The position numbers and the translations under genes were made by a program. Shown here one piece after another: positions 1-64,000 of a stretch of 64,000 nt of DNA. How positions within the stretch are numbered: position 1 is the stretch's first letter; every line of letters starts with the position of its first letter. This stretch comes from a virus. The stretch spans positions 35,276 through 99,275 of IMG/VR virus record IMGVR_UViG_3300036820_000006; one strand, written 5' to 3'. The notes beneath the pieces are model-generated. The model was not told where the DNA came from, searched no databases, and saw only the letters and a program-made list of their open reading frames with translations.

Positions 1-2
1 CG

Positions 3-1463
3 GCACTGGCGATTCCGCCGCGCAACGGCACTACGGGATGCATCACGATTGTGGCCGGGCAGGAAGACATCCCTGGTATCGGCTATCTCGAACAGATGCG
101 CCCGATCGGCGATGTGGCCGATGCGAGTGTGTGGATGGCCTACGACTACGAGGCGCTGTATCTGATGGCGACCGCGGCCGGTGACACCTCCAACGCCAGC
201 ATCTTCAACACGCAATTCACGAGCCTGCAAACCTGCGTCACGACGACGCTGACCGACGGCTCGACCAAGATGCTGTGGTTCGCGAACGGTGCCCAGATGC
301 ACGAGCTGGACATTGTGGACTCGACCCTTGCGGCGTATCCGTTGCTGGGCAGCAGCGTCGGGCCGCTGCTTTCGGGCACGCAAATCACAGCGATAGGCAC
401 CTGGCTCGACTCGAATTATTCGAGTCTGGTTGACACCCAGGGGTACGCAAAGATGGTCAACGCCTGTGACGTGGTGGGGAAGATTCCCTCGGGCGGGGGA
501 GCCCCTTACACCTCCGACGGCACAACGACAACCAGCTATCAGTGTGCTTTCTGGGCTACGTTCGGCGGGTATTTTGCCGATATTCTGAGCCCCGTCGACT
601 TAGCTTCGGCGCAGTCATATATGGCCGCATTCCTCAACGGCATGTCGCCCGGCGTCGAGCACTATAACAGCGGAACTCCGGCCCTCGGCAACGCTCCATT
701 GCTGATTACGGCAGGGCAGTCGATTCGCCTAGCCAGCGAGCTTATCCCGATGGACGTTCCGCCAATTACGACCGTGCTGTGCGCCGCCGACGGTTTCGGG
801 CGCTGCACAAATTATTTGCCTGGAGACGTCAACGTCGGCAACTTTCACGACCCGGCGGTGCCCATTCCGTTTCTGCTGAAGCAGACAGGGACCTACGCCT
901 ACTCCGGCTTCAACACGATTGACGCCTATCTTTTTCCGAATGCGGCCAACGGGGCAACGCTCGGTATGGCTCTGGGCACGGCAATCTCCAGCAACAACGT
1001 TCTTTATTTATCGTTCCACCCCAACGGTTCGGGATCGACAAGCAACTTTGGCAGCCTTGACCTCTGGGGACATAACAACGAACTCACGTGGTGGCCATCC
1101 GGAGATGTTGGTGTCGGGGGTGCGTCAACTGACCAGAACAAACTCTTCTGGGTTGGATCGACGGCTCAGTTCAATGTCGATGCGAGCGGCAACGCGGCCA
1201 CCTCCGGCACGATGGGCGCAGCGGCTTATAACCAGCACGCCGCCAGCAATACAGGGGGTACCTGCACGATGTCCTCCGGGACTTCCTGCACGATCACCTT
1301 GGGTCATACCTATACGACGCCTGTCTGTATTGTGACCCAACAGAGCGGCACGCTGACCGGCGGTGTAGTGGGTTGCACGGTTTCAGGAACGACAGTCACC
1401 ATCACCGCCGCCACGTCGAATTCAGAGGCGTGGGGGGCGTTCGTGTTCGGAAATCCCAACTAA
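3..1463 (+). CDS. Tail fibre/spike-like protein, 5' partial
   Basis: The reading frame is open to the left edge, so the gene starts outside the window; the GTG at 51 is only an internal codon. The first ~220 visible residues look like an alpha-helical toroid of the six-hairpin glycosidase type (repeated aromatic helices, YDYEALYLMA, WATFGGYF). The C-terminal ~200 residues are Gly/Ser/Thr-rich beta sequence with GTMGAAAYNQHA and a Cys-containing end motif, as in phage tail fibres and spikes. It lies directly upstream of a lyase-like gene, which suggests a host-surface-degrading tail module. No catalytic residues can be assigned. An alternative is a cell-surface glycosidase-like virion protein. 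Confidence 0.6.
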   Translation, partial: ALAIPPRNGTTGCITIVAGQEDIPGIGYLEQMRPIGDVADASVWMAYDYEALYLMATAAGDTSNASIFNTQFTSLQTCVTTTLTDGSTKMLWFANGAQMHELDIVDSTLAAYPLLGSSVGPLLSGTQITAIGTWLDSNYSSLVDTQGYAKMVNACDVVGKIPSGGGAPYTSDGTTTTSYQCAFWATFGGYFADILSPVDLASAQSYMAAFLNGMSPGVEHYNSGTPALGNAPLLITAGQSIRLASELIPMDVPPITTVLCAADGFGRCTNYLPGDVNVGNFHDPAVPIPFLLKQTGTYAYSGFNTIDAYLFPNAANGATLGMALGTAISSNNVLYLSFHPNGSGSTSNFGSLDLWGHNNELTWWPSGDVGVGGASTDQNKLFWVGSTAQFNVDASGNAATSGTMGAAAYNQHAASNTGGTCTMSSGTSCTITLGHTYTTPVCIVTQQSGTLTGGVVGCTVSGTTVTITAATSNSEAWGAFVFGNPN

Positions 1464-1484
1464 TTTTAGGCGAAGGAAACCACA

Positions 1485-4400
1485 ATGGGCGTAGGAGACA
1501 TTCTCGGAGAAACCAGCAAGAGGCTAAGAATAGCCGCATCTCTTCTTCTGCTCTCGTTCATTCTCTTCCCGCTCGCCCTCTTCGCGCAGACGGTTCAGAC
1601 CTTCGCGGTGCCGGCGGCTATAAGCGTCCCCGTGGATACCGTGCAGACCTGCAAAGCCATCGTGAACGGCTCTCTCAATCAGGCAGTGACGTGGAGTTCA
1701 ACAGGAGGGATGTTGAGCGCGGGGCAAGATCCCAACACCGAAGGCATCACCTCCGCGAGCACGGGGACCTTCACGCTGACAGCAACCTCCGTTGCCGATG
1801 GGACGAAGACCGCGAGCTGCGTGGTTACCTTCACCGGCGATCCGTCCGTAGCGACAACCTATCCGCGGCTGATTCTTCCCGCCAGTCAAGTCGCTACCAT
1901 GCAGGCCAAGGGGTTGACCAGCAATCCTCTGTACTCCGCGATCTTTACTCCAGCACAAGCTGCGTATACAGCCGACTCGGCGATCTGGACGTTTTCGACG
2001 TGGAGCGGATCGGCCTGCACCGGAGGGTCGGGACCAAGCTCGGACCAGAGCCAGAACTTCGTGGAGAACGACGCCTTCTGGATGGCGCAAGTCGCGCTGA
2101 TGGATAACAGTTCCAGCAACCGGAACCAGTACGGCTGCCCAGCGCACGATGTCTTCATGACCAACATTGAATACGCCATCAATGGTGAGTTCAAGGTCGA
2201 TGGAAACCGCATGTCGGGGAGCGCAGACCAGTTCGCGTTGACCGCCGACCTACTGCTGGGCGGAGGCTATCTCAGTTCCGCCGATCAGGCTGTAGTGCGA
2301 AACTTCCTCGCCGTGGTTGCGTACGACCAGGTGAACTCCTTCTATGGCTCAGAGGGGGTTATTGGAAGCTACAACAGCGCGACGCAGTTCACGAATTTCG
2401 GGGATAGCAGCTACGTCTTCATGCGCGCCATGGGGAACAACTACACGCAGTCGCGCATGTTGATCCTCACGGCGGCGGCGCTTCAGTTCGACGACAACAC
2501 GAGCGCCGACCCGCTGATGCCCACTGGGGGCGTAGTGAGCGCGCCGCCGCAAAATCAAGGCAGCACATGGACGGTAGGAGAGCAGTTCACCATAGGCTCC
2601 GGCGCGGCGGTGGGGCAATGCACCGCAGTATCGGGCGGCGCCTGCACGGCAACGGAAGTCATTACTGCCTCGACCGGGTATAACAACACCTCGAATCCCC
2701 TCAGCACAACAGCGACTTCGGGCAGCGGAACCGGCTTGACGGTGAATATCGTGGCGCTCAACACCTGCGGCGCGGCGCGAGGGACCTTATGCCCGGACGG
2801 CAGCGGGGGCGACCTGCACGCCTATTGGGGCTACATGACCGGCGCGATGCTATACAAATACTGGGCCAACGAAGAAGACCCCGGCATCACGCAGCAGGCC
2901 TACAACGCCGCATACGCCAACCTGCCGTCCAATCCTTCATGTAGCACGGAGTGGGGCGGGACGGCCCCCTGCATGGGCAGCAGCCAAGGCGGGGAGGCAA
3001 GCGAGGGAACATTTTACGGCAATGCCTTCGCCGGATTTATTCAGACAGCGATTGCGATTCAGAATGCCGGGTACTTCAACCCGTCGCTGTACGGCCCGCA
3101 GATGAGCGCGCTGACTTCCAGCTACAACGATCAGCGCATACTCGCCGATTACACGGCTATGACGGGGATGAGCGGACTTCAGGCCGAGCCTGCTCGTTGG
3201 AACTTCCTCACCAACGGCGATTCGGACAACAATTACGTCTACCCAGCCAGCTACAGCACCGAATCGACGATGTTGATGGACGACTACCTTAGCGGAAGAA
3301 CCGACCGCGCGAACAATCTGGAGTGGATTGTATTGAACAGCGCGTGGGGCGGGGCGGATGGAACCCATAGCTGCACGATGGGACCGTGCGGGTTCATCAA
3401 CTCTCTCGCCGATCCTTTTGGCGAAGCGACGCTGCCGGACATCTTCATCGCGTTGCCAGCGGGTAACCCGGTGACCGTAAATCCTCCCACCGACCCGCGT
3501 GCGACGCTTCCGACCGACTGGTACGACATCGGCAATCAGCATATCGCCGTGCGGGATAACGGTTGGGCCACGGGAACGGGAACGATCTTCTCCACCTATT
3601 GCACCAACACCCACATCGACCACGAACACGGGTTTTGCGGAGGCTTTGATGTGTACTCGAACGGCGAGTACATCGCAAAAGGCCGGACGGAGTTCAACGA
3701 CTACAACGATGCGATGAGCGCCGCGATGTACAAGCAGACCGCTCCGGCGTTGCAATTCCCCGGCCAGACGACCTGCACCGTGAATCCTTCGTCAAACTTC
3801 TGTTCCTATTGGGAGGGGTTCACTTTCGGAGGGGAGATGTGGCACGGAACGCAAGGCGGAGTGGCCACGCTGCTGCATTCGGACTCGCCGGTCTACGTGG
3901 CCTCGACCGCCGACGACACAGTTCTCAACACGGGAGCCGCCACCAACAGCCACTACTCCCCATTCAATCAAACATCCCTGCGGTCTACCTCGCAAATCTA
4001 TCTGCGCGGATCGCAACAGGTCATCACCTACAACCGGGTCGCCACCGGGACGAATTCGTGGAACAAGTCGAACTTCTTCGTCACGACCGGAGCGCCGACG
4101 ATCAGTGGCGGGACGGCGACGTGGCTGACCCGCTCGGGAACGCAGAAGGCCGCGTGGACACCTTTGCTCCCTGCCGGTGCGACGTTCACCAACGCCAGGT
4201 TGCCGCAGTATGTGACCATCACCGCCGCGCATTCCACACTGAACAGCGGCTCAACAATGCAGGCAACCTGCACGGTGACCTACGCGGACGGCTCGACGGC
4301 TGACGTATCGTCCCTGACGGGCTGGGCTGGGAATTTGACGTGGACGGTCGATACTCCGACCGTTGCCACCGTGGCATCGGCGGGCTTGATTACGCCGGTT

Positions 4401-4964
4401 GCGGCGGGCAGCTTCAATCTGCGCTGCGGCTGGCTGGGCGTGTATGGCAACGCCCCAATCACCATCACCTCCGGCTCGTCCAGTGGGACGACAAACGTTG
4501 TCGGCGACCAAGACCAGCTTGACGACTGGGAGCCGTACACATTGGTCCAGGTTGATGCTGGGAACGCCACGAGCACGAACTTCCTCTCCGTATTGCAGTG
4601 GGGAGCGTCCAGCTTCACTCCTGCGACGGCAACGGCGGTCACTTCGAGTTCGGGCCAGACCTTCGACGGCACTCTGGTGGGTACGACGCTGGCCATGTTC
4701 ATGCGCGTTCCTGCTACGTTCACCGGCGTGACTTTCCCAGCCTCCAGCGCCACAACGCTGTACGTGGCGGACCTAACCCCGAACACGAGCTACACGGTTT
4801 CGGGCGCAGGGACTCCGGGTTCCTGCACAACCGATCCGGCTGGGGTATGCACCTTCTCTGCCACCGGGACAGGCAACATCAGCGTCAGTCCCGGTGGCGT
4901 GGCCGCACCGCCAGTCAATTTAACTGGGACTATCAGCATTACAGGAAGCGCGGTTATCCGATGA
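1485..4964 (+). CDS. Secreted heparinase II/III-like polysaccharide lyase with Ig-like domains
   Basis: 1159 aa; ATG follows AAGGAA. Residues ~15-35 form a hydrophobic signal peptide ending ALFAQ. An Ig-like (BIG2-type) domain follows. The segment beginning YPRLILPASQVATMQAKG is the usual entry to an alpha/alpha-toroid lyase domain. At ~710-720 the motif HIDHEHGFCGGFDVYSNGEY matches the His-rich strand of heparinase II/III-like beta-sandwiches. A second Ig-like domain (residues ~910-1010) and a beta C-terminus complete it. Family knowledge: such enzymes cleave acidic polysaccharides by beta-elimination. Inference: a capsule or exopolysaccharide depolymerase. A Sec signal is odd for a virion protein and suggests export from the infected cell or host ancestry. 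Confidence 0.65.
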   Translation: MGVGDILGETSKRLRIAASLLLLSFILFPLALFAQTVQTFAVPAAISVPVDTVQTCKAIVNGSLNQAVTWSSTGGMLSAGQDPNTEGITSASTGTFTLTATSVADGTKTASCVVTFTGDPSVATTYPRLILPASQVATMQAKGLTSNPLYSAIFTPAQAAYTADSAIWTFSTWSGSACTGGSGPSSDQSQNFVENDAFWMAQVALMDNSSSNRNQYGCPAHDVFMTNIEYAINGEFKVDGNRMSGSADQFALTADLLLGGGYLSSADQAVVRNFLAVVAYDQVNSFYGSEGVIGSYNSATQFTNFGDSSYVFMRAMGNNYTQSRMLILTAAALQFDDNTSADPLMPTGGVVSAPPQNQGSTWTVGEQFTIGSGAAVGQCTAVSGGACTATEVITASTGYNNTSNPLSTTATSGSGTGLTVNIVALNTCGAARGTLCPDGSGGDLHAYWGYMTGAMLYKYWANEEDPGITQQAYNAAYANLPSNPSCSTEWGGTAPCMGSSQGGEASEGTFYGNAFAGFIQTAIAIQNAGYFNPSLYGPQMSALTSSYNDQRILADYTAMTGMSGLQAEPARWNFLTNGDSDNNYVYPASYSTESTMLMDDYLSGRTDRANNLEWIVLNSAWGGADGTHSCTMGPCGFINSLADPFGEATLPDIFIALPAGNPVTVNPPTDPRATLPTDWYDIGNQHIAVRDNGWATGTGTIFSTYCTNTHIDHEHGFCGGFDVYSNGEYIAKGRTEFNDYNDAMSAAMYKQTAPALQFPGQTTCTVNPSSNFCSYWEGFTFGGEMWHGTQGGVATLLHSDSPVYVASTADDTVLNTGAATNSHYSPFNQTSLRSTSQIYLRGSQQVITYNRVATGTNSWNKSNFFVTTGAPTISGGTATWLTRSGTQKAAWTPLLPAGATFTNARLPQYVTITAAHSTLNSGSTMQATCTVTYADGSTADVSSLTGWAGNLTWTVDTPTVATVASAGLITPVAAGSFNLRCGWLGVYGNAPITITSGSSSGTTNVVGDQDQLDDWEPYTLVQVDAGNATSTNFLSVLQWGASSFTPATATAVTSSSGQTFDGTLVGTTLAMFMRVPATFTGVTFPASSATTLYVADLTPNTSYTVSGAGTPGSCTTDPAGVCTFSATGTGNISVSPGGVAAPPVNLTGTISITGSAVIR

Positions 4965-5560
4965 GAGCTACGCTGCTCCTGCTCGCGTTGCAGTCGGTCG
5001 CATTGACATGGACGCCTTCTCCAACCCCCGGAGCAGTATCGAGCGTCTATCGCATCGGAGATGCGTGTCCTTCAACTATTACAGGCGGTATCCAGCTTGC
5101 TAGCGGACTTACTGGGGCAACATTCATCGATACCACCCCGGTTGCAGGCTCAACCTATAGCTACTACCTGACCGCCATCGCACCGGGCTATGCCACTTCA
5201 CCTCCATCTAATTGTGTTACGGAGTCGATACCTAACCCAGCCCCGCCGCCCCCGCCGCCGCCACCGCCAGCACTCACGCCTGCCCTGCTCACAATTGGCG
5301 TTTCAGCCTCAAACGTAAATATGAGTAAAGTTTCCGTAGCGGTCAAAGCTGCCACTGGAAAAGTTGTGCCTCAAGGTACCGTTACATGGACCATACAAGG
5401 CACCACTATTTTCACCACCACACTCACTCGGCAAGGCCAGACTTCCGCCTCAATATGCACCATGTTGATGCAGTTTTTGCCGGTCACTATTACATATTCC
5501 GGCAGCAGCACCTTTGCCCCATCTACAATTACGCTGCCTGCTACAGGTTACAGAAATTGA
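4961..5560 (+). CDS. Small secreted fibronectin/Ig-like protein
   Basis: 199 aa. ATG overlaps the stop of the lyase gene (ATGA), so the two are translationally coupled. A short hydrophobic N-terminus (MRATLLLLALQSVAL) could act as a signal peptide. A Fn3-like stretch (TWTPSPTPG...SVYRI...GSTYSYYLTAIAPG) follows, then a run of nine prolines, then an Ig-like beta domain (GTVTWTIQGTTIFTTT). No enzymatic motif is seen. Together with the lyase it looks like a carbohydrate-binding or adhesion accessory. Upstream in-frame codons exist, but the overlapping ATG is the natural start. Confidence 0.6.
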   Translation: MRATLLLLALQSVALTWTPSPTPGAVSSVYRIGDACPSTITGGIQLASGLTGATFIDTTPVAGSTYSYYLTAIAPGYATSPPSNCVTESIPNPAPPPPPPPPPALTPALLTIGVSASNVNMSKVSVAVKAATGKVVPQGTVTWTIQGTTIFTTTLTRQGQTSASICTMLMQFLPVTITYSGSSTFAPSTITLPATGYRN

Positions 5561-5668
5561 TTGTGTTAGCTCCATAGGGCGCTTTAAAGTGATTGCGCAC
5601 CTTAGGGTATCTAACCTCAGGAAATCCGACCCTCGAAGACGGTGCATCCTAAGGAGGAAAGTGGGCCA

Positions 5669-6001
5669 ATGCCGCCAGAGGGGTCAGCATTCATGCAAGC
5701 TAAGATCGATGGACTGGAAAAAGTGGTAGCAGGATTGTCGGCTACGATGGAAGCCAATCACAGGCAGAATCGTGGGGATATCCATCGATTGTTCGACAAT
5801 CAACAGACCATCGCTGACTCAATTCGTGTAGGGTTAGATCATATCGCAGATAAAATTAGTATTCGCTGCGATGGAATTGAGAGCGATGTTATGGACTTAA
5901 GATTGAAGTGGGCACGCGCTACGGGCTACTCAGCAGCGGTAGCTGGATTATGCGCGCTGCTGTTCGAACTTATCAAATTGGGGATAGATCACATTCGATG
6001 A
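5669..6001 (+). CDS. Small coiled-coil membrane protein
   Basis: 110 aa. The start at 5669 is chosen because AAGGAGG at 5651-5657 lies 11 bases upstream. Residues ~10-75 are predicted helical with heptad-like spacing (KIDGLEKVVAGLSATMEANH), followed by one transmembrane segment near the C-terminus (GYSAAVAGLCALLFELIKLG). This coiled-coil plus anchor arrangement is typical of small proteins next to phage lysis genes. Its stop overlaps the start of the SleB-type hydrolase by ATGA. A role in lysis control or as a spanin-like protein is inference only. Confidence 0.55.
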   Translation: MPPEGSAFMQAKIDGLEKVVAGLSATMEANHRQNRGDIHRLFDNQQTIADSIRVGLDHIADKISIRCDGIESDVMDLRLKWARATGYSAAVAGLCALLFELIKLGIDHIR

Positions 6002-6444
6002 ACAGTCATGCTGATTACGCGCTTCTCGCCTTATGTTTGTGGAAAGAAGATCGTTCTGGAGGAAACACTGGTATGACTGCTGTGGCCTGCGTAGTGCGCA
6101 ACCGGGCCACACGTAATCACACCACTTATTATGAGGAGCTAACTGAGCCTGAGCAATTCTCCTCACTAACCGCCAAAGGCGACCCGGAGCTGACGGTATT
6201 CCCCAAGCCGAACGACATCTGGTGGCAGGCAGCACAGCTTATCGCGGGCAATGTGGTCGATGGCAACGTGGCTGACATCACCGGAGGGGCGACGATGTAT
6301 TATGCGCCCCGAGGGCTGGGGCCGACCACTAAAACATTTACGCCACCTGGTGGCCAGCTGGTGCCGTTTCCTGAGGACTGGAATGCAACCGTGCTCACTT
6401 ACACTGTAACCATAGGCGGACAACTCTTCTTTCGGCCGAATTAG
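5998..6444 (+). CDS. Endolysin: SleB-type cell wall hydrolase
   Basis: 148 aa. ATG overlaps the preceding stop. The sequence follows the Hydrolase_2/SleB pattern: ALCLWKEDRSGGNTGMTAVA, VVRNRA, a QFS motif (EPEQFSSL), then GNVVDGNVADITGGATMYYA near the C-terminus. Family members cleave peptidoglycan glycan strands as amidase or lytic-transglycosylase-like enzymes in spore germination and phage lysis. There is no signal peptide, so export would need the holin-like protein encoded next. Length is normal for the catalytic domain alone. Confidence 0.8.
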   Translation: MNSHADYALLALCLWKEDRSGGNTGMTAVACVVRNRATRNHTTYYEELTEPEQFSSLTAKGDPELTVFPKPNDIWWQAAQLIAGNVVDGNVADITGGATMYYAPRGLGPTTKTFTPPGGQLVPFPEDWNATVLTYTVTIGGQLFFRPN

Positions 6445-6485
6445 CCCCTGAAAACTCTTTACTCACCTCTGGCTTGCATGCTCTC

Positions 6486-6830
6486 ATGCGGGCCATGAGC
6501 AAAGCATGGACATCATTGCAGACGTGGCTGAGCAAGCATTCCATCAGTTCCAAAACGATAGCCTCTGTATGGCTGTTTATCGTAGCGATGTTCTATGCAG
6601 AGCCAAGCTTCCGCGAATATGTAAAGCAGGCTTATACCCACCTACCGCTCTGGCTGCACGGTTTTATTGCGGGGGTGGTTCTGCCCGCGTGCTTGTTCTG
6701 GAAGACGTGGAAGACGGTGCGGGAGACTCCAACAGCTTCAGTAGCGCGAACGGCCTCAGCGACTAGCTCAGCGAACAGCTCGGCGGCTAACTCATTCGGT
6801 TCTTCAGGCCCACTCAATCTCAACCAGTAA
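6486..6830 (+). CDS. Holin-like membrane protein
   Basis: 114 aa from ATG 6486; ATG 6495 and TTG 6474 are alternatives, and no strong ribosome site separates them. Two hydrophobic segments are visible, TIASVWLFIVAMFYA and HGFIAGVVLPACLFW, followed by a Ser/Ala/Thr-rich hydrophilic tail (ASVARTASATSSANSSAANS). Two membrane spans, small size and position after the endolysin fit a class II-like holin, which would permeabilise the inner membrane to release the hydrolase. No family-specific motif was recognised. Confidence 0.55.
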   Translation: MRAMSKAWTSLQTWLSKHSISSKTIASVWLFIVAMFYAEPSFREYVKQAYTHLPLWLHGFIAGVVLPACLFWKTWKTVRETPTASVARTASATSSANSSAANSFGSSGPLNLNQ

Positions 6831-6844
6831 GGGAGAAGGCAGCA

Positions 6845-7429
6845 ATGAAACAACTCACGCTCACGCTCAAGCCTAAGTCCAAGCTCGACCGCAGGTGCTT
6901 CCTCAAACTCACAGGCACGGCTGCGGCAATCACTGTGATACCTAGCTCGCTGCTGCTCTCTGGCTGCAATTCCGAATCCATCGTGCAGGGCCTCAACATC
7001 GTGCTTCAGTCGGCCGAAGGCATTCTCAACGTGCTTGCGCCCGGTGATCCATGGGCTGCGGATTTCCAGCAAGCGGTAGCCGCGCTGCAGCAGGCCGAGG
7101 CGGCATGGCAAGGCGGCGGCGCGATCAACATTATCGTGTCGGCGCTGAACACGCTGGAAGCGGTCACTGCTGTGGTTCCGTTCACCGCGCCTTATTCTGC
7201 ATTGATCGACATTCTCGTGGCTGGAATTGAATCAGTGCTGCTGCTGATTCAGAACCAGAATCCATCAGTGTCGGTCGCAGCGGCCGCGACTGCGCACCCG
7301 AATCCGCACGAGGGCAAATATCATCTGGGCAGGCCACATGCATTTCAGACCCCGGTGGGCGTTTACCGCAAGGCATGGAATGATGCCGTGAAAGCGAACC
7401 CCGTGCTGGCGGCGGCTAAGCTGCAGTAG
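6845..7429 (+). CDS. Tat-type lipoprotein
   Basis: 194 aa; AGGGAGAAGG precedes ATG. The N-terminus carries a twin-arginine motif, LDRRCFLK (R16, R17), then a hydrophobic h-region and the lipobox LLLSGC with Cys41. This predicts export folded through Tat and lipidation at Cys41. The mature part is Ala/Gln-rich helix (QQAVAALQQAEAAWQGG) with a hydrophobic stretch (SALIDILVAGIESVLLLIQ) and a basic, proline-containing tail. Its position in the lysis block suggests an outer-membrane lysis partner (o-spanin-like) or a superinfection-exclusion lipoprotein. Neither role is proven. Confidence 0.6.
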   Translation: MKQLTLTLKPKSKLDRRCFLKLTGTAAAITVIPSSLLLSGCNSESIVQGLNIVLQSAEGILNVLAPGDPWAADFQQAVAALQQAEAAWQGGGAINIIVSALNTLEAVTAVVPFTAPYSALIDILVAGIESVLLLIQNQNPSVSVAAAATAHPNPHEGKYHLGRPHAFQTPVGVYRKAWNDAVKANPVLAAAKLQ

Positions 7430-7490
7430 GAGCTAGGAGCTGGGAGCTAGGAGCTGGGAGCTGGGAGCTGGGAGCTAGGAGCTGGGAGCT
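7428..7490 (+). repeat. Nine tandem RGGAGCT heptamers upstream of protease gene
   Basis: Nine perfect 7-bp units (AGGAGCT or GGGAGCT) run without a break from 7428, which overlaps the lipoprotein stop codon, to 7490. The protease ATG follows at 7495. Every unit contains a Shine-Dalgarno-like GGAG, so the leader offers nine spaced ribosome-binding cores; the last ends only a few bases before the ATG. Slippage of this repeat could alter expression of the protease. Confidence 0.9.
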
Positions 7491-7494
7491 GGCT

Positions 7495-8304
7495 ATGGCA
7501 TTGAAGCGACTTTACACTGCTCTACGCGATTCACTTGATCCGCGTGATAGAGTGCTGCCTCAACCCGCATCTCTTATGTCACCTTTGCCTACTGTGCCTA
7601 ATGTGAGCTTAGCGCAATGGCTGGGGACTGTGAAGGACCAAGGAGCTACCGGGAGCTGCACGGCGCAAGCAGGCACGGGCATTTTAGAATGGCATTACAA
7701 CCGCTTTAAATCTCAATCTCTGGCATTCTCACCACAATTCCTGTATCGTGCCGAGCGGATTGTTGAGGGCGATGTCACGATGGATGGCGGCGCACAGTCT
7801 CGCACTATGATGAAAGTGCTGTGCCAGTATGGGACCTGTTTAGAAAGTAGCGATCCTTACAATGGGAATACCGGTTGGCAGCAGCCTACTACTCTAGCGC
7901 AACTAGCAGAAGCGCGTGGCTATCGCATGGGCGCTTATCATCGCGTCAGTGATCTTGAAACATTGAAAGGCGTGCTCAGGTCCGGTTATGTGTCCTCACT
8001 CGCTATTGAGGTTTACGAAAGCTTTGAGACGCAGCTGGTAGCGGAAACCGGTACTGTGCCAGTACCCGCTAAAAGTGAGCAGTTCCTTGGCGGCCATGAG
8101 GTTTATTGCTATGGCTATGACGATGTGCGCAGCGTGCTGCTATGCCGAAATTCGTGGGGACTGGACTGGGGCGCGGCTGGAGACTTCACTCTTCCGTATG
8201 GCTATTGGTCAGCGGGCTATGTGATGGATTCGTGGTGCTGTCATTTTGGGTCTCCTTGGAAGCTAGCGCCGTCGCTAGCGAACCTACCCAACCAGCACCC
8301 ATAG
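7495..8304 (+). CDS. Papain-like (C1A) cysteine peptidase
   Basis: 269 aa. All C1 landmarks are present: Gln49 and catalytic Cys55 in VKDQGATGSCTAQA, His201 in GGHEVYCYGYDD, and Asn219 in CRNSWGLDWGAAGDF. There is no signal peptide and only a short N-terminal extension, so no classical inhibitory propeptide. Papain-like proteases are uncommon in phage genomes. Substrates cannot be inferred; host protein turnover, virion maturation and lysis are possible. It is the last rightward gene before the convergent early region, and its 3' end overlaps the leftward gene ending at 8186 by about 120 bp. Confidence 0.8.
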   Translation: MALKRLYTALRDSLDPRDRVLPQPASLMSPLPTVPNVSLAQWLGTVKDQGATGSCTAQAGTGILEWHYNRFKSQSLAFSPQFLYRAERIVEGDVTMDGGAQSRTMMKVLCQYGTCLESSDPYNGNTGWQQPTTLAQLAEARGYRMGAYHRVSDLETLKGVLRSGYVSSLAIEVYESFETQLVAETGTVPVPAKSEQFLGGHEVYCYGYDDVRSVLLCRNSWGLDWGAAGDFTLPYGYWSAGYVMDSWCCHFGSPWKLAPSLANLPNQHP

Positions 8305-8584
8305 CTAACTTATCTATCTCCTGTGCAGGCATGCTCTGGCTCACTGCTTTCGCAGCAGCATCAGCTTTCATACGTGACAACCATTGCTGAGCCGCTTTGA
8401 TGACGCACGCATCGCTGCAAGCATCGGTGGCCAGTATGCGGTTATAATGATAGCCATGAGGCTCCGCACCCTCCCATGGCACCACCTCAAAGCCAACTCC
8501 AGTTGAATAAACAGTGAACCAGTGATTAGTTTCTTTCTTGATGGCATCGCAGATGCCACAAAATGTGGTTGGTTTGGTTGGCAT
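8186..8584 (-). CDS. Small phage protein with Cys pairs
   Basis: 132 aa. The start at 8584 is supported by AAGGAG eight bases upstream on the minus strand; the in-frame TTG alternative belongs to another frame. N-terminal FCGIC, then TNHWFTVY and DACSDACVIKAAQQWLSR, suggest a small metal-binding fold. It resembles conserved uncharacterised proteins of soil phages, and no function is known. The 3' end overlaps the convergent protease gene, so antisense interference is possible. Confidence 0.6.
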   Translation of the reverse strand: MPTKPTTFCGICDAIKKETNHWFTVYSTGVGFEVVPWEGAEPHGYHYNRILATDACSDACVIKAAQQWLSRMKADAAAKAVSQSMPAQEIDKLAMGAGWVGSLATALASKETQNDSTTNPSHSPLTNSHTEE

Positions 8585-8627
8585 GGCAACTCCTTTTGGT
8601 TTATTTAAATTAGATAGAATCGCTCAC

Positions 8628-8852
8628 TTAGTGGGCCTCCGATTTGGCCTTAGGTTTATAGGAATGCGCAGGAATTAGGCGGCTGACAATGAGCGCAAAC
8701 GTTGCAAGCAGGAGCGCACATTGACCTCCAGTAGACAGCGGCAAGCCGACCTCGAACCATGCTGACCCGGCGAACCAAATGAAGGCCACCATGCTCATAC
8801 AAACCCCACTGACTACAAGCACCATTCCAATCGCTAGCAGTATCTTCTTCAT
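8628..8852 (-). CDS. Two-span small membrane protein
   Basis: 74 aa, ATG preceded by GAGGAGATGAGGA. Two hydrophobic helices (LLAIGMVLVVSGVCMSMVAF and CALLLATFALIVSRLI) are separated by a short loop, with a basic C-terminal tail. No motif identifies a role. It is the second gene of the leftward early transcription unit and may be a host-membrane modifier or immunity factor. Confidence 0.6.
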   Translation of the reverse strand: MKKILLAIGMVLVVSGVCMSMVAFIWFAGSAWFEVGLPLSTGGQCALLLATFALIVSRLIPAHSYKPKAKSEAH

Positions 8853-8902
8853 TCCTCATCTCCTCGCTCACCGGTTTTGAAATTCAGGGAAAAGCGGCTT
8901 GT

Positions 8903-9097
8903 CTACCTTTCGACTATTTCCCAGTCATCGGCAAGTAGGTCGAAGCCGTCTAGAATGTGCTCGCCACCGTCAGCGCATCCGATGGCGAGGAAGAACCACG
9001 GCACTCCACTCGACATCCAGACCTTGCCAGCATACTTAGCACGCTGCACCGAATGGCCATCTTTGCACCATTCCACCGCTTGTCTAATATCCGCCAT
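8903..9097 (-). CDS. DUF2829/Tad2-like small protein
   Basis: 64 aa from ATG 9097 (GAGGCGG upstream); TTG 9103 is an in-frame alternative. Organisation follows the DUF2829 family: an N-terminal helix (MADIRQAVEWCKDGHSVQRA), a Trp-containing strand (KVWMSSGVPWFFLAIGC), an HILDGF strand and the typical ending LLADDWEIVE. Members of this family include Tad2, which sequesters the Thoeris signal molecule. Anti-defence activity is therefore possible, but the similarity is judged by eye and many DUF2829 proteins are untested. Confidence 0.5.
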   Translation of the reverse strand: MADIRQAVEWCKDGHSVQRAKYAGKVWMSSGVPWFFLAIGCADGGEHILDGFDLLADDWEIVER

Positions 9098-9119
9098 TCT
9101 CAACCGCCTCTTTCTGTTT

Positions 9120-9323
9120 TCAATCTGACTTAGGTCTACCGTCTACAGGCAGGGCGCGTCCTTGTCGCTCTACTACGCGGCGCACTAAATCCAACATGCT
9201 AAGTACATCTTCAACGTCCTCGCGCGAGAAGGTTCCCCCAATGTCAATAGAGACCGATCCAGCAGTGAATCCCGTAGACTTGACGCCCGCTCGCACAATG
9301 AATAGTTCTGGCATCTCGCTCAC
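9120..9323 (-). CDS. Small unknown early protein, GTG start
   Basis: 67 aa. The GTG start at 9323 sits six bases after AGGAGG and overlaps the previous stop as GTGA, which decides for GTG over the internal ATG 9314. The sequence has a beta-like N-terminus (MPELFIVRAGVKSTGF) and a helical middle (SREDVEDVLSMLDLVRRVVER). No family was recognised. Confidence 0.55.
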   Translation of the reverse strand: MSEMPELFIVRAGVKSTGFTAGSVSIDIGGTFSREDVEDVLSMLDLVRRVVERQGRALPVDGRPKSD

Positions 9324-9544
9324 TTCATCCCTCCTGATGCAGCCCCGCCCTTGGGTTCAGGGGGTTTTGCGGCGATTTCGGGTGGAGTGTCGAGAAAGCA
9401 CACCAATAGGAGACCAATCGTGCTGAGCACTATGCAGGTAAAAGCTCCAACAGCCGAGTCCCACTTGTGGATTCCAGCTTCATACCCGCATGCCCACTCG
9501 CTAACAAACGTGATGATGAGCAAATAAACCCACAAAGCTCTCAT
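9320..9544 (-). CDS. Small membrane protein
   Basis: 74 aa. Two hydrophobic segments (ALWVYLLIITFVSEWACGY and FTCIVLSTIGLLLVCFL) and a Pro/Gly-rich tail. ATG overlaps the upstream stop (ATGA) and its own stop overlaps the next start, so it is translated in a tightly coupled string. Function unknown. Confidence 0.6.
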   Translation of the reverse strand: MRALWVYLLIITFVSEWACGYEAGIHKWDSAVGAFTCIVLSTIGLLLVCFLDTPPEIAAKPPEPKGGAASGGMK

Positions 9545-10320
9545 TTCCGGCCGCCTTGATCTGTATTCCCCTGAGACTGAACCGAATCACGTTTCACAAT
9601 CTTGCCGCAGCGGATGCAAGTGCGCGTTAGATCGCCGGATGCATTGGATACTGCCACTCCGCCACATACGCACCGTGGCCATACATCTGGATTCCCCTGA
9701 GACTGAACTTCACGGAGACGGGAGAGCACTGCCCTCAAGGCAGCATTCCAAGCTGATCGCCAAAGGATGTTGCTCGTCTCATCTCCTAAACTGTTGATGA
9801 TCCTCTCTAGCTCTTCCTCTACTAGAAGGGGCTTGGAGGGGGGAGCGAGTTTGGCTTCGGCGGCTTCGGCACGGGCATTACGCCAAGTGCCTAGAACATC
9901 CGTTCCGCGTAAGCCTATCTCGAATAGATGCACCGCCTGTTTCATGATCCATTTTGTGTGCGAAGCCCGCTCCGTATCCCGTTCCTTCTCTGCCTGTGCC
10001 AGCGACTCGTTCGCTGCCTGGAGTTGGGCCACCAACTCAGCCACTTCGGTATCCCGGGCATAGTACCCCCGCCTTGCTCCAGCTACAAAAATCTCGTCTG
10101 GTTCCTGACCGCCTCCATCGTCGATGCACACTTGCCGAAGCCATTCGTTGAATCCTGAAGGCTTAGGCACGGCAGGAGCATTTCTACAGCCTTCTGTGGT
10201 GCAGAAGGGTTTGGGCGGCGCGAAGTTTGGATATCCGCACTGGTCGCATTCAGGCAATTCAGCCGAATTTGCCGATTTCAAGGCTGGTAGCTCAGGGGCG
10301 CACCCTTTGGGTTCAGGCAT
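9541..10320 (-). CDS. Hypothetical protein with two zinc-ribbon-like Cys clusters
   Basis: 259 aa from ATG 10320, which has GAGGAG nine bases upstream; the longer frame to 10446 overlaps another gene. Cys clusters occur near the N-terminus (CDQCGYPNFAPPKPFCTTEGC) and at the C-terminus (CVCGG ... CIRCG). The middle is a coiled-coil-like helix (VAELVAQLQAANESLAQAEK). The peptide VQSQGN occurs twice near the C-terminus, from the direct DNA repeat at ~9570 and ~9690. Possibly a nucleic-acid-binding phage protein. Confidence 0.6.
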   Translation of the reverse strand: MPEPKGCAPELPALKSANSAELPECDQCGYPNFAPPKPFCTTEGCRNAPAVPKPSGFNEWLRQVCIDDGGGQEPDEIFVAGARRGYYARDTEVAELVAQLQAANESLAQAEKERDTERASHTKWIMKQAVHLFEIGLRGTDVLGTWRNARAEAAEAKLAPPSKPLLVEEELERIINSLGDETSNILWRSAWNAALRAVLSRLREVQSQGNPDVWPRCVCGGVAVSNASGDLTRTCIRCGKIVKRDSVQSQGNTDQGGRK

Positions 10321-10456
10321 TGGACTTCTCCTCTGGCTTGGCTTCTGATGCCCACGCGAGGATGCCAAGGAGATTACCCCAGCACTGCCGACACAATTTC
10401 CACGCCAATCCTTTGCGCCGGTACGCTCGATTGCAACCACCGTCATTGCATTTCAT
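10313..10456 (-). CDS. 47-aa zinc-ribbon peptide
   Basis: A short gene of 47 codons. ATG 10456 follows a strong GAGGAGG, and the stop overlaps the start of the next gene. The peptide begins MKCNDGGCNRAYRRKGLA and continues WKLCRQCW, giving a C-x4-C ... C-x2-C set that could hold one zinc. Basic character suggests nucleic-acid binding. The overlaps and ribosome site support it as real despite its size. Confidence 0.6.
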   Translation of the reverse strand: MKCNDGGCNRAYRRKGLAWKLCRQCWGNLLGILAWASEAKPEEKSNA

Positions 10457-10513
10457 TTACTTTTCCTCCTCATCTGGTAGGGCTGCTGGGCTACATCCAT
10501 ACAGCCCAATCCA

Positions 10514-10654
10514 TTACGCCTTGTCGATACTAGTTTTGAAAATGTCAAGATGTTCCCGAAACTGGGCCGAAGTAATTCGGCTGTCGCGCAAATCGGCTAA
10601 TTCCATCAGTAATATGAGGACTTCTGAGAATAGCTGTTTAGTCTTGGGGTCCAT
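10514..10654 (-). CDS. 46-aa helical peptide
   Basis: Begins MDPKTKQLFSEVLILLMELA and ends FKTSIDKA. It is preceded by GGGAGGAGGTGAATCAA, the strongest ribosome site of the cluster, which lies inside the end of the upstream gene (17-bp overlap). Largely helical and amphipathic. No family recognised; coding status rests on the ribosome site and packing. Confidence 0.55.
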   Translation of the reverse strand: MDPKTKQLFSEVLILLMELADLRDSRITSAQFREHLDIFKTSIDKA

Positions 10655-11405
10655 TTGATTCACCTCCTCCCTCGCGCGGTTCCTGTGGGCCGAGAGCGGC
10701 TACTTCGGGAATTGGCGGAAGCTTATCGAGGTCTAAGCCATACTTCGCGGCTATCGTCTCATTCATCTTTCGCAACTGTTCGTCCTTGAAGTCAGGCAGG
10801 CGTCCGTTTTCAGCCTGTTCCCCGGATGGGGGCGCGGGAATAGTTTTATTCCACTGGGCGCAAATCCAATCGGCCACCTCTGAGTCTTCACATTCCGCGA
10901 TGGTATGGCCATTGGCAAAGACGGCGAACCCGTCGGATTGAAAAGTTCCGTTGATCGCAAGCCCGTAACTCGCTCGACCGGGATACATCTTGTGAGCCTG
11001 ATGGTCATCACTCAGGGCCGCAGCTTCGGGACCAAGCTTGATTTCCGCTTGCTGCAACCGTTTCCGAAGATCATTGCAAATCTCAATCTGAGACTGAAGC
11101 GCAACTTGAAGGTCGCGATAGGAACCGCAGTGAAGCGCAATATCAGCTTCTCGTGCATCGGCGAAATCCTTCAATTTAGCCGGGTCCACAGGTTGCAGGG
11201 CCGCAGCTTCGGGTGTGCTGGCCGGGTATGAAATAGATGGGTCAGCGAGGTAGCTTTCGCATAGGCAATAACAGCAACCTCTAGAACCGTCCGATTTCAT
11301 ATTGCAGCAATGCGCCACTCTTGTGTGATGGCACACATCACAAGGCACTAAATCTTCAAATGTGGGTACGCGCCCCACTTGCTTTCCCCCTTCTGCGCTG
11401 TTCAT
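10638..11405 (-). CDS. Hypothetical early protein, Cys-rich N-terminus
   Basis: 255 aa, ATG overlapping the previous stop (ATGA). The N-terminus has CDVCHHTRVAHCC and CCYCLC, a compact zinc-binding arrangement. The middle is helical (LQVALQSQIEICNDLRKRLQQAE). A segment GRASYGLAINGTFQSDGFAV with IAECEDSEVADWICAQWN resembles mosaic early phage proteins assembled from several small modules. Function unknown. Confidence 0.6.
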   Translation of the reverse strand: MNSAEGGKQVGRVPTFEDLVPCDVCHHTRVAHCCNMKSDGSRGCCYCLCESYLADPSISYPASTPEAAALQPVDPAKLKDFADAREADIALHCGSYRDLQVALQSQIEICNDLRKRLQQAEIKLGPEAAALSDDHQAHKMYPGRASYGLAINGTFQSDGFAVFANGHTIAECEDSEVADWICAQWNKTIPAPPSGEQAENGRLPDFKDEQLRKMNETIAAKYGLDLDKLPPIPEVAALGPQEPREGGGESNGPQD

Positions 11406-11764
11406 AAGGTCTCCTTCGCACGCAATAGACGATCTATCTCAGCAGCAATAAGAGCGCCCGCTTTGGCGAGATTGCGAATAGGATCGGGTGAAGGTTTCCA
11501 CCACTTCTCGTCCCACGGCCACCAGCCCTCGTTGTCGGCTCCGGGCACCTCATGGTCACTTACAATCTCCAGTGCGTGGGCGGCATAGGTAACCGCAGCT
11601 CCGATCATCTCTCCCGTGATGTGCTCGTCGTCGTGCTCCGGCGTCCATCCTTCGGCGCATATCTGTCGTCTACGCTCTGCTGCGATAAGTTCAGCACCAT
11701 CCATCGTCATCTCCAATTTCTCCTGCTCTCCTACATTCCGGGGTACAGAGGGGTCAAAAGTCAT
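11402..11764 (-). CDS. Conserved phage protein (ELIAAERRRQ ... GALIAAEIDRL)
   Basis: 120 aa; GAGGAGAG precedes ATG. It carries the recognisable signature of a widespread phage/prophage family: LIAAERRRQICAEGWTPEHD, DEHITGE, then WPWDEKWWKP, RNLAKAGALIAAEIDRL. The family's role is unknown; related annotations include dATP/dGTP-diphosphohydrolase N-terminal-like domains. Both neighbours overlap or abut it, in keeping with one operon. Confidence 0.75.
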   Translation of the reverse strand: MTFDPSVPRNVGEQEKLEMTMDGAELIAAERRRQICAEGWTPEHDDEHITGEMIGAAVTYAAHALEIVSDHEVPGADNEGWWPWDEKWWKPSPDPIRNLAKAGALIAAEIDRLLRAKETL

Positions 11765-11796
11765 AGGTGCTCTCCTCTGAAATCAGAACTACGGCC

Positions 11797-12102
11797 CTAC
11801 TTGGGGTCAGGTTTGACGGGCATACCGAGGCGTTCCCTCAACTCGTCTTTGTCAATATCTGCACACGCTTTTCGATATTCCGCATCGGTAAGCCATAGCA
11901 GCCAGTCGGGCCAACCCTTCAGCTTGCCAGAGCCATACTTCCAGTCATGAATCCACTCAGAGAATGTCCGTCGCCTGAAGCATCTCTCTAGCAACCGAAC
12001 GCCCATAAGAATCACTACGTCGGGCGCATTCAACTCAATCAGCCGTTTCAGCCGGTCTCTCCTGATTCCATAGAGACTCCGTTCCACTATCAACTTACTC
12101 AT
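11797..12102 (-). CDS. Small paralogue A of the gene at 47.8 kb
   Basis: 101 aa; AAGGAG before ATG. It shares the core RLKRLIELNAPDVVILM ... LLERCFRRRT ... EW and PDWLLWLTDAEYR with the rightward gene at 47799-48101, so the window contains two diverged copies on opposite strands. Mostly helical and basic. Function unknown; the shared RLIELNAP segment is the most conserved part. Confidence 0.65.
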   Translation of the reverse strand: MSKLIVERSLYGIRRDRLKRLIELNAPDVVILMGVRLLERCFRRRTFSEWIHDWKYGSGKLKGWPDWLLWLTDAEYRKACADIDKDELRERLGMPVKPDPK

Positions 12103-12415
12103 GGCTTTCTCCTTTCGGTGCGCTGAGGGCGTCGTAGCGGCGGATTATGGGGGCAGCCTTACTTTGCGCTTCCCTAAACTCGCCCATCGTAATTACATCT
12201 TGATATCCCCTCAGCGCTTCTACGGCTTCGCGGAGGAGGTCAGGCTTGACCACATCAGAGGCGGCTTCTCAAGCGTCTAACAATGGAATCATTACGAGTT
12301 GCGGATGAACGCAGATCGTGCGGTTCTCACTAGAAGCAGATGTCACTCCCTTGCGCAATGCTGTTATCAGCTCCGGTGACAACTCGGGCCGCTGGTCCTG
12401 CTTTCCATCACTCAT
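12095..12415 (-). pseudogene. Small early gene interrupted by an in-frame TGA
   Basis: ATG 12415 opens a 48-codon frame ending in TGA at 12271-12269. The same frame continues without another stop for 57 codons to 12095, where it overlaps the next gene. The downstream part (VVKPDLLREAVEALRGYQDV, MGEFREAQSKAAPIIRRYDA) is strongly protein-like and has no good start or ribosome site of its own. Most simply one gene with a nonsense mutation; readthrough is possible but unsupported. Confidence 0.5.
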
Positions 12416-12418
12416 GGC

Positions 12419-12778
12419 TCACCTTCTTTCCCGATGAGACTTTCTGGCGTTCAAGTGTTGCGCGCAGAAATCGCGACGGGATGCGAAGATGAACGAATCC
12501 GTCCTTGAAAGAGTTGTGACCCACCTCGGTCGGCAGTCCATGCGTGCGCACAACACCTTCATGCCGAGCCTGCCCGCTGCCAGCGTGAGCGCGTTCTTGA
12601 TGCTCATGGGCGGAATGAAAACTTCCTTGGTCTGAGGATCATAATGCAAATGCTCACGCCATGTGCGCTTGCGATAAGCATCGTAAGATTCTTGGTCTTC
12701 CTTTTCGGTTTCGTGGTAACGAGACTGCGAATAAGGTGATACTCCTTCAAGCTCGACGGTTGCGATGCGAACGGACAT
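12419..12778 (-). CDS. Phage protein of SPYSQSR type, apparently truncated
   Basis: 119 aa; AGGGAGA before ATG. Residues 1-75 (VELEGVSPYSQSRYHETEK, RTWREHLHYD, FIPPMSIKNALTLAAGRLGM) match a phage family that I recall as roughly 200 aa. After GRLGMKV the expected continuation is missing and an Arg/Cys-rich tail follows. The 3' part may be replaced or out of frame. Function unknown. Confidence 0.55.
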   Translation of the reverse strand: MSVRIATVELEGVSPYSQSRYHETEKEDQESYDAYRKRTWREHLHYDPQTKEVFIPPMSIKNALTLAAGRLGMKVLCARMDCRPRWVTTLSRTDSFIFASRRDFCAQHLNARKSHRERR

Positions 12779-12815
12779 TGAAATTCTCCCTTGGATTTGA
12801 GTTTGAGTTATGAAA

Positions 12816-12993
12816 ACGTTACGTTACATTACATCAAGCAGCGCGAAGTTGAGACACGATGCAGCACGCAGCAGAACGTTACAGGACGCAACGTAGCGCT
12901 GCACTGTGATGCCCCATGACGCGTTGCGAAACGACGCCCAACAGCACAGAATGCTGCGACATGCGGCGTTACGTAGCGACACGGAACGTTACG
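12816..12993. repeat. Period-5 array A (36 units, RYR core)
   Basis: Every fifth base from 12816 starts a three-base RYR-like core (ACG, GCG, ACA, AAG, ATG) for about 36 consecutive units, with free bases between. The phase never slips. It fills the gap between two leftward genes and encodes no convincing ORF. It is the longest member of the array family also seen at 13.55, 21.73, 30.51, 33.27 and 49.11 kb. Confidence 0.85.
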
Positions 12994-13009
12994 CAATCTC
13001 TAGCAAGCT

Positions 13010-13516
13010 TTACTCTTGAATGGCCTTGGACCCGAAAAGTTTCAGTGTCTCATCCATCGGCAGTGGACGAGTACGATTGCCAACCGCATCAGCGATCACC
13101 TTCTGCGTGCGCTCAGTAGCGCCCTTCTGGATGAACTGCAGAATCGTCAGCGAGGTATTGTGTTGCAGCTTTGACTGTGCGCTGAGCGAGTCGTAATCGA
13201 CTGCCTGCAACCGGCGCGATGCACGCTTGGCTGCCTTGCTGAGCTTGCGCAAGTCCGCAGTGCTTAGACTGGGAACTTCTTCATTGGGCACTAGCCGTAC
13301 GCCTCGGCCCCAGTCCACCACAAACACCATGCCTTGTTCACTGAGCAGCTTATTAGTTGATGTGGTAAGGACGTTGCGTCGATGCCGCACATCACACCCA
13401 CACAGGGCGTTCAGCTCGGTATACGTTACGGTCTCTCCCGGTTTGGCCTCGGCAAGCCGACGCAGAGCGATAGTAGTCTCAACCGCGAGATTACCCTTGA
13501 TTGGAATATACGGCAT
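13010..13516 (-). CDS. Winged-helix-like small protein
   Basis: 168 aa; AGGGAGA precedes ATG. Residues ~15-75 (IALRRLAEAKPGETVTYTEL ... RRNVLTTSTNKLLSEQ, then FVVDWGRGVRLV) look like a winged-helix unit. The rest is basic helix (RKLSKAAKRASRRLQAVDYD). It is probably a DNA-binding early protein. A good minus-strand promoter lies about 150 bp upstream, with array B in its leader. Not assigned to a named family. Confidence 0.55.
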   Translation of the reverse strand: MPYIPIKGNLAVETTIALRRLAEAKPGETVTYTELNALCGCDVRHRRNVLTTSTNKLLSEQGMVFVVDWGRGVRLVPNEEVPSLSTADLRKLSKAAKRASRRLQAVDYDSLSAQSKLQHNTSLTILQFIQKGATERTQKVIADAVGNRTRPLPMDETLKLFGSKAIQE

Positions 13517-13551
13517 TCAGAATCTCCCTTTCTGATGATGCCAGTAACAGT

Positions 13552-13629
13552 TCGGTACGGTACGTCACGTGACATGAAGGTGCGTTACGGGACATCACCT
13601 CACGGGACGGGACGATGCGGCGCGTAACA
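13552..13629. repeat. Period-5 array B (16 units)
   Basis: Units with core ACG/GCG/ACA start every five bases from 13552 to 13627 without phase change. The array lies in the leader between the promoter at 13660-13689 and the gene starting at 13516, so it would be transcribed (sense strand reads YRYNN). Confidence 0.85.
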
Positions 13630-13659
13630 AAAAGATATGCAACATTCACGCCATCTACC

Positions 13660-13689
13660 GTTATACACATATAGCCACGAATCTGTCAA
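13660..13689 (-). promoter_or_regulatory. Sigma70-like promoter for the gene at 13010-13516
   Basis: On the minus strand TTGACA (13689-13684), an 18-base spacer and TATAAC (13665-13660). Transcription would start near 13653 and run through period-5 array B. The same -10 sequence TATAAC occurs in the promoter at 30.5 kb. Confidence 0.7.
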
Positions 13690-13716
13690 CATATATGTGT
13701 GTACCAAATCGATGCT

Positions 13717-16700
13717 CTAAAATTTGACCTCCTGCAGCTCCGCCATGTTCGGCCCGCAGGCACATTCAATGCCCACTACCAGACCCTCTGGAGCGAGCTG
13801 TGGATGCACCAGCACATTACTCGGCCTACCGAACACGTCGCTGATATCATGCAACATCTGCGCACGCAAGCCTACTGGATAACAGAGCAGAATGCTGTCG
13901 TGAATCGTGTTGCACAGGCCGTAGCGCTCAGCCAACCCTTCACGATCTAGCGCTTTCAACCGCTCACGCAGGTCGCCGTGCGCCTCGCTCTGCACTCTGA
14001 ATGCCATGGCGGCGTTGAACTGCTCGCCAGGTTTCCAGCTGCCTTTACCATCGGGCACGTAGACCTCGTAAAACCATCGCAACATTCCGTAGCGGTTCTT
14101 TAGCATGCCCTGCCGGTGCGCCTCTTCGCACACGTTGCGCTGCCATACGAACACCTTTGGGAACAGACGCTCAATAACAGTGCGGAACTCTCTAGCCTGC
14201 TTCAATGAGGCGAAATGTTCACGGTTCATTTCGTAAAGATGTGGCGGCATCAACCCCAACGCAATGCCAAGAATACTCGGCTTGGCCTGCCGGTCACGCA
14301 CGGCTTTATAACGCTCATTGGACCTGAACCAGCGAAAGCGATCCATCAGCTCGTCGTCAGGTAGCGCGAACAGCTTATCCGCATCCGGCAGGCGCAGAAA
14401 GTTCCACGCCACAAAGCTGTGCATGTCCAGCCGTGCCATACGGCAGTTATGTGACAAGAATCCCTCCGCGATAAATGTTTTAGTACTCGTACCTAGTGCC
14501 ACGACAGGATGATTTCCTATAGACTCAATTTTCAAAATCTTGGCGTCATGCGCAAGTTTTCCAAACACGTTCATGCCTTCTAGCCTAGACAAGCACTTAG
14601 GTAATAATCGCTTTGGTCTAAATTGCCCCAGCGCACGTATACCCGCGAATGGCTGCCCCACAAACCTAAATGTACGGCAATCTCGTTGGGGATTGTTAGC
14701 ACTGTCCCCAAGGCTATAACCATATTTAGCTAACATACTTGCTACCGAGTCCGCGATAATCCCAGGTCTCTGTGCGAAACTTAGCTGGCACCCATTACTA
14801 AGGGACCCCTCCCCATCCAAAATTCCGGCAATATATCCTTGATCCCATAGATCAGCACTCTTCCATGGCGGGGTAAACGTGCTCAAGTACATACCCGTAG
14901 CTAATTCATCAGCCCTGCGCCAGCTTACTCGTTGCTTAGTATCAAACTTAGCTAGCCATGTGTGTTCTATGCTGCATGTAACAACGCCTTGGTCAGTGGT
15001 AATGCGCACACACGGACGTTCAATATAATCCACGGACTCAATTACGGATTTACGTAGCTTGCGTTTGCCCTCTATCGGAAACTCATCGAATCCCCAAAGT
15101 ACCTCTCCCTCTCGCAGGTCTATGGCACGTCTCCATTGCAGGTCGGCCGTCAGAATACGAGTATCTGGGGCCACACAATAAGACTCATCTTCAGCTAAGA
15201 ACCCTGTAATAAGGACATGATAACTTTTCAAATCCCAGTTCGCCAGCTCATACCCCGCTGGCGCTTCGATCATACTTTTTATAGCCTTACCCAACTTACC
15301 GTGGGCAGGGTAAGTTTGCGTAGATGGATTGCGCGCACTTAGCTGTCCAGTCGCGGGCGCGAAGGTAAAAGTGGTGTGTACTCGGCCGTCGGCGTGCGGT
15401 TTGAACCCGTCAACATAAGTGCTCGACATCTTTCCCATCTCACGGCATTCAATCACCTTCGTATAAAAGTCATCCTTGTGCCTAACTGCGAGACGTTCTA
15501 GCTCTTTTTTGTTGGTGGTGTCACTGCCTTTCTTGCGATCTTTGGGAATCTTATGCCCACGCACCCGCATATAATTCATCAGTTGCGGCGATGAGTTTGG
15601 TGAGAATTCATACACACGGCACCAGCGTGCAACCCCGGCAGTCTGTGTGCCAAGCTGCTCATCAAATACCTGCTGGCCAAACTGGCGCACATCAAAATAG
15701 AAGCGCTCACCCGGTTCCTCGACGCCATCTTCATCCGTGGTCGGCGGGTCCTCGAACATGCGCGCGCGGATCACCGCTATCTCGTCGGCAGTTACATTGC
15801 TATAACGATTAAGGTAAGCATTCTTGGCGGACTCGGTTAGCGCTTTCTTTGTCTGCTTGCCTTCCACCACCGGAATCCGAGTCGGCGTGATCTCTTCTAG
15901 CAGCTCTTTGACGCGAGGGGGCACTCCGGCATAACCATCCTTCGGCGTGATCTTTCTGGCGTCGGCGGGGAACCTGGCATCCAGCTCTAGCAGCAGCTCC
16001 GCACGCGTAGCATCAAACTGCGCGCCTAGCGCCAGCCTACGCTCATTATTAATCGGCAGGCCCCGCTGCTCCATTTTGGCTAGAATTGGCCGCACTGCTT
16101 CGACTTGGTTCTCATAGCCGACAGCGGCGCGCGCAGGCTGCGGGTCATACCATATCCCGCGATCTACCATAGTGCGGTACGAGACTGAATGAATACGCTG
16201 TGTCGCGTCCACGTCTACGCAGCCGTAGAACTCCAGATTGGTGCCGTTCAAATGCTTCCAGGGGAACGGGAACTGCGCATAGCTAGCAGCGAACTGCAGA
16301 TGCGCGGGCAAATCCGGCTGCATAAAGTGGAACTGTTGTAAGGTATCGTGTACCGGCCCGGCAAGTTCGAGATAGGTGGCATTGCCGAAATCGCGCTGGC
16401 CGACCGCGCGCAGAACTTTCAAATCGAATAAATTGTAATTATGCCCCAGCTTCGGCAGCGGCAGTTTCAGCAGCCATCTTGTCGCTTGAATAAAAGGCTG
16501 CTTCCACGGCATCGCAATAGCTTGGCCTGGCGCGACGCTGAACTGACTTAGCCTAATCTGCGTATCGGTGAATCCATCCGTTGCGTCTTCATCTAGCGAT
16601 GCCGATTCAAAAGTTTCGATATCGTGTGCCAGCGCGGTTAGTACGTGCTCAGCGGTACCGGGAATGCTGGCCAGCCACGCATCTGAACGCGCTTTTACAT

Positions 16701-17418
16701 CGCGGCAGAAATCGTCCAACTGAATAAGTGTTGGATGCAAGGTGTAATTTAGGTGGTTCTGTTGCAGCCACGCTGCTACTGCTTCAGCATCGTTATCCTG
16801 CAGCATGTCCAGAATAAAACTTTTATCTTTACCGTAACGCACGTTGACCGCGCGTTGAATATCTCGCGCCAGCACGCCGGTGAGATGAATCGCGCCTCGG
16901 CGCAGGAAACTAGGATGATATGTAGGCACCACCAGAAGTTCGCAGCCTGCTGCTTCGCAGAACTCTGGCAGCGCGCGAAACACATAACCGCGCATATGGC
17001 TAATAGTGCGCTTTTCGCCCGAGATGCCCGTCAAAGTGCGGAACGGAATGCCGCCAAGCGCCACTACAGTGCGCGGCTTGAACTTGCGAAAGAATTCCAA
17101 TAGATTAGGCTGGCACTGATTGATGACGGAGAACTCATAGTTAGTTCCAGCTAGCGCGTTCCCAAATGGTCTGCAGCGCAACGTATTCGAGATTGCGAAC
17201 TGGTCGCGGGAGAATCCCAGCCGACGCAGCGTGCGCTCTAAGACAGCTCCAGCTGGTGCGTATTTGACAAAAGGAGTTAGTTCACGCGCCTCGTTTTCTC
17301 CGCTGGCCTCGCCAATGAGAGCAACGCCTAAGCTGCAGCTTCCTTCTGGCTGGGAGAAGTCAGTGCCAGCATTGTATAGATAGCAATTTCTACAGCTATC
17401 TGGCTTACTCCTGACCAC
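13717..17418 (-). CDS. SPO1-like DNA polymerase (UDG-like + exonuclease + family A) with intein
   Basis: 1233 aa. Residues 1-~190 form a uracil-DNA-glycosylase-like domain (CRNCYLY, ALIGEASGENEARELTPFVK, NTLRCRPFGN, VVPTYHPSFLRRG). Residues ~260-400 hold the 3'-5' exonuclease (DIETFE at 266, LGHNYNLFDLKVL). The polymerase follows: motif A ANWDLKSYHVL, then after the intein KPSILGIALGL (motif B/O-helix) and HDSILL (motif C). Family knowledge: SPO1 polymerase has the same UDG-like fusion. It is the replicative polymerase of this phage. Residues 748-991 are an intein that must splice out to give a ~989-aa enzyme. The 5' end overlaps the preceding small gene by 14 bp. Confidence 0.9.
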   Translation of the reverse strand: MVRSKPDSCRNCYLYNAGTDFSQPEGSCSLGVALIGEASGENEARELTPFVKYAPAGAVLERTLRRLGFSRDQFAISNTLRCRPFGNALAGTNYEFSVINQCQPNLLEFFRKFKPRTVVALGGIPFRTLTGISGEKRTISHMRGYVFRALPEFCEAAGCELLVVPTYHPSFLRRGAIHLTGVLARDIQRAVNVRYGKDKSFILDMLQDNDAEAVAAWLQQNHLNYTLHPTLIQLDDFCRDVKARSDAWLASIPGTAEHVLTALAHDIETFESASLDEDATDGFTDTQIRLSQFSVAPGQAIAMPWKQPFIQATRWLLKLPLPKLGHNYNLFDLKVLRAVGQRDFGNATYLELAGPVHDTLQQFHFMQPDLPAHLQFAASYAQFPFPWKHLNGTNLEFYGCVDVDATQRIHSVSYRTMVDRGIWYDPQPARAAVGYENQVEAVRPILAKMEQRGLPINNERRLALGAQFDATRAELLLELDARFPADARKITPKDGYAGVPPRVKELLEEITPTRIPVVEGKQTKKALTESAKNAYLNRYSNVTADEIAVIRARMFEDPPTTDEDGVEEPGERFYFDVRQFGQQVFDEQLGTQTAGVARWCRVYEFSPNSSPQLMNYMRVRGHKIPKDRKKGSDTTNKKELERLAVRHKDDFYTKVIECREMGKMSSTYVDGFKPHADGRVHTTFTFAPATGQLSARNPSTQTYPAHGKLGKAIKSMIEAPAGYELANWDLKSYHVLITGFLAEDESYCVAPDTRILTADLQWRRAIDLREGEVLWGFDEFPIEGKRKLRKSVIESVDYIERPCVRITTDQGVVTCSIEHTWLAKFDTKQRVSWRRADELATGMYLSTFTPPWKSADLWDQGYIAGILDGEGSLSNGCQLSFAQRPGIIADSVASMLAKYGYSLGDSANNPQRDCRTFRFVGQPFAGIRALGQFRPKRLLPKCLSRLEGMNVFGKLAHDAKILKIESIGNHPVVALGTSTKTFIAEGFLSHNCRMARLDMHSFVAWNFLRLPDADKLFALPDDELMDRFRWFRSNERYKAVRDRQAKPSILGIALGLMPPHLYEMNREHFASLKQAREFRTVIERLFPKVFVWQRNVCEEAHRQGMLKNRYGMLRWFYEVYVPDGKGSWKPGEQFNAAMAFRVQSEAHGDLRERLKALDREGLAERYGLCNTIHDSILLCYPVGLRAQMLHDISDVFGRPSNVLVHPQLAPEGLVVGIECACGPNMAELQEVKF
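14446..15177 (-). mobile_element. LAGLIDADG intein in the DNA polymerase
   Basis: 244 aa inserted just after polymerase motif A. Block A begins at Cys (CVAPDTRILTADLQWRRAID), block B is TCSIEHTWL, block F is VVALGTSTKTFIAEGFL and block G ends SHN before Cys+1 of the C-extein. One LAGLIDADG helix is evident (YIAGILDGEGSLS), so a homing endonuclease domain is present; a second copy is not obvious. All splice-junction residues are intact. It splices autocatalytically and may home into intein-less polymerase genes of related phages. Confidence 0.88.
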
Positions 17419-17599
17419 TCTTCTGCTCCTCTCGCTGCTTCCTGCGCAGCTTCTTCCACTGGCGTGCCGTCATGCCTGCAGGCTTCTTTGGTTGCGCGCG
17501 TGTGACCGGCAAGAAGCGCCCTGGATGCAGAGGATCAGGACGGTTGTAGAGAGTCCGTATGCGAGTTGGTTCAAGTTGATCTTTCTTCTCTATAGCCAC
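17405..17599 (-). CDS. Small basic protein between helicase and polymerase
   Basis: 64 aa; GTG start at 17599 overlaps the helicase stop, and its own stop overlaps the polymerase start. Very basic (RQWKKLRRKQREEQKSGQE) with Pro-rich N-terminal half (RPDPLHPGRFLPVTRAQPKK). Its tight fit between two replication genes suggests a replication accessory or DNA-binding peptide. Confidence 0.5.
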   Translation of the reverse strand: MAIEKKDQLEPTRIRTLYNRPDPLHPGRFLPVTRAQPKKPAGMTARQWKKLRRKQREEQKSGQE

Positions 17600-19038
17600 G
17601 GCAGCACTCTGGGATCGATCTTACATTTGCGAGCCAGAGTATCCTTATCGCCTACCAAGCGCAACCCTTGCAGTGTTCTGCACCGCGATAGCGAGACATA
17701 GAGCATGGCTGGAGAGCCGAACATCCAACTACGAAAGTCAATCTGGCACCGGTCGAGCGATAAGCCTTGGATTTTATGCACAGTGCTCGCATACGCCAAC
17801 CGGATAGGATAATACTCGATCTGCCCGATCACGTACCTCCTGACGCGGCCGCGATAGTGAACCTTCGCGATATAGCGACCGTCATCTGACTCTTTGGCTA
17901 TGCTCTGCTCCACTGTTTCGTTCGGGCGCTCGCCTAGCTCCACACCGCGCACAATCGTCGGCACGTATACGATCTGCTTATTGCGTACCAGTTCAATCGC
18001 AATTACCCACTTGTTATCGCTGCCGACTTGTTCAATCCCGAGTACATGCCCGCAATCACCATTCGCATACTCCAGCACGCCTGGTGAGCTATAGTTATTC
18101 GCTAGCAGCATCACATAAGCACCTTCACGCAGCACAGTCTGGTCGGGAATGTTCTTCCATTCAGAACGCTGCTTGCCCCAGCGGCGCGATGGCAGCAGCA
18201 TCTTACGACCGCGAATGCGATCCAACGCTAGCTGATTAGCGCGATCTACTTCGGCGTTCTGGCTGAGGATAGTAGTGCCATCAAAATCGCGATCAGTCAT
18301 GTTGAAGAATTCAACCGAGGATGCAAGCAGGCTAGCGCATTCAGACCCGTTGCCTCGCCGCGCATGGTTGAGCGCCGACAGGAACTCAGCATCGCCTTGC
18401 CGCCACACTTTTGTGAGCCGGGTAATGTTGTTGCCGAATCTGAGCCAACTACGCGCGTCGAAAGCCCATGGAGTTTTGGCTCGTGCTACTTTGCGCCCGC
18501 TAGAACTGCGTTCTGGAATGCTGGGGAGCTGGCAGAAATCACCACAGAGCACTAATCCTAAGGGTTCTTCCCCATCCTTAGTGTTCTGGTTCACATCATC
18601 GAACACATGCACAATCACATCTAGTTGTTCACAGGAAATCATGCTGATTTCGTCAATCACCACGTTACGGTAACCTTCGCGGCGCAGACTATGAAGCTTG
18701 TACTGCGCTGAACGTTTGAGGTAAGCATCGCGCAGTGAATCGGTATCGAAGTAGCCGAGCAGTGAGTGGATCGTGGTGGTGTTGAGGTTGACCGCCGAGA
18801 TGCCGGTGCTCGCGCTCAGCACGGCATAGCAAGGGTCCTCGGCGATGCGCTGCTTCAGCGTGAACGTCTTGCCAGTGCCCGCTGAACCGCAGAGGAACGA
18901 GCAAGGAGTTTCTAGTGAGCGCTGGGGCAACGGCTCCAACGCGGATTCACTTTCCTCGTCTATATATACAGGCTCGTCGGCCAGGGGCTCGTCGCCCAGC
19001 TCATCTAGCGCATCCAGCTCATCATCGTAAACACTCAT
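17590..19038 (-). CDS. Pif1/Dda-like SF1B DNA helicase
   Basis: 482 aa. Walker A at 51-58 (GSAGTGKT), Walker B VVIDEISMIS, motif III LCGDFCQLP, motif IV region TKVWRQGD, motif V YASTVHKIQGLSLD and motif VI YVSLSRCRTL, in the correct order. The acidic N-terminal 35 residues are phage-specific. Family members unwind DNA 5'-3' and help start or restart replication. It heads the helicase-small protein-polymerase unit. Confidence 0.9.
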   Translation of the reverse strand: MSVYDDELDALDELGDEPLADEPVYIDEESESALEPLPQRSLETPCSFLCGSAGTGKTFTLKQRIAEDPCYAVLSASTGISAVNLNTTTIHSLLGYFDTDSLRDAYLKRSAQYKLHSLRREGYRNVVIDEISMISCEQLDVIVHVFDDVNQNTKDGEEPLGLVLCGDFCQLPSIPERSSSGRKVARAKTPWAFDARSWLRFGNNITRLTKVWRQGDAEFLSALNHARRGNGSECASLLASSVEFFNMTDRDFDGTTILSQNAEVDRANQLALDRIRGRKMLLPSRRWGKQRSEWKNIPDQTVLREGAYVMLLANNYSSPGVLEYANGDCGHVLGIEQVGSDNKWVIAIELVRNKQIVYVPTIVRGVELGERPNETVEQSIAKESDDGRYIAKVHYRGRVRRYVIGQIEYYPIRLAYASTVHKIQGLSLDRCQIDFRSWMFGSPAMLYVSLSRCRTLQGLRLVGDKDTLARKCKIDPRVLPWL

Positions 19039-19497
19039 GGGAAACTCGTTTCATCATCTATAGGCAGGCTGGGTTCAACCGCTACCGCTGCTACCTGTTC
19101 AAACATCTCCAGCGCACGCTCATCCGCTGCATCGCTCAGCATCTGAGCAGAGGTCTGTGGGCGTAGATTCTCGCTGGCGAAGAACTCTTCCCACTGAGCA
19201 CGCTCACGCACATCCAACTGTTTGAGGAACCAAGCTTGCTTAGCGCTGACTGCATTATGCTCTGCTGTGCCTAAAATTTGAAGATTATCTGGGTGGGGGT
19301 TCAAGCGGTTGCGGTCTAAGTGGTGGATTACAACATCGTGTTCGAGTGCCCGTGGACCGAACTTAGCTAAATGCCACTAGCCGGTGAACGCGCATGCCGC
19401 GTAGAGGACCCGCACTCAGAACCAAGTACCCTTTTGAATCAATGGTAGTGCCGTCTCCCAGCTCGAACTTGCCTTTGCTGCCGCGTTCTTGGGGCAT
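19035..19497 (-). pseudogene. HNH endonuclease gene with +1 frameshift
   Basis: ATG 19497 opens a frame (MPQERGSKGKFELGDG ... RGMRVHRLVAFS) that stops at TAA 19365-19363. Skipping one base just before that stop continues as AKFGPRALEHDVVIHHLDRN, then NPHPDNLQILGTAEHN, a classic HNH homing-nuclease motif, to 19035. The two pieces join perfectly, so either one base is extra or a +1 recoding event occurs. The C-terminal part ends overlapping the helicase start. Confidence 0.7.
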
Positions 19498-19527
19498 TAC
19501 GTTTGAGCGCCCTTCAGAGAGTTAGAA

Positions 19528-19556
19528 GCCCCGGCAGAGTATCCGACTGCCGGGGC
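19528..19556 (-). terminator. Perfect 10-bp hairpin after tRNA cluster
   Basis: GCCCCGGCAG (19528-19537) and CTGCCGGGGC (19547-19556) form a perfect GC-rich stem with a 9-base loop. On the minus strand it is followed by TTCTAACTCTC. It lies just downstream of tRNA-Thr and probably ends or protects the tRNA transcript. Confidence 0.6.
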
Positions 19557-19565
19557 CATTTATGT

Positions 19566-19637
19566 GCGAACCGAGGGGATCGAACCCTCGACATCACGAT
19601 TACAATTCGTGCGCTCTATCCACTGAGCTAGGTTCAA
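19566..19637 (-). tRNA. tRNA-Thr (UGU)
   Basis: Minus strand. D arm CTCAGTGGATAGAGC, anticodon stem CACGA/TCGTG with loop ATTGTAA giving anticodon TGT, T arm GAGGG-TTCGATC-CCCTC. The acceptor TTGAACC/GGTTCGC pairs except at the first position. CCA is not encoded. Confidence 0.8.
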
Positions 19638-19689
19638 GTTCGCGGTTGTCAGTGCTCCACAGCACCGAACATAGTTGGCTCTGTCTAAT

Positions 19690-19807
19690 CACGCTGCTCT
19701 ACCACTGAGCTACTCCCCCTCAGGGCAGCGAACGTATCTTTGAGTGAGGTCAGAGATCGCATTCGCTGCTTGGAGGGGAAGAAGGGATTCGAACCCCCGA
19801 CCACGCT
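19690..19807 (-). tRNA. Candidate permuted tRNA (3' half before 5' half)
   Basis: In transcription order the T arm (GGGGG-TTCGAAT-CCCTT, 19782-19798), acceptor strand CTTCCCC (19775-19781) and TCCA come first. Then a 51-base link follows, then the acceptor strand GGGGGAG (19713-19719) and a normal D arm (GCTCAGTGGTAGAGC). The two acceptor strands pair fully with one G-U. The link contains an 8-bp inverted repeat (GCAGCGAA/TTCGCTGC) that extends the acceptor helix. AGCGTG occurs at the inner end of both halves. No complete anticodon arm could be built, so the anticodon is unknown. It could also be two unrelated tRNA fragments. Confidence 0.4.
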
Positions 19808-20042
19808 TTTTGGGCCTTCTACTCTGTGCTGCTTCTGCTGCCGCATCAGTCTCTTGGGTGATAGCCTTAGTCTGCGCTCGCGGTACATGGCCGAGAGACT
19901 TCCTTTAGCTTGATCCCTGAGTCTGAGCCTTGAGTTACCCCTCGCGGGGTCACCCAAACTTGGGAAATGCTGGCGGGACAGATTTACGACCTTGCCTCTT
20001 ACCTCTCGGAACGGTCATGCGAGCGGCCAGCATCGAATTTGG
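19808..20042 (-). other. Structured non-coding stretch inside tRNA cluster
   Basis: No convincing gene. On the minus strand it can form several stems, including AGTCTCT/AGAGACT, CCCCGCGAGGGG and an 8-bp pair GCCAGCAT/ATGCTGGC at ~20025 and ~19967. It may be tRNA precursor or remnants of further RNA genes. A group I intron and a tmRNA were considered and not supported. Confidence 0.35.
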
Positions 20043-20043
20043 T

Positions 20044-20115
20044 TGCGGGGGCTGGACTTGAACCAGCGACCTTGTGGTTATGAGCCACCTGTTCTACCAA
20101 CTGAACTACCCCGCC
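20044..20115 (-). tRNA. tRNA-Met-like (CAU)
   Basis: Minus strand. D arm GTTCAGTTGGTAGAAC, anticodon stem GTGG/CCAC with loop CTCATAA giving anticodon CAT, T arm GCTGG-TTCAAGT-CCAGC, acceptor GGCGGGG/CCCCGCA with a mismatch at 1-72. CAU could mean elongator Met, initiator, or Ile after lysidine modification; the elongator reading is most likely. Confidence 0.8.
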
Positions 20116-20168
20116 TTGGTGGACCGGTTTGGCTCCCGCCGCCCCAGCCCGAAAACTTTAGCGCTATC

Positions 20169-20938
20169 TTACTTCTCCTGCAGGGGCTTGAACAGCCAGC
20201 CATAAATCGCCGCGCCGACTGCCGTGCCCTTCGGGTCCTCAATCGTCTGCTCATTAGCCCGCGAGCGCGCTTTCTGCACAGCGCGAATCAGTTGTTCTGA
20301 GCGATCCATCAGCTCGGCCTTCTTAGCGGGCGTAATCAAGCTCGACCACTCCTGTTCCAGAATTGTGCCCACAGCTACATCTTTGGTGACCAGTGTAAAC
20401 TTGCGCTGGATGCTTATCAGTAGCAGGTGCTAACGTCAGCGGCTCCTGTACTTTCTGCGTGCGCGTCTTGGTGACCTCTCTGGCCTTGAACACATGCGCG
20501 CCTTTAGCGCTATCATGCGTGAAGCCCTTAGCCGGGTCCAGAGTAGGAATCGAGCGCACTAAGTCTTGCGCCTCCTTTTAGGCGCTTCTCCAGTTGCAGC
20601 AGGAACGTTGCAGGCGCGTCCTTTAGGACTACAGCATCATCTTCCAGTACCACGTCCGACTTGGCATGCGTGTTTGCCATGTCGATGTTGTAAGCCGCAT
20701 CCAGCGAGCGGTCTAAAATCTTGCTGATCCATTCCACCTCGTCGGTTACGGTAGATTGGATATCTGATTGCGCCTCGGTCTTGGGCAGCGCGCCTTCATC
20801 GTTCGGCGTGAACGTGACGCGCTTCTCCTCAAACAGGTGGCGCTTACCAGCGAACGTCGCCTGCAGATCAGTACGCGTCTTCTGCGCCTGACCGCTGAGG
20901 TTGTTATTGGTTGCGAGTAGCTCGTGAAGCTTTGCCAT
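20169..20938 (-). pseudogene. Conserved phage gene split by two +1 frameshifts
   Basis: Three overlapping frames (20528-20938, 20323-20559, 20169-20372) read as one protein: MAKLHELLATNNNLSGQAQK ... LQLEKRL | KEAQDLVRSIPTLDPAKGF ... TDKHPAQVY | LVTKDVAVGTILEQEWSSLI ... GWLFKPL. I recognise this order from an uncharacterised bacterial/phage family. Each junction needs one extra A removed (in CTAAAAGG near 20571, and in TTTACACTGG near 20388). A promoter lies upstream at 20971-21000. Either sequencing indels or decay. Confidence 0.65.
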
Positions 20939-20970
20939 TAGACGATCTCCCTTAGATGTGGACGATGCTC

Positions 20971-21000
20971 AATGTAGCATGTGGTAGTGAACGGTGTCAA
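20971..21000 (-). promoter_or_regulatory. Promoter for the frameshifted gene at 20.2-20.9 kb
   Basis: Minus strand TTGACA (21000-20995), 18-base spacer, TACATT (20976-20971). It lies 33-62 bp upstream of ATG 20938, which has its own AGGGAGA ribosome site. Confidence 0.55.
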
Positions 21001-21007
21001 GTAGCCG

Positions 21008-21364
21008 TTAGATCAGCATAAGAAATTCATCATCGCGGTTGTCGTTCAGCGTAACGGTGTCGTCATCCATCAAAGCTAGCGCTGCCAGCGCGCGGTCGAA
21101 TTTTTCCAAACAGGGCTTATTCGGCGTATCTGGATAACAAGGCATTTTCAGGCCGCGATAATCCAGTAGCTCCGTAATATCTTCGATTTTGCTAGCCGTC
21201 TTAGCTCGTGCGGTAAACTTCTCTGCAGTCTCTACTACGCGCTTCTGCCACTTCTCGAAACCTAGGAGTGACGCGGCTACCGCTTTGATGTGGTCCTTCT
21301 CAGCCTCAGCGCGCTTCTTCTGAATCGCCGCGATCAGCCTCACTTTATTCACTTTCACGTTCAT
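21008..21364 (-). CDS. Small helical early protein
   Basis: 118 aa from ATG 21364 (AGGGAGATTGCA upstream); the longer frame to 21448 runs into a 12-bp hairpin and is rejected. The N-terminus is basic helix (KVNKVRLIAAIQKKRAEAEK), followed by GFEKWQKRVVETAEKF and an acidic end (LNDNRDDEFLMLI). No family recognised. It follows the hairpin row and array C. Confidence 0.6.
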   Translation of the reverse strand: MNVKVNKVRLIAAIQKKRAEAEKDHIKAVAASLLGFEKWQKRVVETAEKFTARAKTASKIEDITELLDYRGLKMPCYPDTPNKPCLEKFDRALAALALMDDDTVTLNDNRDDEFLMLI

Positions 21365-21412
21365 TGCAATCTCCCTATCCACTAATGAATTTTCTACGGA
21401 GTAGAACCAGAA

Positions 21413-21716
<304 letters not shown>

Positions 21717-21726
21717 AAGTTTGGAA

Positions 21727-21799
21727 CCGTTACGCTACGAAACTATGCGGGACTGTAAGATATGGGACAATGCGCCACGTCGAGTTACGCGGCGGCACG
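21727..21799. repeat. Period-5 array C (15 units)
   Basis: Cores ACG/GCG/ACT/AAG/ATG begin every five bases from 21727 to 21797. It sits between the hairpin row and the stop codon of the leftward gene at 21804. Confidence 0.8.
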
Positions 21800-21803
21800 A
21801 TAG

Positions 21804-22559
21804 TTACTTCTTCGGAAAATATCCGACGACGACAGCCTGCGCCCGCATCGCAACGTCACCGAGCTTGCCCGGCACTGTGATTTCCGGCACGCGCTTACCG
21901 TCACGTTCTGGAAACCGGTGCATCCCTTTCACGCGCTTCGGCAAACGCTCGCCGCGCTCTTTGTAAAGTTCCACAGTGTCCTGATCGGGCTGACCTTCCC
22001 ATGAAGTTTCGATTTCGAGCGTGGGCTCGCTGGCCAGCGTCTTCTGGAACAATTCTTTCAACTGACCCGCACTCATATTGCTAGGCACCTTCACGCCGAG
22101 GCATTGCAGAATTCTGACCATCGCAATTCCGCCATTTCTCGCCGTCCGGCTATCGACGAAGCGATCAAAAACCGGAATATTATCGAACTTCCCACTGGGG
22201 TCCTGAATGCGGCACTCCAGCGCCGTGCTCACATACAGCTTCGGCTTACCATTCGCCAGAAAAACAGGCTTTCCCGGCGCGCCCTTGCTGTAGTCCATGT
22301 CCTGCTTCACGGCGAACAGCACTTCCTTGCCGTCAGCATCCTTGACGTTCAACTGTTTTAGCTTGGCAGTGTAACGGCCATCCGGCACGGGCGGCGGGAA
22401 CTCGTATGGGTTGGCGCTGGCATCGAACTCCAGCGATTCTTCCAGCAGCGAGGGATCGTTCAGGTCCACTGACACGATTTGTTGGTCATCGGCGGCGCTG
22501 TCAGTGGACACACTACCAGCGGTCTCGTCGGCGTAGATAGGTTGAGCGAAATCAGTCAT
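21804..22559 (-). CDS. Possible single-stranded DNA-binding protein
   Basis: 251 aa. After an acidic N-terminus (DLNDPSLLEESLEFDASANP) comes a beta-rich domain (DGRYTAKLKQLNVKDADGKE ... KLYVSTALECRIQDPSGKFD ... FDRFVDSRTARNGGIAMVRI) and a C-terminal strand region. Size, beta content and its place directly downstream of a Sak4-like ATPase fit phage SSB or annealing-accessory proteins. No family motif was confirmed. It is followed immediately by array C. Confidence 0.45.
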   Translation of the reverse strand: MTDFAQPIYADETAGSVSTDSAADDQQIVSVDLNDPSLLEESLEFDASANPYEFPPPVPDGRYTAKLKQLNVKDADGKEVLFAVKQDMDYSKGAPGKPVFLANGKPKLYVSTALECRIQDPSGKFDNIPVFDRFVDSRTARNGGIAMVRILQCLGVKVPSNMSAGQLKELFQKTLASEPTLEIETSWEGQPDQDTVELYKERGERLPKRVKGMHRFPERDGKRVPEITVPGKLGDVAMRAQAVVVGYFPKK

Positions 22560-22625
22560 GCGAAAACTCCTTTTAGTGTCGAGATGCTTAGAGGATTTGA
22601 GTTACCAGATGGGTGGTTTTAGGTG

Positions 22626-22910
22626 CTAAACGTGTATCGTGGGGTGCTGCTGCGCGTTGTGCTGCGCGCTGTGCTGAGTCTGCTGCGCGCCCTGCCCATT
22701 GTTCCGGGCATCATCGTACAACTGGCGCAGCTCCCGCGACAGGTACTTCGCGAGCGAACGCTCGTCCGCTGCGGCCTTCTTCGAGAAGAACTCATGCACC
22801 TCGCTGGGTAGCGAGATGGTTACAGTGTTAGTGTCGGCAGCGACGGCAGCAGGCTTCTGCTGACCGGTCTGCGTTTTTGTTGCGTCTGCTACGTCTGCTA
22901 CGTCTGCCAT
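22626..22910 (-). CDS. Ribbon-helix-helix protein
   Basis: 94 aa; GGGAGAG before ATG. Residues ~27-66 show a ribbon strand (TNTVTISLPSEVHEFFSKKA) and two helices (DERSLAKYLSRELRQLYDDA), the Arc/CopG arrangement. The C-terminal tail is Gln/His-rich low complexity (QGAQQTQHSAQHNAQQH). Probably a DNA-binding regulator of the recombination cassette. Confidence 0.7.
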   Translation of the reverse strand: MADVADVADATKTQTGQQKPAAVAADTNTVTISLPSEVHEFFSKKAAADERSLAKYLSRELRQLYDDARNNGQGAQQTQHSAQHNAQQHPTIHV

Positions 22911-22930
22911 AATGCTCTCCCTTTTGCTGC

Positions 22931-23944
22931 TTACTTTGCTGCAGCCACGGCCTGCTGGCCTCGGCCGAACTTCTGGTCAATCGCTGCGCGCCACTTTGCT
23001 ACTTCATCACCTTGCTCTGCGTTTAGCGCGTCAATTGTTTGCAAATAAATGTCTAAGCCATGCTCAGTGGTTGGTTCGTAGTAACCGCCAGGAAATTTCT
23101 TCATCAGTTCTGCTACTTTCTCCGGCGCGACGCGAGGTTTAGCTGGGAACATAATCCCAGTAGAGGGATCGGGATGCTTGACGAAGTAAGTGCGCACCTT
23201 GGTATCCACCATGGTGGAGTCCACGAGCTTCTTTGCATCCTTGGGATCGGGAACCTGCACCACAGTTTCGACTGGGTAGCCTTCGCTGTGCAGGCAATCG
23301 CCTACCCAGCTGGGCACCAACGCGGTCGCTTTCTTGCCCGCGATCTGCGGGCCATAGATAGTAGAGCGGTCATCCTCTTCAGTGCGCGATTCGAGCGCAG
23401 TGAACAATACATACTCACAGGGCAGAGAGCTGAAGTTAGTTACGAGTGAGTAGAGAGTGTTCTGCACGAAGCCGTAGTGAGCTTTGGAGTTCCCAGCAAA
23501 AGTTTCGTTCACCACCTGCCCATCTACAATCACGCGCTGTGTAAACGGCGACGTAGCTTCCTCTCCGGTTTTGATCTGCTTGTCGGCAAGATGCCGCATC
23601 AATGCTTGGCTAATGCTGGTCAAGCCTTCCACAATCATGCCGCCCCACTGTGACCAGTCCACCCTGCGCAGGTTCACTTTAGTTGCTTCACTCGCGCTCA
23701 CATCCTCCGGCCAGTAGCCTTGACTCACGCGCCGCAGCACCGGCAGCGGAATCTCCATGTTGCCTCGATACGCTTGTACAACTCCCGCTCTGATCTCTGG
23801 GTCCAGCGGTGCCCACCCGCCGCCGTCCATTGAAAACAACAAAGTTCCTTTTCCGGTTTTCTGATAGATGTAGCGGGCGAAATGTTTGGCTGCAGTGGTT
23901 TTGAAAACCCCCGAAGCCCCGTAGTTTATGCCGGTGCGCGCCAT
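22931..23944 (-). CDS. Sak4-like RecA-fold ATPase
   Basis: 337 aa. Walker A at residues 9-17 (GASGVFKTT); MIVEGLTSISQALMRHL could hold Walker B. Further core strands include CEYVLFTALES and the C-terminal KFPGGYYEPT. Length and N-terminal P-loop match the phage AAA_24/Sak4 single-strand annealing ATPases, which work with SSB in recombination. Its neighbours (SSB-like, PD-(D/E)XK nuclease) support this. Confidence 0.65.
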   Translation of the reverse strand: MARTGINYGASGVFKTTAAKHFARYIYQKTGKGTLLFSMDGGGWAPLDPEIRAGVVQAYRGNMEIPLPVLRRVSQGYWPEDVSASEATKVNLRRVDWSQWGGMIVEGLTSISQALMRHLADKQIKTGEEATSPFTQRVIVDGQVVNETFAGNSKAHYGFVQNTLYSLVTNFSSLPCEYVLFTALESRTEEDDRSTIYGPQIAGKKATALVPSWVGDCLHSEGYPVETVVQVPDPKDAKKLVDSTMVDTKVRTYFVKHPDPSTGIMFPAKPRVAPEKVAELMKKFPGGYYEPTTEHGLDIYLQTIDALNAEQGDEVAKWRAAIDQKFGRGQQAVAAAK

Positions 23945-23946
23945 CT

Positions 23947-24207
23947 CTAAGCTGCCTTCCGCTTTTTTGTTCGTTGGGCTATCGCGCGGGATTTCTGACG
24001 CGCCTCAAACTCAGCTTTGTGCTCAGCAATGTAAGCTTCGGCAGCATGCTCTAACCAGTCACGCATTACCCAGCCTCGATGACGCGCTTCCTTCTCGCCA
24101 CGAAACGAAATGATGTCGCGTGTACTTTTTCTAAGCTTCACGTGCTCAGCGGTAAGTGGATCGTTCTGGGCCTGTTCGGGGTCAATATATCCGAAACTTT
24201 TGGGCAT
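23947..24207 (-). CDS. Small basic protein
   Basis: 86 aa; AAGGAGA before ATG. Highly charged (HVKLRKSTRDIISFRGEKEA ... WLEHAAEAYIAEHKAEFEAR) with a Lys/Arg tail (RAIAQRTKKRKAA). It lies two bases upstream of the Sak4-like gene. Probably DNA-binding. Confidence 0.55.
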   Translation of the reverse strand: MPKSFGYIDPEQAQNDPLTAEHVKLRKSTRDIISFRGEKEARHRGWVMRDWLEHAAEAYIAEHKAEFEARQKSRAIAQRTKKRKAA

Positions 24208-24528
24208 GGTGTTAGTCTCCTTTGTTGCGAGGCGCGGGCGGCGTTTGACGGCGTTGGCCGCAGCTTATATTTGCCAGCCTATTGCGGTTATTGCCCCTTG
24301 GTGCGAGTGCGAGTGCGAGTTAGGGTGAGATTTTGCTTCAAATGCTGATCTACGCAAGCTACTACCTGCGCTACAGTGCGCAGCGATGCGACGCGTTCGA
24401 AGCTGGTTCGCGGTTGGTTCGTAGCTAGTGTGGAAGCTATCATGGCGGATGCTGTCTTGGATGTAAGAGATGTTGTACCACTTTGCTGCACGGTCGTCAA
24501 CGATAAAATGGAGCAGCCGGGACGCGGG
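24208..24528 (-). other. 321-bp gap with broken coding traces and GTGCGA repeats
   Basis: No intact gene. On the minus strand one frame contains RLLHFIVDDRAAKWYNISYI and another VASLRTVAQVVACVDQHLKQ, each without a good start, as if a small gene were split by an indel. Near 24300-24320 GTGCGA repeats three times, followed by degenerate copies. Frame track alternatives on the plus strand lack ribosome sites. Confidence 0.35.
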
Positions 24529-24837
24529 TTAGTTGGGGATTTCCACAATGCGCTCACCTTCACCCTTCTTGGCCTGCAGAATGCCACTTTGCGCTGGGCT
24601 TAGCGCTTGATTCATGGCATCCTTGGCCTCCGCGAAGCCATAAGCGCAACCGGAGGCGAAGGCACGCGCGATCTCGTAGCGCGCTATCGCAGGAGTCAGC
24701 TCGCGGCCATTGAGCTGCGCCTCGCGCACATCGCAGTAAGGCCGCATTCCGTTTTTGCCTTCTTCTAGCGCTTGCTGGTAATCGTCAGTGGCATAGCTAT
24801 CGATGTTTGTGAGCTGGTCTTTTTGGCTATCGGTCAT
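24529..24837 (-). CDS. Small early protein
   Basis: 102 aa from ATG 24837 (GGGGAGG upstream, overlapping the nuclease gene's end). Contains TNIDSYATDDYQQALEEGKN, YCDVREAQLNGRELTPAIAR and ARAFASGCAYGFAEAKDAM. Mixed alpha/beta with conserved-looking Trp-free core; no family recognised. Confidence 0.55.
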   Translation of the reverse strand: MTDSQKDQLTNIDSYATDDYQQALEEGKNGMRPYCDVREAQLNGRELTPAIARYEIARAFASGCAYGFAEAKDAMNQALSPAQSGILQAKKGEGERIVEIPN

Positions 24838-26644
24838 GTGCAGCCTCCCCGGTTTCGACTGGATGGTTAGGAATTCTGATCTGGAACAGTTCCGAGCGTT
24901 CAGGATGCTCCCGCAAATCAGTTCCACTACCACTATAACACACGAGAAAATACGAACATCTACCTGGATAAGAGCAGGCCGAGCGGGTCTGCGCGAACCG
25001 TTTGTTCAATTCAGAGCGGAACTGCGCGGGGTTGTTTTGTACTGCTTGCACAGCAGCCACGTCCGCAGCGATCTGGACTTCAATCGCTTCCAGCTGTTCG
25101 AGCATATCGCGCATGTCATCCGAATTGCGCATGACAGCAATAGGCGGGATAAACTGCGCTGCCAACGGGTCGAGCGCATAACCGGCTGCGTCGTAAGCGT
25201 CGGGCTGGATATCACCTTTATCCAGCAAGTCGACCCACTCGGCGATGGGCATGTAGCGCCATACTGGAGCTTTCTTCCACGCCTGCCAGCTGAGACGATG
25301 CTCTTTGCCCGTGAGGTCGCAGGTGACATAGCTATGCGCCCACTTGCGGTCCTCAGCCGTGATGCCGTCCATTTTGTAAGCGCGCACTAGCGGCGAGGAG
25401 TTGACGTAGCGCCCTGGTTGAACGAGGTCGTTCTTATCTTGCTCGCGGCGGCCTTTGATGAGGTATTCATAGCGCACGCCGAGGATGCGGGGAGGTTCGG
25501 GGAGGCTGGTGAGGAACTCCTGTGTAGATTCCGTCACCAACTCTCGTACTTCGGCTAATGTATCTTTGCGTTCATCTTGGATGAGCCTCCAAGCTTCAGC
25601 CATGCGCCGCTCCACATCCACCGCTTCACTCAGCCCCTGCATATCCACCTCCGCGTCCATCGCGCGGCGGCGATCCCACTGGCCGGTAGTTTTATAGCTG
25701 AGCAGATATAGATCATTGGTAGCGCGCTCCAACAGCAGGCCGTCATGGCGAGAAGCGAACCATAGCTCGGCCGGTTCTCCTGTGAAGCTCTCAGGCAGCT
25801 CGGCTAACCGCCAACTCCCCTCGCGCTCTACCTCCAATACCTCGAACTGTTCGAGCAGCGGGCGCAGCCTCCGGCGCGCATACGCACGCACCATCGCTTC
25901 AACCAGCGCGGCTAGCTCCAGCTTCAGGTAGTCATCAATGCCGCTTTCATTCTGCTGCACCTTGATTTGGATTTCGTTCAGGCGCTCGTCATCTTCTGCC
26001 GCCACACGCTTAGATGACTCAGGATAGACAGGATAGATGGGTGCGCCGAAGTCCAGAGAAGCTGCAATAGGTATGGGCCAAGACATGCTAGTATCCCGAT
26101 GCCCCATCGGCGGCTCAGGCGGCAACCCCGCGTCCACCTCGTCGAACGAAACTATAATCGCCGACTCTTCTATCCTCGGCGCGGTCGGTCGAGCAGCGCT
26201 ATCGCCGCCAGTGCCCACATTACCAGCGATACCGCCCACACTATTGGCATCCAGCGCTCCCTGTTCCAACGTGTCCAACTCTACGCCGTGCTCGGTAGCG
26301 GCAGCAAGATCGGCGAGAGCTGCGGCGACGGCGGCGTCTTCTATTAGACGCGCATCAGTCAACTGATATGATCCGCATTCGACCTCAAACAACGTTGCTA
26401 GCTTCTGTTCTAACGACAGGGGGATTCCATCGGAGCCGAAATTTAGCGTGCTAATTCTGTTCTGTCCTTCGCGTAGCAATACTTCCAACCCTGTGTGAAC
26501 CGCGCCACCAATCACCAAATGGATCGACTTGCGCACCGGCACAATCCCGCGTTTGGATTCGCCTGCGTGATATTCCAAATACCTCGCGCGACGGCAACGC
26601 AGATAAGCCTGATAGCGCGAACGGTCCACATAAATGCGCTTCAA
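24827..26644 (-). CDS. PD-(D/E)XK nuclease, Cas4/RecB-like with Fe-S cysteines
   Basis: 605 aa. N-terminal Cys17 in YLRCRRARYLEY and C-terminal CSYPGRCSYFLVC give a four-Cys iron-sulphur set as in AddB/Cas4 proteins. The nuclease core includes GGAVHTGLEVLL (motif I), DGLLLERA and LYLLSYKTTGQWD (motif II/III, D...YKT). A 120-residue acidic, low-complexity insert (residues ~110-230) separates the first Cys/His region from the core. It likely resects DNA ends for the Sak4-like annealing system. Confidence 0.7.
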   Translation of the reverse strand: MKRIYVDRSRYQAYLRCRRARYLEYHAGESKRGIVPVRKSIHLVIGGAVHTGLEVLLREGQNRISTLNFGSDGIPLSLEQKLATLFEVECGSYQLTDARLIEDAAVAAALADLAAATEHGVELDTLEQGALDANSVGGIAGNVGTGGDSAARPTAPRIEESAIIVSFDEVDAGLPPEPPMGHRDTSMSWPIPIAASLDFGAPIYPVYPESSKRVAAEDDERLNEIQIKVQQNESGIDDYLKLELAALVEAMVRAYARRRLRPLLEQFEVLEVEREGSWRLAELPESFTGEPAELWFASRHDGLLLERATNDLYLLSYKTTGQWDRRRAMDAEVDMQGLSEAVDVERRMAEAWRLIQDERKDTLAEVRELVTESTQEFLTSLPEPPRILGVRYEYLIKGRREQDKNDLVQPGRYVNSSPLVRAYKMDGITAEDRKWAHSYVTCDLTGKEHRLSWQAWKKAPVWRYMPIAEWVDLLDKGDIQPDAYDAAGYALDPLAAQFIPPIAVMRNSDDMRDMLEQLEAIEVQIAADVAAVQAVQNNPAQFRSELNKRFAQTRSACSYPGRCSYFLVCYSGSGTDLREHPERSELFQIRIPNHPVETGEAAHDR

Positions 26645-27363
26645 TCGTCACCTCTTGGCGCATCATCATCATCTTCCGGTGTATCGCTCTCAGGCACCCG
26701 TTTCGTAAGCGTGTCCTCTTTGGTGAGATTGTCCAAGCCGCTGAAGATATCGCTTAGCTTCAGCCCGACAAGCACCGGGTCGGTTGCCTCAGCAGCGGGC
26801 TCAACGGCAGGCTCTACTGCGACGCGCGTTTCTGGGATTCGCTTACCCTCTAACCGATCCTGCATAACCGCTTCTGTGCGCGCATATTGCTCAGCAGTGT
26901 TCGCCATTACGCAGCGTGGGCAATATGAGTGGTAATATTCGTGATCTTTGCAATGCGCTGCTTGTGCTAAACCCGCGCCCAGCCCTGCCGCGCCCAGCCC
27001 TGCGTTATCCAAAAGGGAAGAAGCAAACCCAGCCCCCAGCGCATTCCCCGGCTCCTGTCCCGACAGCGTTTCCCCAGCTGGAGCAGAAGACTGAGGCTCT
27101 CTCACTCCCCCGCCTTTCCCGCCTAACTCCAGACCTGCACTGTCGCGACGCTCATGCGCACCCATGTTCGCTTCTCCCCCAGCGCTATACGCTAACAGAC
27201 CCTTCCTGTGCCAGTCAACACCTTTTTCCACAGCGCGATACCGTGTTAGTTTGAGCTTGACTTTCCACCACGGTACTTCAGGATGGCGTTCTCGTTTGCT
27301 GCCGCTACCGTTCGTTGCCAATGGGAAGGAGCACAGCATACACCTCACACCACCCTGCTGCAT
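26641..27363 (-). CDS. Hypothetical protein with CKDH...CPRC motif
   Basis: 240 aa from ATG 27363 (GTG 27372 is in frame). A zinc-binding site is suggested by AAHCKDHEYYHSYCPRCVMA. Much of the protein is Gly/Ala-rich (LDNAGLGAAGLGAGLAQ), and it has an acidic tail (DTPEDDDDAPRGDD). The stop overlaps the nuclease start. Upstream lies a 13-base poly-G (sense) tract, in frame up to a TAG. Confidence 0.5.
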   Translation of the reverse strand: MQQGGVRCMLCSFPLATNGSGSKRERHPEVPWWKVKLKLTRYRAVEKGVDWHRKGLLAYSAGGEANMGAHERRDSAGLELGGKGGGVREPQSSAPAGETLSGQEPGNALGAGFASSLLDNAGLGAAGLGAGLAQAAHCKDHEYYHSYCPRCVMANTAEQYARTEAVMQDRLEGKRIPETRVAVEPAVEPAAEATDPVLVGLKLSDIFSGLDNLTKEDTLTKRVPESDTPEDDDDAPRGDD

Positions 27364-27399
27364 AGACCTCACTGGGAACCCTGTCGAGAACTCCGCTGG

Positions 27400-27412
27400 C
27401 CCCCCCCCCCCC
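27400..27412. repeat. Poly-C tract of 13 between divergent genes
   Basis: Thirteen uninterrupted C (G on the minus strand) lie 37 bp upstream of ATG 27363 and 140 bp upstream of the rightward ATPase gene. Such tracts are prone to slippage, so length may vary in the population or be misread. Confidence 0.9.
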
Positions 27413-27551
27413 TAGTTATGTTTTTAGCTCGCTCTAACCCCACATTTTATGACTGGAAAAATGTAGCTTTTCCCGCCCGCCCTGACTACACTTCACCTCA
27501 CCTTCGTGGCTCACGAAAAGGCCGTACCAGATACGCCAAGGACGCCTAAGA

Positions 27552-28700
27552 ATGTTTAACAACGATGATGACCTTGTGGACCCTCTGCTCGTAGCAGAGG
27601 ATGACGAACCTGGTACAGACCCCATCGCCCAACCTACCTCAGAAGATTTAGACGAAATTGGCGTAGACGTGCTGCCTCGGCCGGAGCGCGATCCGCTATG
27701 GCTGCGCGACGCTAGCTTCCAGATGCCTCCGAATCCGCCAGTGCCGGGCTTGTTTACCCGCTGCAGTATCAACTTGCTGATCGGCCCGACTTTCGTAGGC
27801 AAAACAGTGCTAGCGCTCACCCAACTGGATCACTACACCGCTACAGGTCAGTTTCTTGGCTACCAGTTGCCCCAGGGCGCATCGCCGGATGCTTGTGCAG
27901 CCATCGTGGCCACTCAGGGTCTCAGTTCGTTCCATGGGCTGCTGCGCAGTTTGCGGCTGCCCGCAATCACCAGCCCCGTCAAGTTCCCAATAGAAGAGTG
28001 GGAGATGCGCACCAGCGAGACCATGACGGAGGGGTTGGTGCGCCTATGGAAGAAGATGTCCCGGCTGGCTCAGCAACCGATTAGATTGCTCTATGTTGAG
28101 GGGTTCCAGAACCTGCTCGAAAACGGCAAGCTCAACGACCCGCGCTCAGTGCAGGAATTTTATACCAAGCTTCGTCAGTTCTGCGCAGAGTATCGCGTCA
28201 CCATTTTGGGCAGTGTGCCTCAGGGCAAGATGCGGAAGGGTGAGAGCTATGCACTAGTCGGTGAACGCGTTTACGGGTCGGTGGCGTGGGCTAACGAGGC
28301 TGATACGGTGATCGGCATGGAGCAGCTTATGGTGCATCTGCCGGTCGAGCTGCGGCCGAGCTTTCGCAAGATCACTATTCAGGTGCGTGGAGTCGGCACT
28401 GAGATTCGCTGGGTGGACTTCAACGACCGGGGCAGGCTGGAGGTGATCGACCGAGCTAAAGAGCTAGCGACTGAAAATCCAACGTTCGCAATGCTGGACC
28501 GGATTCTGGGGCAGGCGCTCCCCGGCTCGGAATGGTCGCGCGAGGAATTGTTCGAATGGGCAGAACGCACTGACGTGGACGTGTCCATGCGCTCCATGGA
28601 GCGCTGGATTGCCTCGCGCTGCGACACTTCATTGAGTCTGCTGGTGAAGGTTGGTACGGGGCCGCGCAATCGGCGTTATAAGAAACCCTTTACGAACTAG
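27552..28700 (+). CDS. RepA-like AAA_25 ATPase (replicative helicase/loader)
   Basis: 382 aa, the main rightward gene inside the leftward region. Walker A at 78-85 (GPTFVGKT), a Walker B-like strand LLYVEGFQNLL, sensor region VTILGSVPQGKMRKGE and SVAWANEADTVIGMEQ. The C-terminal ~80 residues form a helix-turn-helix-like tail (WSREELFEWAERTDVDVSMR). AAA_25/RepA proteins are hexameric helicases or loaders acting at plasmid and phage origins. The iteron cluster 400 bp downstream supports an initiation role. Confidence 0.7.
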   Translation: MFNNDDDLVDPLLVAEDDEPGTDPIAQPTSEDLDEIGVDVLPRPERDPLWLRDASFQMPPNPPVPGLFTRCSINLLIGPTFVGKTVLALTQLDHYTATGQFLGYQLPQGASPDACAAIVATQGLSSFHGLLRSLRLPAITSPVKFPIEEWEMRTSETMTEGLVRLWKKMSRLAQQPIRLLYVEGFQNLLENGKLNDPRSVQEFYTKLRQFCAEYRVTILGSVPQGKMRKGESYALVGERVYGSVAWANEADTVIGMEQLMVHLPVELRPSFRKITIQVRGVGTEIRWVDFNDRGRLEVIDRAKELATENPTFAMLDRILGQALPGSEWSREELFEWAERTDVDVSMRSMERWIASRCDTSLSLLVKVGTGPRNRRYKKPFTN

Positions 28701-28731
28701 CTCGGAAAGGCTTAGGGTGTCACTTGAAGTT

Positions 28732-28983
28732 TCAATCGATGCACTCCACACGCCAGCAACGAAGAACTGGAGTATCGCGCTCGGTCACGCGCGCGATCTT
28801 GAACTTCGCCCCATGGCGCTTGCCCCAAGACGAGGCAGCAACACGCAGGCTGGGCTCCTCGTCGCGGCGCGCCCAGAATGAGTCACCGATGTTCATATCA
28901 TCGAATGGGTATTTGCGCAGAGTTTCGCCAAACGCGCCTCGCACATGCTCGGGAATAGGAACGTCAAGTTCGATCTTGTACAT
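28732..28983 (-). CDS. DUF7303-like small protein
   Basis: 83 aa. Pattern YPFDDMNIGDSFWARRDEEP, then AASSWGKRHGAKFKIARVTE and the ending LRCWRVE follow a common small phage family with a 'dmxvGdSF ... aasxxGkrxgxkf ... vWRve' signature. Role unknown. No Shine-Dalgarno precedes ATG; the -10 element sits only about 12 bp upstream, so the mRNA may be leaderless. Confidence 0.65.
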   Translation of the reverse strand: MYKIELDVPIPEHVRGAFGETLRKYPFDDMNIGDSFWARRDEEPSLRVAASSWGKRHGAKFKIARVTERDTPVLRCWRVECID

Positions 28984-28994
28984 GATAGATATAG

Positions 28995-29024
28995 CATATA
29001 CTAAATATATGCCATATATGTCAA
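28995..29024 (-). promoter_or_regulatory. Promoter close to the start of the 28.7-kb gene
   Basis: Minus strand TTGACA (29024-29019), 18-base spacer, TATATG (29000-28995) in a strongly AT-rich stretch. The predicted start point falls within a few bases of ATG 28983. Confidence 0.6.
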
Positions 29025-29085
29025 CCTTTCGCCGGTTCTTCGCCTCAGTCCTTACCTAGAAAGTAAAAGGATAGGTGGCGGTGGC

Positions 29086-29237
29086 GGCGGTAAAGGAAAC
29101 TCTCTCATTCTAAAGCACTTTTTACCGCCAGCTTACCGCCATCGTAATACGATATGGCGGTAAAGGATTTTAGCGTTCCCTCTCTCACCCAATTTTGGCG
29201 GTAAGGCGGTAAATTGGCGGTAAGCTGGCGGTAAAAA
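29086..29237. other. Iteron cluster, candidate replication origin
   Basis: Eight exact copies of GGCGGTAA: direct at 29086, 29156, 29197, 29205, 29216 and 29227, inverted at 29122-29129 and 29133-29140. Partial copies flank them. A perfect 23-bp inverted repeat joins 29119-29141 to 29215-29237. AT-rich DNA follows (29290-29390). No gene fits between 29040 and 29388. Iterons, dyad, AT-rich flank and a nearby RepA-like ATPase gene are the usual parts of an initiator-controlled origin. Confidence 0.7.
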
Positions 29238-29388
29238 CTAGCCTGTAATCAGCAAGTTAGCTATTATCCGCCATTTCCGCCAGTAGCCAGAGGCGATGAA
29301 AAAAGCAAAACTAACAACTATGTTTATTTTCTACGAGTTAGACCGAATGTATCGTGAGGCGTAGTTACTTTCTAGGTTACTTTAGTAT

Positions 29389-29910
29389 CTAGTTCCGCGC
29401 GAACCATTTGAGGTTGTCTTCCACGATCTGCTGGCGTGATCTTCGGTTGCGAGCCTGTTCTTTATGCGTTGCCCATTTGCAGTTGCTTAGCTCATAACCC
29501 CCGTTCACATCTACACGCTCAATTGTGAGACTTCGATCAGGCTTCTGGCCCATATCTGATAAAAAGTTCTCAAACGTGAGCCATCGTTCACATATCGTTA
29601 TGCCGCGACCGCCATAGCTGCGATATTTTGGATGGTTTACGTTTAGGCACCTTTGCTTCATAGCAGCCCAACTCAAATAGGTCGGGTCTTCCATACCGTC
29701 TCTACGAAGCCCATGGTGAGTTCTAGCCGCGACCTGTTTAGCAAAATTCTTGTGCCGGTTGGCGCGTAGAGTGTGCCCTCGCAGATATTTCTGAGGTTCA
29801 CCTTTGATCGCGCCTCGACTTGCGTTAGTGCGTGGGCATAGCTTGGTTTTTTGCCCGCAATTACAGTAGCAGTAGCCATAAGGTACGCTTGATTCTGCTA
29901 AGGTTGCCAT
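29389..29910 (-). CDS. Zinc-domain protein with SYGGRGI/NRR homing-type domain
   Basis: 173 aa. The N-terminal ~50 residues (YCYCNCGQKTKLC ... GEPQKYLRGHT) match the N-terminus of the HNH protein at 53.4 kb. The rest follows a family common in phages: YLSWAAMKQRCLNVNHPKYR, YGGRGITICERW, FENFLSDMGQKP, SLTIERVDVNGGYELSNCKW and EQARNRR. Such proteins are thought to be HNH-like DNA-binding or nicking enzymes spread by homing. Confidence 0.7.
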   Translation of the reverse strand: MATLAESSVPYGYCYCNCGQKTKLCPRTNASRGAIKGEPQKYLRGHTLRANRHKNFAKQVAARTHHGLRRDGMEDPTYLSWAAMKQRCLNVNHPKYRSYGGRGITICERWLTFENFLSDMGQKPDRSLTIERVDVNGGYELSNCKWATHKEQARNRRSRQQIVEDNLKWFARN

Positions 29911-29919
29911 TTGTCGAGC

Positions 29920-30261
29920 TTACCCCTCCGGCTTTGGCTTTGACTTCAAATGATCCGCTGCAAATTTCTGCCCCAACGCGAACGCTTCCTCCAGCGTGGG
30001 ATCGCTGTCGCCGAAAATCGAATGCGTCGTATGGAACAACGCGCATAGCCGATGACGCTCTGGCTGGCTCAGATAACCGGACATATAGCCGATGTTGTGA
30101 AGCGTAATGTCGCGCGCTTTGGTCTCAGTCAAATTTTGAGTTTGCGTAAGACGACGCACTTCGAGATTGACGAGCACCTCAGCTTCTTCTGAGGTCTGGC
30201 AGCGTGTTGCCGCGTCAAGCAGGTCTCCGTATGTCGATGGCCATCTCTCAATCCTCCTCAT
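29920..30261 (-). CDS. Conserved small phage protein (WPSTYGDLLDAA...)
   Basis: 113 aa from ATG 30261, which overlaps the upstream stop region; the longer frame to 30312 reads into the neighbour. WPSTYGDLLDAATRCQTSEE, NIGYMSGYLSQPERHRL and TLEEAFALGQKFA match a recurring uncharacterised phage family. Helical throughout. Function unknown. Confidence 0.65.
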   Translation of the reverse strand: MRRIERWPSTYGDLLDAATRCQTSEEAEVLVNLEVRRLTQTQNLTETKARDITLHNIGYMSGYLSQPERHRLCALFHTTHSIFGDSDPTLEEAFALGQKFAADHLKSKPKPEG

Positions 30262-30481
30262 CTTCTGCAAACATCCGGTCGAAGCAGCGCTCGCACAGGC
30301 CAGATATGCCAAATTCGCGTCTGCCTGCCTCAGAGTAGCAATTGGCTAAACCTGGCCGATGGCAGCTAATGCATAAACCGGTATCGGCGGCGCGCTGCGG
30401 CGTCTGGCCGAGACCGAACTCGGCTTGTGAGATATCTTCCGCCAGCTTGCGCAGCGCGGGGGCTTGATCGTGGATTGGCAT
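30248..30481 (-). CDS. Zinc-ribbon-like small protein
   Basis: 77 aa from ATG 30481. CISCHRPGLANC and SGLCERCFDRMF supply two Cys pairs for one zinc. The N-terminus is helical (APALRKLAEDISQAEFG). The promoter at 30527-30555 is positioned to drive this gene and the leftward genes after it. Confidence 0.6.
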   Translation of the reverse strand: MPIHDQAPALRKLAEDISQAEFGLGQTPQRAADTGLCISCHRPGLANCYSEAGRREFGISGLCERCFDRMFAEDEED

Positions 30482-30510
30482 TTTGGCTCTCTCCTTCATT
30501 TATCCCTTTA

Positions 30511-30543
30511 TACTGTGTTATGCTACGTTATACTATCTTGTGC
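30511..30543. repeat. Period-5 array F (7 units) overlapping a promoter
   Basis: Units YRY-TR (TAC, TGT, TGC, CGT, TAC, then a TCT deviation, TGC) step by five bases from 30511. Here the array coincides with the spacer and -10 of the leftward promoter at 30527-30555, and lies between divergent genes. Confidence 0.65.
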
Positions 30544-30555
30544 TACCATTGTCAA
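30527..30555 (-). promoter_or_regulatory. Strong promoter for leftward genes from 30.5 kb
   Basis: Minus strand TTGACA (30555-30550), 17-base spacer, TATAAC (30532-30527). It is a near-consensus sigma70 promoter about 50 bp upstream of ATG 30481. Confidence 0.75.
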
Positions 30556-30584
30556 GCTGACGGTGGCATGCTAGGCTGCTGTGC

Positions 30585-30830
30585 ATGCCTGAATACCATG
30601 ACCTGCCTGACCGGCTGCCCCCGTCCGCTGCTGAAGCGCTGCAAGAGCTGCTGAACCAAGCGCGCCCGGCGATTCAAATCAACCCTGGGGGCGTAGCACG
30701 ATTCACGATTACGCTGGACCCGGATATCGTGCTGGCGTGCCAGGATCGCGCGCAGGCTTTCAATATGACGTTGGAAGAGTGGGTGCAACAGGCGGCGGCG
30801 GAGGGGTTGAGGATGCAGCTGGGGATTTAG
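30585..30830 (+). CDS. RHH-like small protein, rightward
   Basis: 81 aa. ARFTITLDPDIVLACQDRAQ and MTLEEWVQQAAAEGLR resemble a ribbon-helix-helix unit preceded by a helical, Pro-rich N-terminus. It opposes the leftward genes on both sides and has no clear Shine-Dalgarno. It may be a repressor acting on the adjacent promoter. Convergent with the next gene, whose stop is one base away. Confidence 0.5.
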   Translation: MPEYHDLPDRLPPSAAEALQELLNQARPAIQINPGGVARFTITLDPDIVLACQDRAQAFNMTLEEWVQQAAAEGLRMQLGI

Positions 30831-30831
30831 C

Positions 30832-31023
30832 TCAGTCCACATCATCGGCGCGCACGCGATCTTCCCACGACATCACTTCTATATCGCTCGCTCGCAAACC
30901 CGCTTGTGCAGCGTATTCCTCAGGCGAGTTGTAACGATTCTTATCTTCGCGACAGTCCCCGTTCCAGCTCCAACGGTGGTAGCAGCTGCAAATGCCGCAT
31001 TCGTAAATGGTCAGTTCAGGCAT
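30832..31023 (-). CDS. Small zinc-binding protein (ECGICSCYHRW)
   Basis: 63 aa from ATG 31023 (GAGGGGG upstream). ECGICSCYHRWSWNGDC is a probable metal site, followed by SPEEYAAQAGLRASDIEVMS and WEDRVRADD. Typical of small phage proteins found in Proteobacteria and soil phages; function unknown. Confidence 0.6.
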   Translation of the reverse strand: MPELTIYECGICSCYHRWSWNGDCREDKNRYNSPEEYAAQAGLRASDIEVMSWEDRVRADDVD

Positions 31024-31696
31024 TTCTTTTTTCCCCCTCACGCTCGAACCATGCATCGGCTTCTTCACTACTCCCGTCGAATTCACCATTCATGGCGCGC
31101 TGAACAATATCTTTGAGTCCGTAACGGCACGCGTCATTGACTAAATCCACAATAGGGGTAGCGGACTCACTCTCATAATCGTCATAACCGCCATCACGAG
31201 CGCGTTGGATCATGGCGGCAGGCGCACCGGCTGTAGTGAGCGCTACGGCTAACTTTTCCTTAGTAGGTTGACTGGGCATTGCAGATTCCCCTTCCTCCAA
31301 CTTTCCCTTCAGTGCTATGCTGCTGCTGCCATGGCAACTTCTAACCGTTGGTCGCTGGGAACGATGTACGGAGGGGGTTTCGTTGGAAACCAACCCTTTT
31401 ACTTCCAGCCCGGAGGCGCGTTCACCCAAGTGTTCCCTGCGCAGCCTCAAGGTGAGGCGTGGCCGGATTGGCCCGCCGCTGGAATCATCCCATACAGCTT
31501 TGGCGCTTGGTGGATACCTGGATGTTTGCACCATATTGATGTATGGACCGTGATCCGCGAGTTTGATTACGATACGAACCAATCCTGTGCATTGGTCTGT
31601 TGTAGGGTTTGTTTGTACTGTCAGAATGTCATCATTCCCTTTGAAGACTGGCTTAATCCTGACCAAAGGGCCGTCATCGTCGGATGATATAGCCAT
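31016..31696 (-). CDS. Two-part small early protein
   Basis: 226 aa from ATG 31696. The C-terminal 87 residues (LTTAGAPAAMIQRARDGGYD, LVNDACRYGLKDIVQRAMN, GEFDGSSEEADAWFEREG) form a recognisable conserved phage protein with its own strong ribosome site and ATG at 31279, and may be made separately. The N-terminal part (MAISSDDDGPLVRIKP, TDQCTGLVRIVIKLADHGPY) is unlike it. The frame also runs upstream into a broken HNH gene. Confidence 0.5.
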   Translation of the reverse strand: MAISSDDDGPLVRIKPVFKGNDDILTVQTNPTTDQCTGLVRIVIKLADHGPYINMVQTSRYPPSAKAVWDDSSGGPIRPRLTLRLRREHLGERASGLEVKGLVSNETPSVHRSQRPTVRSCHGSSSIALKGKLEEGESAMPSQPTKEKLAVALTTAGAPAAMIQRARDGGYDDYESESATPIVDLVNDACRYGLKDIVQRAMNGEFDGSSEEADAWFEREGEKRNA

Positions 31697-31978
31697 GTTG
31701 AATCTCTGCCTGTCTACGAACTTTGCGGGCTTGTTGGAAATCGTCGTAATAGCCAAGATTCTCACGTTTGCGATTGACTTGGATATAGGCGAACCACTTG
31801 CCCGCAACTTTATGCCATGAAACCCCCGGTACGCCGCTTGTATTGTTCGCACCCGTCGATTACGGCAGTTGATTACGCCCGTCACGACGCGCAGGTTCAC
31901 TCGCCGGTTATCGAGTGAGTTTCCGTTGAGATGGTCTACCTCCCTACTCTTTGGGGGCTTCATCAAACTGCGCGCCAT
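31674..31978 (-). pseudogene. HNH-AP2 homing endonuclease remnant
   Basis: From 31978 one frame reads KSREVDHLNGNSLDNRRVNL ... NCRNRRVRTIQAAYRG, the HNH core. After a one-base loss in a G run near 31855 another frame continues as WHKVAGKWFAYIQVNRKREN, LGYYDDFQQARKVRRQAE to 31674, a typical AP2 domain. The N-terminal half of such proteins is missing. Both truncation and frameshift point to a dead homing gene. Confidence 0.65.
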
Positions 31979-32001
31979 ACAGACTCGCTTTTCGTGCTAA
32001 T

Positions 32002-32415
32002 TCAGTTCGCCTGCGCTCGTTCCTCTCCCTCCCTCTTATCCATATCAGCAATCTCCTTAGCAGTCGCAGGCCGCGCCTGCACAAACGGTAGATGCATAAA
32101 TTTCTCCATGAATTCCTCTTGTGTGCCTTCATTCAGCACTTCAGTAAGAGGGCCATCCGCGCCCACGCCGAGCAAGCTATTGGCTACTCTACGTATCAAT
32201 GCAATCACATGCTCGCGCGTGCTGTGGACGGTCATGGTGTACCAGTTCTTTTCGTCTTTAGAATCGAAGAATTTGTCATCCTTGTGGTAACGGAAGCGAT
32301 AGTCGAGTTGGTAGAGCCTGCCGGGTTCAAGCTCAGTAGCGGCGGCCAGCCAGTCTTGTTTGGGTTGGATTGGCATGAACCAGATGCCGATTGTTTGCTC
32401 GGTCATGGTTATCAT
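32002..32415 (-). CDS. Conserved early phage protein
   Basis: 137 aa; AAGGAG eight bases before ATG 32415. TIGIWFMPIQPKQDWLAAAT, LYQLDYRFRYHKDDKFFDSK and FMEKFMHLPFVQARPATAKE. I recognise the style of an uncharacterised phage family but no function. ATG overlaps the restored stop of the preceding zinc-ribbon gene. Confidence 0.6.
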   Translation of the reverse strand: MITMTEQTIGIWFMPIQPKQDWLAAATELEPGRLYQLDYRFRYHKDDKFFDSKDEKNWYTMTVHSTREHVIALIRRVANSLLGVGADGPLTEVLNEGTQEEFMEKFMHLPFVQARPATAKEIADMDKREGEERAQAN

Positions 32416-32700
32416 TGCTGTGGCTCCTTTGTGGAAACTGGAAGTTGGCTATGCAGTAGCAACACAGCCCTCATAATGCGTTGTAGCGTGCGACGCAGGT
32501 CGTCTGGCAAGGTGGCTAAGTCCACAGGCGCGAGTTTATGCTTCTTGTCGAATTGCAGAGGAGTCGCGCATTCAATGCCAAACGGTACAGTCGCCCGGCT
32601 TGGGACCGGAGGTAGATTCTAGTGGGTCCGCATTAGAGGCCGCGTCGAGCTTATGCCCACAGTTCGGGCAGAGTTGCAGCTTGAGTTTATGAGTTGACAT
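32412..32700 (-). pseudogene. Zinc-ribbon gene with one extra base
   Basis: ATG 32700 (GGGGAG upstream) reads MSTHKLKLQLCPNCGHKLDA ... GDCTVWH and stops at 32572. Removing one G near 32580 restores CTVCIECATPLQFDKKHK, PVDLATLPDDLRRTLQRIMR and a stop overlapping the next ATG. The restored protein is the common phage 'CPNCGHKLDA' zinc ribbon. Indel error or real frameshift. Confidence 0.7.
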
Positions 32701-32725
32701 CTGGTTCTCCCCTTCACGTTATCCC

Positions 32726-32944
32726 TCATGTGGAATAGTTATATTCGTGGCTGCTACTGCCATGCCCGCCGCCGCCGTGCTCGGCGCTATTCAACAGCGC
32801 CGCAATACCAAACAGCAGCGCCAGCACCAAGCCAAGCGCCAGCAATGGCTTGCATATTCCCCATAGCCACAGCGGCAGGCTAGATTCTTCGCGCAGGAAT
32901 TGCTTCAGCGCCTGCTCGCGATTGATCTGGTCATGGTGGGTCAT
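32726..32944 (-). CDS. Single-span membrane protein
   Basis: 72 aa; AAGGAGG before ATG. One strong hydrophobic helix (LLALGLVLALLFGIAALL) after a charged N-terminus, and a Gly/His/Ser tail (EHGGGGHGSSSHEYNYST). ATG overlaps the restored stop of the upstream gene. Function unknown. Confidence 0.6.
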   Translation of the reverse strand: MTHHDQINREQALKQFLREESSLPLWLWGICKPLLALGLVLALLFGIAALLNSAEHGGGGHGSSSHEYNYST

Positions 32945-33241
32945 GCGGAAGCCTCCTTGCGCGGCTTGTAGCCCGCCATCTCATACGCACGCTGCTTTGT
33001 CCAGCAGTACGAATTGCTTCGGGCGCTCGTCTTCAGGATCAGTGAACACGGCGAACTCGTCCGCGTCGTAAGCGAGCGCGGCAGCTTCGAACGCGCCGTT
33101 ATCGACAATGCAGATAAGCGCTTTGTCGGCGGGGATATCGTTGAAAGATTCTGGCTGCGCGATTAGCTTGCCGTTGTGCCGCGTTGCGATAATGCGCGCT
33201 TTATCGTGGTCGCTGCCGGGGGTTTGAATGTAGTATCCCAC
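32941..33241 (-). pseudogene. Conserved phage gene (MGYYIQTPG) with +1 frameshift
   Basis: ATG 33241 reads MGYYIQTPGSDHDKARIIAT ... ALICIVDNGAFEAAALAYDA ... PKQFVLLDKAACV and stops at 32981. Skipping one A in the AAA near 33000 gives LLDKQRAYEMAGYKPRKEAS and a stop that overlaps the next ATG, matching the known family ending. Function of the family unknown. Confidence 0.7.
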
Positions 33242-33266
33242 AAGGGTTTATCTCCTTTTTTGGATT

Positions 33267-33374
33267 GCGATGCGATGCGATGCGTTACGCGGCGCTGCGA
33301 TGCGATGCGATGCGCTATGACAAGAAGCGACACAGTATGAAACGGTACTAAGCGCTACGTAGCCGCACGCTAAG
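33267..33374. repeat. Period-5 array D (22 units)
   Basis: Starts as near-perfect TGCGA pentamers and decays to ACG/GCG/AAG/ATG cores, always stepping by five from 33267 to 33372. It ends one base before the stop codon of the upstream leftward gene (33376). Confidence 0.85.
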
Positions 33375-33375
33375 G

Positions 33376-33702
33376 TTATGAAGAAGTTGAAGTTTTGGCT
33401 TTCTGAACTTTTTGAGCGAGCTTGCTGGCATCGAACCCTAGCTCGAATGGCTGCTCGCGGGTGATTTTTTCCACGCGTATGAATTCGACTTGTTTCATCG
33501 CTACGATGCCGTAGTCACGTAAACGCTCCAGTATTTCGCGCTTAGTGGGAAGCTTGGCAAAGCGCCACGTCGCGGGATACCACCACGTAATTACGGATAC
33601 ATAATGCCCACTACGGCACTGGTTGTAACCCGCTTGAAAGCGTAGCTCATAAGTGACTTGGCAGCATTCGCGCGAGCCTGCAGTGGTGTTGGTAGATGGC
33701 AT
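33376..33702 (-). CDS. Hypothetical small protein
   Basis: 108 aa; AAGGAGG upstream. TYELRFQAGYNQCRSGHYVS, ITWWYPATWRFAKLPTKREI, ERLRDYGIVAMKQVEFIRVE. Beta-rich first half and basic helix, ending in a Ser/Thr tail. No family recognised. Transcription from it would run into array D. Confidence 0.55.
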   Translation of the reverse strand: MPSTNTTAGSRECCQVTYELRFQAGYNQCRSGHYVSVITWWYPATWRFAKLPTKREILERLRDYGIVAMKQVEFIRVEKITREQPFELGFDASKLAQKVQKAKTSTSS

Positions 33703-33729
33703 AGTGCCGTGCGCCTCCTTAGTTCCGCC

Positions 33730-34383
33730 TTAGTTCATCTTGCTCAAATCGGTTTCCTTGCCTACTGGAATCAGTGTTGCGCGGCCATGCTTGGAATCGA
33801 CTGAAATTGGCCCGCGCTGGCCGGTTGCGGCGGCTTTGATGGCGGCGGTAATGCTCGCGCCGATCTCGTCAGCATGTTCGGCCAAGTCGCGCATGTTCGC
33901 GCCGCCGAAGCTAATGCTGCCTTGGCCCAAGCTATCAATGACGGTGAAGTCGGCGTCTATGGCAGCCGTAGCCGTAGCATCAGCGGCATCAGCGGCAGCA
34001 GAGTCAGTAGCACTAGCACCGCCCTCAGCGACCGCCCGCATCAGCTTATCAAGCGAGCGCTCCACTGAGCGTTCCACCCCCGCACCTCCACGAATTTGAT
34101 TGCCAGCCGCTGCCGCAGTCCACAGCGCATTCGCGCCGCCGCCGATGAATGTGTTGCGCAGCAAGGAAATCATAATGAGCATGTGCTCATCCGGGTCCGG
34201 CGTACTGCCAGCAGCTATAAGTGCGGCATCCGCAGCGCTCTGTGCGTTGATGGCTTTGTCCAGCTCGAATAGCATCTGCTTGATAAAAGCATCCATGCCG
34301 CGCTTAGCCAGCTCAGCAATGCGTTTGATTTCCGCGCCTGTGGCTTCATCGCTGACTTCTTCGTCTTTCTTGGGAATGTACAT
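33730..34383 (-). CDS. Hypothetical Ala-rich protein
   Basis: 217 aa. Helical N-terminus (GAEIKRIAELAKRGMDAFIK), a Gly/Ala-rich centre (GGGANALWTAAAAGNQIRGG), an Ala/Asp low-complexity stretch (SAAADAADATATAAIDAD) and a basic end (ISVDSKHGRATLIPVGKE). The start at 34383 lacks a clear Shine-Dalgarno. Function unknown. Confidence 0.5.
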   Translation of the reverse strand: MYIPKKDEEVSDEATGAEIKRIAELAKRGMDAFIKQMLFELDKAINAQSAADAALIAAGSTPDPDEHMLIMISLLRNTFIGGGANALWTAAAAGNQIRGGAGVERSVERSLDKLMRAVAEGGASATDSAAADAADATATAAIDADFTVIDSLGQGSISFGGANMRDLAEHADEIGASITAAIKAAATGQRGPISVDSKHGRATLIPVGKETDLSKMN

Positions 34384-34461
34384 GATGAATGTGTACCCCT
34401 TCTGTATGAGTGCAAGTGCGAGTGAGTGACCGGTGGAGTGACCGGTGGAGTAGTGACTAAG

Positions 34462-34716
34462 CTAAAATTTATCTTGCTTGGTGAAGCCCGGCGAGATGCG
34501 CGGCTTTTCAACTTTGGTAGCTTGGAGCGCCGCGTAGTGTGCAATAGTGTCTACGCAGATGGCGATGATAAGGTCGCCGTCTGTGTCATAGAACTCCAGA
34601 AAACGGAACTTTTGCTGAGGCTGACCTGAGCAGCCTTGAACAACCGTGGTCGATCCGTCCGTGTGCGCGACGGTAAATGCGAATGTCAGTTGCGTGTAGG
34701 TGTAGGTGGTGTTCAT
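34462..34716 (-). CDS. Small beta-rich protein
   Basis: 84 aa from ATG 34716 (GGGAGGG upstream). MNTTYTYTQLTFAFTVAHTD, FRFLEFYDTDGDLIIAICVD and ATKVEKPRISPGF. Likely a compact beta fold; no family recognised. Confidence 0.55.
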   Translation of the reverse strand: MNTTYTYTQLTFAFTVAHTDGSTTVVQGCSGQPQQKFRFLEFYDTDGDLIIAICVDTIAHYAALQATKVEKPRISPGFTKQDKF

Positions 34717-34756
34717 TGCGTTGCGCCCTCCCTTGGCGCATGACCTTTTTTGTTGG

Positions 34757-34988
34757 CTAGGCGATCTCAAACCGTCCGATAAACTTCTCGCATTCTGCGC
34801 ACGAGATGTATAAAGCGCCTTTATAGAAGGCAGTCTGCGTTGCCGCCTCAGGATGACAGCGCGCGGTAAGGTAACATAGGCCCACTGTCGTGCTTGTGAT
34901 CGCAGTTAGGTGCGGCACAACCCATCCCGGCTAGGGTGTGCGCGCTGGTAGCATGTTTATCTCTGGCCCATGCAGTGTAGTCGATCAT
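34757..34988 (-). pseudogene. Small zinc protein gene with one extra T
   Basis: ATG 34988 (AGAGGAAAGG upstream) reads MIDYTAWARDKHATSAHTLA, CAAPNCDHKHDSGP and stops early at 34848. Removing one T after ATG TT... near 34877 gives MYLTARCHPEAATQTAFYKG, LYISCAECEKFIGRFEI and a stop at 34757. The restored Cys/His pattern matches a conserved phage family. Confidence 0.7.
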
Positions 34989-35018
34989 TTTTTGGCCTTT
35001 CCTCTTTGGCGCGCTATA

Positions 35019-35046
35019 GATGCGTGAGCGGGCAGAAAAGATTCAT
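35019..35046 (-). promoter_or_regulatory. Bipartite element, copy 1
   Basis: On the minus strand ATGAATC (35046-35040), 15 bases, CGCATC (35024-35019), then TATAG. It lies 30 bp upstream of ATG 34988. One of eight related copies between 35 and 45 kb. Confidence 0.65.
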
Positions 35047-35053
35047 CAGCTAG

Positions 35054-35518
35054 CTAGGTTCGCTCGGCTGAGGTTCGTTGCCCGTCATGCTTGATGAAAT
35101 ATTCCCAGCGGTCACGGCAGGCACGAGCCATGCCTTTGTGGTCGCCTTTGCTCTGCGCTTTGTAATAACGCTGGCTGAATGGCTCCGGCCATCTCCCGGC
35201 GTTGCTGAATAAAGTTCCCAATGCTACCCGATAGGACTGCTCAGGCAACCGCAGTGCTTCAATGGCTTTCCTCACCCAGTTCGTGCACGGGTTGCACGCC
35301 ATGCGTCGGTACTCTTTGCGTGTAACCTGATCCCAAACTGCCCAGCCTGCTGCGCAGCAGGTCATGCCGCAGTCGTCTTTCTGGGGGAAATCGTTTTGGT
35401 CATAGAATTTCGGCTCCGCCATAATCGCAGCAGTCATGCGCCGGATGCGACGGATGCAAGTTGCGCTGAGATTGCGCTTGGCGCGAGTGCGCTCAGCTTT
35501 GGTTATCTGTGTTGTCAT
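35054..35518 (-). CDS. Conserved phage protein with CCAAGWAVW motif
   Basis: 154 aa. IRRIRRMTAAIMAEPKFYDQ, CGMTCCAAGWAVWDQ, PEQSYRVALGTLFSNAGRWP and FSQRYYKAQSKGDHKGMARA. This follows a common uncharacterised family in which a short motif near 'aCGTTACiAGWA' is conserved. Function unknown. Copy 1 of the bipartite element follows its stop. Confidence 0.65.
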   Translation of the reverse strand: MTTQITKAERTRAKRNLSATCIRRIRRMTAAIMAEPKFYDQNDFPQKDDCGMTCCAAGWAVWDQVTRKEYRRMACNPCTNWVRKAIEALRLPEQSYRVALGTLFSNAGRWPEPFSQRYYKAQSKGDHKGMARACRDRWEYFIKHDGQRTSAERT

Positions 35519-35535
35519 CTTCGTAATCCTCCCTC

Positions 35536-35754
35536 TTACTTGCCTCTTGCCTCGTACTGAGTATGCTCATCCGCCAGCGCGCCCGCATCGGGCACATGGG
35601 CTACAGCCATGTGCGCCACCTGCCAGCGCCTGCGCTGTGCAGTGTAGTAGCAAACGCTCGGTGCCTGCGCTCCGCAGAATGGGCAGCTGGTGCTGATCCC
35701 GTAACCTCTACCCGCGCGTCGTGCTGAAAAGATACTCAGCGCATTCGCGGGCAA
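35536..35754 (-). CDS. Small zinc-finger-like ORF, start uncertain
   Basis: Ends ...CPFCGAQAPSVCYYTAQRRR, WQVAHMAVAHVPDAG, which is protein-like. No ATG or GTG is near; TTG 35754 gives 72 aa, or an ATC near 35700 might serve. The frame overlaps the end of the upstream gene by up to 47 bp. It may be another frame-disrupted gene. Confidence 0.35.
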   Translation of the reverse strand: MPANALSIFSARRAGRGYGISTSCPFCGAQAPSVCYYTAQRRRWQVAHMAVAHVPDAGALADEHTQYEARGK

Positions 35755-36571
35755 ACTGTTTTGCAGGAAGGTTAGCGACTTCTGCAATGTGGTAGAGTTC
35801 GTTTTCGAGCTTGCCGACAGTGTAGGCGACGAACGATGGCGGGATGGTTGAGGCATAAGAAGATGCTCCTTGGTGAGTGGGGTGGATAGTAGAGTTACTG
35901 GGGGCCGGTGCAGCCATGGCACGCTGGTGGCGCTGAGCCTGCTCAGCCGCTTTCTTGCCCCGCCATTGCGCTTTGTACTGAGCGGTGGAAGAATAGTATT
36001 GCTTTGGCTTCGCAGCGGGAGGCTTGGCAGCCTTGGCACTAGATGGCAACGGTGGCCATACTACAGCGCCGGGATAGAGCCTGCCCCGCTTAGCGAGCAA
36101 CTTAGCGGCTTTCTTTTGGGTGATGTAATACTGCCCCTCTGGAAGCGCCGGACGAACGCCATACGCACGTTTGCCGCTAGTAGGCACAGGAGTCGCTGCC
36201 GTCGTCGCTGCCGCCAGCTTCTTAGCTGCAAGCTTACGAGCGCGCTTCTGCTGTGCCTTCTGCGCAATGCGGCTACGCTCAGCCTTACTCAGCTCAGTGA
36301 TCCCTTGCGCGCGCCGCGCCTGCCCAACTAGGGACTTCTTGCCAGGAATGCCGTGCGCGAACCACTTGTGCTTGCCCAGCTGGGTAGGCGACACATGCGC
36401 GAAGGTGCAACCGGGATAATCGCAAGCGCCTGCGAGTGTAGGTGAGTAGGCCGAGGTAACGTCGGCTACGGCGTCAGCGTCGTCGTTGGCGGCGTCGGCT
36501 ACGGCCTCAGGAACGGCCACGACATCCTGTATCGCTGCCGTGCTCTCTGGATTGAATATGCTGTAATCCAT
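35708..36571 (-). CDS. Protein with a C2H2 zinc finger
   Basis: 287 aa. Residues ~50-75 contain CDYPGCTFAHVSPTQLGKHK then WFAHG, giving C-x4-C-x12-H-x4-H, a classical C2H2 finger. It is followed by a very basic Ala/Lys/Arg region (QKAQQKRARKLAAKKLAAAT, ITQKKAAKLLAKRGRLYPGA). The C-terminal helix is LENELYHIAEVANLPAKQFA. Likely a DNA- or RNA-binding phage protein. Single C2H2 fingers are known in bacterial Ros-like regulators and some phage proteins. Confidence 0.6.
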   Translation of the reverse strand: MDYSIFNPESTAAIQDVVAVPEAVADAANDDADAVADVTSAYSPTLAGACDYPGCTFAHVSPTQLGKHKWFAHGIPGKKSLVGQARRAQGITELSKAERSRIAQKAQQKRARKLAAKKLAAATTAATPVPTSGKRAYGVRPALPEGQYYITQKKAAKLLAKRGRLYPGAVVWPPLPSSAKAAKPPAAKPKQYYSSTAQYKAQWRGKKAAEQAQRHQRAMAAPAPSNSTIHPTHQGASSYASTIPPSFVAYTVGKLENELYHIAEVANLPAKQFARECAEYLFSTTRG

Positions 36572-36617
36572 TGTTGTAACTCCCTTTCCCTACTGGTTGA
36601 TCTGGCGTTAGTTTGGC

Positions 36618-37205
36618 TCAGTCGCGTACGGCAACCTGCTTGATATAGCGAGCAGGCACTTCGCGCAGCAACAGTTGAGTGTTGTCGTTACCGAGGAAGC
36701 TGAAACTCGGAGGCAACGTGAGCTTGAGCAGCGCAGGCTTGGCATTAGCTACAATCGGCGCGTTAGCCAGCTTGAGTACGCGCGGAAATCCCTCCCAGCG
36801 TGATGGAATATAAGTGCCCGGCTTGGCTTGGAGATAAGCACAGCGCTGCATCGCAAACACGCCAGCCTCTTCAGCAGTAAACGCGGCGAATACTGCATCA
36901 GAAACATCTTCCTTGCGCGGGTCCCACACGCCATCGCGCGGGGAGATAACGTTGACCTGCCATTTGAGCGCAGGCTTCGCGCTCAAGCCGTCACGCAGGA
37001 TCGCTGTAGCGCTATGCTCAGTGGTGCCATGCCATGCGATGATGTGGCCACGCGTGCCGGTCTCAAGCTGGGCTGGGCGTTCGACCTGCATAAGCGCCAA
37101 CTTCTGCACCGTGCTCAAATTGCCGGTTGCGAATACAGCACGCGGATCGCGAAGCGCTTCCAGCGGTAGCATGATCTCGTGCGCGCCGTTATATAAAACT
37201 GCCAT
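36618..37205 (-). CDS. ADP-ribosyltransferase-fold-like protein
   Basis: 195 aa from ATG 37205 (AAGGAG upstream). IIAWHGTTEHSATAILRDGL (His59-Gly60-Thr61 ... Gly73-Leu74) resembles the H-[GT] ... I...GL signature of PARP/Tpt1-like ADP-ribosyltransferases; AVFAAFTAEEAGVFAMQRCA could supply the second strand. Such phage enzymes modify host proteins or RNA. The match is by eye and the catalytic acid is not identified. Confidence 0.5.
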   Translation of the reverse strand: MAVLYNGAHEIMLPLEALRDPRAVFATGNLSTVQKLALMQVERPAQLETGTRGHIIAWHGTTEHSATAILRDGLSAKPALKWQVNVISPRDGVWDPRKEDVSDAVFAAFTAEEAGVFAMQRCAYLQAKPGTYIPSRWEGFPRVLKLANAPIVANAKPALLKLTLPPSFSFLGNDNTQLLLREVPARYIKQVAVRD

Positions 37206-37213
37206 ATCGCGTC

Positions 37214-37555
37214 TCAAAGCTCCTTCCAAGTGAAATAACCGGCATCGTGATGCAGCTTGAAGCTCACGGCCTCGATCAGTTCCTGCGGCGACATCTTGGT
37301 GCGCACACCGCGAAACCTCGTATCGACCGAGAGATTGAATAAGGCTGCTACCTTATCGCGAATTGAGTGCGCGCCTTCACTGTCAAAGTAGAGAACGTCC
37401 AGCACCGCGTTGTGCGCGCGACGAGTAGTGCGGCGACGGATGGTATACAGCATCGTGCCGGGGCGCAGCTGAAGCAGCTGATTGATGGCTTCAGCTGCCT
37501 TGGCCGCTTTCGCCGCGTCGCGCATGTGGCTTGAGTTATTCGGTGTGTTATTCAT
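37214..37555 (-). CDS. Small early protein
   Basis: 113 aa from ATG 37555. SSHMRDAAKAAKAAEAINQL, YTIRRRTTRRAHNAVLDVLY, SPQELIEAVSFKLHHDAGYF. Basic and mostly helical. No family recognised. Its start overlaps the end of the membrane-protein gene upstream. Confidence 0.55.
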   Translation of the reverse strand: MNNTPNNSSHMRDAAKAAKAAEAINQLLQLRPGTMLYTIRRRTTRRAHNAVLDVLYFDSEGAHSIRDKVAALFNLSVDTRFRGVRTKMSPQELIEAVSFKLHHDAGYFTWKEL

Positions 37556-37811
37556 TGTTCGTTCCCATATACAAAAGGTCGCAGAACAAGCTGGCATGCT
37601 CTACCGTGTCGGTGTAGCGGTTGGAAAGTTCCCAGTGCAGCAGCAGCTTCGCCAAGAACAGAATGAGGGTGACTCCAGCCAGAATCCACAGCTTCTTGCG
37701 CAGATACTGCTTCAGTTTGAGGTGCGTGCGCAGCTTGGCGGGGATGGGAGCAACCGACAGGTGCAGCTTGCCAAGCTTGCCAATAAGCAGGTGCAGCTTC
37801 TTCTCGCTCAT
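37548..37811 (-). CDS. Single-span membrane protein
   Basis: 87 aa; GGAGGG before ATG. Basic N-terminus (LRTHLKLKQYLRKK), one hydrophobic span (LWILAGVTLILFLAKLLL) and a short C-terminal domain. Topology likely N-in. Function unknown. Confidence 0.6.
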   Translation of the reverse strand: MSEKKLHLLIGKLGKLHLSVAPIPAKLRTHLKLKQYLRKKLWILAGVTLILFLAKLLLHWELSNRYTDTVEHASLFCDLLYMGTNNE

Positions 37812-37829
37812 GTGACCCTCCGGGTCGAA

Positions 37830-37912
37830 CCAGCTAAGGTAAGCTGGGGCCTCTGGGATGGTTTGCCGCGAAGCAAACGGTTGCGGGTGATGCGCCTTGA
37901 AGAGAGGCGTTA
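37830..37912 (-). repeat. Three small hairpins in leader
   Basis: CCAGCT/AGCTGG, GTTTGC/GCAAAC (loop CGCGAA) and CGCCT/AGGCG follow each other between bipartite element copy 2 and ATG 37811, so they would be in the leader of that transcript. Similar in style to the hairpin row at 21.4 kb. Confidence 0.6.
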
Positions 37913-37956
37913 GGAATTGCTATGTTGAAGTTGTTGCTGCGTTGAAGCGGGGAATA

Positions 37957-37984
37957 GATGCACAAGCTGAGGAAATGGATTCAT
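37957..37984 (-). promoter_or_regulatory. Bipartite element, copy 2
   Basis: ATGAATC-N15-TGCATC on the minus strand, flanked by GGAATA (37951) and TATTCC (37984), which form an inverted repeat around it. Confidence 0.65.
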
Positions 37985-38036
37985 ATTCCATAGGGTTCCA
38001 TAGGGGTCATATTCTCATTCCCATTCCCATTCCCAT

Positions 38037-38186
38037 TCACAAACCCCAGCCCGGCCCGCTGAATATGGGCAGATAGCTAAGCGCCAGAATCGTGCCTATG
38101 ATGGCGATGCTCGCCCACAGCGGCAGCAATGGTTTGCTGTCGGCGTAAGGATCGTTCCCGTCCCGGTTCCTGCATGATGTATCCAT
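38037..38186 (-). CDS. 49-aa membrane peptide
   Basis: ATG 38186 follows GAAGGGAGACTCCGACA. Charged N-terminus (MDTSCRNRDGNDPYADSK) and one hydrophobic span (LWASIAIIGTILALSYLPIF). Just after the stop lies a CATTCC hexamer repeat (38011-38036). Function unknown. Confidence 0.55.
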   Translation of the reverse strand: MDTSCRNRDGNDPYADSKPLLPLWASIAIIGTILALSYLPIFSGPGWGL

Positions 38187-38246
38187 TGTCGGAGTCTCCC
38201 TTCTCCTAAGGATGTAATAAGGTGTACCAAGGTAGCGCAGGAGTTG

Positions 38247-38441
38247 TCAAGCGGAATTTTTGGACTGCAAAATTTCAGCCTGCAAATCTTCGCTCCAGTC
38301 GTTCACGCGAGTGACCCAGCTCGCAATCTGCTCGGTCTGCTTGGCGTCAACAGGAATCCCCAGTGAGCGCTGCACAAGGAACACAATTCCTTGCATCGCA
38401 AGGGATTGAAAGCTGCGAGTGATGAGTTTAGATTTTGTCAT
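38247..38441 (-). CDS. Small unknown protein
   Basis: 64 aa, ATG overlapping the preceding stop (ATGA). SFQSLAMQGIVFLVQRSLGI is hydrophobic; VDAKQTEQIASWVTRVNDWS is helical. No family recognised. Confidence 0.5.
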   Translation of the reverse strand: MTKSKLITRSFQSLAMQGIVFLVQRSLGIPVDAKQTEQIASWVTRVNDWSEDLQAEILQSKNSA

Positions 38442-38660
38442 TTTGGTGTCTCACATACTTCCCAGTGGCCGACTGTGTTGCCGTTGAGGTCACGAATGAG
38501 TTGGGTTGCTGAGGAGAGTAATGAAAAATTGCCGTTGCTTTCCTCAGTGTATTGAGCTATACCCTCAAACTTGTTCGCTACCTTACGCAAAACCGTGGCG
38601 ACATCTTCAGCGGTCTGGCATCGCCTCATTGCCAAGTTCAATCGTCAGCGTGAATTGCAT
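38438..38660 (-). pseudogene. Small conserved gene with one extra C
   Basis: ATG 38660 (GAGGAGGAGG upstream) reads MQFTLTIELGNEAM and then stops at 38607. Removing one C near 38618 joins it to QTAEDVATVLRKVANKFEGI ... IRDLNGNTVGHWEV, the usual form of a small phage family. The ORF starting inside at 38641 has no ribosome site. Confidence 0.65.
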
Positions 38661-38674
38661 AGCTAGCCTCCTCC

Positions 38675-38869
38675 TCAGCATTCAGAATCAGTAATAGCTG
38701 CATCAATGACAAACTCGTCGTGCCACGGTAGCCGAATAGTGTCTTTCCGTGATGAACCGCAATGAAGCTCCTGCGCAACCAAAGCAGCCAGTTCAGGTCG
38801 CTCAGAGAAGAGTAATGTCTATCTGCTGCTCAGTTGGTCTCGTGACGCCGAACCGGATTCCCTAGTCAC
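38675..38869 (-). pseudogene. Small frameshifted gene
   Basis: Pieces in three frames read GTG-MTRE..., IRFGVTRPTEQQIDIT and LFSERPELAALVAQELHCGS, RKDTIRLPWHDEFVIDAAIT. Joining them needs one deletion-type and one insertion-type correction. The stop lies next to the ribosome site of the following gene. Same disruption pattern as its neighbours. Confidence 0.45.
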
Positions 38870-38912
38870 TCTTTCTGCCCTCAAATGCTGGCTGCGCGGT
38901 TGCGTAGCCTTA

Positions 38913-38940
38913 GATGATCCAAGGTAGCAGAAAGATTCAA
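38913..38940 (-). promoter_or_regulatory. Bipartite element, degenerate copy 7
   Basis: TTGAATC-N15-ATCATC on the minus strand (second half degenerate). It overlaps the stop of the 31-aa peptide gene and lies 44 bp upstream of GTG 38869. Confidence 0.5.
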
Positions 38941-39032
38941 CGGTCGTGATGCGACTTTACATAGGTAACGACTACGGCCGCAAGCAGTCCGATGAATCCC
39001 AGCGCCAGCGCGTCCATGAATCCTTGGATCAT
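38937..39032 (-). CDS. 31-aa membrane peptide
   Basis: ATG 39032 overlaps the upstream stop (ATGA). The peptide is MIQGFMDALALGFIGLLAAV followed by VVTYVKSHHDR: one membrane span and a short basic tail. Small-toxin-like or regulator-like in shape; role unknown. Confidence 0.5.
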   Translation of the reverse strand: MIQGFMDALALGFIGLLAAVVVTYVKSHHDR

Positions 39033-39247
39033 GCGGCCAGCTTGAGCGCCGGTTGCGCCTGCCGTGCCGGTTGCGCCTGCGCCGACCGTGGCAGCTTGTC
39101 ATAGTTGAAGGTCAGCCATGTACCCATGTGATTGCGCACTGAGTATGGCCTGCCTGCCTTGGCGGCTTCATTGATCGCGCGCAGGTGCTCCGCGCGCGCT
39201 TGCGCCAGCTCGAATATGTGAGTGGGACGGTGAATGTCGCGGGCCAT
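39029..39247 (-). CDS. Small early protein
   Basis: 72 aa. RPTHIFELAQARAEHLRAIN, PYSVRNHMGTWLTFNYDKLP, ending in an Ala/Gln/Pro repeat (SAQAQPARQAQPALK). Starts just after the preceding stop. No family recognised. Confidence 0.55.
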   Translation of the reverse strand: MARDIHRPTHIFELAQARAEHLRAINEAAKAGRPYSVRNHMGTWLTFNYDKLPRSAQAQPARQAQPALKLAA

Positions 39248-39248
39248 T

Positions 39249-39509
39249 TCAGTCCTCTTTCGTTCTGCGCGCTAACCATGCCTGCACACGCTCAGGTGAT
39301 CCCCAACTATCTGCTGGAAGCTCGTTGTACATATAGCGAACGATATCGGGAAGCAAGTTGATGTTTATGAAATCGGCGCGGCCTACCGCTTCTGTGAGAT
39401 TGTTCTCTAGGCACGCCTGCAAAAATCCGCCGGTGGGGATGCGATGCTGCTGCACGTAGCGGTCAAAAGATGGCAGCAAGTGTTCGATTGTGGAATAGCT
39501 ATTGGTCAT
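39249..39509 (-). CDS. Conserved phage protein (LL..FDRYV...)
   Basis: 86 aa; ATG overlaps the upstream stop. LLPSFDRYVQQHRIPTGGFL, ACLENNLTEAVGRADFININ, LPDIVRYMYNELPADSWGSP. This matches a small family often seen in phage early regions (ends with a helix and 'W'). Function unknown. Confidence 0.65.
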   Translation of the reverse strand: MTNSYSTIEHLLPSFDRYVQQHRIPTGGFLQACLENNLTEAVGRADFININLLPDIVRYMYNELPADSWGSPERVQAWLARRTKED

Positions 39510-39811
39510 GCCGCCTCCTGCAACACAGCATCGTAAAGCGCGCGCGCGGCTGTTAGGCTTACACGCGCGCTGCCAGCGCTGCCAGCGCTGCTCGCCTGGC
39601 TCGACCGGCTGCGCAGCGGCAGCACCTCAGCTTCAGTACGGCCCCGCGCGCGTGCCTCCCATTTGCGCTTATCAAAGCGCGGGTTGAGCGCGCCCAGCGT
39701 ATACGCTAAGGTGTCTAGCTGATCCTGCACGAACCCGTTGCGGTTAGGGTTGGCGTTATGGCCGCGAATGGCATCGGCCAAGGCTTCCAGTTCAAATCTG
39801 CTTATGGACAT
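39506..39811 (-). CDS. Small helical early protein
   Basis: 101 aa; AAGGAGG before ATG. FELEALADAIRGHNANPNRN, QLDTLAYTLGALNPRFDKRK, then a Ser/Ala repeat (SSQASSAGSAGSARVS) from a short DNA repeat at 39570-39600. Function unknown. Confidence 0.55.
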   Translation of the reverse strand: MSISRFELEALADAIRGHNANPNRNGFVQDQLDTLAYTLGALNPRFDKRKWEARARGRTEAEVLPLRSRSSQASSAGSAGSARVSLTAARALYDAVLQEAA

Positions 39812-39945
39812 TTTTTCAATCCTCCTTGTAGGCCCAGCGTGCGTCGCGCTTTATAACGCGCGGCCAACTCACGTCTCCTGTTCAGGGTGCCCATCAAAGG
39901 ACTGGCAATGAGATCAGCATTTTTTTTTTGTGGCCCCTTCACCAC
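39802..39945 (-). CDS. 47-aa basic peptide
   Basis: GTG start at 39945 (or 39942) overlaps the stop of the membrane-protein gene. Reads PQKKNADLIASPLMGTLNRR, RELAARYKARRTLGLQGGL. It crosses a run of ten T/A (39920-39929), where slippage would change the frame. Conserved-looking but unassigned. Confidence 0.45.
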   Translation of the reverse strand: MVKGPQKKNADLIASPLMGTLNRRRELAARYKARRTLGLQGGLKKCP

Positions 39946-40160
39946 GTCCAAGTCCAAACGCCCGGCGCAAGCGCGCCTATCAGTACAGCAATGAGTGCTA
40001 CCAACACACCAGTACTGAATGTCAGAATCATTCCGCGCATAGCACGCCCATTCTGCGTAGGCGCGTTCGTGGCTGCTTCCGATCCCAGCCACAGGATTGC
40101 GAGCATTGCCAGCACGCCAGATAACACCATGATCTTTCCCGCAATGTGAATCGCTGACAT
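39939..40160 (-). CDS. Two-span membrane protein
   Basis: 73 aa; AAAGGAGG before ATG. Hydrophobic segments IMVLSGVLAMLAILWLGSEA and GMILTFSTGVLVALIAVLIG. Function unknown. Confidence 0.6.
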   Translation of the reverse strand: MSAIHIAGKIMVLSGVLAMLAILWLGSEAATNAPTQNGRAMRGMILTFSTGVLVALIAVLIGALAPGVWTWTW

Positions 40161-40193
40161 CAGAACAACCTCCTTTGGTCGCGTTCGCGTGCT

Positions 40194-41000
40194 TCAATCT
40201 GCATCGCGCGCAGCCCATACCTCGTTGACAATGCGCTTGCCTTCATCGTCGAGATACGGGAACATATCGAAGCTCTTGCTGCTCATTCCTTCGTAAATGT
40301 CATCTTCGATCTGGCGTAGCGGATTGCCCCGGCGCGCTTGATTGCCGCTGCCGTCGCCCAGCTCTTGCACGAGGAATGCTTCGAGCAAGGTGCCGACTTG
40401 GTTAGCGTCCCATTCGTCTAAAGAATCGGTTAGGCCCGAGAACTTATAAGCATTCGCGCCGGTGTGTTCCCCACCCAGCCACGCATCCAGCGTGTTGGGG
40501 TAGTAGCTGTTGAAACCGTCATAACTGGTAAACTTCGCCGCGATCTGCTCATTCAACAACTGCATGCTGACACGCCGGAATATCTCCTGCACCGCTGCGC
40601 GCGAAACCGTGACGAAAATGCGGTCGGTCGTGAAGTTGTACTCGCGCGGCGATACCAACTCGCTGAACTCCAGCGCGAGGTCCAGCTTGGTTTCCGCTTT
40701 CACATACGCAGCAAAGTTCTCCGCATACTCTTTGGCATAGGCTGAGTAAGCTGCGGGCCAGCTCACATGCTCCCATAAATCCTCGCCCGGCTTGGTGACA
40801 GTGCGCTCGCCGTTGGCGTCGGGCGCGCCTACCAGTTCATATTGATCGCCTGAGTCGTCCTGGGTCAGCTGCTCTACTTGATTATCTAGCTCGCGCGAAT
40901 GCATCGACTCGTAGAACCCGCTGAATGGGAGGGTGGATTCTACTCGCGCGGAGTCAGGTTCAGGCTGCAGTTGCGATTGCAGTTGCGATTCAATTGTCAT
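40194..41000 (-). CDS. Conserved phage protein (LPFSGFYESMHS...)
   Basis: 268 aa. LPFSGFYESMHSRELDNQVE, SWPAAYSAYAKEYAENFAAY, LALEFSELVSPREYNFTTDR, then FTSYDGFNSYYPNTLDAW. This is a widespread uncharacterised phage protein; the N-terminal motif is the most conserved part. Acidic overall. It overlaps the DUF3846-like gene by 11 bp. Confidence 0.65.
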   Translation of the reverse strand: MTIESQLQSQLQPEPDSARVESTLPFSGFYESMHSRELDNQVEQLTQDDSGDQYELVGAPDANGERTVTKPGEDLWEHVSWPAAYSAYAKEYAENFAAYVKAETKLDLALEFSELVSPREYNFTTDRIFVTVSRAAVQEIFRRVSMQLLNEQIAAKFTSYDGFNSYYPNTLDAWLGGEHTGANAYKFSGLTDSLDEWDANQVGTLLEAFLVQELGDGSGNQARRGNPLRQIEDDIYEGMSSKSFDMFPYLDDEGKRIVNEVWAARDAD

Positions 41001-41379
41001 CGCTGCTCACCCTCGGTCTTTGTGCTGTCAGCGCTGTCATAGCAGCGTGCATTACTGCAGCCTTCTCAAACGCTGCCGCATAGGCCCGCGCGCGCTGTCC
41101 ACGGGGCTCGCCAATCACAATTGCGTCACCTACAATCACGTCGTAACCGTTGAACTTGTAGAATGCAGTAGCATTCGCGTTGGCGGGCAAGCCTTCCAGC
41201 TTGCCTTCTTCATTGATCCACATATCGCGCCCATCGAAAGTTTTGACAAGTTCAATCAGCCCGCCCACTACACCTTGCAGATAGGGCAGCGAATCCTTGC
41301 GCCCGCTAGGCGGCACTGTTACATGCTCAATGCGGCCATCGGTACGGTAGATGGTGCCGATGCGTTCACGTTTGCTCAT
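40990..41379 (-). CDS. DUF3846-like protein
   Basis: 129 aa. LPYLQGVVGGLIELVKTFDG, MWINEEGKLEGLPANANATA and DVIVGDAIVIGEPRG follow the DUF3846 pattern (LQ.lVGG.IE, WvNEeGkl.glp.N..AT, d.ivGdavv). The family is common in phages, plasmids and conjugative elements; its function is unknown. Confidence 0.75.
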   Translation of the reverse strand: MSKRERIGTIYRTDGRIEHVTVPPSGRKDSLPYLQGVVGGLIELVKTFDGRDMWINEEGKLEGLPANANATAFYKFNGYDVIVGDAIVIGEPRGQRARAYAAAFEKAAVMHAAMTALTAQRPRVSSDDN

Positions 41380-41382
41380 CTC

Positions 41383-41862
41383 TCACAGTCTCCAATCCTT
41401 GACATTGATCGCGTACAACTCTTCAAACCGCACCAAGTCAGCTTCGATAAGCTCCTGCTTGTACGCGGCGATGTTGCGCTCAAAATCGCTCACCGCGCCG
41501 ATGAACGCGCCAGATTCGTGTGCCGTGCTCGCGGTTTGCACGAATCCATCGGAGGTGATGCTTATCGGCGCGAGCAACTGGCCGCCGCGCACGCCATCTC
41601 TCGCGCCATAGTCATGCCCGATGATTGCGCCAACTAACGCGACCATCTGCGGGCTGAATCTGAATTTGGCTGGATTGACGCGCTCGGCAAATCCGGCGTC
41701 AATGCCAGCCTGCCCGGTTGGCTTGACTAATTCCGCCAGCTTCCAGCCTTGGGTCAGCTCCTGATCCACGCGGTAGCTCTGGCCCCGCCGCAACACATAC
41801 TGAGTACGGTTATGCGCGTTAGATAGCTCCTGCGCTTTCGCGATTGCGGTCTGCTTAGTCAT
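41383..41862 (-). CDS. Hypothetical early protein
   Basis: 159 aa from ATG 41862 (GGGAGAGAG upstream); the frame to 42048 passes through regulatory hairpin DNA. TKQTAIAKAQELSNAHNRTQ, RRGQSYRVDQELTQGWKLAE, RFSPQMVALVGAIIGHDYGA. Two bipartite elements lie upstream. Function unknown. Confidence 0.6.
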   Translation of the reverse strand: MTKQTAIAKAQELSNAHNRTQYVLRRGQSYRVDQELTQGWKLAELVKPTGQAGIDAGFAERVNPAKFRFSPQMVALVGAIIGHDYGARDGVRGGQLLAPISITSDGFVQTASTAHESGAFIGAVSDFERNIAAYKQELIEADLVRFEELYAINVKDWRL

Positions 41863-41909
41863 TGCGCTCACTCTCTCCCTCTTACTGGAAAATCCAAAAG
41901 CGGCGAATA

Positions 41910-41937
41910 GATGCGCTACTCGCCGCTTTGGATTCAT
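41910..41937 (-). promoter_or_regulatory. Bipartite element, copy 6, inside a 15-bp hairpin
   Basis: ATGAATC-N15-CGCATC on the minus strand. A hairpin pairs 41891-41906 with 41920-41934 (15 bp, one bulged A); the GATGCG half lies in its loop and the GATTCAT half at its foot. It is 48 bp upstream of ATG 41862. Confidence 0.65.
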
Positions 41938-42020
41938 TTCATGGACGCGTCTCCGCTGCTTCCTCATGCTTTCTGATTGGTGTTCTTTGGTGTTCTTTAG
42001 GTGTATTACGATGCCGCTTA

Positions 42021-42048
42021 GATGCGCCACCTCGGTAAAAAGATTCAT
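42021..42048 (-). promoter_or_regulatory. Bipartite element, copy 3
   Basis: ATGAATC-N15-CGCATC on the minus strand, 18 bp downstream of the stop of the gene ending at 42066, and upstream of copy 6. Two elements in tandem before one gene. Confidence 0.65.
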
Positions 42049-42065
42049 CGTTCCCGCTTGCTTGC

Positions 42066-42293
42066 TCAGTATTCCGCGACTGTGACATCTCCTAGCGCGA
42101 TCTCGCTCTCACCTGCGGTGCCCAGCTCTAGCTCAGTGGCTGCATTACTCTCCAGCGAGTCTAGCAGCGCATTGGCATCCATCTGCTGATAACCTTGCTC
42201 GCCGCGCTCGCTCGCGTCCTCTGGCTGAGGCGGAAGTTGGTGCAGCAACTGCGCAGCTGGATATTGCGATTCGTTCGTGCTGAATTTTGCCAT
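42066..42293 (-). CDS. Small acidic protein
   Basis: 75 aa; AGGAGG upstream. LLHQLPPQPEDASERGEQGY, MDANALLDSLESNAATELEL. Probably disordered and acidic. Function unknown. Confidence 0.55.
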   Translation of the reverse strand: MAKFSTNESQYPAAQLLHQLPPQPEDASERGEQGYQQMDANALLDSLESNAATELELGTAGESEIALGDVTVAEY

Positions 42294-42362
42294 GACGATT
42301 ATTACCTCCTAGGTGGATGGTTGATTGTTGATGAAATGTTGACTTGGATGTTGATGTGCGAC

Positions 42363-43181
42363 TCAGGCTGCCTGCTCTAGCGCATCCGCGCCAGCGTCAT
42401 CCGCAGCGCTAGCGCTGCTCGTCATGTTGCGCAAAGCCTCGCTAACCTCTTGGAACTGTTTAGGCACCGGCAAACCGCCGAGCGTCATCGATGCAAGCTC
42501 GCCCAAAGTTTCATCGGGCGTGGTCGCGGCGTAATTGCTGATACCTGACCGGATACTGCCTAAAACTCTGTCACCGCCGCCGCCGCTCTTGAGCATGTTG
42601 ACGAACGCCGCAGGATTCTTCCCATAATTGCCGACAAACATCTTTAGCGTCGCCACTGCAATGCCTTTTACCAGCGCGCCATTAGTAATCGCATTGAGTA
42701 CATGCCCGATCTCATGCCACGTAGCGAACTTGTAGTAGGTTTCCAGTGCTTCCAACTCCGTCGCGCCTGCGTCCAGCACGCGTTTGTATTGCGCTGCTGA
42801 TACATTGTTGACGCCATTCTGCTCTAAGCGGGCCGGTGTCAGCAGGGACCCAGCGGACATATTCACTTCAATCACAAGATTACGCGGGGGATACGCTATC
42901 GTAGCCATATCGCCATCCTTGGCTGCATTGGCAAACAAAATGCGTACATGCTTTTTGAATTGCGTAGTGAACTCAGGCGATAACGCGCTGGCGCTCACCG
43001 CTGCGACTACACCGCGCGCCTGCGCTACCGTGCGCTCGGTATAGTCTGAATCGACGGGTTCGGATGAGTCCGAACTGACTTTGGCTAAATCCTCGCTGGG
43101 AATGTCAGCCACGGTTATCAGTTGCAGGCCCGCGCCGGTGATAAGCGCGCGAACTTGGTCTTTGTAGTTCTGCTCTGCCAT
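42363..43181 (-). CDS. HExxH zinc-metallopeptidase-like protein
   Basis: 272 aa; AGGGAGAG before ATG. YYKFATWHEIGHVLNAIT places HEIGH at 156-160, and TPDETLGELASM at 222-231 could give the third (Glu) ligand of a gluzincin. Residues 95-112 (IAYPPRNLVIEVNMSAGS) form the upstream edge strand typical of metallopeptidases. No signal peptide, so it would act in the cytoplasm. Substrate unknown; a host-takeover or anti-defence protease is possible. Confidence 0.55.
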   Translation of the reverse strand: MAEQNYKDQVRALITGAGLQLITVADIPSEDLAKVSSDSSEPVDSDYTERTVAQARGVVAAVSASALSPEFTTQFKKHVRILFANAAKDGDMATIAYPPRNLVIEVNMSAGSLLTPARLEQNGVNNVSAAQYKRVLDAGATELEALETYYKFATWHEIGHVLNAITNGALVKGIAVATLKMFVGNYGKNPAAFVNMLKSGGGGDRVLGSIRSGISNYAATTPDETLGELASMTLGGLPVPKQFQEVSEALRNMTSSASAADDAGADALEQAA

Positions 43182-43243
43182 CTCTCACTCTCCCTACATA
43201 CAATAGCTCACCTTCGGCTACTGTGTGCTGTTGTGCTGCCTTG

Positions 43244-43271
43244 GATGCGCTCACCCGGCGCAAAGATTCAC
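43244..43271 (-). promoter_or_regulatory. Bipartite element, copy 4
   Basis: GTGAATC-N15-CGCATC on the minus strand, 63 bp upstream of the metallopeptidase-like gene start. Confidence 0.65.
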
Positions 43272-43277
43272 ATCTGC

Positions 43278-43616
43278 TCACAGCAGGTGCGCGGCTACCC
43301 TGCTTAGCTGGTTTACAAAATCGTTCAATTGACCGACTTCGGCCAAGCCGATAGCTGCTCCGATAACGAACATTCCAGCGATAGCAAGCGCGGCTATCGC
43401 TGCCGGATGCACGCCCTGGTAAGGTGCTTCGTAGGCGAATTGCGGCACGCTAGCAGCATCGCCGCTAGCTGCGCCGCTAGCTGCGCCCGCGTCAGCTTGC
43501 TGTTGCCGCGCGCTGATAAGCTGCTCGACTTCATCTTGGCGCGCGGCAACCGCCTGACGATTCAGCTGCGCTGCACGATTGCGCAGGTTAGTGGTGGTAA
43601 GTGTGGATGACGACAT
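43278..43616 (-). CDS. Single-span membrane protein
   Basis: 112 aa; GGGAGGGG upstream. The N-terminal 55 residues are polar and Ala/Gln-rich, followed by AAIAALAIAGMFVIGAAIGL and an amphipathic end (LNDFVNQLSRVAAHLL). Function unknown. Confidence 0.55.
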   Translation of the reverse strand: MSSSTLTTTNLRNRAAQLNRQAVAARQDEVEQLISARQQQADAGAASGAASGDAASVPQFAYEAPYQGVHPAAIAALAIAGMFVIGAAIGLAEVGQLNDFVNQLSRVAAHLL

Positions 43617-43657
43617 TTGAACCCCTCCCGTTTTAGTGCTTCAGTTTCCTTATTCCC

Positions 43658-43948
43658 TTATTCTGCAAACCTCATTCCGCGCTGCTCTAACTGCTCGGTA
43701 ATGAACTCGTCCAGCTTGGCGAAGTCCAGCGCGCCAAGCTCCGCGTGTTCGAGCATGAAACGCAATGCGCGCCCATGATCGAACCAGCGTTGGCGTGCTA
43801 CTGCCCAGCGTGATACGGGCAGCGTGCTACCTTTTTCAGCCCATTCGTTGATGACCGCGAGCAAGTTCTCCTGTTGATCCGTAAAATCGCCCGCGTGTTT
43901 GCGCGCGTAGCTTTGCGTGAGTCGTTTTCTAATCATGGCGTCATCCAT
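43658..43948 (-). CDS. Small early protein
   Basis: 96 aa; ATG lies inside the end of the upstream gene (16-bp overlap). MIRKRLTQSYARKHAGDFTD, NEWAEKGSTLPVSRWAVARQ, ALDFAKLDEFITEQLEQRGM. Helical. No family recognised. Confidence 0.55.
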   Translation of the reverse strand: MDDAMIRKRLTQSYARKHAGDFTDQQENLLAVINEWAEKGSTLPVSRWAVARQRWFDHGRALRFMLEHAELGALDFAKLDEFITEQLEQRGMRFAE

Positions 43949-44589
43949 CCCATCGCTTTCCCGCTGCCGCTAACCATCGTTACCGTGCCGGAATGTGTTT
44001 CGACATCCCAGCCATGCTCACGCGCCAACTGCGCAATCGTTCCCGCTTGCTCGCGCGTGCCTGCGATCCAAGCGCGCGAACCTGTTTGCAGTATGCCGCT
44101 AACATCTTCCACAGTGCGGAATCCCACAGGCGCAAGTGCCGCATTCAGCGCGTCGCGACGCATGTAGCGCGAGCGAATTTCGTACAGCACATCTGAACCT
44201 GTGCGCTGCTCGCTGAACACTAGCACGGACTGTTGCTTGAACTGGCGTGCTACCTCTTCAGCCACCTCTAAGGCATCCCACTCGCGCGCATTGACCCACA
44301 CTAAATGCGCCGATGGTTCCGCGCCATCCTGCCATGTGCCTAGCGCGGGCGTTACTGTTGCATGCTCGCGCTCGCGCTGCTGTTGCTCGCGTTGGTCTGC
44401 GCTGCGCACCGTGCGCGCGGTTACCAGTCTGCGCAATTCCTGCTCTAGCTGCGTCTGCAATTGGCTATGCAGCGCGCGCTCTGCTTGCGCCAGCGTGAGT
44501 GCTAGCTGCGTGTTAGCACTGGCGAATAGGTGTTGTGTTGCTAGTTGCGCCTGTTGTGGCTGTTGTGGCTGTAACTGTAGCTGTGCCAT
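43933..44589 (-). CDS. Gln-rich early protein
   Basis: 218 aa from ATG 44589 (AGGGAAGG upstream). The first 90 residues are Gln/Ala-rich helix (LQLQPQQPQQAQLATQHLFA, QTQLEQELRRLVTARTVRSA). The second half is alpha/beta (WVNAREWDALEVAEEVARQF, SVLVFSEQRTGSDVLYEIRS, REHGWDVETHSGTVTMVSG). Two-domain layout; function unknown. Confidence 0.55.
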   Translation of the reverse strand: MAQLQLQPQQPQQAQLATQHLFASANTQLALTLAQAERALHSQLQTQLEQELRRLVTARTVRSADQREQQQREREHATVTPALGTWQDGAEPSAHLVWVNAREWDALEVAEEVARQFKQQSVLVFSEQRTGSDVLYEIRSRYMRRDALNAALAPVGFRTVEDVSGILQTGSRAWIAGTREQAGTIAQLAREHGWDVETHSGTVTMVSGSGKAMGWMTP

Positions 44590-44642
44590 CTCAATACCTT
44601 CCCTCTGCTGTGCTGCTCTGTGCGCGCTGAGTGCTGCCAGTG

Positions 44643-44670
44643 GATGCACAGCACCCTGCGAATGATTCAC
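44643..44670 (-). promoter_or_regulatory. Bipartite element, copy 5
   Basis: GTGAATC-N15-TGCATC on the minus strand, flanked by CAGTG and CACTG inverted repeats, 54 bp upstream of ATG 44589. Confidence 0.65.
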
Positions 44671-44679
44671 TGCCTAGGC

Positions 44680-44958
44680 TCAAAACGTCAGTCCGCCTGA
44701 CTCCGCATTATCGACTGCACTCGCGCCACGATTCACTAGCGCGTTACGTGTGGGCCAACTTGTGCTTAGCTGCTGTGCGACCATCTCCCATATGCGCTTA
44801 TCGGCTGCACGCTGAGGATTCGTTCCCAGCTTCTTAGGTAACCGGTTGAAGTGACTCTGTACATGGCGCAAACTGGGAATGCGCGCGATATGCGCGCGAA
44901 TAGGCGCGAAGGTGGGAGTTTGCGGATTGCCTAGCTGGGTGCGAACGTTGGAAGTCAT
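44680..44958 (-). CDS. Small early protein
   Basis: 92 aa. IRAHIARIPSLRHVQSHFNR, AADKRIWEMVAQQLSTSWPT. Basic N-terminal half; no family recognised. It ends just upstream of bipartite element copy 5. Confidence 0.5.
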   Translation of the reverse strand: MTSNVRTQLGNPQTPTFAPIRAHIARIPSLRHVQSHFNRLPKKLGTNPQRAADKRIWEMVAQQLSTSWPTRNALVNRGASAVDNAESGGLTF

Positions 44959-45039
44959 AATGTCATCTCGAATCTGCGAGCTTGAAAGCTCGCGATGCTA
45001 TGAGGTGAAGTGCGACTGAGGCAGGAGGCAGGCGGTTAG

Positions 45040-45068
45040 GATGCTGCCCGCCTACCTCAGCGATTCAA
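45040..45068 (-). promoter_or_regulatory. Bipartite element, degenerate copy 8
   Basis: TTGAATC-N16-AGCATC on the minus strand (one base longer spacer), 82 bp upstream of ATG 44958; a second TTTGAATC follows at 45073-45080. Confidence 0.45.
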
Positions 45069-45075
45069 CAGCGAT

Positions 45076-45465
45076 TCAAAGCTCAACTGCGCCTAGCGCG
45101 TCTGGCGCGTCGCTTACATCGGTGGCGATGGTCGCGTGCGCGCGGTTAGCTAGATAGCCATAATGCATCTGCTCATCTTCAGCGTCCGCGCCTGCCAACG
45201 CTATAGCCGAAGCTTGGCGCACACGTTGCCAATGCGCCGTGGCAGCTGCATCACGTTCACGTTGCGCTGTGATGGCAGTCGCATCGCGCTGGTTAGCTTC
45301 CCATTCGCGGTAAGGTGCCCAGCAAAACTGCCAGTAGATGCTGCCAGCCGGTTCTAGCTGTTGCTGACGCAGGCAACGACGCAGGCAGCCTTGGTGAGTT
45401 AGCGCACATAGCGCATATTCGTCCAGGTCGGCTAAGTTGAGTCTAGGTGAGGTTGAAATGCTCAT
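45076..45465 (-). CDS. Small early protein
   Basis: 129 aa from ATG 45465 (GGAG nine bases upstream). LADLDEYALCALTHQGCLRR, CWAPYREWEANQRDATAITA. Ala/Arg-rich helices. Function unknown. Confidence 0.55.
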   Translation of the reverse strand: MSISTSPRLNLADLDEYALCALTHQGCLRRCLRQQQLEPAGSIYWQFCWAPYREWEANQRDATAITAQRERDAAATAHWQRVRQASAIALAGADAEDEQMHYGYLANRAHATIATDVSDAPDALGAVEL

Positions 45466-45580
45466 GGGTGAAAGCTCCGAATCTGCGCCGGTGGCGCGAT
45501 GCAATAGAGGTTTGAAAAGCCTTGAAAACCCGATGTGCAACATAGCGAACTGCGTGTTACACGGTGGATACGCTAAGTTA

Positions 45581-45796
45581 TTAGAATGCTTCAGCTTGCA
45601 CGTCAGCACGCACGCTGTCTTGTATGCGTGCAATCTTTGCCACACGGGCGATTGCAACGGCAGGTGTGGAAGCATCTTCGATAGCTTCTAAGATGTCGCC
45701 GTCTGCCCATGCTTCGACTACGATGTCCCAACCGCGCGTGTTGTAATGCTTGCGGGCGTACTGACGAACTGCTTCGACCAGGTTGTATTCGTCCAT
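45581..45796 (-). CDS. Conserved phage protein (YNLVEAVRQYARKHY...)
   Basis: 71 aa; AAAGGAT upstream. YNLVEAVRQYARKHYNTRGW, DIVVEAWADGDILEAIEDAS match a small family frequent in phages (Yaxkhy..gGWDvvvE). Function unknown. Confidence 0.65.
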   Translation of the reverse strand: MDEYNLVEAVRQYARKHYNTRGWDIVVEAWADGDILEAIEDASTPAVAIARVAKIARIQDSVRADVQAEAF

Positions 45797-46210
45797 TGCG
45801 GTATCCTTTCGTGTTGCTTAGTGGTGAAACGTGTTGCGTAGCAACTCTAACGCGTGGCGGGAGAATGTATATACCACGAAAGTGTTACATCTTTAGTAAC
45901 GTTACCTAAGTTGGCTACGCTGCGCGCTTATGAGTACCTAGCACGCGCTTGCGCACACCCGCGCTAAGGCACTCCCCGCGCCGCGCGCCGCGCCATCCCA
46001 TCCGTCCCCGCGCGCCCGCCCGCCACCTCGCGCACGCACGCTACACATGCAACAAACTTTCGCGCTTGCGCGTGCGCGCTCACTGGTCGCCGCCGCCAAC
46101 CAAGGGGTGGCCCGCGATCCGGGGGTGGCGGCTAGAGTGCTGATTCAACATAGATACCCATTATCAAATTTTATAAAAATTTCCCTGCGATCTTATTAAG
46201 CTAGGCAAGC
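45797..46210. other. Non-coding hinge: palindrome and GC-rich alternating tract
   Basis: No gene seen in ~410 bp. GTAACGTTAC (45896-45905) is a perfect palindrome next to an AT-rich -10-like sequence for the leftward gene. 45930-46130 is very GC-rich with alternating CGCGC blocks. 46150-46200 is AT-rich. Confidence 0.5.
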
Positions 46211-46239
46211 TGGACGGCAACATGATTTCATGTTATAAT
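46211..46239 (+). promoter_or_regulatory. Promoter with overlapping operator 1
   Basis: TGGACG (46211-46216), 17-base spacer, TATAAT (46234-46239). A perfect palindrome AACATGATTTCATGTT (46219-46234) fills the spacer and touches the -10, so a bound dimer would block RNA polymerase. A near-identical site lies at 49277-49292. Confidence 0.65.
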
Positions 46240-46272
46240 AGGGATGCACATGAATCACCTATGAGGCGGGCA

Positions 46273-46371
46273 ATGAGCGAGAAAAACGAAATGCGACGCA
46301 TAAAGGTTCCTGACGGTATGCTAGAGGCGGCGTGGGCTTGCTGGACCGGAGAGCACGGCATTGTGGGTTGA
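46273..46371 (+). CDS. 32-aa peptide behind the operator promoter
   Basis: ATG 46273 (ATG 46261 in frame) gives MSEKNEMRRIKVPDGMLEAA then WACWTGEHGIVG. It follows the operator-controlled promoter directly. It may be the N-terminal remnant of a larger gene, since the ending is abrupt. Confidence 0.35.
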   Translation: MSEKNEMRRIKVPDGMLEAAWACWTGEHGIVG

Positions 46372-46422
46372 GCATAAAAAGCACCCGCGCGCCTCGCGCC
46401 GTAAGAAGTGAGGATTATATAC

Positions 46423-46449
46423 TTGACAAAAGTATAGAGGCGGAATAAT
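46423..46449 (+). promoter_or_regulatory. Possible promoter
   Basis: TTGACA at 46423-46428 with AATAAT at 46444-46449 (15-base spacer, short). It points toward convergent leftward genes and no good rightward gene follows, so its use is doubtful. Confidence 0.3.
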
Positions 46450-46473
46450 CTGTGTTTATGGATGAGTTAAGTA

Positions 46474-46566
46474 TCACGATTTCTTCGGTTTACTTGACTT
46501 GGCAATACCCCGCATCGTCCTGCGGACATCCTTCTTTAGCTCCATTTGCTTACTCTTCTCATCCAT
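46474..46566 (-). CDS. 30-aa basic peptide
   Basis: ATG 46566 overlaps the stop of the winged-helix gene (AGGGAGA upstream). Reads MDEKSKQMELKKDVRRTMRG, IAKSSKPKKS. Small and basic; coding status moderate from the overlap and ribosome site. Confidence 0.4.
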   Translation of the reverse strand: MDEKSKQMELKKDVRRTMRGIAKSSKPKKS

Positions 46567-47488
46567 CGGGGGTCTCCCTGTGACCATCATTGACGGTCAG
46601 CTTTCCTAGGGGAGTCGCATTTGAAAGACTTGGCCCGCTGAACACATTGTTTTCGATGGTGTACAGGTTCTTTGCGGGGATGGGAAGCAGATAGGGAAGC
46701 TTTTTGCTAGCCTCTCTCTCTTTTTGCTCCTCTTCCTTCGCTTGATGCTCTCTAAGAAGTTGCCACAAGTTTTCTATACGCTGATCGCTTTCCTTCTTCT
46801 TTCCTCTTAGTTGAGTAATTTCTTCTACAAATTCGTCGAGAATGGCTTTCCATCGCGAGTCGCTATCGGTGCGGGTTCTCATCATCGCAAGCATTAACTT
46901 GTTCGCCAGTTTGGAATGATCCTCAAGGATGCTTTCCTCACTCTTGACTTCCCATCCGGGTTTTTGGCGGACGCGTCCGTCGTTATGGAGCACGGCGATC
47001 TTCGACTCTCCACCTACACCGTCAACGTACTTCTTTGCGATTTGTAGCAACTGCAATGCAGCAGCGATGCCATCTTCTGTCTGCATTTGCTCGAGAGCGG
47101 TTAATATGCGGGAAAAAACATGACGATCTATATTCAGTTCAGCCTCAACGCGCGCCCCAGATGCAGTTACTAAATTGCCCGGTCGCGAGATCATCGGCAG
47201 CCACAGCGCCACGCGGAGCTGATTCTTGCTAAGAGGCAGCTTGATAAGACGTGATGTGAGTATGACTCCCATGGCTCTCCATCCTCCTTTGAATTTATAG
47301 TGTGGGCGCACTACCTTGGCCTGCATTTCTAACTGCTCGCCATCGAAAGTTTGAAGGGAGATCACCTCGCGCAGCGTTTCCGGCTTAGCGCCTTGAGCGC
47401 CTTGAGCGCCTCGCCTATGCGCGGGCAGGCGCGACGTTGTGCTGGACTGTTTTGTGCCGGGCTGGGGCATGTTGTTGCCTGCCAGCAT
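46559..47488 (-). CDS. Winged-helix-like protein, possible Rep or repressor
   Basis: 309 aa. Residues ~65-150 (MGVILTSRLIKLPLSKNQLR, ALWLPMISRPGNLVTASGAR, VEAELNIDRHVFSRILTALE) look like a winged-helix pair as in plasmid Rep and phage replication proteins. The rest is helical coiled coil (ITQLRGKKKESDQRIENLWQ, KEEEQKEREASKK). Sited at the transcription hinge. An imperfect palindrome GTTGTAGC-TGG-GCTGCAAC lies just upstream of its ATG and may allow autoregulation. A role in replication initiation or regulation is inference. Confidence 0.45.
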   Translation of the reverse strand: MLAGNNMPQPGTKQSSTTSRLPAHRRGAQGAQGAKPETLREVISLQTFDGEQLEMQAKVVRPHYKFKGGWRAMGVILTSRLIKLPLSKNQLRVALWLPMISRPGNLVTASGARVEAELNIDRHVFSRILTALEQMQTEDGIAAALQLLQIAKKYVDGVGGESKIAVLHNDGRVRQKPGWEVKSEESILEDHSKLANKLMLAMMRTRTDSDSRWKAILDEFVEEITQLRGKKKESDQRIENLWQLLREHQAKEEEQKEREASKKLPYLLPIPAKNLYTIENNVFSGPSLSNATPLGKLTVNDGHRETPDG

Positions 47489-47575
47489 ACTACAAGTTGC
47501 AGCCCAGCTACAACATTCTCAGTATCAAGTTATTGCAAACTAAGATGGTTGCGGCGTTTTCCTTCTGAATAAATA

Positions 47576-47710
47576 CTAAGCACCTTTGTGCTGACCGCGA
47601 CGGAAGGCTTCGATGACGGCGGCGTTCACCTCGTCGCCATGCCACCTCGAATCGGACGGATCGGCCACGAGCAAATCCTTGATCTCCTTGGGCACTTCAT
47701 CCTCCGGCAC
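47576..47710 (-). pseudogene. 3' remnant of a small gene
   Basis: A frame with no proper start (GTG 47710 at best) reads EFLVPEDEVPKEIKDLLVAD, SDSRWHGDEVNAAVIEAFRR and GQHKGA to TAG 47576. It is convincingly protein-like but lacks a ribosome site and N-terminus, so it looks like a decayed gene left in the divergent region. Confidence 0.4.
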
Positions 47711-47728
47711 GAGGAACTCAACACATGA

Positions 47729-47756
47729 TTGAGATCGCAGGCAGGAAGAATATTAA
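47729..47756 (+). promoter_or_regulatory. Possible promoter for rightward genes
   Basis: TTGAGA (47729-47734), 16-base spacer, TATTAA (47751-47756), 43 bp upstream of ATG 47799. The divergent position fits; match is moderate. Confidence 0.35.
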
Positions 47757-47798
47757 AGTGTATGTGATGAGGTTGCTGAGCGAGGGAGATCAACGCTG

Positions 47799-48101
47799 AT
47801 GCGAGCTGAACTCAAAATTCACCCTCAGTGGTACGCGCAGCGCCTAGCGCGCATGAAACGCTTGATCGAGCTAAACGCGCCTGCGATAGTCATACGCATG
47901 GAAGCCGAGCTGCTGCTGACCAGTTTCCGCTGCCGCACGCCCCGCGAGTGGTTATGGAAGAACCTGCTGGCCAAGCAGCCGAATTGGTTGCTGCGACTGG
48001 TGAGCAAACGCTACCGCGAGATAGACGACGCGGTGAATCGCTACGAGAATGACCCGGAGGTGGTCGCAGCCGCAGCCGCAGCCACAGCACTACCACGCTA
48101 A
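47799..48101 (+). CDS. Small paralogue B of the gene at 11.8 kb
   Basis: 100 aa; GAGGGAG upstream. ARMKRLIELNAPAIVIRMEA, LLLTSFRCRTPREWLWKNLL and NWLLRLVSKRYREIDDAVNR parallel the leftward gene at 11797-12102. It ends in an Ala run encoded by GCAGCC repeats. A 24-codon ORF (47725-47799) overlaps its start but is not convincing. Confidence 0.65.
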   Translation: MRAELKIHPQWYAQRLARMKRLIELNAPAIVIRMEAELLLTSFRCRTPREWLWKNLLAKQPNWLLRLVSKRYREIDDAVNRYENDPEVVAAAAAATALPR

Positions 48102-48178
48102 TCCCCCTCTCGCGGGGCTATCACGCGATAGTAGACCGCGCCGACGCGCCGTGGCTGCAGGAACACAAATGGTCGGCC

Positions 48179-48607
48179 ATGGAGGTTAAGCGCGCGGACG
48201 GCTCGGTTAGGGATGTTTATGCAGTGCGTCATCCTAAAGGCGGACGCGCGAACCGGAGGCCGATTATTTACATGCATCGCGCGATCCTGGAACATCTAGG
48301 CCGGAATGCTTCTTATGTAGGCCATCGCGACACCAATGGGCTGAATAATCAGCGCAGCAATTTAGCCAGTTATACCAGTTCACAGATGCGGCACAAAGCA
48401 CGTAAGCGACTGGACGCAACCTCGCAGTATAAAGGCGTGTCATGGAATAGCGCGCGGGGCCGGTGGATGGCCTCGCTGCGCACTAAGCAGGCAGGCGTGT
48501 TGTTGTATGAGTATTGCGCAACCGAGTTGGAAGCGGCGCAGAGATATGATGCAGCAGCGCGGGAACATTTGGGTGAGTTTGCCAATCTTAACTTTCCTGA
48601 TGATTAG
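48179..48607 (+). CDS. HNH-AP2 homing endonuclease-like protein
   Basis: 142 aa from ATG 48179. YMHRAILEHLGRNASYVGHR, DTNGLNNQRSNLASYTSSQM (HNH core) followed by AP2-type YKGVSWNSARGRWMASLRTK, ELEAAQRYDAAAREHLGEFA, NLNF. The frame is open upstream and reads IPLSRGYHAIVDRADAPWLQ, EHKWSA, the normal N-terminus of this family, but without ATG. The true start is non-ATG or a frame disruption lies in the GC repeats at 48065-48090. Confidence 0.75.
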   Translation: MEVKRADGSVRDVYAVRHPKGGRANRRPIIYMHRAILEHLGRNASYVGHRDTNGLNNQRSNLASYTSSQMRHKARKRLDATSQYKGVSWNSARGRWMASLRTKQAGVLLYEYCATELEAAQRYDAAAREHLGEFANLNFPDD

Positions 48608-48615
48608 GAGTTGAT

Positions 48616-49053
48616 ATGAGTCAACATGAGCGAGTAGGGCAGCCAGCGCGGACAGCGCAGCCAGCGCGAGCAGGGCAGGATAACAAGCTTCATCACCTTA
48701 TGGCGGCAGCGCAAAAAGAATCCGACGCGCGCCGCGCGCAACATCTTGATGGCTTTTATGAACTACGCCTAGTGCGGTCCTCTTCCGCCTGCCCGGAGCA
48801 ATATGACTGCTTTATCGATAACGAGCAGGCTGGATACTTTCGCCTGCGTCATGGCAGGTTCCGCGTGGATTATCCCGACTGCGGCGGCCCAACCATATAT
48901 TCAGCCGATACCAAAGGTGATGGTGAGTTTGAAGAGGGCGAGCGCGCTGTTTTCTTGGCTCGGGGCCTGCAGCGGTGCATCAGCGCTTGGCGACTGGGCG
49001 CAGAGAAGTTGCTGGCGGCGGAGCAAGCGGCAGCGGCGGCCGGATTGCGCTGA
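48616..49053 (+). CDS. Hypothetical protein
   Basis: 145 aa; AGGAG before ATG. N-terminal repeat (PARTAQPARAGQ), then a beta-rich centre (YELRLVRSSSACPEQYDCFI, AGYFRLRHGRFRVDYPDCGG) and an Ala-rich helix. No family recognised. Confidence 0.5.
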   Translation: MSQHERVGQPARTAQPARAGQDNKLHHLMAAAQKESDARRAQHLDGFYELRLVRSSSACPEQYDCFIDNEQAGYFRLRHGRFRVDYPDCGGPTIYSADTKGDGEFEEGERAVFLARGLQRCISAWRLGAEKLLAAEQAAAAAGLR

Positions 49054-49112
49054 TGGATATATGGCCGCTGCAGTCGTACGCACCACCGCCGCCTAGCTAG
49101 GATTTTAACTTT

Positions 49113-49225
49113 CGTCCCGCATCGTTACTTGTTGTTGCGTTCCGTACCGCTCCGTATCGTAACGTCATGTTCCGTTCCATACTGTTCCGTATCGTGTCTC
49201 ATCGCATCGCGCCGCGCCGCATTGT
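49113..49225. repeat. Period-5 array E (23 units, YRY core)
   Basis: CGT/CGC/TGT/CAT cores step by five bases from 49113 to 49223. The pattern is the reverse complement of arrays A-D, in keeping with the opposite direction of the neighbouring genes, so the transcript sense is the same in all. Confidence 0.85.
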
Positions 49226-49229
49226 AAAG

Positions 49230-49261
49230 TTTTCCACAGGCAGGAGGGAGCAATCCCTCCT
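49230..49261. promoter_or_regulatory. DnaA-box-like site and GNRA-loop hairpin
   Basis: TTTTCCACA (49230-49238) fits the DnaA box TTWTNCACA exactly. AGGAGGGA-GCAA-TCCCTCCT (49242-49261) is a perfect 8-bp hairpin with a GCAA tetraloop. Both follow array E directly. Confidence 0.5.
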
Positions 49262-49276
49262 TTCCTGTTGCCTTAG

Positions 49277-49299
49277 AACATGGTTCCATGTACTATAAC
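49277..49299 (+). promoter_or_regulatory. Operator 2 next to a -10 box
   Basis: AACATGGTTCCATGTA (49277-49292), a palindrome almost identical to the one at 46219, immediately followed by TATAAC (49294-49299). The -35 region is poor (TTGCCT, 20-base spacer), so the promoter may need activation. Confidence 0.6.
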
Positions 49300-49375
49300 C
49301 CTATTGCGTAGCTTTACGTGGCATACCACAGCTCAGCATTTCGCGAGACCCGAGAAGAAAGGAGGCTGCACCCAC

Positions 49376-49582
49376 ATGGCGGTTTTTATGAAGAAGATCA
49401 TCAGCGCACTCGTTCGCGTCATCACGGCCGATTCCACCAAGAAGTTTGTTGCGGAATTCGTTGCTGAAGTCGCAGCTTCTGTTGTTAGCAAGCTTCTCGG
49501 CGGCATCGCCGCCCTCTCACACTTTATGCGCACTGACGCGACAAATCAGGGATCGTGCATTCTTGCCGAGGGGCTTAGCTGA
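49376..49582 (+). CDS. 68-aa amphipathic protein
   Basis: ATG 49376 with AAGGAGG ten bases upstream; the longer frame to 49280 runs through the operator. MAVFMKKIISALVRVITADS, TKKFVAEFVAEVAASVVSKL. Amphipathic helix, possibly membrane-associated. First gene behind operator 2. Confidence 0.55.
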   Translation: MAVFMKKIISALVRVITADSTKKFVAEFVAEVAASVVSKLLGGIAALSHFMRTDATNQGSCILAEGLS

Positions 49583-49755
49583 TGGCTGACCTAGCCAACG
49601 TTTATCGAATCTGGCTGCATGGTATGGCAGGCGGAGCACCATTACTGGTATGCGGTGTCATGGACATTACCATGCCCACACCAGATGAGCCTTGGTTCAC
49701 TCTCTCTCTGGTGAGGATGACGTTATGCTGTTTACTGCGCCAGAGACCTAGGTGA
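49582..49755 (+). pseudogene. Small gene with a CT-repeat frameshift
   Basis: ATG overlaps the previous stop. It reads MADLANVYRIWLHGMAGGAP ... TPDEPWFTLS and then, in frame, an unlikely LVRMTLCCLLRQRPR. Dropping one CT from the CTCTCTCT run near 49708 gives GEDDVMLFTAPET and a stop. The dinucleotide run suggests slippage, either in vivo or in sequencing. Confidence 0.45.
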
Positions 49756-49763
49756 TATGCTGC

Positions 49764-49850
49764 ATGCGCGAACCGGACCCGCAGGTTATAACGCCTCCGT
49801 CCATCTCTGAGCAGCTGGGCATACGTCATCAGCGTCTACCTGAAATATAA
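49764..49850 (+). CDS. 28-aa peptide
   Basis: ATG 49764 gives MREPDPQVITPPSISEQLGI, RHQRLPEI. Weak ribosome site (AGGTG). Included because it fills the gap before the XRE gene; may be noncoding. Confidence 0.3.
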   Translation: MREPDPQVITPPSISEQLGIRHQRLPEI

Positions 49851-49915
49851 AATCCTTTACTCATCTCCCCCTTCCGCCCTAAAGTGTTCCTCCAGAACCT
49901 CTAGGAGCTATCACC

Positions 49916-50398
49916 ATGTTCACTGCTGCTGCCGCTACGACTGTTGCTGCCACTGCCGTCACTGTTTCCACGCGATCCACGCCGCGTCTGCCAGTTGCTT
50001 CGCCCGCAACAGTAGCTGCAACTACGGCTGCACTAACGGGCTACCCATTCAAGACCCCCGTGCCGCCGATCACCGTCGATCTTGCAGTGCTGCTTGGTGA
50101 GATCGTAGTGGAAGCGCGCCATGCGCATTTCCCGCCGCTGTCGCAGCGTCAGCTTGCTGCTAAGCTAGGTGTGCCGCGCACCTATATCAGCAAGGTAGAA
50201 CACGGCAAAGCGCTCCCGCGTTTGGATACGGTGTTTCGGTTGGCTACCGCGCTGAACTTACCTGCTCCGAAGCTGATGTCACTGCTTCAGGCTAAGATTA
50301 GCCCTAGTGCTGCAGCTTCTGGCGTGCCAAGCGTGCCAAGCGCGCCGAGCGTGCCAAGCGCCATCCTCTCCGCGTCACTTCCAATCAAATCCCATTGA
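49916..50398 (+). CDS. XRE-family transcription regulator
   Basis: 160 aa; AGGAG eight bases before ATG. Helix-turn-helix at ~65-115: LSQRQLAAKLGVPRTYISKV, EHGKALPRLDTVFRLATALN. The N-terminal 50 residues are Ala/Thr-rich and the C-terminus carries a short SVPSAPSVPS repeat from a 9-bp DNA repeat. It lies downstream of operator 2, so it is a candidate for the regulator that binds both palindromes. Confidence 0.75.
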   Translation: MFTAAAATTVAATAVTVSTRSTPRLPVASPATVAATTAALTGYPFKTPVPPITVDLAVLLGEIVVEARHAHFPPLSQRQLAAKLGVPRTYISKVEHGKALPRLDTVFRLATALNLPAPKLMSLLQAKISPSAAASGVPSVPSAPSVPSAILSASLPIKSH

Positions 50399-50456
50399 CT
50401 CACAACACCTATCCGTGTACCTTTCATCTAAACTTTGAGGAGCTGGGAGGTTCCCT

Positions 50457-50891
50457 GTGCGTGCTTCGATATCATCTAGGCTTTCTGGGCCTACGCCATC
50501 TGTGTTGCGCTTTCTGGTTCTGCTTGCCATTGCTGGGGTGTGCTGCGGAACTATGCTTCCGCAAACTCCGTCATCGCCCGCAAGCGCGGCCAGCGCGCCC
50601 AGCCCGGCCGCTGCTCCGCAGCTCACTACCTCGCAGCGCGATCACATCCAAGTCGCTGTGCAGCAATGGCAGATGCTGCAACAAGCACAGCAAGAACTAA
50701 CCCAGAAGCTACAAGCGCAGGGCGCTGAGGTCAACAAACGTATCAGCGATACCCGCAAGGAACTGCATCTTGACGATACGTGGGAGTTCAACTTTCAGTC
50801 AGGTGATTTCCAGAAGAAATCTGCCGCCAAGCCGGGGAACGTCTCACCTGCTGCCGCCGCCGCGCCGAAGAGAGAGTCGCAAAAGAAATAA
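50457..50891 (+). CDS. Membrane-anchored coiled-coil protein
   Basis: 144 aa; GTG start at 50457, six bases after GGGAGG. N-terminal hydrophobic segment (SVLRFLVLLAIAGVCCGTML) acts as anchor or signal; a Pro/Ala linker and a coiled coil follow (VAVQQWQMLQQAQQELTQKL). The layout resembles i-spanin-like proteins, but the location is outside the lysis block. Function unknown. Confidence 0.5.
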   Translation: MRASISSRLSGPTPSVLRFLVLLAIAGVCCGTMLPQTPSSPASAASAPSPAAAPQLTTSQRDHIQVAVQQWQMLQQAQQELTQKLQAQGAEVNKRISDTRKELHLDDTWEFNFQSGDFQKKSAAKPGNVSPAAAAAPKRESQKK

Positions 50892-50894
50892 CTA

Positions 50895-51155
50895 ATGGCT
50901 CCCTTTAGCAAACTCGCCGCGAAGCTGCTGCCTGCGAAGTTGCCCCACTTCAGCAATCTGCTTACTGAAGCTGAGGTTTTAGCCAACCTGCGCCAAGAAA
51001 TCACCAACGCCACGCTGAAAGATGTCGCAGCGAAATATCACATTTCGGCGCAGCAGCTCTCCGATATCCTCTACGGTCGCGCTAACCTGAGCAAGCGGGC
51101 GTTAGGACTGCTTAGATATCGGCAATGGCGTTTTTATGAGAAGGTTGGGAAGTGA
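50895..51155 (+). CDS. Small helix-turn-helix protein
   Basis: 86 aa; starts three bases after the previous stop. TLKDVAAKYHISAQQLSDIL, YGRANLSKRALGLLRYRQWR is a Cro-like HTH. Probably a DNA-binding regulator or a packaging accessory. Confidence 0.6.
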   Translation: MAPFSKLAAKLLPAKLPHFSNLLTEAEVLANLRQEITNATLKDVAAKYHISAQQLSDILYGRANLSKRALGLLRYRQWRFYEKVGK

Positions 51156-51158
51156 ATC

Positions 51159-51485
51159 ATGGATAACTCACCGCTAACTCTCCTTGATATCCAACATACT
51201 CTACAAAAGTTGCAGGATAAGTTCTCGCCGGAGTCTGACACTGTGTATGTGTGTAATCTACATACCTATGACATGGTGAAGCAGGCTCTTACTATCCCAG
51301 AGCCTTCAGGATCGCACATTCGATTGGCTGCGTATGCGCATGTTCTGGCAGGCGTTGCGTCATCTACTGATTGGGATAAGCCCCTTCCAATCAACCATAT
51401 TGAGATATATCCCTCAACTTGGCTCGGCCTGTCGGATGGTGAACTTAGGCCTATTCCGCGCAGCGTGCTTATAAAGCCTATCTGA
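51159..51485 (+). CDS. Hypothetical protein
   Basis: 108 aa. LTLLDIQHTLQKLQDKFSPE, DTVYVCNLHTYDMVKQALTI, PINHIEIYPSTWLGLSDGEL. Alpha/beta mix; no family recognised. Stop overlaps the next ATG region. Confidence 0.55.
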   Translation: MDNSPLTLLDIQHTLQKLQDKFSPESDTVYVCNLHTYDMVKQALTIPEPSGSHIRLAAYAHVLAGVASSTDWDKPLPINHIEIYPSTWLGLSDGELRPIPRSVLIKPI

Positions 51486-52153
51486 TGCCCTCAGGCTTAT
51501 CCACCTTCGCCCTAGTCGCCCTTGGCCTGCTTATCGGCCTGCTCGTCGCCGCGCTTATCGTCGCAGCCGGGGCGCTCGCATATTCTGCTACCTTGCAACG
51601 CCGTGAAGCCAAGCGCACCGCCGCCGCTATCGCGCGCATCCTCACCACCAACACCTCAGCCATTAACCTGCTGCGCACAGAAGTCGTCGGCGCACTCGCC
51701 CGCATGGACGCCGACCGGCTGCATGACGCTTCAATCGGCGTGCAGCGCGGCGCGAAGCGCTTGGTGGAAGCGGTCAACATGCTATATAAAATCGCCTACA
51801 CCTCTACCACCAACGCTGAAATCGATGGCCCCCTGCCACCAGGTTTAGACGAAGAGGCGGCCGACGACGCCGCGCGTATGGGCGACCGCTTGACCGGCAC
51901 AGAAACCCCGCAGGAGCACTCGCCATGGCACTACCTTAGCGAGCAAGAGCGCCGCCAGCGCGTGAATGATTTCTTTGCACAGAAGCGCGCACAGCGCGAT
52001 CCTAATGCGCCCGCTACTACCACAATGGAAGCGCTGGCGCAGCAAGCCGACGCGATTCGTCAGTCACAGGGTTCGCTGCACACCTCAGCGCTGCCTGATC
52101 TTGATGACGAGATGGAACTCGACACCGAGCTGAACGTGCGTGGCAGCGAGTAA
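51485..52153 (+). CDS. N-terminally anchored membrane protein
   Basis: 222 aa; starts at the preceding stop. One or two hydrophobic helices (ALVALGLLIGLLVAALIVAA) then a long helical, charged cytoplasmic domain (LQRREAKRTAAAIARILTTN, YLSEQERRQRVNDFFAQKRA) and an acidic C-terminus. Function unknown. Confidence 0.55.
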   Translation: MPSGLSTFALVALGLLIGLLVAALIVAAGALAYSATLQRREAKRTAAAIARILTTNTSAINLLRTEVVGALARMDADRLHDASIGVQRGAKRLVEAVNMLYKIAYTSTTNAEIDGPLPPGLDEEAADDAARMGDRLTGTETPQEHSPWHYLSEQERRQRVNDFFAQKRAQRDPNAPATTTMEALAQQADAIRQSQGSLHTSALPDLDDEMELDTELNVRGSE

Positions 52154-52236
52154 GCGGCAGCGGCAGCGGGCGGCGAGCAGCAAGCGGCGGGAGTAAGCAT
52201 AGATAAATTTGCCCGCTGCGCTATACTGCTGCCGAG

Positions 52237-53061
52237 ATGCCCTCTTACACCAACCCACGCACCGCGCCACGCCGACCCACACATGGCAGGCGCTATCTAC
52301 CTCCCCGGTCGCAGCGCCAGAACGAACTTAGCGCTGCTGCCTCCCCCGGTGCGCCCACAGCCGCTGACCAACGCCGCTGGTACGATCACCAGCGCAACGG
52401 CATTGGCATCGCCGAACTCGCCACGCGCGAACAAGTCAAGCTTTCCACCATCGAGCGTTCACTGCAAGTAATGCGTGCTTATACCGCTACCAACTCTCAA
52501 GAGGCTACCGAGCTGGCCACGCGCGCCACGTTCCTGCGCGCCCTGCCGACAGTAGAAGATATCTTCCACCGCGCCGCTACCGCTACGCAGCCCCAGGAAC
52601 GCCGCATACTCAACCCAGACACTCAGGAAACTTTCCTCGTAGATGAGGTAGTCCCGGACATCAAAACGCAACTCTCCGGCGCGGAGATGATTCGCAAGTT
52701 CATGGAAGCGGTGCAGCCACGGCAGCCTGCGATGGCGGTAAATGTGAACGCTTCAGCTACCGCGCAATCCGCTACCTTTAACGCAGCATCCTCCGGCCAA
52801 GGTCCAATCTCTGCTGAAGCGATCATCCGCGAAATCCGGCAGCAGCGCGGGCTAGCTGCACCGCAAGAAATAGTAACGCGCATTGTTACCGCGCCTGTGA
52901 CCGAAGATGTCGATAGCGAACTGGCTGAGGATTTGGAATATCTGGAAGAAGCGGAAGCCCGCGAGCGCGATGCGCAGCAGCGGGCGGCTAGCGCGGCCAG
53001 CGCGACTGACGAAAATGCCGCCGTAGCTGACCTAGAAGAGGCTGAATATGCTGAAGAGTGA
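52237..53061 (+). CDS. Possible small terminase subunit
   Basis: 274 aa. Residues ~45-85 (RRWYDHQRNGIGIAELATRE, QVKLSTIERSLQVMRAY) form an HTH like that of TerS proteins. A helical centre and an acidic Glu-rich C-terminus follow (DSELAEDLEYLEEAEARERD). It lies upstream of the large terminase with two small genes between. Assignment rests on HTH plus position. Confidence 0.5.
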   Translation: MPSYTNPRTAPRRPTHGRRYLPPRSQRQNELSAAASPGAPTAADQRRWYDHQRNGIGIAELATREQVKLSTIERSLQVMRAYTATNSQEATELATRATFLRALPTVEDIFHRAATATQPQERRILNPDTQETFLVDEVVPDIKTQLSGAEMIRKFMEAVQPRQPAMAVNVNASATAQSATFNAASSGQGPISAEAIIREIRQQRGLAAPQEIVTRIVTAPVTEDVDSELAEDLEYLEEAEARERDAQQRAASAASATDENAAVADLEEAEYAEE

Positions 53062-53374
53062 TCTTCCAGCGAGCTGCTCAATGCATCCAACCCGGCGCAA
53101 AGCCATCTCTCAATGGGGCGTCTTCGAAGAACACGACGACGAAGGGTATCTAACCGTGCTGCATGTTATCCCGGTTCACTGTCTCGATATTGAGGATGAC
53201 GTTATTGAAATGTCTGCAGCGCACATTCTCTCTGCTGCGTGCCCCTGCCGCCCAGTCGCAGATGGCATCAATGAATCCTCCGGCGTGCCTATTCTCAACC
53301 ATCACGATCCTGAGCATCCGGGCGCGTTGAGCGATGATGAATGGTGCCGGTTAGGCGGCGCTAAAGAATGCTAA
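53048..53374 (+). CDS. Hypothetical protein
   Basis: 108 aa; AGAGG upstream, overlapping the previous gene by 14 bp. WGVFEEHDDEGYLTVLHVIP, HCLDIEDDVIEMSAAHILSA, CPCRPVADG. Acidic alpha/beta. Internal ATG 53081 is possible. No family recognised. Confidence 0.55.
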   Translation: MLKSDLPASCSMHPTRRKAISQWGVFEEHDDEGYLTVLHVIPVHCLDIEDDVIEMSAAHILSAACPCRPVADGINESSGVPILNHHDPEHPGALSDDEWCRLGGAKEC

Positions 53375-53437
53375 AATGGCGGGGATGCCTACCGTTTGCG
53401 CGGTGGCTTTTACCTAATCGCTATTGGAGAGCGACTT

Positions 53438-54184
53438 ATGACATCCCCTCGTCGAATTTTACCACCTGCAGGGATTTGTATCTGCGGTAAGCCCTACAAA
53501 CAATGCCCAATTTCTTTTGGCTTCTGCCACTGTGGTTGTGGCGGCAAGACTAAAATTTCCACGCAATATAACGCACGCGGACGTAGCAGTACTTACGCGG
53601 GACTGCCTAAAGCTTTCATTTGTGGGCATCATGGACGGATACATCCAGTAACTATGGTTGCTCCGACAGTCTGTATAGAAGGAAAGCACTATAAAACTAT
53701 CCCTCTGACTCAAGGGCAATCTGCCATTGTTAGTCATATAGATTACAAATGGCTTATGCAATGGAAGTGGTGGGCTGTAAAGACCGCCAAAGGTTACAGC
53801 GCGGTACGTGTTGTTCATACTGGGCCTAAAAAGCGATTTACGCTACGGATGCCCTCTGCAATCATGGAACATGCGCATGGCAAATTTTCCATCGATATAG
53901 ATCATGCCAATGGCAACCCCCTCGATAATCGACGTTTAAATTTACGGTTTGCCACGCGAATGCAACAGTGCCAAAATCGGGGCGTTCCCCAAGGCAATAC
54001 TAGCAAATATAAAGGCGTGCATTTGCATAGAGGTAAGTGGCTGGCCCGCATTGGGCACAATCGTCGCAGGATAACTTTAGGCTGGTTTGCCGACAGGGAA
54101 GACGCAGCTAAAGCCTATAATCAAGCCGCACTAAAGCTTCATGGACGATTTGCTAGGCTGAATGTTATATCCTGTGATACATAG
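53438..54184 (+). CDS. HNH-AP2 homing endonuclease with N-terminal zinc domain
   Basis: 248 aa from ATG 53438 (GGAGAG upstream). N-terminal Cys domain (CHCGCGGKTKISTQY ... GLPKAFICGHHGR) is shared with the protein at 29.4 kb. Then HNH (IDHANGNPLDNRRLNLRFAT, CQNRG) and AP2 (YKGVHLHRGKWLARIGHNRR, EDAAKAYNQAALKLHGRFAR). It sits directly before the large terminase, a favourite site of homing genes. Confidence 0.8.
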   Translation: MTSPRRILPPAGICICGKPYKQCPISFGFCHCGCGGKTKISTQYNARGRSSTYAGLPKAFICGHHGRIHPVTMVAPTVCIEGKHYKTIPLTQGQSAIVSHIDYKWLMQWKWWAVKTAKGYSAVRVVHTGPKKRFTLRMPSAIMEHAHGKFSIDIDHANGNPLDNRRLNLRFATRMQQCQNRGVPQGNTSKYKGVHLHRGKWLARIGHNRRRITLGWFADREDAAKAYNQAALKLHGRFARLNVISCDT

Positions 54185-54192
54185 CTGTATGA

Positions 54193-56451
54193 GTGAGCAT
54201 CTACCGTAAATCCCCGCTGCTGAACGACGCGCTCGAAGCGTTAGACCACAGGCTCGCTCTCGCAAAGCAACATTTACCCAAATCCATCTCTGAAGAACAA
54301 ACCGCTTATGCATGGACTTTACTTTCCGCGCTTGAATTGGATTTCATTCGCGAGGAATTGGATCAGTGCATCGCCAGCCGCATTTATTATCTTGAAACCT
54401 ATCACTGCATTATTCCTGAGTCAGGCCAGATAAAGACACTTGCGGGCTTGTGGGATCACCAGCTCCAAGTTGAAGAGGCACTGGAGAAGGAAATCCAAGA
54501 GACTGGGCAGGGTAAGATTATCGTGCTCAAGCCTCGCCAAGCGGGGATCACAGAATACGCTACTGGCGTAATGTGCTGGCGGACTTTCTTTCTTCCTTAT
54601 GCATATACTATCTCTGTGGCGCAGGACCCTAGTGTTGCCGCTCATATTCAGCGCAAAGTAAATGGTGCTTACGATCACCTGCCGTGGTGGATGCGGCCTG
54701 AGCGCCAATATCATAATAAAGGTGAATATATTGAATACAACCGTAAAGCTCTGGATGAACGTTCTACCGATCCGGGCTTAGGTTCAGTCTACGTTACTAC
54801 TCATGCTGCGCGTGATACGGGCGTGGCTATCGGGAAAACTGTACGCAGCGCTCACTTCTCGGAAGTTTCGCGTTGGCCAAGCGGTGAAATTTATACCGCT
54901 GACATCGAGCCGTCGATGAACGCCTCTGATACAGTAGCTATCTGTGAGTCTACTGCGTTAGGAACCGGAAATTTTTTCCATCGTCTGTGGCAGGAAGCAG
55001 AAGCAGGAGACTCGGACTGGACCCCGGTATTCCTGCCGGTATACCGCGCGAAGAAATTCTCTCTCCCAATCAAACCCGCACAGCAACCTTTTACGCTTAC
55101 TGAAGCTGAGCAAGCTATCAGAGAGCGCGTTCAGCTAGAGGAAGGATTCCAAGTTGCGGATGAATTCTTCAACTGGCGGCGCAAGCGGGTAAAATCTGCT
55201 ATTGCGCGCACTGGTTATCCTTATGCGCATTACGAATCATACCCACTAACTGCGCGCGAAGCGTTTCAATCTTCCGGCTACTCAGTGTTTCCGCGCCACA
55301 AGCTTGATGAGATGGCACAGACGGAAATCCGTCGTCCGGTTTGGGTGGGCGAGATCGCTTATCAAGGTTTGAACGCTGCGCCGAAACTCTTACTCAATAA
55401 CATGCTCAGCCCTGACGGTAGCGGATATCTTGATATCCGATTAGAACGGCGCGAACACACCAACCGGTTATATCTGTGGGAGCTGCCCGACCCTAGGTTC
55501 AAATATTACATTGGATCAGATATTGCAGATGGCAACGGTGGAGATTTCTCAGTAGCTGAAATCTTCCGCGCGGGCACCGTACGCGAACCCGATGTGCAAG
55601 TCGGCGAGTGGGTGGGCTGGGAGCAGCCGGTAGCATTCGCGCGCGTCTTATATGCGCTGGGCACCTATTACAACCGCTGCGAGATCGCAGTCGAGTACGC
55701 TAAAGAAGGCATGACCACTGCTAATTATCTGATGAACGATATGGAGTATCCGAATCTCTACCGCCCGCGAGCCAGAGACCGCATCAAAGCCACTTTCGCT
55801 AGCTTTATGCACTGGCAGACTACCTCGCGCACGAAACCGCTGCTCGTGACCACGATGAACGAGGCGTTGCTAGAAGGTACAGTTATCATCCGCTCGCAAT
55901 ATCTGCTGGATGAGATGTATGCGTTCTCGCGGGACGGCTCAGGATATTCGGGATTGAACTCGCATGATGATTCAGTAATGGCCGGAGCAATTTGTGTGTT
56001 CTGCCTGCGCGAAACTTTACCTGAGATGCGGCCGATGACCGGCCAGGCGGAGGACGGGAAAAATCTCACTCCCACCGCTGGGGCGCGCGCTACGGGCGGC
56101 GCTGTCATTTATGGCTTATATGACCAGTTTATGCGCCTGCTGAAGCAAACGCGCAACCTGCAGGAGGCTGAGCGCTTGGCCGCTGAGCATTCATGGCATA
56201 TCAAACCTATTCGCGTGACGAAAGCGAACACCGCGTTCTCACCTATCCATCATGGATCAGGTTTAGAGGGTAGGATGTATCGCGAATATGGAGTTGACCC
56301 ATGGGGGATCACGCCGACAGCGGTTAGCTTGTTCAGAGAAGCATCGCAGGGTAGAGGCGCACAGCCGCCGCTGAGCGGGCGCGAGGGTTTGACGGCTGAG
56401 GAGATGAATGAGCAGTTGATGGCTGGAGTTTCTGAAACCGACTGGGATTAG
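54193..56451 (+). CDS. terL: Large terminase subunit (DNA packaging ATPase/nuclease)
   Basis: 752 aa; GTG start at 54193. ATPase: variant Walker A LKPRQAGITEYATG (~111), RSAHFSEVSRWP (Walker B region), then AICESTALGTGNFFH (coupling motif region). Nuclease: KYYIGSDIADGNGGDFSVAE (first Asp), AVEYAKEGMTTANYLM, and LNSHDDSVMAGAICVF (last Asp pair). It is longer than many TerL proteins because of a C-terminal ~120-residue extension. It drives DNA packaging through the portal. Confidence 0.88.
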   Translation: MSIYRKSPLLNDALEALDHRLALAKQHLPKSISEEQTAYAWTLLSALELDFIREELDQCIASRIYYLETYHCIIPESGQIKTLAGLWDHQLQVEEALEKEIQETGQGKIIVLKPRQAGITEYATGVMCWRTFFLPYAYTISVAQDPSVAAHIQRKVNGAYDHLPWWMRPERQYHNKGEYIEYNRKALDERSTDPGLGSVYVTTHAARDTGVAIGKTVRSAHFSEVSRWPSGEIYTADIEPSMNASDTVAICESTALGTGNFFHRLWQEAEAGDSDWTPVFLPVYRAKKFSLPIKPAQQPFTLTEAEQAIRERVQLEEGFQVADEFFNWRRKRVKSAIARTGYPYAHYESYPLTAREAFQSSGYSVFPRHKLDEMAQTEIRRPVWVGEIAYQGLNAAPKLLLNNMLSPDGSGYLDIRLERREHTNRLYLWELPDPRFKYYIGSDIADGNGGDFSVAEIFRAGTVREPDVQVGEWVGWEQPVAFARVLYALGTYYNRCEIAVEYAKEGMTTANYLMNDMEYPNLYRPRARDRIKATFASFMHWQTTSRTKPLLVTTMNEALLEGTVIIRSQYLLDEMYAFSRDGSGYSGLNSHDDSVMAGAICVFCLRETLPEMRPMTGQAEDGKNLTPTAGARATGGAVIYGLYDQFMRLLKQTRNLQEAERLAAEHSWHIKPIRVTKANTAFSPIHHGSGLEGRMYREYGVDPWGITPTAVSLFREASQGRGAQPPLSGREGLTAEEMNEQLMAGVSETDWD

Positions 56452-56459
56452 TTAGAAAA

Positions 56460-57020
56460 TTACCCCCACTGCTCTGCCATCGCATTAGCGATACCTTGTA
56501 AGGTAATCGAGCGTCGCTGTTGGCGGGTGAGGCCGTTTTTTGTGCCGGGTGATTCATAATGAACGCGGGGCACGCGGCCTTCAACGATTTGTGTAGGCTG
56601 AAGGTGTGGAAGATTATTGAGCCACAGACAGGTTGCTTTCGTCTCGCCATGCCCGAACATCCATGGCTGCACAATCTGATCCGGTCGCCGATAGCGGGTG
56701 GACATAACCCCAATGGGATTTTCTATGCACACCTTAGGAGCGCAATCGGTGAACGTCATAAACAGTTTTATGGCTTCTTCCTGCTCCTTGCGACGATCCT
56801 TGAACCAACGCGCACCAGACACGGCTAGGTGAGTGCATGGGGGATGGGCGATCACCAAATCCCATAACGATGCGCGAGCAACCGAAACGGCATCCTGCTG
56901 CAAATGAAACTTGCTACCGTCCGTAGCAGGCAACAAGTCACAACTCCATACATCATGCCCACGAGCACGAAACGCTTCTCGTACAACACCGCTAAACTCA
57001 CACGCTATGAGCACTTTCAT
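56460..57020 (-). CDS. C5-cytosine-methyltransferase-like protein
   Basis: 186 aa. MKVLIACEFSGVVREAFRAR (SAM-binding strand), HPPCTHLAVSGARWF with P61-C62 (like PCQ motif IV), VCIENPIGVMS (E100-N101-P102, like ENV motif VI). Short for a full Dcm, lacking a clear target-recognition domain, but the family is frequent in phages. It is on the minus strand inside the late region, so it is a moron-like insertion. It could protect phage DNA. Confidence 0.65.
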   Translation of the reverse strand: MKVLIACEFSGVVREAFRARGHDVWSCDLLPATDGSKFHLQQDAVSVARASLWDLVIAHPPCTHLAVSGARWFKDRRKEQEEAIKLFMTFTDCAPKVCIENPIGVMSTRYRRPDQIVQPWMFGHGETKATCLWLNNLPHLQPTQIVEGRVPRVHYESPGTKNGLTRQQRRSITLQGIANAMAEQWG

Positions 57021-57259
57021 TTGGTGCCAATCACCGATTGTTTTACCTTCCGAAACTTCTCACAATCCTTCAACTTCGCGCACGCCGCGCACAATCCCAC
57101 TTCAGCATAGCTTGGCTTGCTCGCGCGCAGCCATTCAACCGCGCGGCAATAATGCCCGCTAGCATAGCAGCTCGCGCAGAACTCCTCGCGCTCAACGCTG
57201 GGCTCAGTGTCGCGCACGCGCTTGCGCCTCTTCTGTGCGGCTGTCCTGGCTCCACTCAT
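57017..57259 (-). CDS. Small zinc-finger protein
   Basis: 80 aa; overlaps the methyltransferase start. A basic N-terminus (ARTAAQKRRKRVRD) is followed by FCASCYASGHYCRAVEW and GLCAACAKLKDC, giving a four- to six-Cys zinc site. Probably DNA-binding and co-expressed with the methyltransferase-like gene. Confidence 0.6.
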   Translation of the reverse strand: MSGARTAAQKRRKRVRDTEPSVEREEFCASCYASGHYCRAVEWLRASKPSYAEVGLCAACAKLKDCEKFRKVKQSVIGTK

Positions 57260-57353
57260 GCAATTTCAGCGTTACACAAATCGCTATCGCTGCTACCATC
57301 GCCACTGTGGCTATTGCTGCCGCTACGACTGTTGCTGTTATCCACATGCACAT
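57204..57353 (-). CDS. 49-aa membrane peptide
   Basis: ATG 57353 after GAGGGG. Reads MCMWITATVVAAAIATVAMV, AAIAICVTLKLHEW and a charged tail. One membrane span. It overlaps the zinc-finger gene start by 56 bp and would be the first gene of the leftward trio. Confidence 0.5.
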   Translation of the reverse strand: MCMWITATVVAAAIATVAMVAAIAICVTLKLHEWSQDSRTEEAQARARH

Positions 57354-57454
57354 GGTCCACGCCCCTCCCGAAGCGTTTTCCTCAGCTTACTCCTAACCCG
57401 CTTGACATCCACCAGTATACATGAAACGATGTTCCACAATCTAGAGGCTTCACG

Positions 57455-58066
57455 ATGAACTCCTCCGACAAGCAGTTGCCGATCTTCTGCCCAATTTGCG
57501 ATCAATCTGGCATGGAATCGCTCATGCAGAAGGTCCGTCATACCGCTTCCCCTGATGGTCAGATGACGGTGCGCTGCGCGCGCGGCCACGAATACGACTA
57601 CCAGCGCCTGCTCGAACTCAAGCCACGTATGCAGAAGCTGCAGCTTACCGAGAAACAGCCAGTGAACACCGTCGCGCAGCAGTTCTGGGTCTACCCTGAA
57701 GTCCTCTCCGCGCTGCAGCGCCGGTTCCCCCAGAATTTTATGACCACAATCTGCGCTGCCTTGACCGCACTCGCCGATCCGGACACCGTGATGATCGAAG
57801 GGGAGCATGCGCGCGCGCTGCGCGCTACTGGGGTGGCACGCGGCCGTGACATCGTAGGGCTCGCCGCTGAGAATGCCCGTCTCACTACGCAGGTAAACGA
57901 GCTGAAGATTCAGATGAAGGTGCTGGAACCCTTTCTTAAAGCTATCGGCGGGCAGCTACCGACTGGTGAAACCGCCGAGGAAGTCGGCGCGACGGTGGAA
58001 TATGCCACTGATGCCATGGGTGCTAAGGTGCATGGCATTCCCGCGCCCAAGCTAGGAGCACGGTAG
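57455..58066 (+). CDS. Zinc-ribbon protein
   Basis: 203 aa; AGAGG before ATG. FCPICDQSGMESLMQ and TVRCARGHEYDY form a zinc ribbon. A helical middle and a coiled coil follow (LAAENARLTTQVNELKIQMK). It begins the transcription string that runs into the glycosyltransferase genes. Function unknown. Confidence 0.55.
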   Translation: MNSSDKQLPIFCPICDQSGMESLMQKVRHTASPDGQMTVRCARGHEYDYQRLLELKPRMQKLQLTEKQPVNTVAQQFWVYPEVLSALQRRFPQNFMTTICAALTALADPDTVMIEGEHARALRATGVARGRDIVGLAAENARLTTQVNELKIQMKVLEPFLKAIGGQLPTGETAEEVGATVEYATDAMGAKVHGIPAPKLGAR

Positions 58067-58071
58067 CAGTC

Positions 58072-59337
58072 ATGTCCACACCGCTGCTTATACTTTCCGA
58101 CTCTGTTTCCACCAACTCCGGGCTGGCGCGCATCGCGCGAGAACTCGCTACGCGCATTCACCAGCATCTGCCAGAATTCCGCGTGGCAACTTGCGGCTTG
58201 GGCGGCGGCTACACCGCATCTGTTCCCTTTCCTAATTATCCTGTCTCGATTCGCCCTGGGCATAATCCCACTGTGGTGGAAGACCTACCTCAAATCTGGG
58301 CGGACTTCACAGATAGCCCTGCCACGAACAGTTGCGCCGCAGGCAGCCGCGCCACCGCAGGCAGCCACACTGGCGGTATCCTCCTCGCGATCTGGAACTC
58401 GTCATGGCTGGAGTGGCTGGCCAACCCGTACACACTACCGGAAGGCAAGCTCAAAGATTTCCTGATCGCCGACCCTTTCGAACGCTGGGCTTATCTGCCC
58501 CAAGATGGCCATTGCGCCAATCTCCTGCTGCCGGAATCGCAAGCTAAAATCGTCGCTTCATTCGACCGCGTGCTGGGTTATAACCACTATGGCGCGGACT
58601 TGATGACGCGCTCGGTAGCGCCTTACCCTAATCACAAACAACAACGGCCGTTTCCGCACTTGCCACATGGCACTGATACCTCAGTGTTCTATCCGCGTGA
58701 TCGTGCTGAAGCGCGACGTTACTTCCCCACGCGCGTGGCCAACTCGCCTATAGACCTACCGATCCGCGAGGGCGCTTTCATGCTAGGCGTTAACGCTACT
58801 AACACGCCACGCAAGGATTGGCATCTAGCCTTCGAAGTAGCTGCTGAGTTGAAGATGCGCGGCCGCAACGTCGGCATCTGGGCACACACTAACACGTCGC
58901 GCGCCTACTGGGACATCAGTGACCTCGCGCGCATATTTCAACTCTCTGATCGCATGATGCTGACTACTCACCAGCTCACCGATGAGCAACTAGCCTGGGG
59001 TTACTCAGCGATGGATTGCGTGCTTGGCATCGCTTCTGGTGGAGGCTGGGAGTTGGTTCATAGCGAAGCGCTGGCTTGTGGCACGCCGGTCGTGCATGGC
59101 AACTATGCAGGCGGCGCAGAGTTCCTTCCCAAAGAGTTCTTAGTCGAGCCGAAAATCTATCGCGGAGAAGGCGCTTTCAGCATGCAACGTCCGCACTTTG
59201 CCGCGAGCGACTGGGCGGACGCTGTAGAGCGGGCTGTAGAGATGCGTCAGTTAGCTAAACTCCCTAGCTATATCTCATGGGACGAAGCCTGGCCTCAGTG
59301 GGTGGAATGGCTTCTTCGGGGCGTGGAGGGAGTATGA
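58072..59337 (+). CDS. GT4-type glycosyltransferase
   Basis: 421 aa. N-terminal Rossmann (LLILSDSVSTNSGLARIARE), PHGTDTSVFYP, MLGVNATNTPRKDWHLAFEV and the donor-site signature GGWELVHSEALACGTPVVHG, NYAGGAEFL of GT4/GT-B enzymes. Family members transfer sugars from nucleotide-sugars. In phages they may decorate virion proteins, DNA or host glycans. Stop overlaps the next ATG. Confidence 0.8.
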   Translation: MSTPLLILSDSVSTNSGLARIARELATRIHQHLPEFRVATCGLGGGYTASVPFPNYPVSIRPGHNPTVVEDLPQIWADFTDSPATNSCAAGSRATAGSHTGGILLAIWNSSWLEWLANPYTLPEGKLKDFLIADPFERWAYLPQDGHCANLLLPESQAKIVASFDRVLGYNHYGADLMTRSVAPYPNHKQQRPFPHLPHGTDTSVFYPRDRAEARRYFPTRVANSPIDLPIREGAFMLGVNATNTPRKDWHLAFEVAAELKMRGRNVGIWAHTNTSRAYWDISDLARIFQLSDRMMLTTHQLTDEQLAWGYSAMDCVLGIASGGGWELVHSEALACGTPVVHGNYAGGAEFLPKEFLVEPKIYRGEGAFSMQRPHFAASDWADAVERAVEMRQLAKLPSYISWDEAWPQWVEWLLRGVEGV

Positions 59338-60350
59338 ATGAACGACTTATACTATTTGGCGCGGGCGCAGCCGGACGATACTGTCTGCGTTATTTACGTG
59401 AGCATGGCATCGAGCCTTACACTTTCGTTGACAACGATCCAGCCAAGCAAGGCACTTATATTGACGGAATCGCGGTAGTGAGTCCTGCTAGCGCGCTAGC
59501 AGTAGCCCCACCGAACACCGAGTGGATCGCCTGCGCCATCTCGCGCCCGGCCGCTACCGAAATCCGTGCCGAACTGCGCACACTAGGTGTGCCGACTAAA
59601 CCGCTCTGGGAATGCCTCCCAGTCTGCCACGGCCTGCCACCGGATAACGCTGTGCCGCTACTAGCTGACACGCGTTCTGTGGAGTTCTATGCTGACCAGA
59701 TCGCGTTCCGCCAGTTTCCCGATTATGATCGCCAATGCGATCCTGAACCCTGCAGCGAAATCTACTTCCCTAATTTCATCCAGCATCGCGATGATGAGCA
59801 CTATGTTGACTGTGGCGCGGCCAACGGTGATACCGTGCAGGAGTTCTGTAAGCGTTGGCCCAAATACCGCAACATAACCGCCATCGAAGCTGACCCAGCT
59901 AATTTTCATTCTCTCGAAGCTCAAACTGAAGCCGTCGCTAATATCACGCTGCTGCGCGCCGCCGTAAGCGATCACCGAGGCGAGATTACATTTCAATCCA
60001 ATGCTGATTGGTCATCACATATCGCTGAACGCGGGCGCGGCGAGCGCGGCAACACATCTGTATTCTGCAACACGCTCGACAACATGGTGAATGATCCCAG
60101 TTATATCAAGTTCGATATTGAGGGTCACGAACTAGCAGCGCTCTGGGGTGCGCGCCAGATTATCGCCGAGCATTCGCCAGTTTTAGCTATCTGCGCGTAT
60201 CACACTTCGGATCATCTCTGGCAGATACCGGCGCTAGTGCGATTTCTGAATCCTAGCTATAAGCTATTTTTTCGGCGCTATGCTGAGGGTGCTTTTGAGT
60301 TAGTTTGGTATTGCGTGCCGGAGGCTCGATGGAGCAGAACTCGGAAGTAA
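59334..60350 (+). CDS. FkbM-family methyltransferase with N-terminal Rossmann domain
   Basis: 338 aa from ATG 59334 (GGAGGG upstream, ATGA overlap). Residues 1-110 (LILFGAGAAGRYCLRYLREH, TFVDNDPAKQGTYIDG) form a Rossmann unit. Then the FkbM core: YVDCGAANGDTVQEFCKRWP, ITAIEADPANFHSLEAQ, FCNTLDNMVNDPSYIKFDIE, GHELAALWGARQII. FkbM enzymes O-methylate sugars. It probably modifies the glycan made by the adjacent transferases. Confidence 0.8.
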   Translation: MNERLILFGAGAAGRYCLRYLREHGIEPYTFVDNDPAKQGTYIDGIAVVSPASALAVAPPNTEWIACAISRPAATEIRAELRTLGVPTKPLWECLPVCHGLPPDNAVPLLADTRSVEFYADQIAFRQFPDYDRQCDPEPCSEIYFPNFIQHRDDEHYVDCGAANGDTVQEFCKRWPKYRNITAIEADPANFHSLEAQTEAVANITLLRAAVSDHRGEITFQSNADWSSHIAERGRGERGNTSVFCNTLDNMVNDPSYIKFDIEGHELAALWGARQIIAEHSPVLAICAYHTSDHLWQIPALVRFLNPSYKLFFRRYAEGAFELVWYCVPEARWSRTRK

Positions 60351-61129
60351 CTTATCACCCCGCCGTTATTATGTTCTATAACACCACCGAGGCCCAGCTC
60401 GCGCTCAGCAAAGCTGCGCTTGAATCGCTGTTTGCGCAGGACATCCCGCTTGACATTATCGCGATCAACAATGGCAGCACGTTGCCCACACACGAGTGGC
60501 TGCACAACACGAAAGAATCCTACCCCCACTCAGATCGGCACCGGTTTCGCATCCTCACCCAAGAGCAGAACACTTCTCCTGTGCAAATCGTCAATTCAGT
60601 ATTCTGCGATGTGTTAATAGGGATGCGTTACTCTTACGTCCTTGGCGTACCGAACGACGTTGTGCTGCCGCCGAATTTCTATTCCGAGCTACTTAAGTGG
60701 CCACGTGGCATCATTACCGCCTCCATGACCGATGACCTGAAATTTCCTACGCTCTCGCACGATCAAATCTGTGCAGTCAGTGAATGCACACCTTTAGCGG
60801 TAGGATTGTTCCGCCGTTGGGTTTATGAGGCGCTTGTCACGAAAGATGGCTACTTTCTCGATCCGGGATATTTCCATTACGCTTCCGATTGCGATATGGC
60901 CTTGCGCATCTCAGCGCTAGGCATACGAGGAGTTCAGCTTAACATTCCTTACTTCCACTCCGGTTCAGCATCGTGGCGCAAAGCTACTGCAGATGTGGCA
61001 CACGAGATCACTCAGCAAGCTGACCGGGACCGGGATTATTTCACACGCAAGTGGGGCTACTCAGTTTCGGCACCGGACTACGCGCAGTGCTGTGGCGACA
61101 TCAACTTTCGCGCCGAATCGAAATGCTAG
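60329..61129 (+). CDS. GT2-like glycosyltransferase
   Basis: 266 aa from ATG 60329 (GGAGG upstream; 22-bp overlap). AVIMFYNTTEAQLALSKAAL, IIAINNGSTLPTHEW, SYVLGVPNDVVLPPNFYSEL (D-x-D-like acid) and YASDCDMALRISALGIRGVQ match GT-A enzymes. Third gene of the sugar-modification string. Confidence 0.7.
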   Translation: MEQNSEVTYHPAVIMFYNTTEAQLALSKAALESLFAQDIPLDIIAINNGSTLPTHEWLHNTKESYPHSDRHRFRILTQEQNTSPVQIVNSVFCDVLIGMRYSYVLGVPNDVVLPPNFYSELLKWPRGIITASMTDDLKFPTLSHDQICAVSECTPLAVGLFRRWVYEALVTKDGYFLDPGYFHYASDCDMALRISALGIRGVQLNIPYFHSGSASWRKATADVAHEITQQADRDRDYFTRKWGYSVSAPDYAQCCGDINFRAESKC

Positions 61130-61143
61130 GAGGGAACCACTAG

Positions 61144-61311
61144 ATGCTTATCCGCATTACAGCTCCTCATTTCTGCGCTGGTGTTGTCATCGTTGATGGC
61201 AAGGTCACTCGCTGCGCGCCGATTCTTCGTTACATGCGCGGATGGATCACGGACAGTGTTCACGCTTACTGCAAGTTCAAGCATTGGCAGGCAGAGAACC
61301 TTGGCGAATAA
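61144..61311 (+). CDS. 55-aa conserved phage protein
   Basis: GGAGGG precedes ATG. MLIRITAPHFCAGVVIVDGK, TRCAPILRYMRGWITDSVHA, YCKFKHWQAENLGE. I recognise this as a small conserved phage protein (ItAPhFcAGvv ... apiLryMrGWs). Function unknown. Directly before the portal gene. Confidence 0.7.
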   Translation: MLIRITAPHFCAGVVIVDGKVTRCAPILRYMRGWITDSVHAYCKFKHWQAENLGE

Positions 61312-61338
61312 CCTTTACTCCCGTCGCCCGCTTGTGCG

Positions 61339-63228
61339 ATGCTGCCCGCGATGGCCTCCGCCGCGCTTCCAATTTCCGCTTCGAACTCACCCCTCCCCAC
61401 GCGGGACGGCACGCGCACGGGCGCACGCAGCCAGCATGACCTCCCTCCTACGCTGCTGCACGATGAAGTAGTCGCATGGTGTGAATCTGCTCTGCGCCAA
61501 GCTGAAGAGGAGGCTTCTCAGCTCACCTCCACCAAGCTCATCCCGCGCATTCAGCAATATCTCTCGAATAACCAATGGCCCTCGCGACCGACCGCCTATG
61601 GCACATCACGTCCAGTTGTGAATCGGATGTTCCGCCAATACTGGGAACTTGTATCACTCTTAACCGATGGCAACCCTGAACCAGAAATCAAGGTGTTCGA
61701 TCAACGCAACGCTTACTCATCCACGGAAGCGCTGCTCTCGCAACTGTTAGAATACTGGGCCTCGCATCCGCGCTATCACGACGCGCTACAGGACGTGATC
61801 GGGTATGGATTGCTGGCGCGGGGCATCGGCAAAATTCAGTGGAACCCGCGCCTCTCGGGAGGCATGGGCGATGTCGAGCTGCTAAACATCGACCCGTTGA
61901 AGTTCTACACACTAGGCGGCGATGGCCGCGTTGAGAACGCTGAGTGCTGTATCGAAGCTCGCGTGGTCACACTAGCCTCGCTCAAGCGTCGCTTTGGGCA
62001 ACTCGCCGAAGGTATCGAGCCGGACGCAATGACATCACCCGCAGCGATGACCCAGGTGATGCGCCCCAGAGCGCTTTCATCGTCGGAATGGTCGAAACTG
62101 TCGCCGCAAATGCGCCGCGTTATCGGTGACAAGTCTTCTGGGCAGGTGGATAACATTTATCCGGTCCTGAACCAGTACCTGCTGTGGGTGCTCGATCCCG
62201 CGCTGAATGAAGGCTCTACTACCATACGCGTTGGTCCTGAGCATGCTAACTGGGGCTATCACGTTGAGCCGGGCATGCCGCTGTTTCCGCGCGGCCGCGT
62301 TATCACAATGGCCGGGAAACGCATTCTGAACGACACCTGCAATCCGTATTTCTTCGCGCATCATCCTTACGTCGAGATGGTGCCGCTGCGCGCACCGTGG
62401 AATCCTGAAGGCATGTCGCTGATGGGGAACCAGATCGGCCCGCAGGACATCATCAACCGGATTACAGCGGGCTTATTGGAGACGATCAAAGCCTCCCTGA
62501 TCCCGACGATCATCACACCTAAAAATGCGATCTCACGCGGCGATTTGGACAACCTCTCGACCACTATTTCCGGTGGCAAGATGGAATACGATGTGCTGCG
62601 CTCGGGCGGCATGGCACCGAAGTTCCGCGACGCGCCGCAGATTCCCCAGCTCGCGATGACATTCCTGCAGGACCTGCGCCGTGAGATGGATCAGACCACT
62701 GGAGCCGCTGCGGTGGATGCGGCCGCGCAGAAGGAACAAATTCCTTCGCACGACACCATGGAGCTTATTCAAAATTCACGCTCCAGTATGGTCAGGATCA
62801 TGGGACGCTCGCTGGAGAATTTTATGAACCGTGCAGGCCAGATGGTCGTTAGCACGATGCTGCAATTCTATTCAGTCGGCCATCGTGTCGCTATCTTGGG
62901 TGAGCGCGGCATCACCGCGAATGATTTTTCACCGCTGTATGGTTCGCTGATGGAGGGGGGCATGGCACCAGAAGAGTTCGTGCGCAAGTTCCAGTTTGCG
63001 ATCCGGCCAGGCAGCGCCCTCAGCTTCTCGGATGACGTGCGCGCTCAGGCAGCAATGTTGCTGCGGCGTTCAGGTGATCTGTCGCGTAACAATCTGTTCC
63101 GCGCGCTCAAAGCCAACATTGATACCAATTTGAATGAGCAGGAGCTGCAGGCGGAGATGATGCAGAAGCTGGCAATGGCGGCACTGGCGGGGCAGGCAGC
63201 GGGCGGCGCGAAGCAGCAGGGGAGATAG
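61339..63228 (+). CDS. Portal protein
   Basis: 629 aa. SRPVVNRMFRQYWELVSLLT, DVELLNIDPLKFYTLGGDGR, YVEMVPLRAPWNPEGMSLMG, NQIGPQDIINRITAGLLETI and GAAAVDAAAQKEQIPSH follow the pattern of phage portal (head-tail connector) proteins of the P22-like/large type. The N-terminal 35 residues are low complexity. It forms the dodecameric channel used by the terminase. Confidence 0.75.
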   Translation: MLPAMASAALPISASNSPLPTRDGTRTGARSQHDLPPTLLHDEVVAWCESALRQAEEEASQLTSTKLIPRIQQYLSNNQWPSRPTAYGTSRPVVNRMFRQYWELVSLLTDGNPEPEIKVFDQRNAYSSTEALLSQLLEYWASHPRYHDALQDVIGYGLLARGIGKIQWNPRLSGGMGDVELLNIDPLKFYTLGGDGRVENAECCIEARVVTLASLKRRFGQLAEGIEPDAMTSPAAMTQVMRPRALSSSEWSKLSPQMRRVIGDKSSGQVDNIYPVLNQYLLWVLDPALNEGSTTIRVGPEHANWGYHVEPGMPLFPRGRVITMAGKRILNDTCNPYFFAHHPYVEMVPLRAPWNPEGMSLMGNQIGPQDIINRITAGLLETIKASLIPTIITPKNAISRGDLDNLSTTISGGKMEYDVLRSGGMAPKFRDAPQIPQLAMTFLQDLRREMDQTTGAAAVDAAAQKEQIPSHDTMELIQNSRSSMVRIMGRSLENFMNRAGQMVVSTMLQFYSVGHRVAILGERGITANDFSPLYGSLMEGGMAPEEFVRKFQFAIRPGSALSFSDDVRAQAAMLLRRSGDLSRNNLFRALKANIDTNLNEQELQAEMMQKLAMAALAGQAAGGAKQQGR

Positions 63229-63245
63229 CCTAGCGCCAGTTCAGT

Positions 63246-63440
63246 TCAGCGTAACAGTGGGTGCCCGCCAGCCCCCGCTAGCGGGAGCAAGAAGTAAATC
63301 AGCACAATTACAAAAATGATCGCTATCACCACGCGCACCCACTGCAACATCGGCGGCGGCAACGGAATCAGCGTTATCACCCACCAGATCAGTGCGAAGA
63401 TCAGCAACAGAATAAGCAGAGTCACGAGCACTGAAAGCAT
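63246..63440 (-). CDS. Two-span membrane protein, Thivi_2564-like
   Basis: 64 aa from ATG 63440 (GAGGGAGG upstream). LVTLLILLLIFALIWWVITL, IPLPPPMLQWVRVVIAIIFV, LLPLAGAGGHPLLR match a small membrane family frequent in phages (LIWwiitmiPlPpp ... LLPL). Minus strand within the late region. Possible holin or membrane-potential modifier. Confidence 0.65.
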   Translation of the reverse strand: MLSVLVTLLILLLIFALIWWVITLIPLPPPMLQWVRVVIAIIFVIVLIYFLLPLAGAGGHPLLR

Positions 63441-63534
63441 AATGCCTCCCTCTGATGCAGCATTCCTGATGCGGCCTGTCTCCGCCAAGGATGAGATGGC
63501 TGGGCAGCTCGGTATGTTGCGCTGGGTACCTAGC

Positions 63535-63563
63535 TTGACACCTAATTCTACCTGCGCTATTCT
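63535..63563 (+). promoter_or_regulatory. Promoter for the rightward genes at 63.6 kb
   Basis: TTGACA (63535-63540), 17-base spacer, TATTCT (63558-63563). It lies between the leftward membrane gene and the two small rightward ORFs. Confidence 0.6.
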
Positions 63564-63603
63564 ACCCATATATCCAGCCTAACTAAGGCTGTGGAGGATT
63601 GTG

Positions 63604-63654
63604 ATGCGCGTCAAGATCAGCACCCCCGTGGAGGCCAACATGACAGCACTCTAG
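63604..63654 (+). CDS. 16-aa leader-like peptide
   Basis: GGAGG six bases before ATG 63604; reads MRVKISTPVEANMTAL. Its stop overlaps the ribosome site of the next gene, so it may couple translation. Coding is plausible from the ribosome site alone. Confidence 0.35.
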   Translation: MRVKISTPVEANMTAL

Positions 63655-63667
63655 GAGGGTGCCTGTC

Positions 63668-63847
63668 ATGTCCAACGCACATGCTTGGAGACATCGCTCT
63701 GGCCGAGGGAAACCTTGCCCCAGCGATTGTATCTACTGCAAGAGCCGTCCCAGCGACGGCGGTTATCACAACAAAAACGGCCATCGTCGTAATCCGGCTC
63801 GTAAAAAGAAAAGTCGGCGTAAGCCTACCGCCAACGTCACAAAATAA
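63668..63847 (+). CDS. 59-aa basic Cys-containing protein
   Basis: ATG 63668 with AGGAGG ten bases upstream. SGRGKPCPSDCIYCKSRPSD and a very basic tail (NPARKKKSRRKPTANVTK). A C-x3-C-x2-C site may bind zinc; the tail suggests nucleic-acid contact. Confidence 0.55.
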   Translation: MSNAHAWRHRSGRGKPCPSDCIYCKSRPSDGGYHNKNGHRRNPARKKKSRRKPTANVTK

Positions 63848-63867
63848 CTAGACATCTCCCAACCGAG

Positions 63868-63903
63868 CGCGCTACCTTCATCAGAAGGAGCGCGTTCTTC
63901 TTT
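63868..63903 (+). terminator. Rho-independent terminator
   Basis: CGCGCT-A-CCTTC, loop ATCA, GAAGG-AGCGCG, followed by TTCTTCTTT. An 11-bp stem with one bulged A, just after the small basic gene and before the last gene of the window. Confidence 0.75.
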
Positions 63904-63920
63904 GCGCGCACGTTTACGCG

Positions 63921-64000
63921 ATGCCATTCAAATCCAAGGCGCAGCAACGCTTCATGTTCGCGGCGGAATCGCGTGGGCAGCTCCCGCGCGGCATGGCAGA
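63921..64000 (+). CDS. DUF3008-like small protein, 3' partial
   Basis: ATG 63921 reads MPFKSKAQQRFMFAAESRGQ, LPRGMA and continues past the window edge. The N-terminus matches a small phage/bacterial family (MPlKSKAQqRFMfAae.rGelp.gtA..WA). Function unknown. Confidence 0.6.
   Translation, partial: MPFKSKAQQRFMFAAESRGQLPRGMA

Follow-up and report, generated by a model that had tools for sequence, protein, structure and literature searches.

A permuted, tRNA-like RNA element lies on the minus strand of the window (the whole 64,000-nucleotide stretch analyzed, from virus record IMGVR_UViG_3300036820_000006). It is probably a phage member of a widespread family of non-coding RNAs linked to DUF7873 genes, in which a tRNA mimic forms the tip of a larger structured RNA with the topology of YrlA and other Y RNAs. 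Its permuted order, its pairing, the covariation of that pairing, and its linkage to DUF7873 are all evident from sequence. From 19807 to 19690, the minus strand reads T arm, CTTCCCC-T-CCA, linker hairpin, GGGGGAG, and D arm, so the half carrying the T arm and CCA precedes the half carrying the D arm, at the position and in the order given by the first-pass annotation. That annotation had called a permuted tRNA gene; the permuted order, the paired acceptor, and the linker helix stand, while a gene for a decoding tRNA is not supported, since an internal loop and a helix replace the anticodon loop. The core begins with the anticodon 3' strand and the variable loop, passes through the T arm, the acceptor 3' strand, T-CCA, and the linker, and ends with the acceptor 5' strand, the D arm, and the anticodon 5' strand. 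The features of the locus are as follows.

20169-20938, minus strand: DUF7873 (PF25283) gene, upstream of the element, in three reading frames (Pfam E 1.8e-22 at 20938-20528)
20040-20115, minus strand: ordinary tRNA-Met, separating DUF7873 from the element (ARAGORN; Rfam 62.1 bits)
19814-19832, minus strand: closing helix, 5' strand (pair probabilities 0.7-1.0; family test)
19690-19807, minus strand: permuted tRNA-like core (fold; covariance model built without the window, 60.6 bits, E 2.4e-15)
19771-19807, minus strand: 3' half, AGCGT-GGTC-GGGGG-TTCGAAT-CCCTT-CTTCCCC-T-CCA (from sequence)
19720-19770, minus strand: linker, 51 nt, hairpin of 10+4+3 bp with loop ACCTCAC and CTGA just before G1 (z -6.0)
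19690-19719, minus strand: 5' half, GGGGGAG-TA-GCTC-AGTGGTA-GAGC-A-GCGTG (from sequence)
19659-19678, minus strand: closing helix, 3' strand, beyond the anticodon stem and after the internal loop ATTAGACAGA (pairs with 19832-19814)
19564-19637, minus strand: ordinary tRNA-Thr just downstream of the element (ARAGORN; Rfam 52.7 bits)

The 3' half is composed of AGCGT (19807-19803), the T arm (19798-19782), CTTCCCC (19781-19775), T73, and CCA (19773-19771), and the 5' half of GGGGGAG (19719-19713), TA, the D arm (19710-19696), A, and GCGTG (19694-19690). In agreement with the first-pass annotation, the acceptor strands pair at all seven positions with one G.U, and T73-A and C-G pairs extend the helix to 9 bp. 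The 8-bp inverted repeat noted in the linker does continue the acceptor helix, but its stem is in fact 10 bp long and encloses stems of 4 and 3 bp (-21.6 kcal/mol; z -6.0; 0/200 shuffles). The core folds as one multiloop (-51.5 kcal/mol; z -3.2) with the T arm, the 9-bp acceptor running into the linker hairpin, and the D arm. In the minimum-energy fold, this junction is closed by the anticodon-stem strands, paired as GCGU:GCGU with two G.U. The anticodon arm had been considered unresolvable; its pairing is supplied by the repeated AGCGTG, which is self-complementary with G.U. Beyond it, the window's closing helix is borderline when taken alone (flank duplex, P = 0.01-0.02; full fold with shuffled flanks, P = 0.35), and we therefore accept it only by way of the partner-swap test across the family described below. 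A strict detector of permuted tRNAs found the window site alone in the 99-kb contig and 0 sites in 30 shuffles. ARAGORN, the check proposed earlier, and Rfam called no tRNA at the element, just the flanking tRNA-Met and tRNA-Thr.

Several neighboring genes have features of their own. In both intact tRNAs (19564-19637 and 20040-20115), the first acceptor pair is mismatched (T1-C72 and G1-A72). An HNH-type endonuclease gene (19035-19530, minus strand) adjoins the tRNA-Thr and has an apparent single-base frameshift near 19370. Farther along the minus strand, at 13717-17418, a family A DNA polymerase carries an N-terminal uracil-DNA-glycosylase domain (Pfam), and the polymerase part of this gene appears, judging from its sequence, to contain an intein. 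The phage with the most similar terminase (L002/G001, 41%) has neither the locus nor DUF7873.

Neither the exact permuted halves nor a Y-like motif had a match when IMG/VR and bacterial genomes were scanned. Scanning IMG/VR with the 3' half only returned 20 contigs, mostly with ordinary tRNA-Cys, and in one of these (L030) the halves are again permuted, here with another D arm, a linker of 11 nt, and an anticodon stem paired at 5/5 positions. DUF7873 is the upstream neighbor of the permuted element in both L030 and the window. We examined 165 DUF7873 loci in total, 85 from phages and 80 from bacteria (a few of them archaeal), including 80 further phage and 80 genome loci taken from the 253 and at least 520 relatives matched. 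The strict detector looked for a T arm, a 7/7 acceptor at a distance of at most 160 nt, and a D arm, and it excluded candidates with either half in a tRNA called by ARAGORN. This gave 150 elements, covering 76/85 phage and 56/80 genome loci; with a covariance model added, a permuted element was present in 82/85 and 72/80, respectively. All 150 detector elements share the strand of DUF7873, 149 of them at most 1.7 kb downstream, and 0 were found elsewhere in 2.7 Mb. In the window, DUF7873 likewise lies upstream on the same strand, though the gene is frameshifted. The presence of the permuted RNA behind DUF7873 in nearly all 165 loci marks the two as a real and widespread RNA-protein pair, and the RNA as something other than a scrambled tRNA.

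One or two permuted elements were found in each of two Rhizobium Cuauhnahuacvirus phages, Rhizobium phage RHph_TM16, Rhodococcus phage NiceHouse, and Arthrobacter phage Racecar, where they occupy the unannotated 400-500 nt 3' of DUF7873 and fall below Rfam cut-offs. Across the DUF7873 loci, Rfam gave only tRNAs above cut-off, with group I/II introns, GOLLD, ROOL, and the like absent. Elsewhere among phages, the linker loop reads ACCTTAC, ACCTAC, or ACCCT, often with a TGA ending (L040, L041, L044, L104, L110, and L117). Five actinobacterial chromosomal loci (L170, L175, L178, L163, and L177) carry tandem pairs of permuted modules, in which the upstream member has the longer D arm. A contig from a Lokiarchaeota metagenome-assembled genome (L128) has DUF7873 and a permuted element; the bin is archaeal, and the contig is possibly a misbinned virus. 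The four Herpetosiphon DUF7873 loci yielded no permuted element; in Herpetosiphon aurantiacus, an ADP-ribosylglycohydrolase gene directly follows DUF7873 (L157:5828-6820). In NiceHouse, a gene for a Band-7/SPFH membrane protein follows the DUF7873 RNA and a tRNA-Lys (L042:4374-5246).

The proposed fold was evaluated across 135 unique elements, using the anticodon stem, which had played no part in detection. It was paired at 5/5 positions in 59/135 elements, against 3.9 expected with swapped partners (maximum of 10 in 500), and at 4/5 or more in 95/135, against 22.5 (maximum of 37 in 500). The closing helix beyond it scored a mean of 8.61 with its own partner and 6.69 with swapped partners (sd 0.12), the window itself scoring 9.0. 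Among 29 cores, whose rows were partly selected by pairing, 20/21 pairs change on both sides (covariation score of 1.04 versus 0.24 shuffled). RNAalifold applied to 20 actinobacterial loci, with no imposed structure, recovered the module (its T and D arms, its acceptor hairpin, and its closing stem), two outer helices, and a second tandem module upstream. Covariance model R1, from which the window was withheld, scored the window at 60.6 bits; the best of 74 control matches (tRNA-array loci and other phage sequence) reached 48.6 bits and consisted of ordinary tandem tRNAs.

The family retains the landmarks of a tRNA, with U8, A14, A21, the D-loop GG, a T loop of TTCRANN, and a 7-bp acceptor. 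N73-CCA is encoded in 54/78 phage elements (69%), T occupies position -1 in 81/135 elements (60%), and many phage elements sit inside tRNA arrays. All of this would suit a true permuted tRNA gene in the red-algal style, the transcript of which would be circularized or ligated at the anticodon, after which RNase P and 3' enzymes would open it at the acceptor and so produce a decoding tRNA. We regard such a gene as unlikely. The strands inside the anticodon stem enter an internal loop and then the covarying closing helix, leaving no readable anticodon, and no 7-nt anticodon loop was found. The bacterial chromosomal copies, moreover, have closed acceptor loops of 5-8 nt and mostly lack CCA. Because a closing helix takes the place of the anticodon loop, we read the element as a tRNA mimic, not as a decoding tRNA. 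Counting against the mimic are the encoded CCA, which is unexpected in a pure mimic, and, in the window, the frameshifted DUF7873, the weak anticodon stem, and the nonsignificant full-fold energy with shuffled flanks.

Other explanations concern the origin and state of the window copy. Its two halves match one tRNA type at a spacing that suits a tRNA array, as they would if two ordinary tRNAs had decayed in a chance neighborhood, a tandem duplicate having lost its outer halves. However, remnants of those outer halves are not significant (P = 0.07 and 0.86), and the identical order recurs in more than 150 DUF7873 loci, among which the acceptor takes about 100 different sequences, making this origin highly improbable. 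A reading as two recombined fragments, raised earlier because AGCGTG occurs at both inner ends, was also rejected. Two separate complete tRNAs in related phages had been named as the outcome that would count against a permuted gene, and the related loci gave the opposite, the same permuted element. There is more to weigh in the idea that the family is real and the window copy is dying, although we doubt it as well. The window's DUF7873 matches three HMM fragments (1-123, 5e-29; 124-193, 1.6e-20; 184-250, 6e-18) in three frames, implying two frameshifts. This, together with the frame break in the neighboring HNH gene, means that the copy may be decaying, and a weakened anticodon stem would fit the same course. 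Yet no damage is seen in the linker hairpin or in the acceptor, T, and D stems, and the element scores high against the model; the frameshifts may be assembly indels, though ORFs of 2-5 kb elsewhere are intact.

Y RNAs that mimic tRNA are described from Ro60-bearing bacteria. Like the present element, YrlA (bacterial Y RNA, RF02553) places a T arm, a closed acceptor-type hairpin, and a D arm in the same order on a stem, giving a stem with a tRNA-like tip (PMC8394870). YrlA is encoded with Ro60/Rsr, whereas the present element lies beside a DUF7873 gene, and the 99-kb contig has no Ro60/Rsr (TROVE) gene. Unlike YrlA, the phage elements combine longer linkers with a complete 7-bp acceptor and N73-CCA, and the actinobacterial loci have two modules in tandem. 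Loci of Streptomyces, Planotetraspora, Lentzea, and Pyrinomonadaceae match the whole YrlA model (1-114) at 24-38 bits. The window scores 15.4 bits and the best relative 37.6 bits, far below the Rfam gathering cut-off of 69, while ordinary tandem tRNAs reach 33.6 bits on part of the model. For these reasons we do not file the element as YrlA, and we rejected the YrlA bit score as proof of descent from Y RNAs, since tandem tRNAs do equally well on a portion of it.

A 2014 review (Soma 2014, PMC3978253) lists permuted tRNA genes from algae and one archaeon, Thermofilum, only. These resemble the DUF7873 elements in having the 3' half upstream of the 5' half, with an intervening sequence connecting complementary acceptor strands (1-74 bp, PMC3978253; 51 nt after CCA in the window). 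The DUF7873 elements differ in occurring in phages and bacteria, in showing no evident anticodon loop, and in their link to a single protein family. Permuted two-piece tmRNA (RF04321 and relatives) shares a permuted acceptor domain with an internal linker, whereas the DUF7873 elements have a canonical D arm; tmRNA models gave no gathering-level match in the window and partial, subthreshold matches in relatives (L030, 21.4 bits; L049, 23.2 bits). A 122-nt tRNA of Aeromonas phage Aeh1 is close to the window element in sequence (3' half, 31/34 identical; 5' half, 25/26), but its halves are in normal order, and its anticodon arm carries an insert of about 48 nt. Aeh1 has three neighboring tRNA-like genes of about 115-122 nt (L017:4737-5122), each enlarged by a long insert in or near the anticodon arm; the annotation names the third tRNA-Val, and ARAGORN misses all three. 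The open-access full-text literature yielded no permuted tRNA of phages.

The same literature yielded no mention of DUF7873, and the protein had no match in PDB (by sequence or fold), BFVD, NCBIfam, or PADLOC, although its predicted structure is of high confidence (pLDDT 92.9). Protein neighbors of three sampled bacterial DUF7873 loci gave no functional hint. From the genetic linkage, we infer that the DUF7873 protein binds the permuted RNA. The RNA probably folds as a long stem with a circularly permuted tRNA-like module at its tip: a T arm, an acceptor helix closed by the linker, a D arm, and an anticodon-type stem closing the module, which runs on through an internal loop into another helix in place of an anticodon loop. 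By analogy with the YrlA Y RNA, this module may mimic tRNA toward tRNA-handling proteins. The N73-CCA in 69% of phage elements and the T at -1 in 60% of all elements suggest that phage copies may also meet tRNA-processing enzymes; less certainly, RNase P and 3' maturation could nick the linker there, so that the tRNA-like RNA would consist of two pieces and end in CCA.

As a tentative proposal, then, phages and many bacteria could encode an undescribed ribonucleoprotein of DUF7873 and a permuted tRNA-like RNA, the phage linker being cut by tRNA-processing enzymes to give a two-piece, CCA-ended, non-decoding tRNA that might act in translation control, tRNA repair, or counter-defense. If this is true, phages and several bacterial phyla share a new RNA-protein pair that tRNA finders and Rfam have overlooked, and DUF7873 gains a testable RNA partner. 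The family would also provide naturally occurring permuted tRNA folds with which to study RNase P and CCA enzymes, and it raises the question of why phages already rich in tRNAs keep a permuted element.
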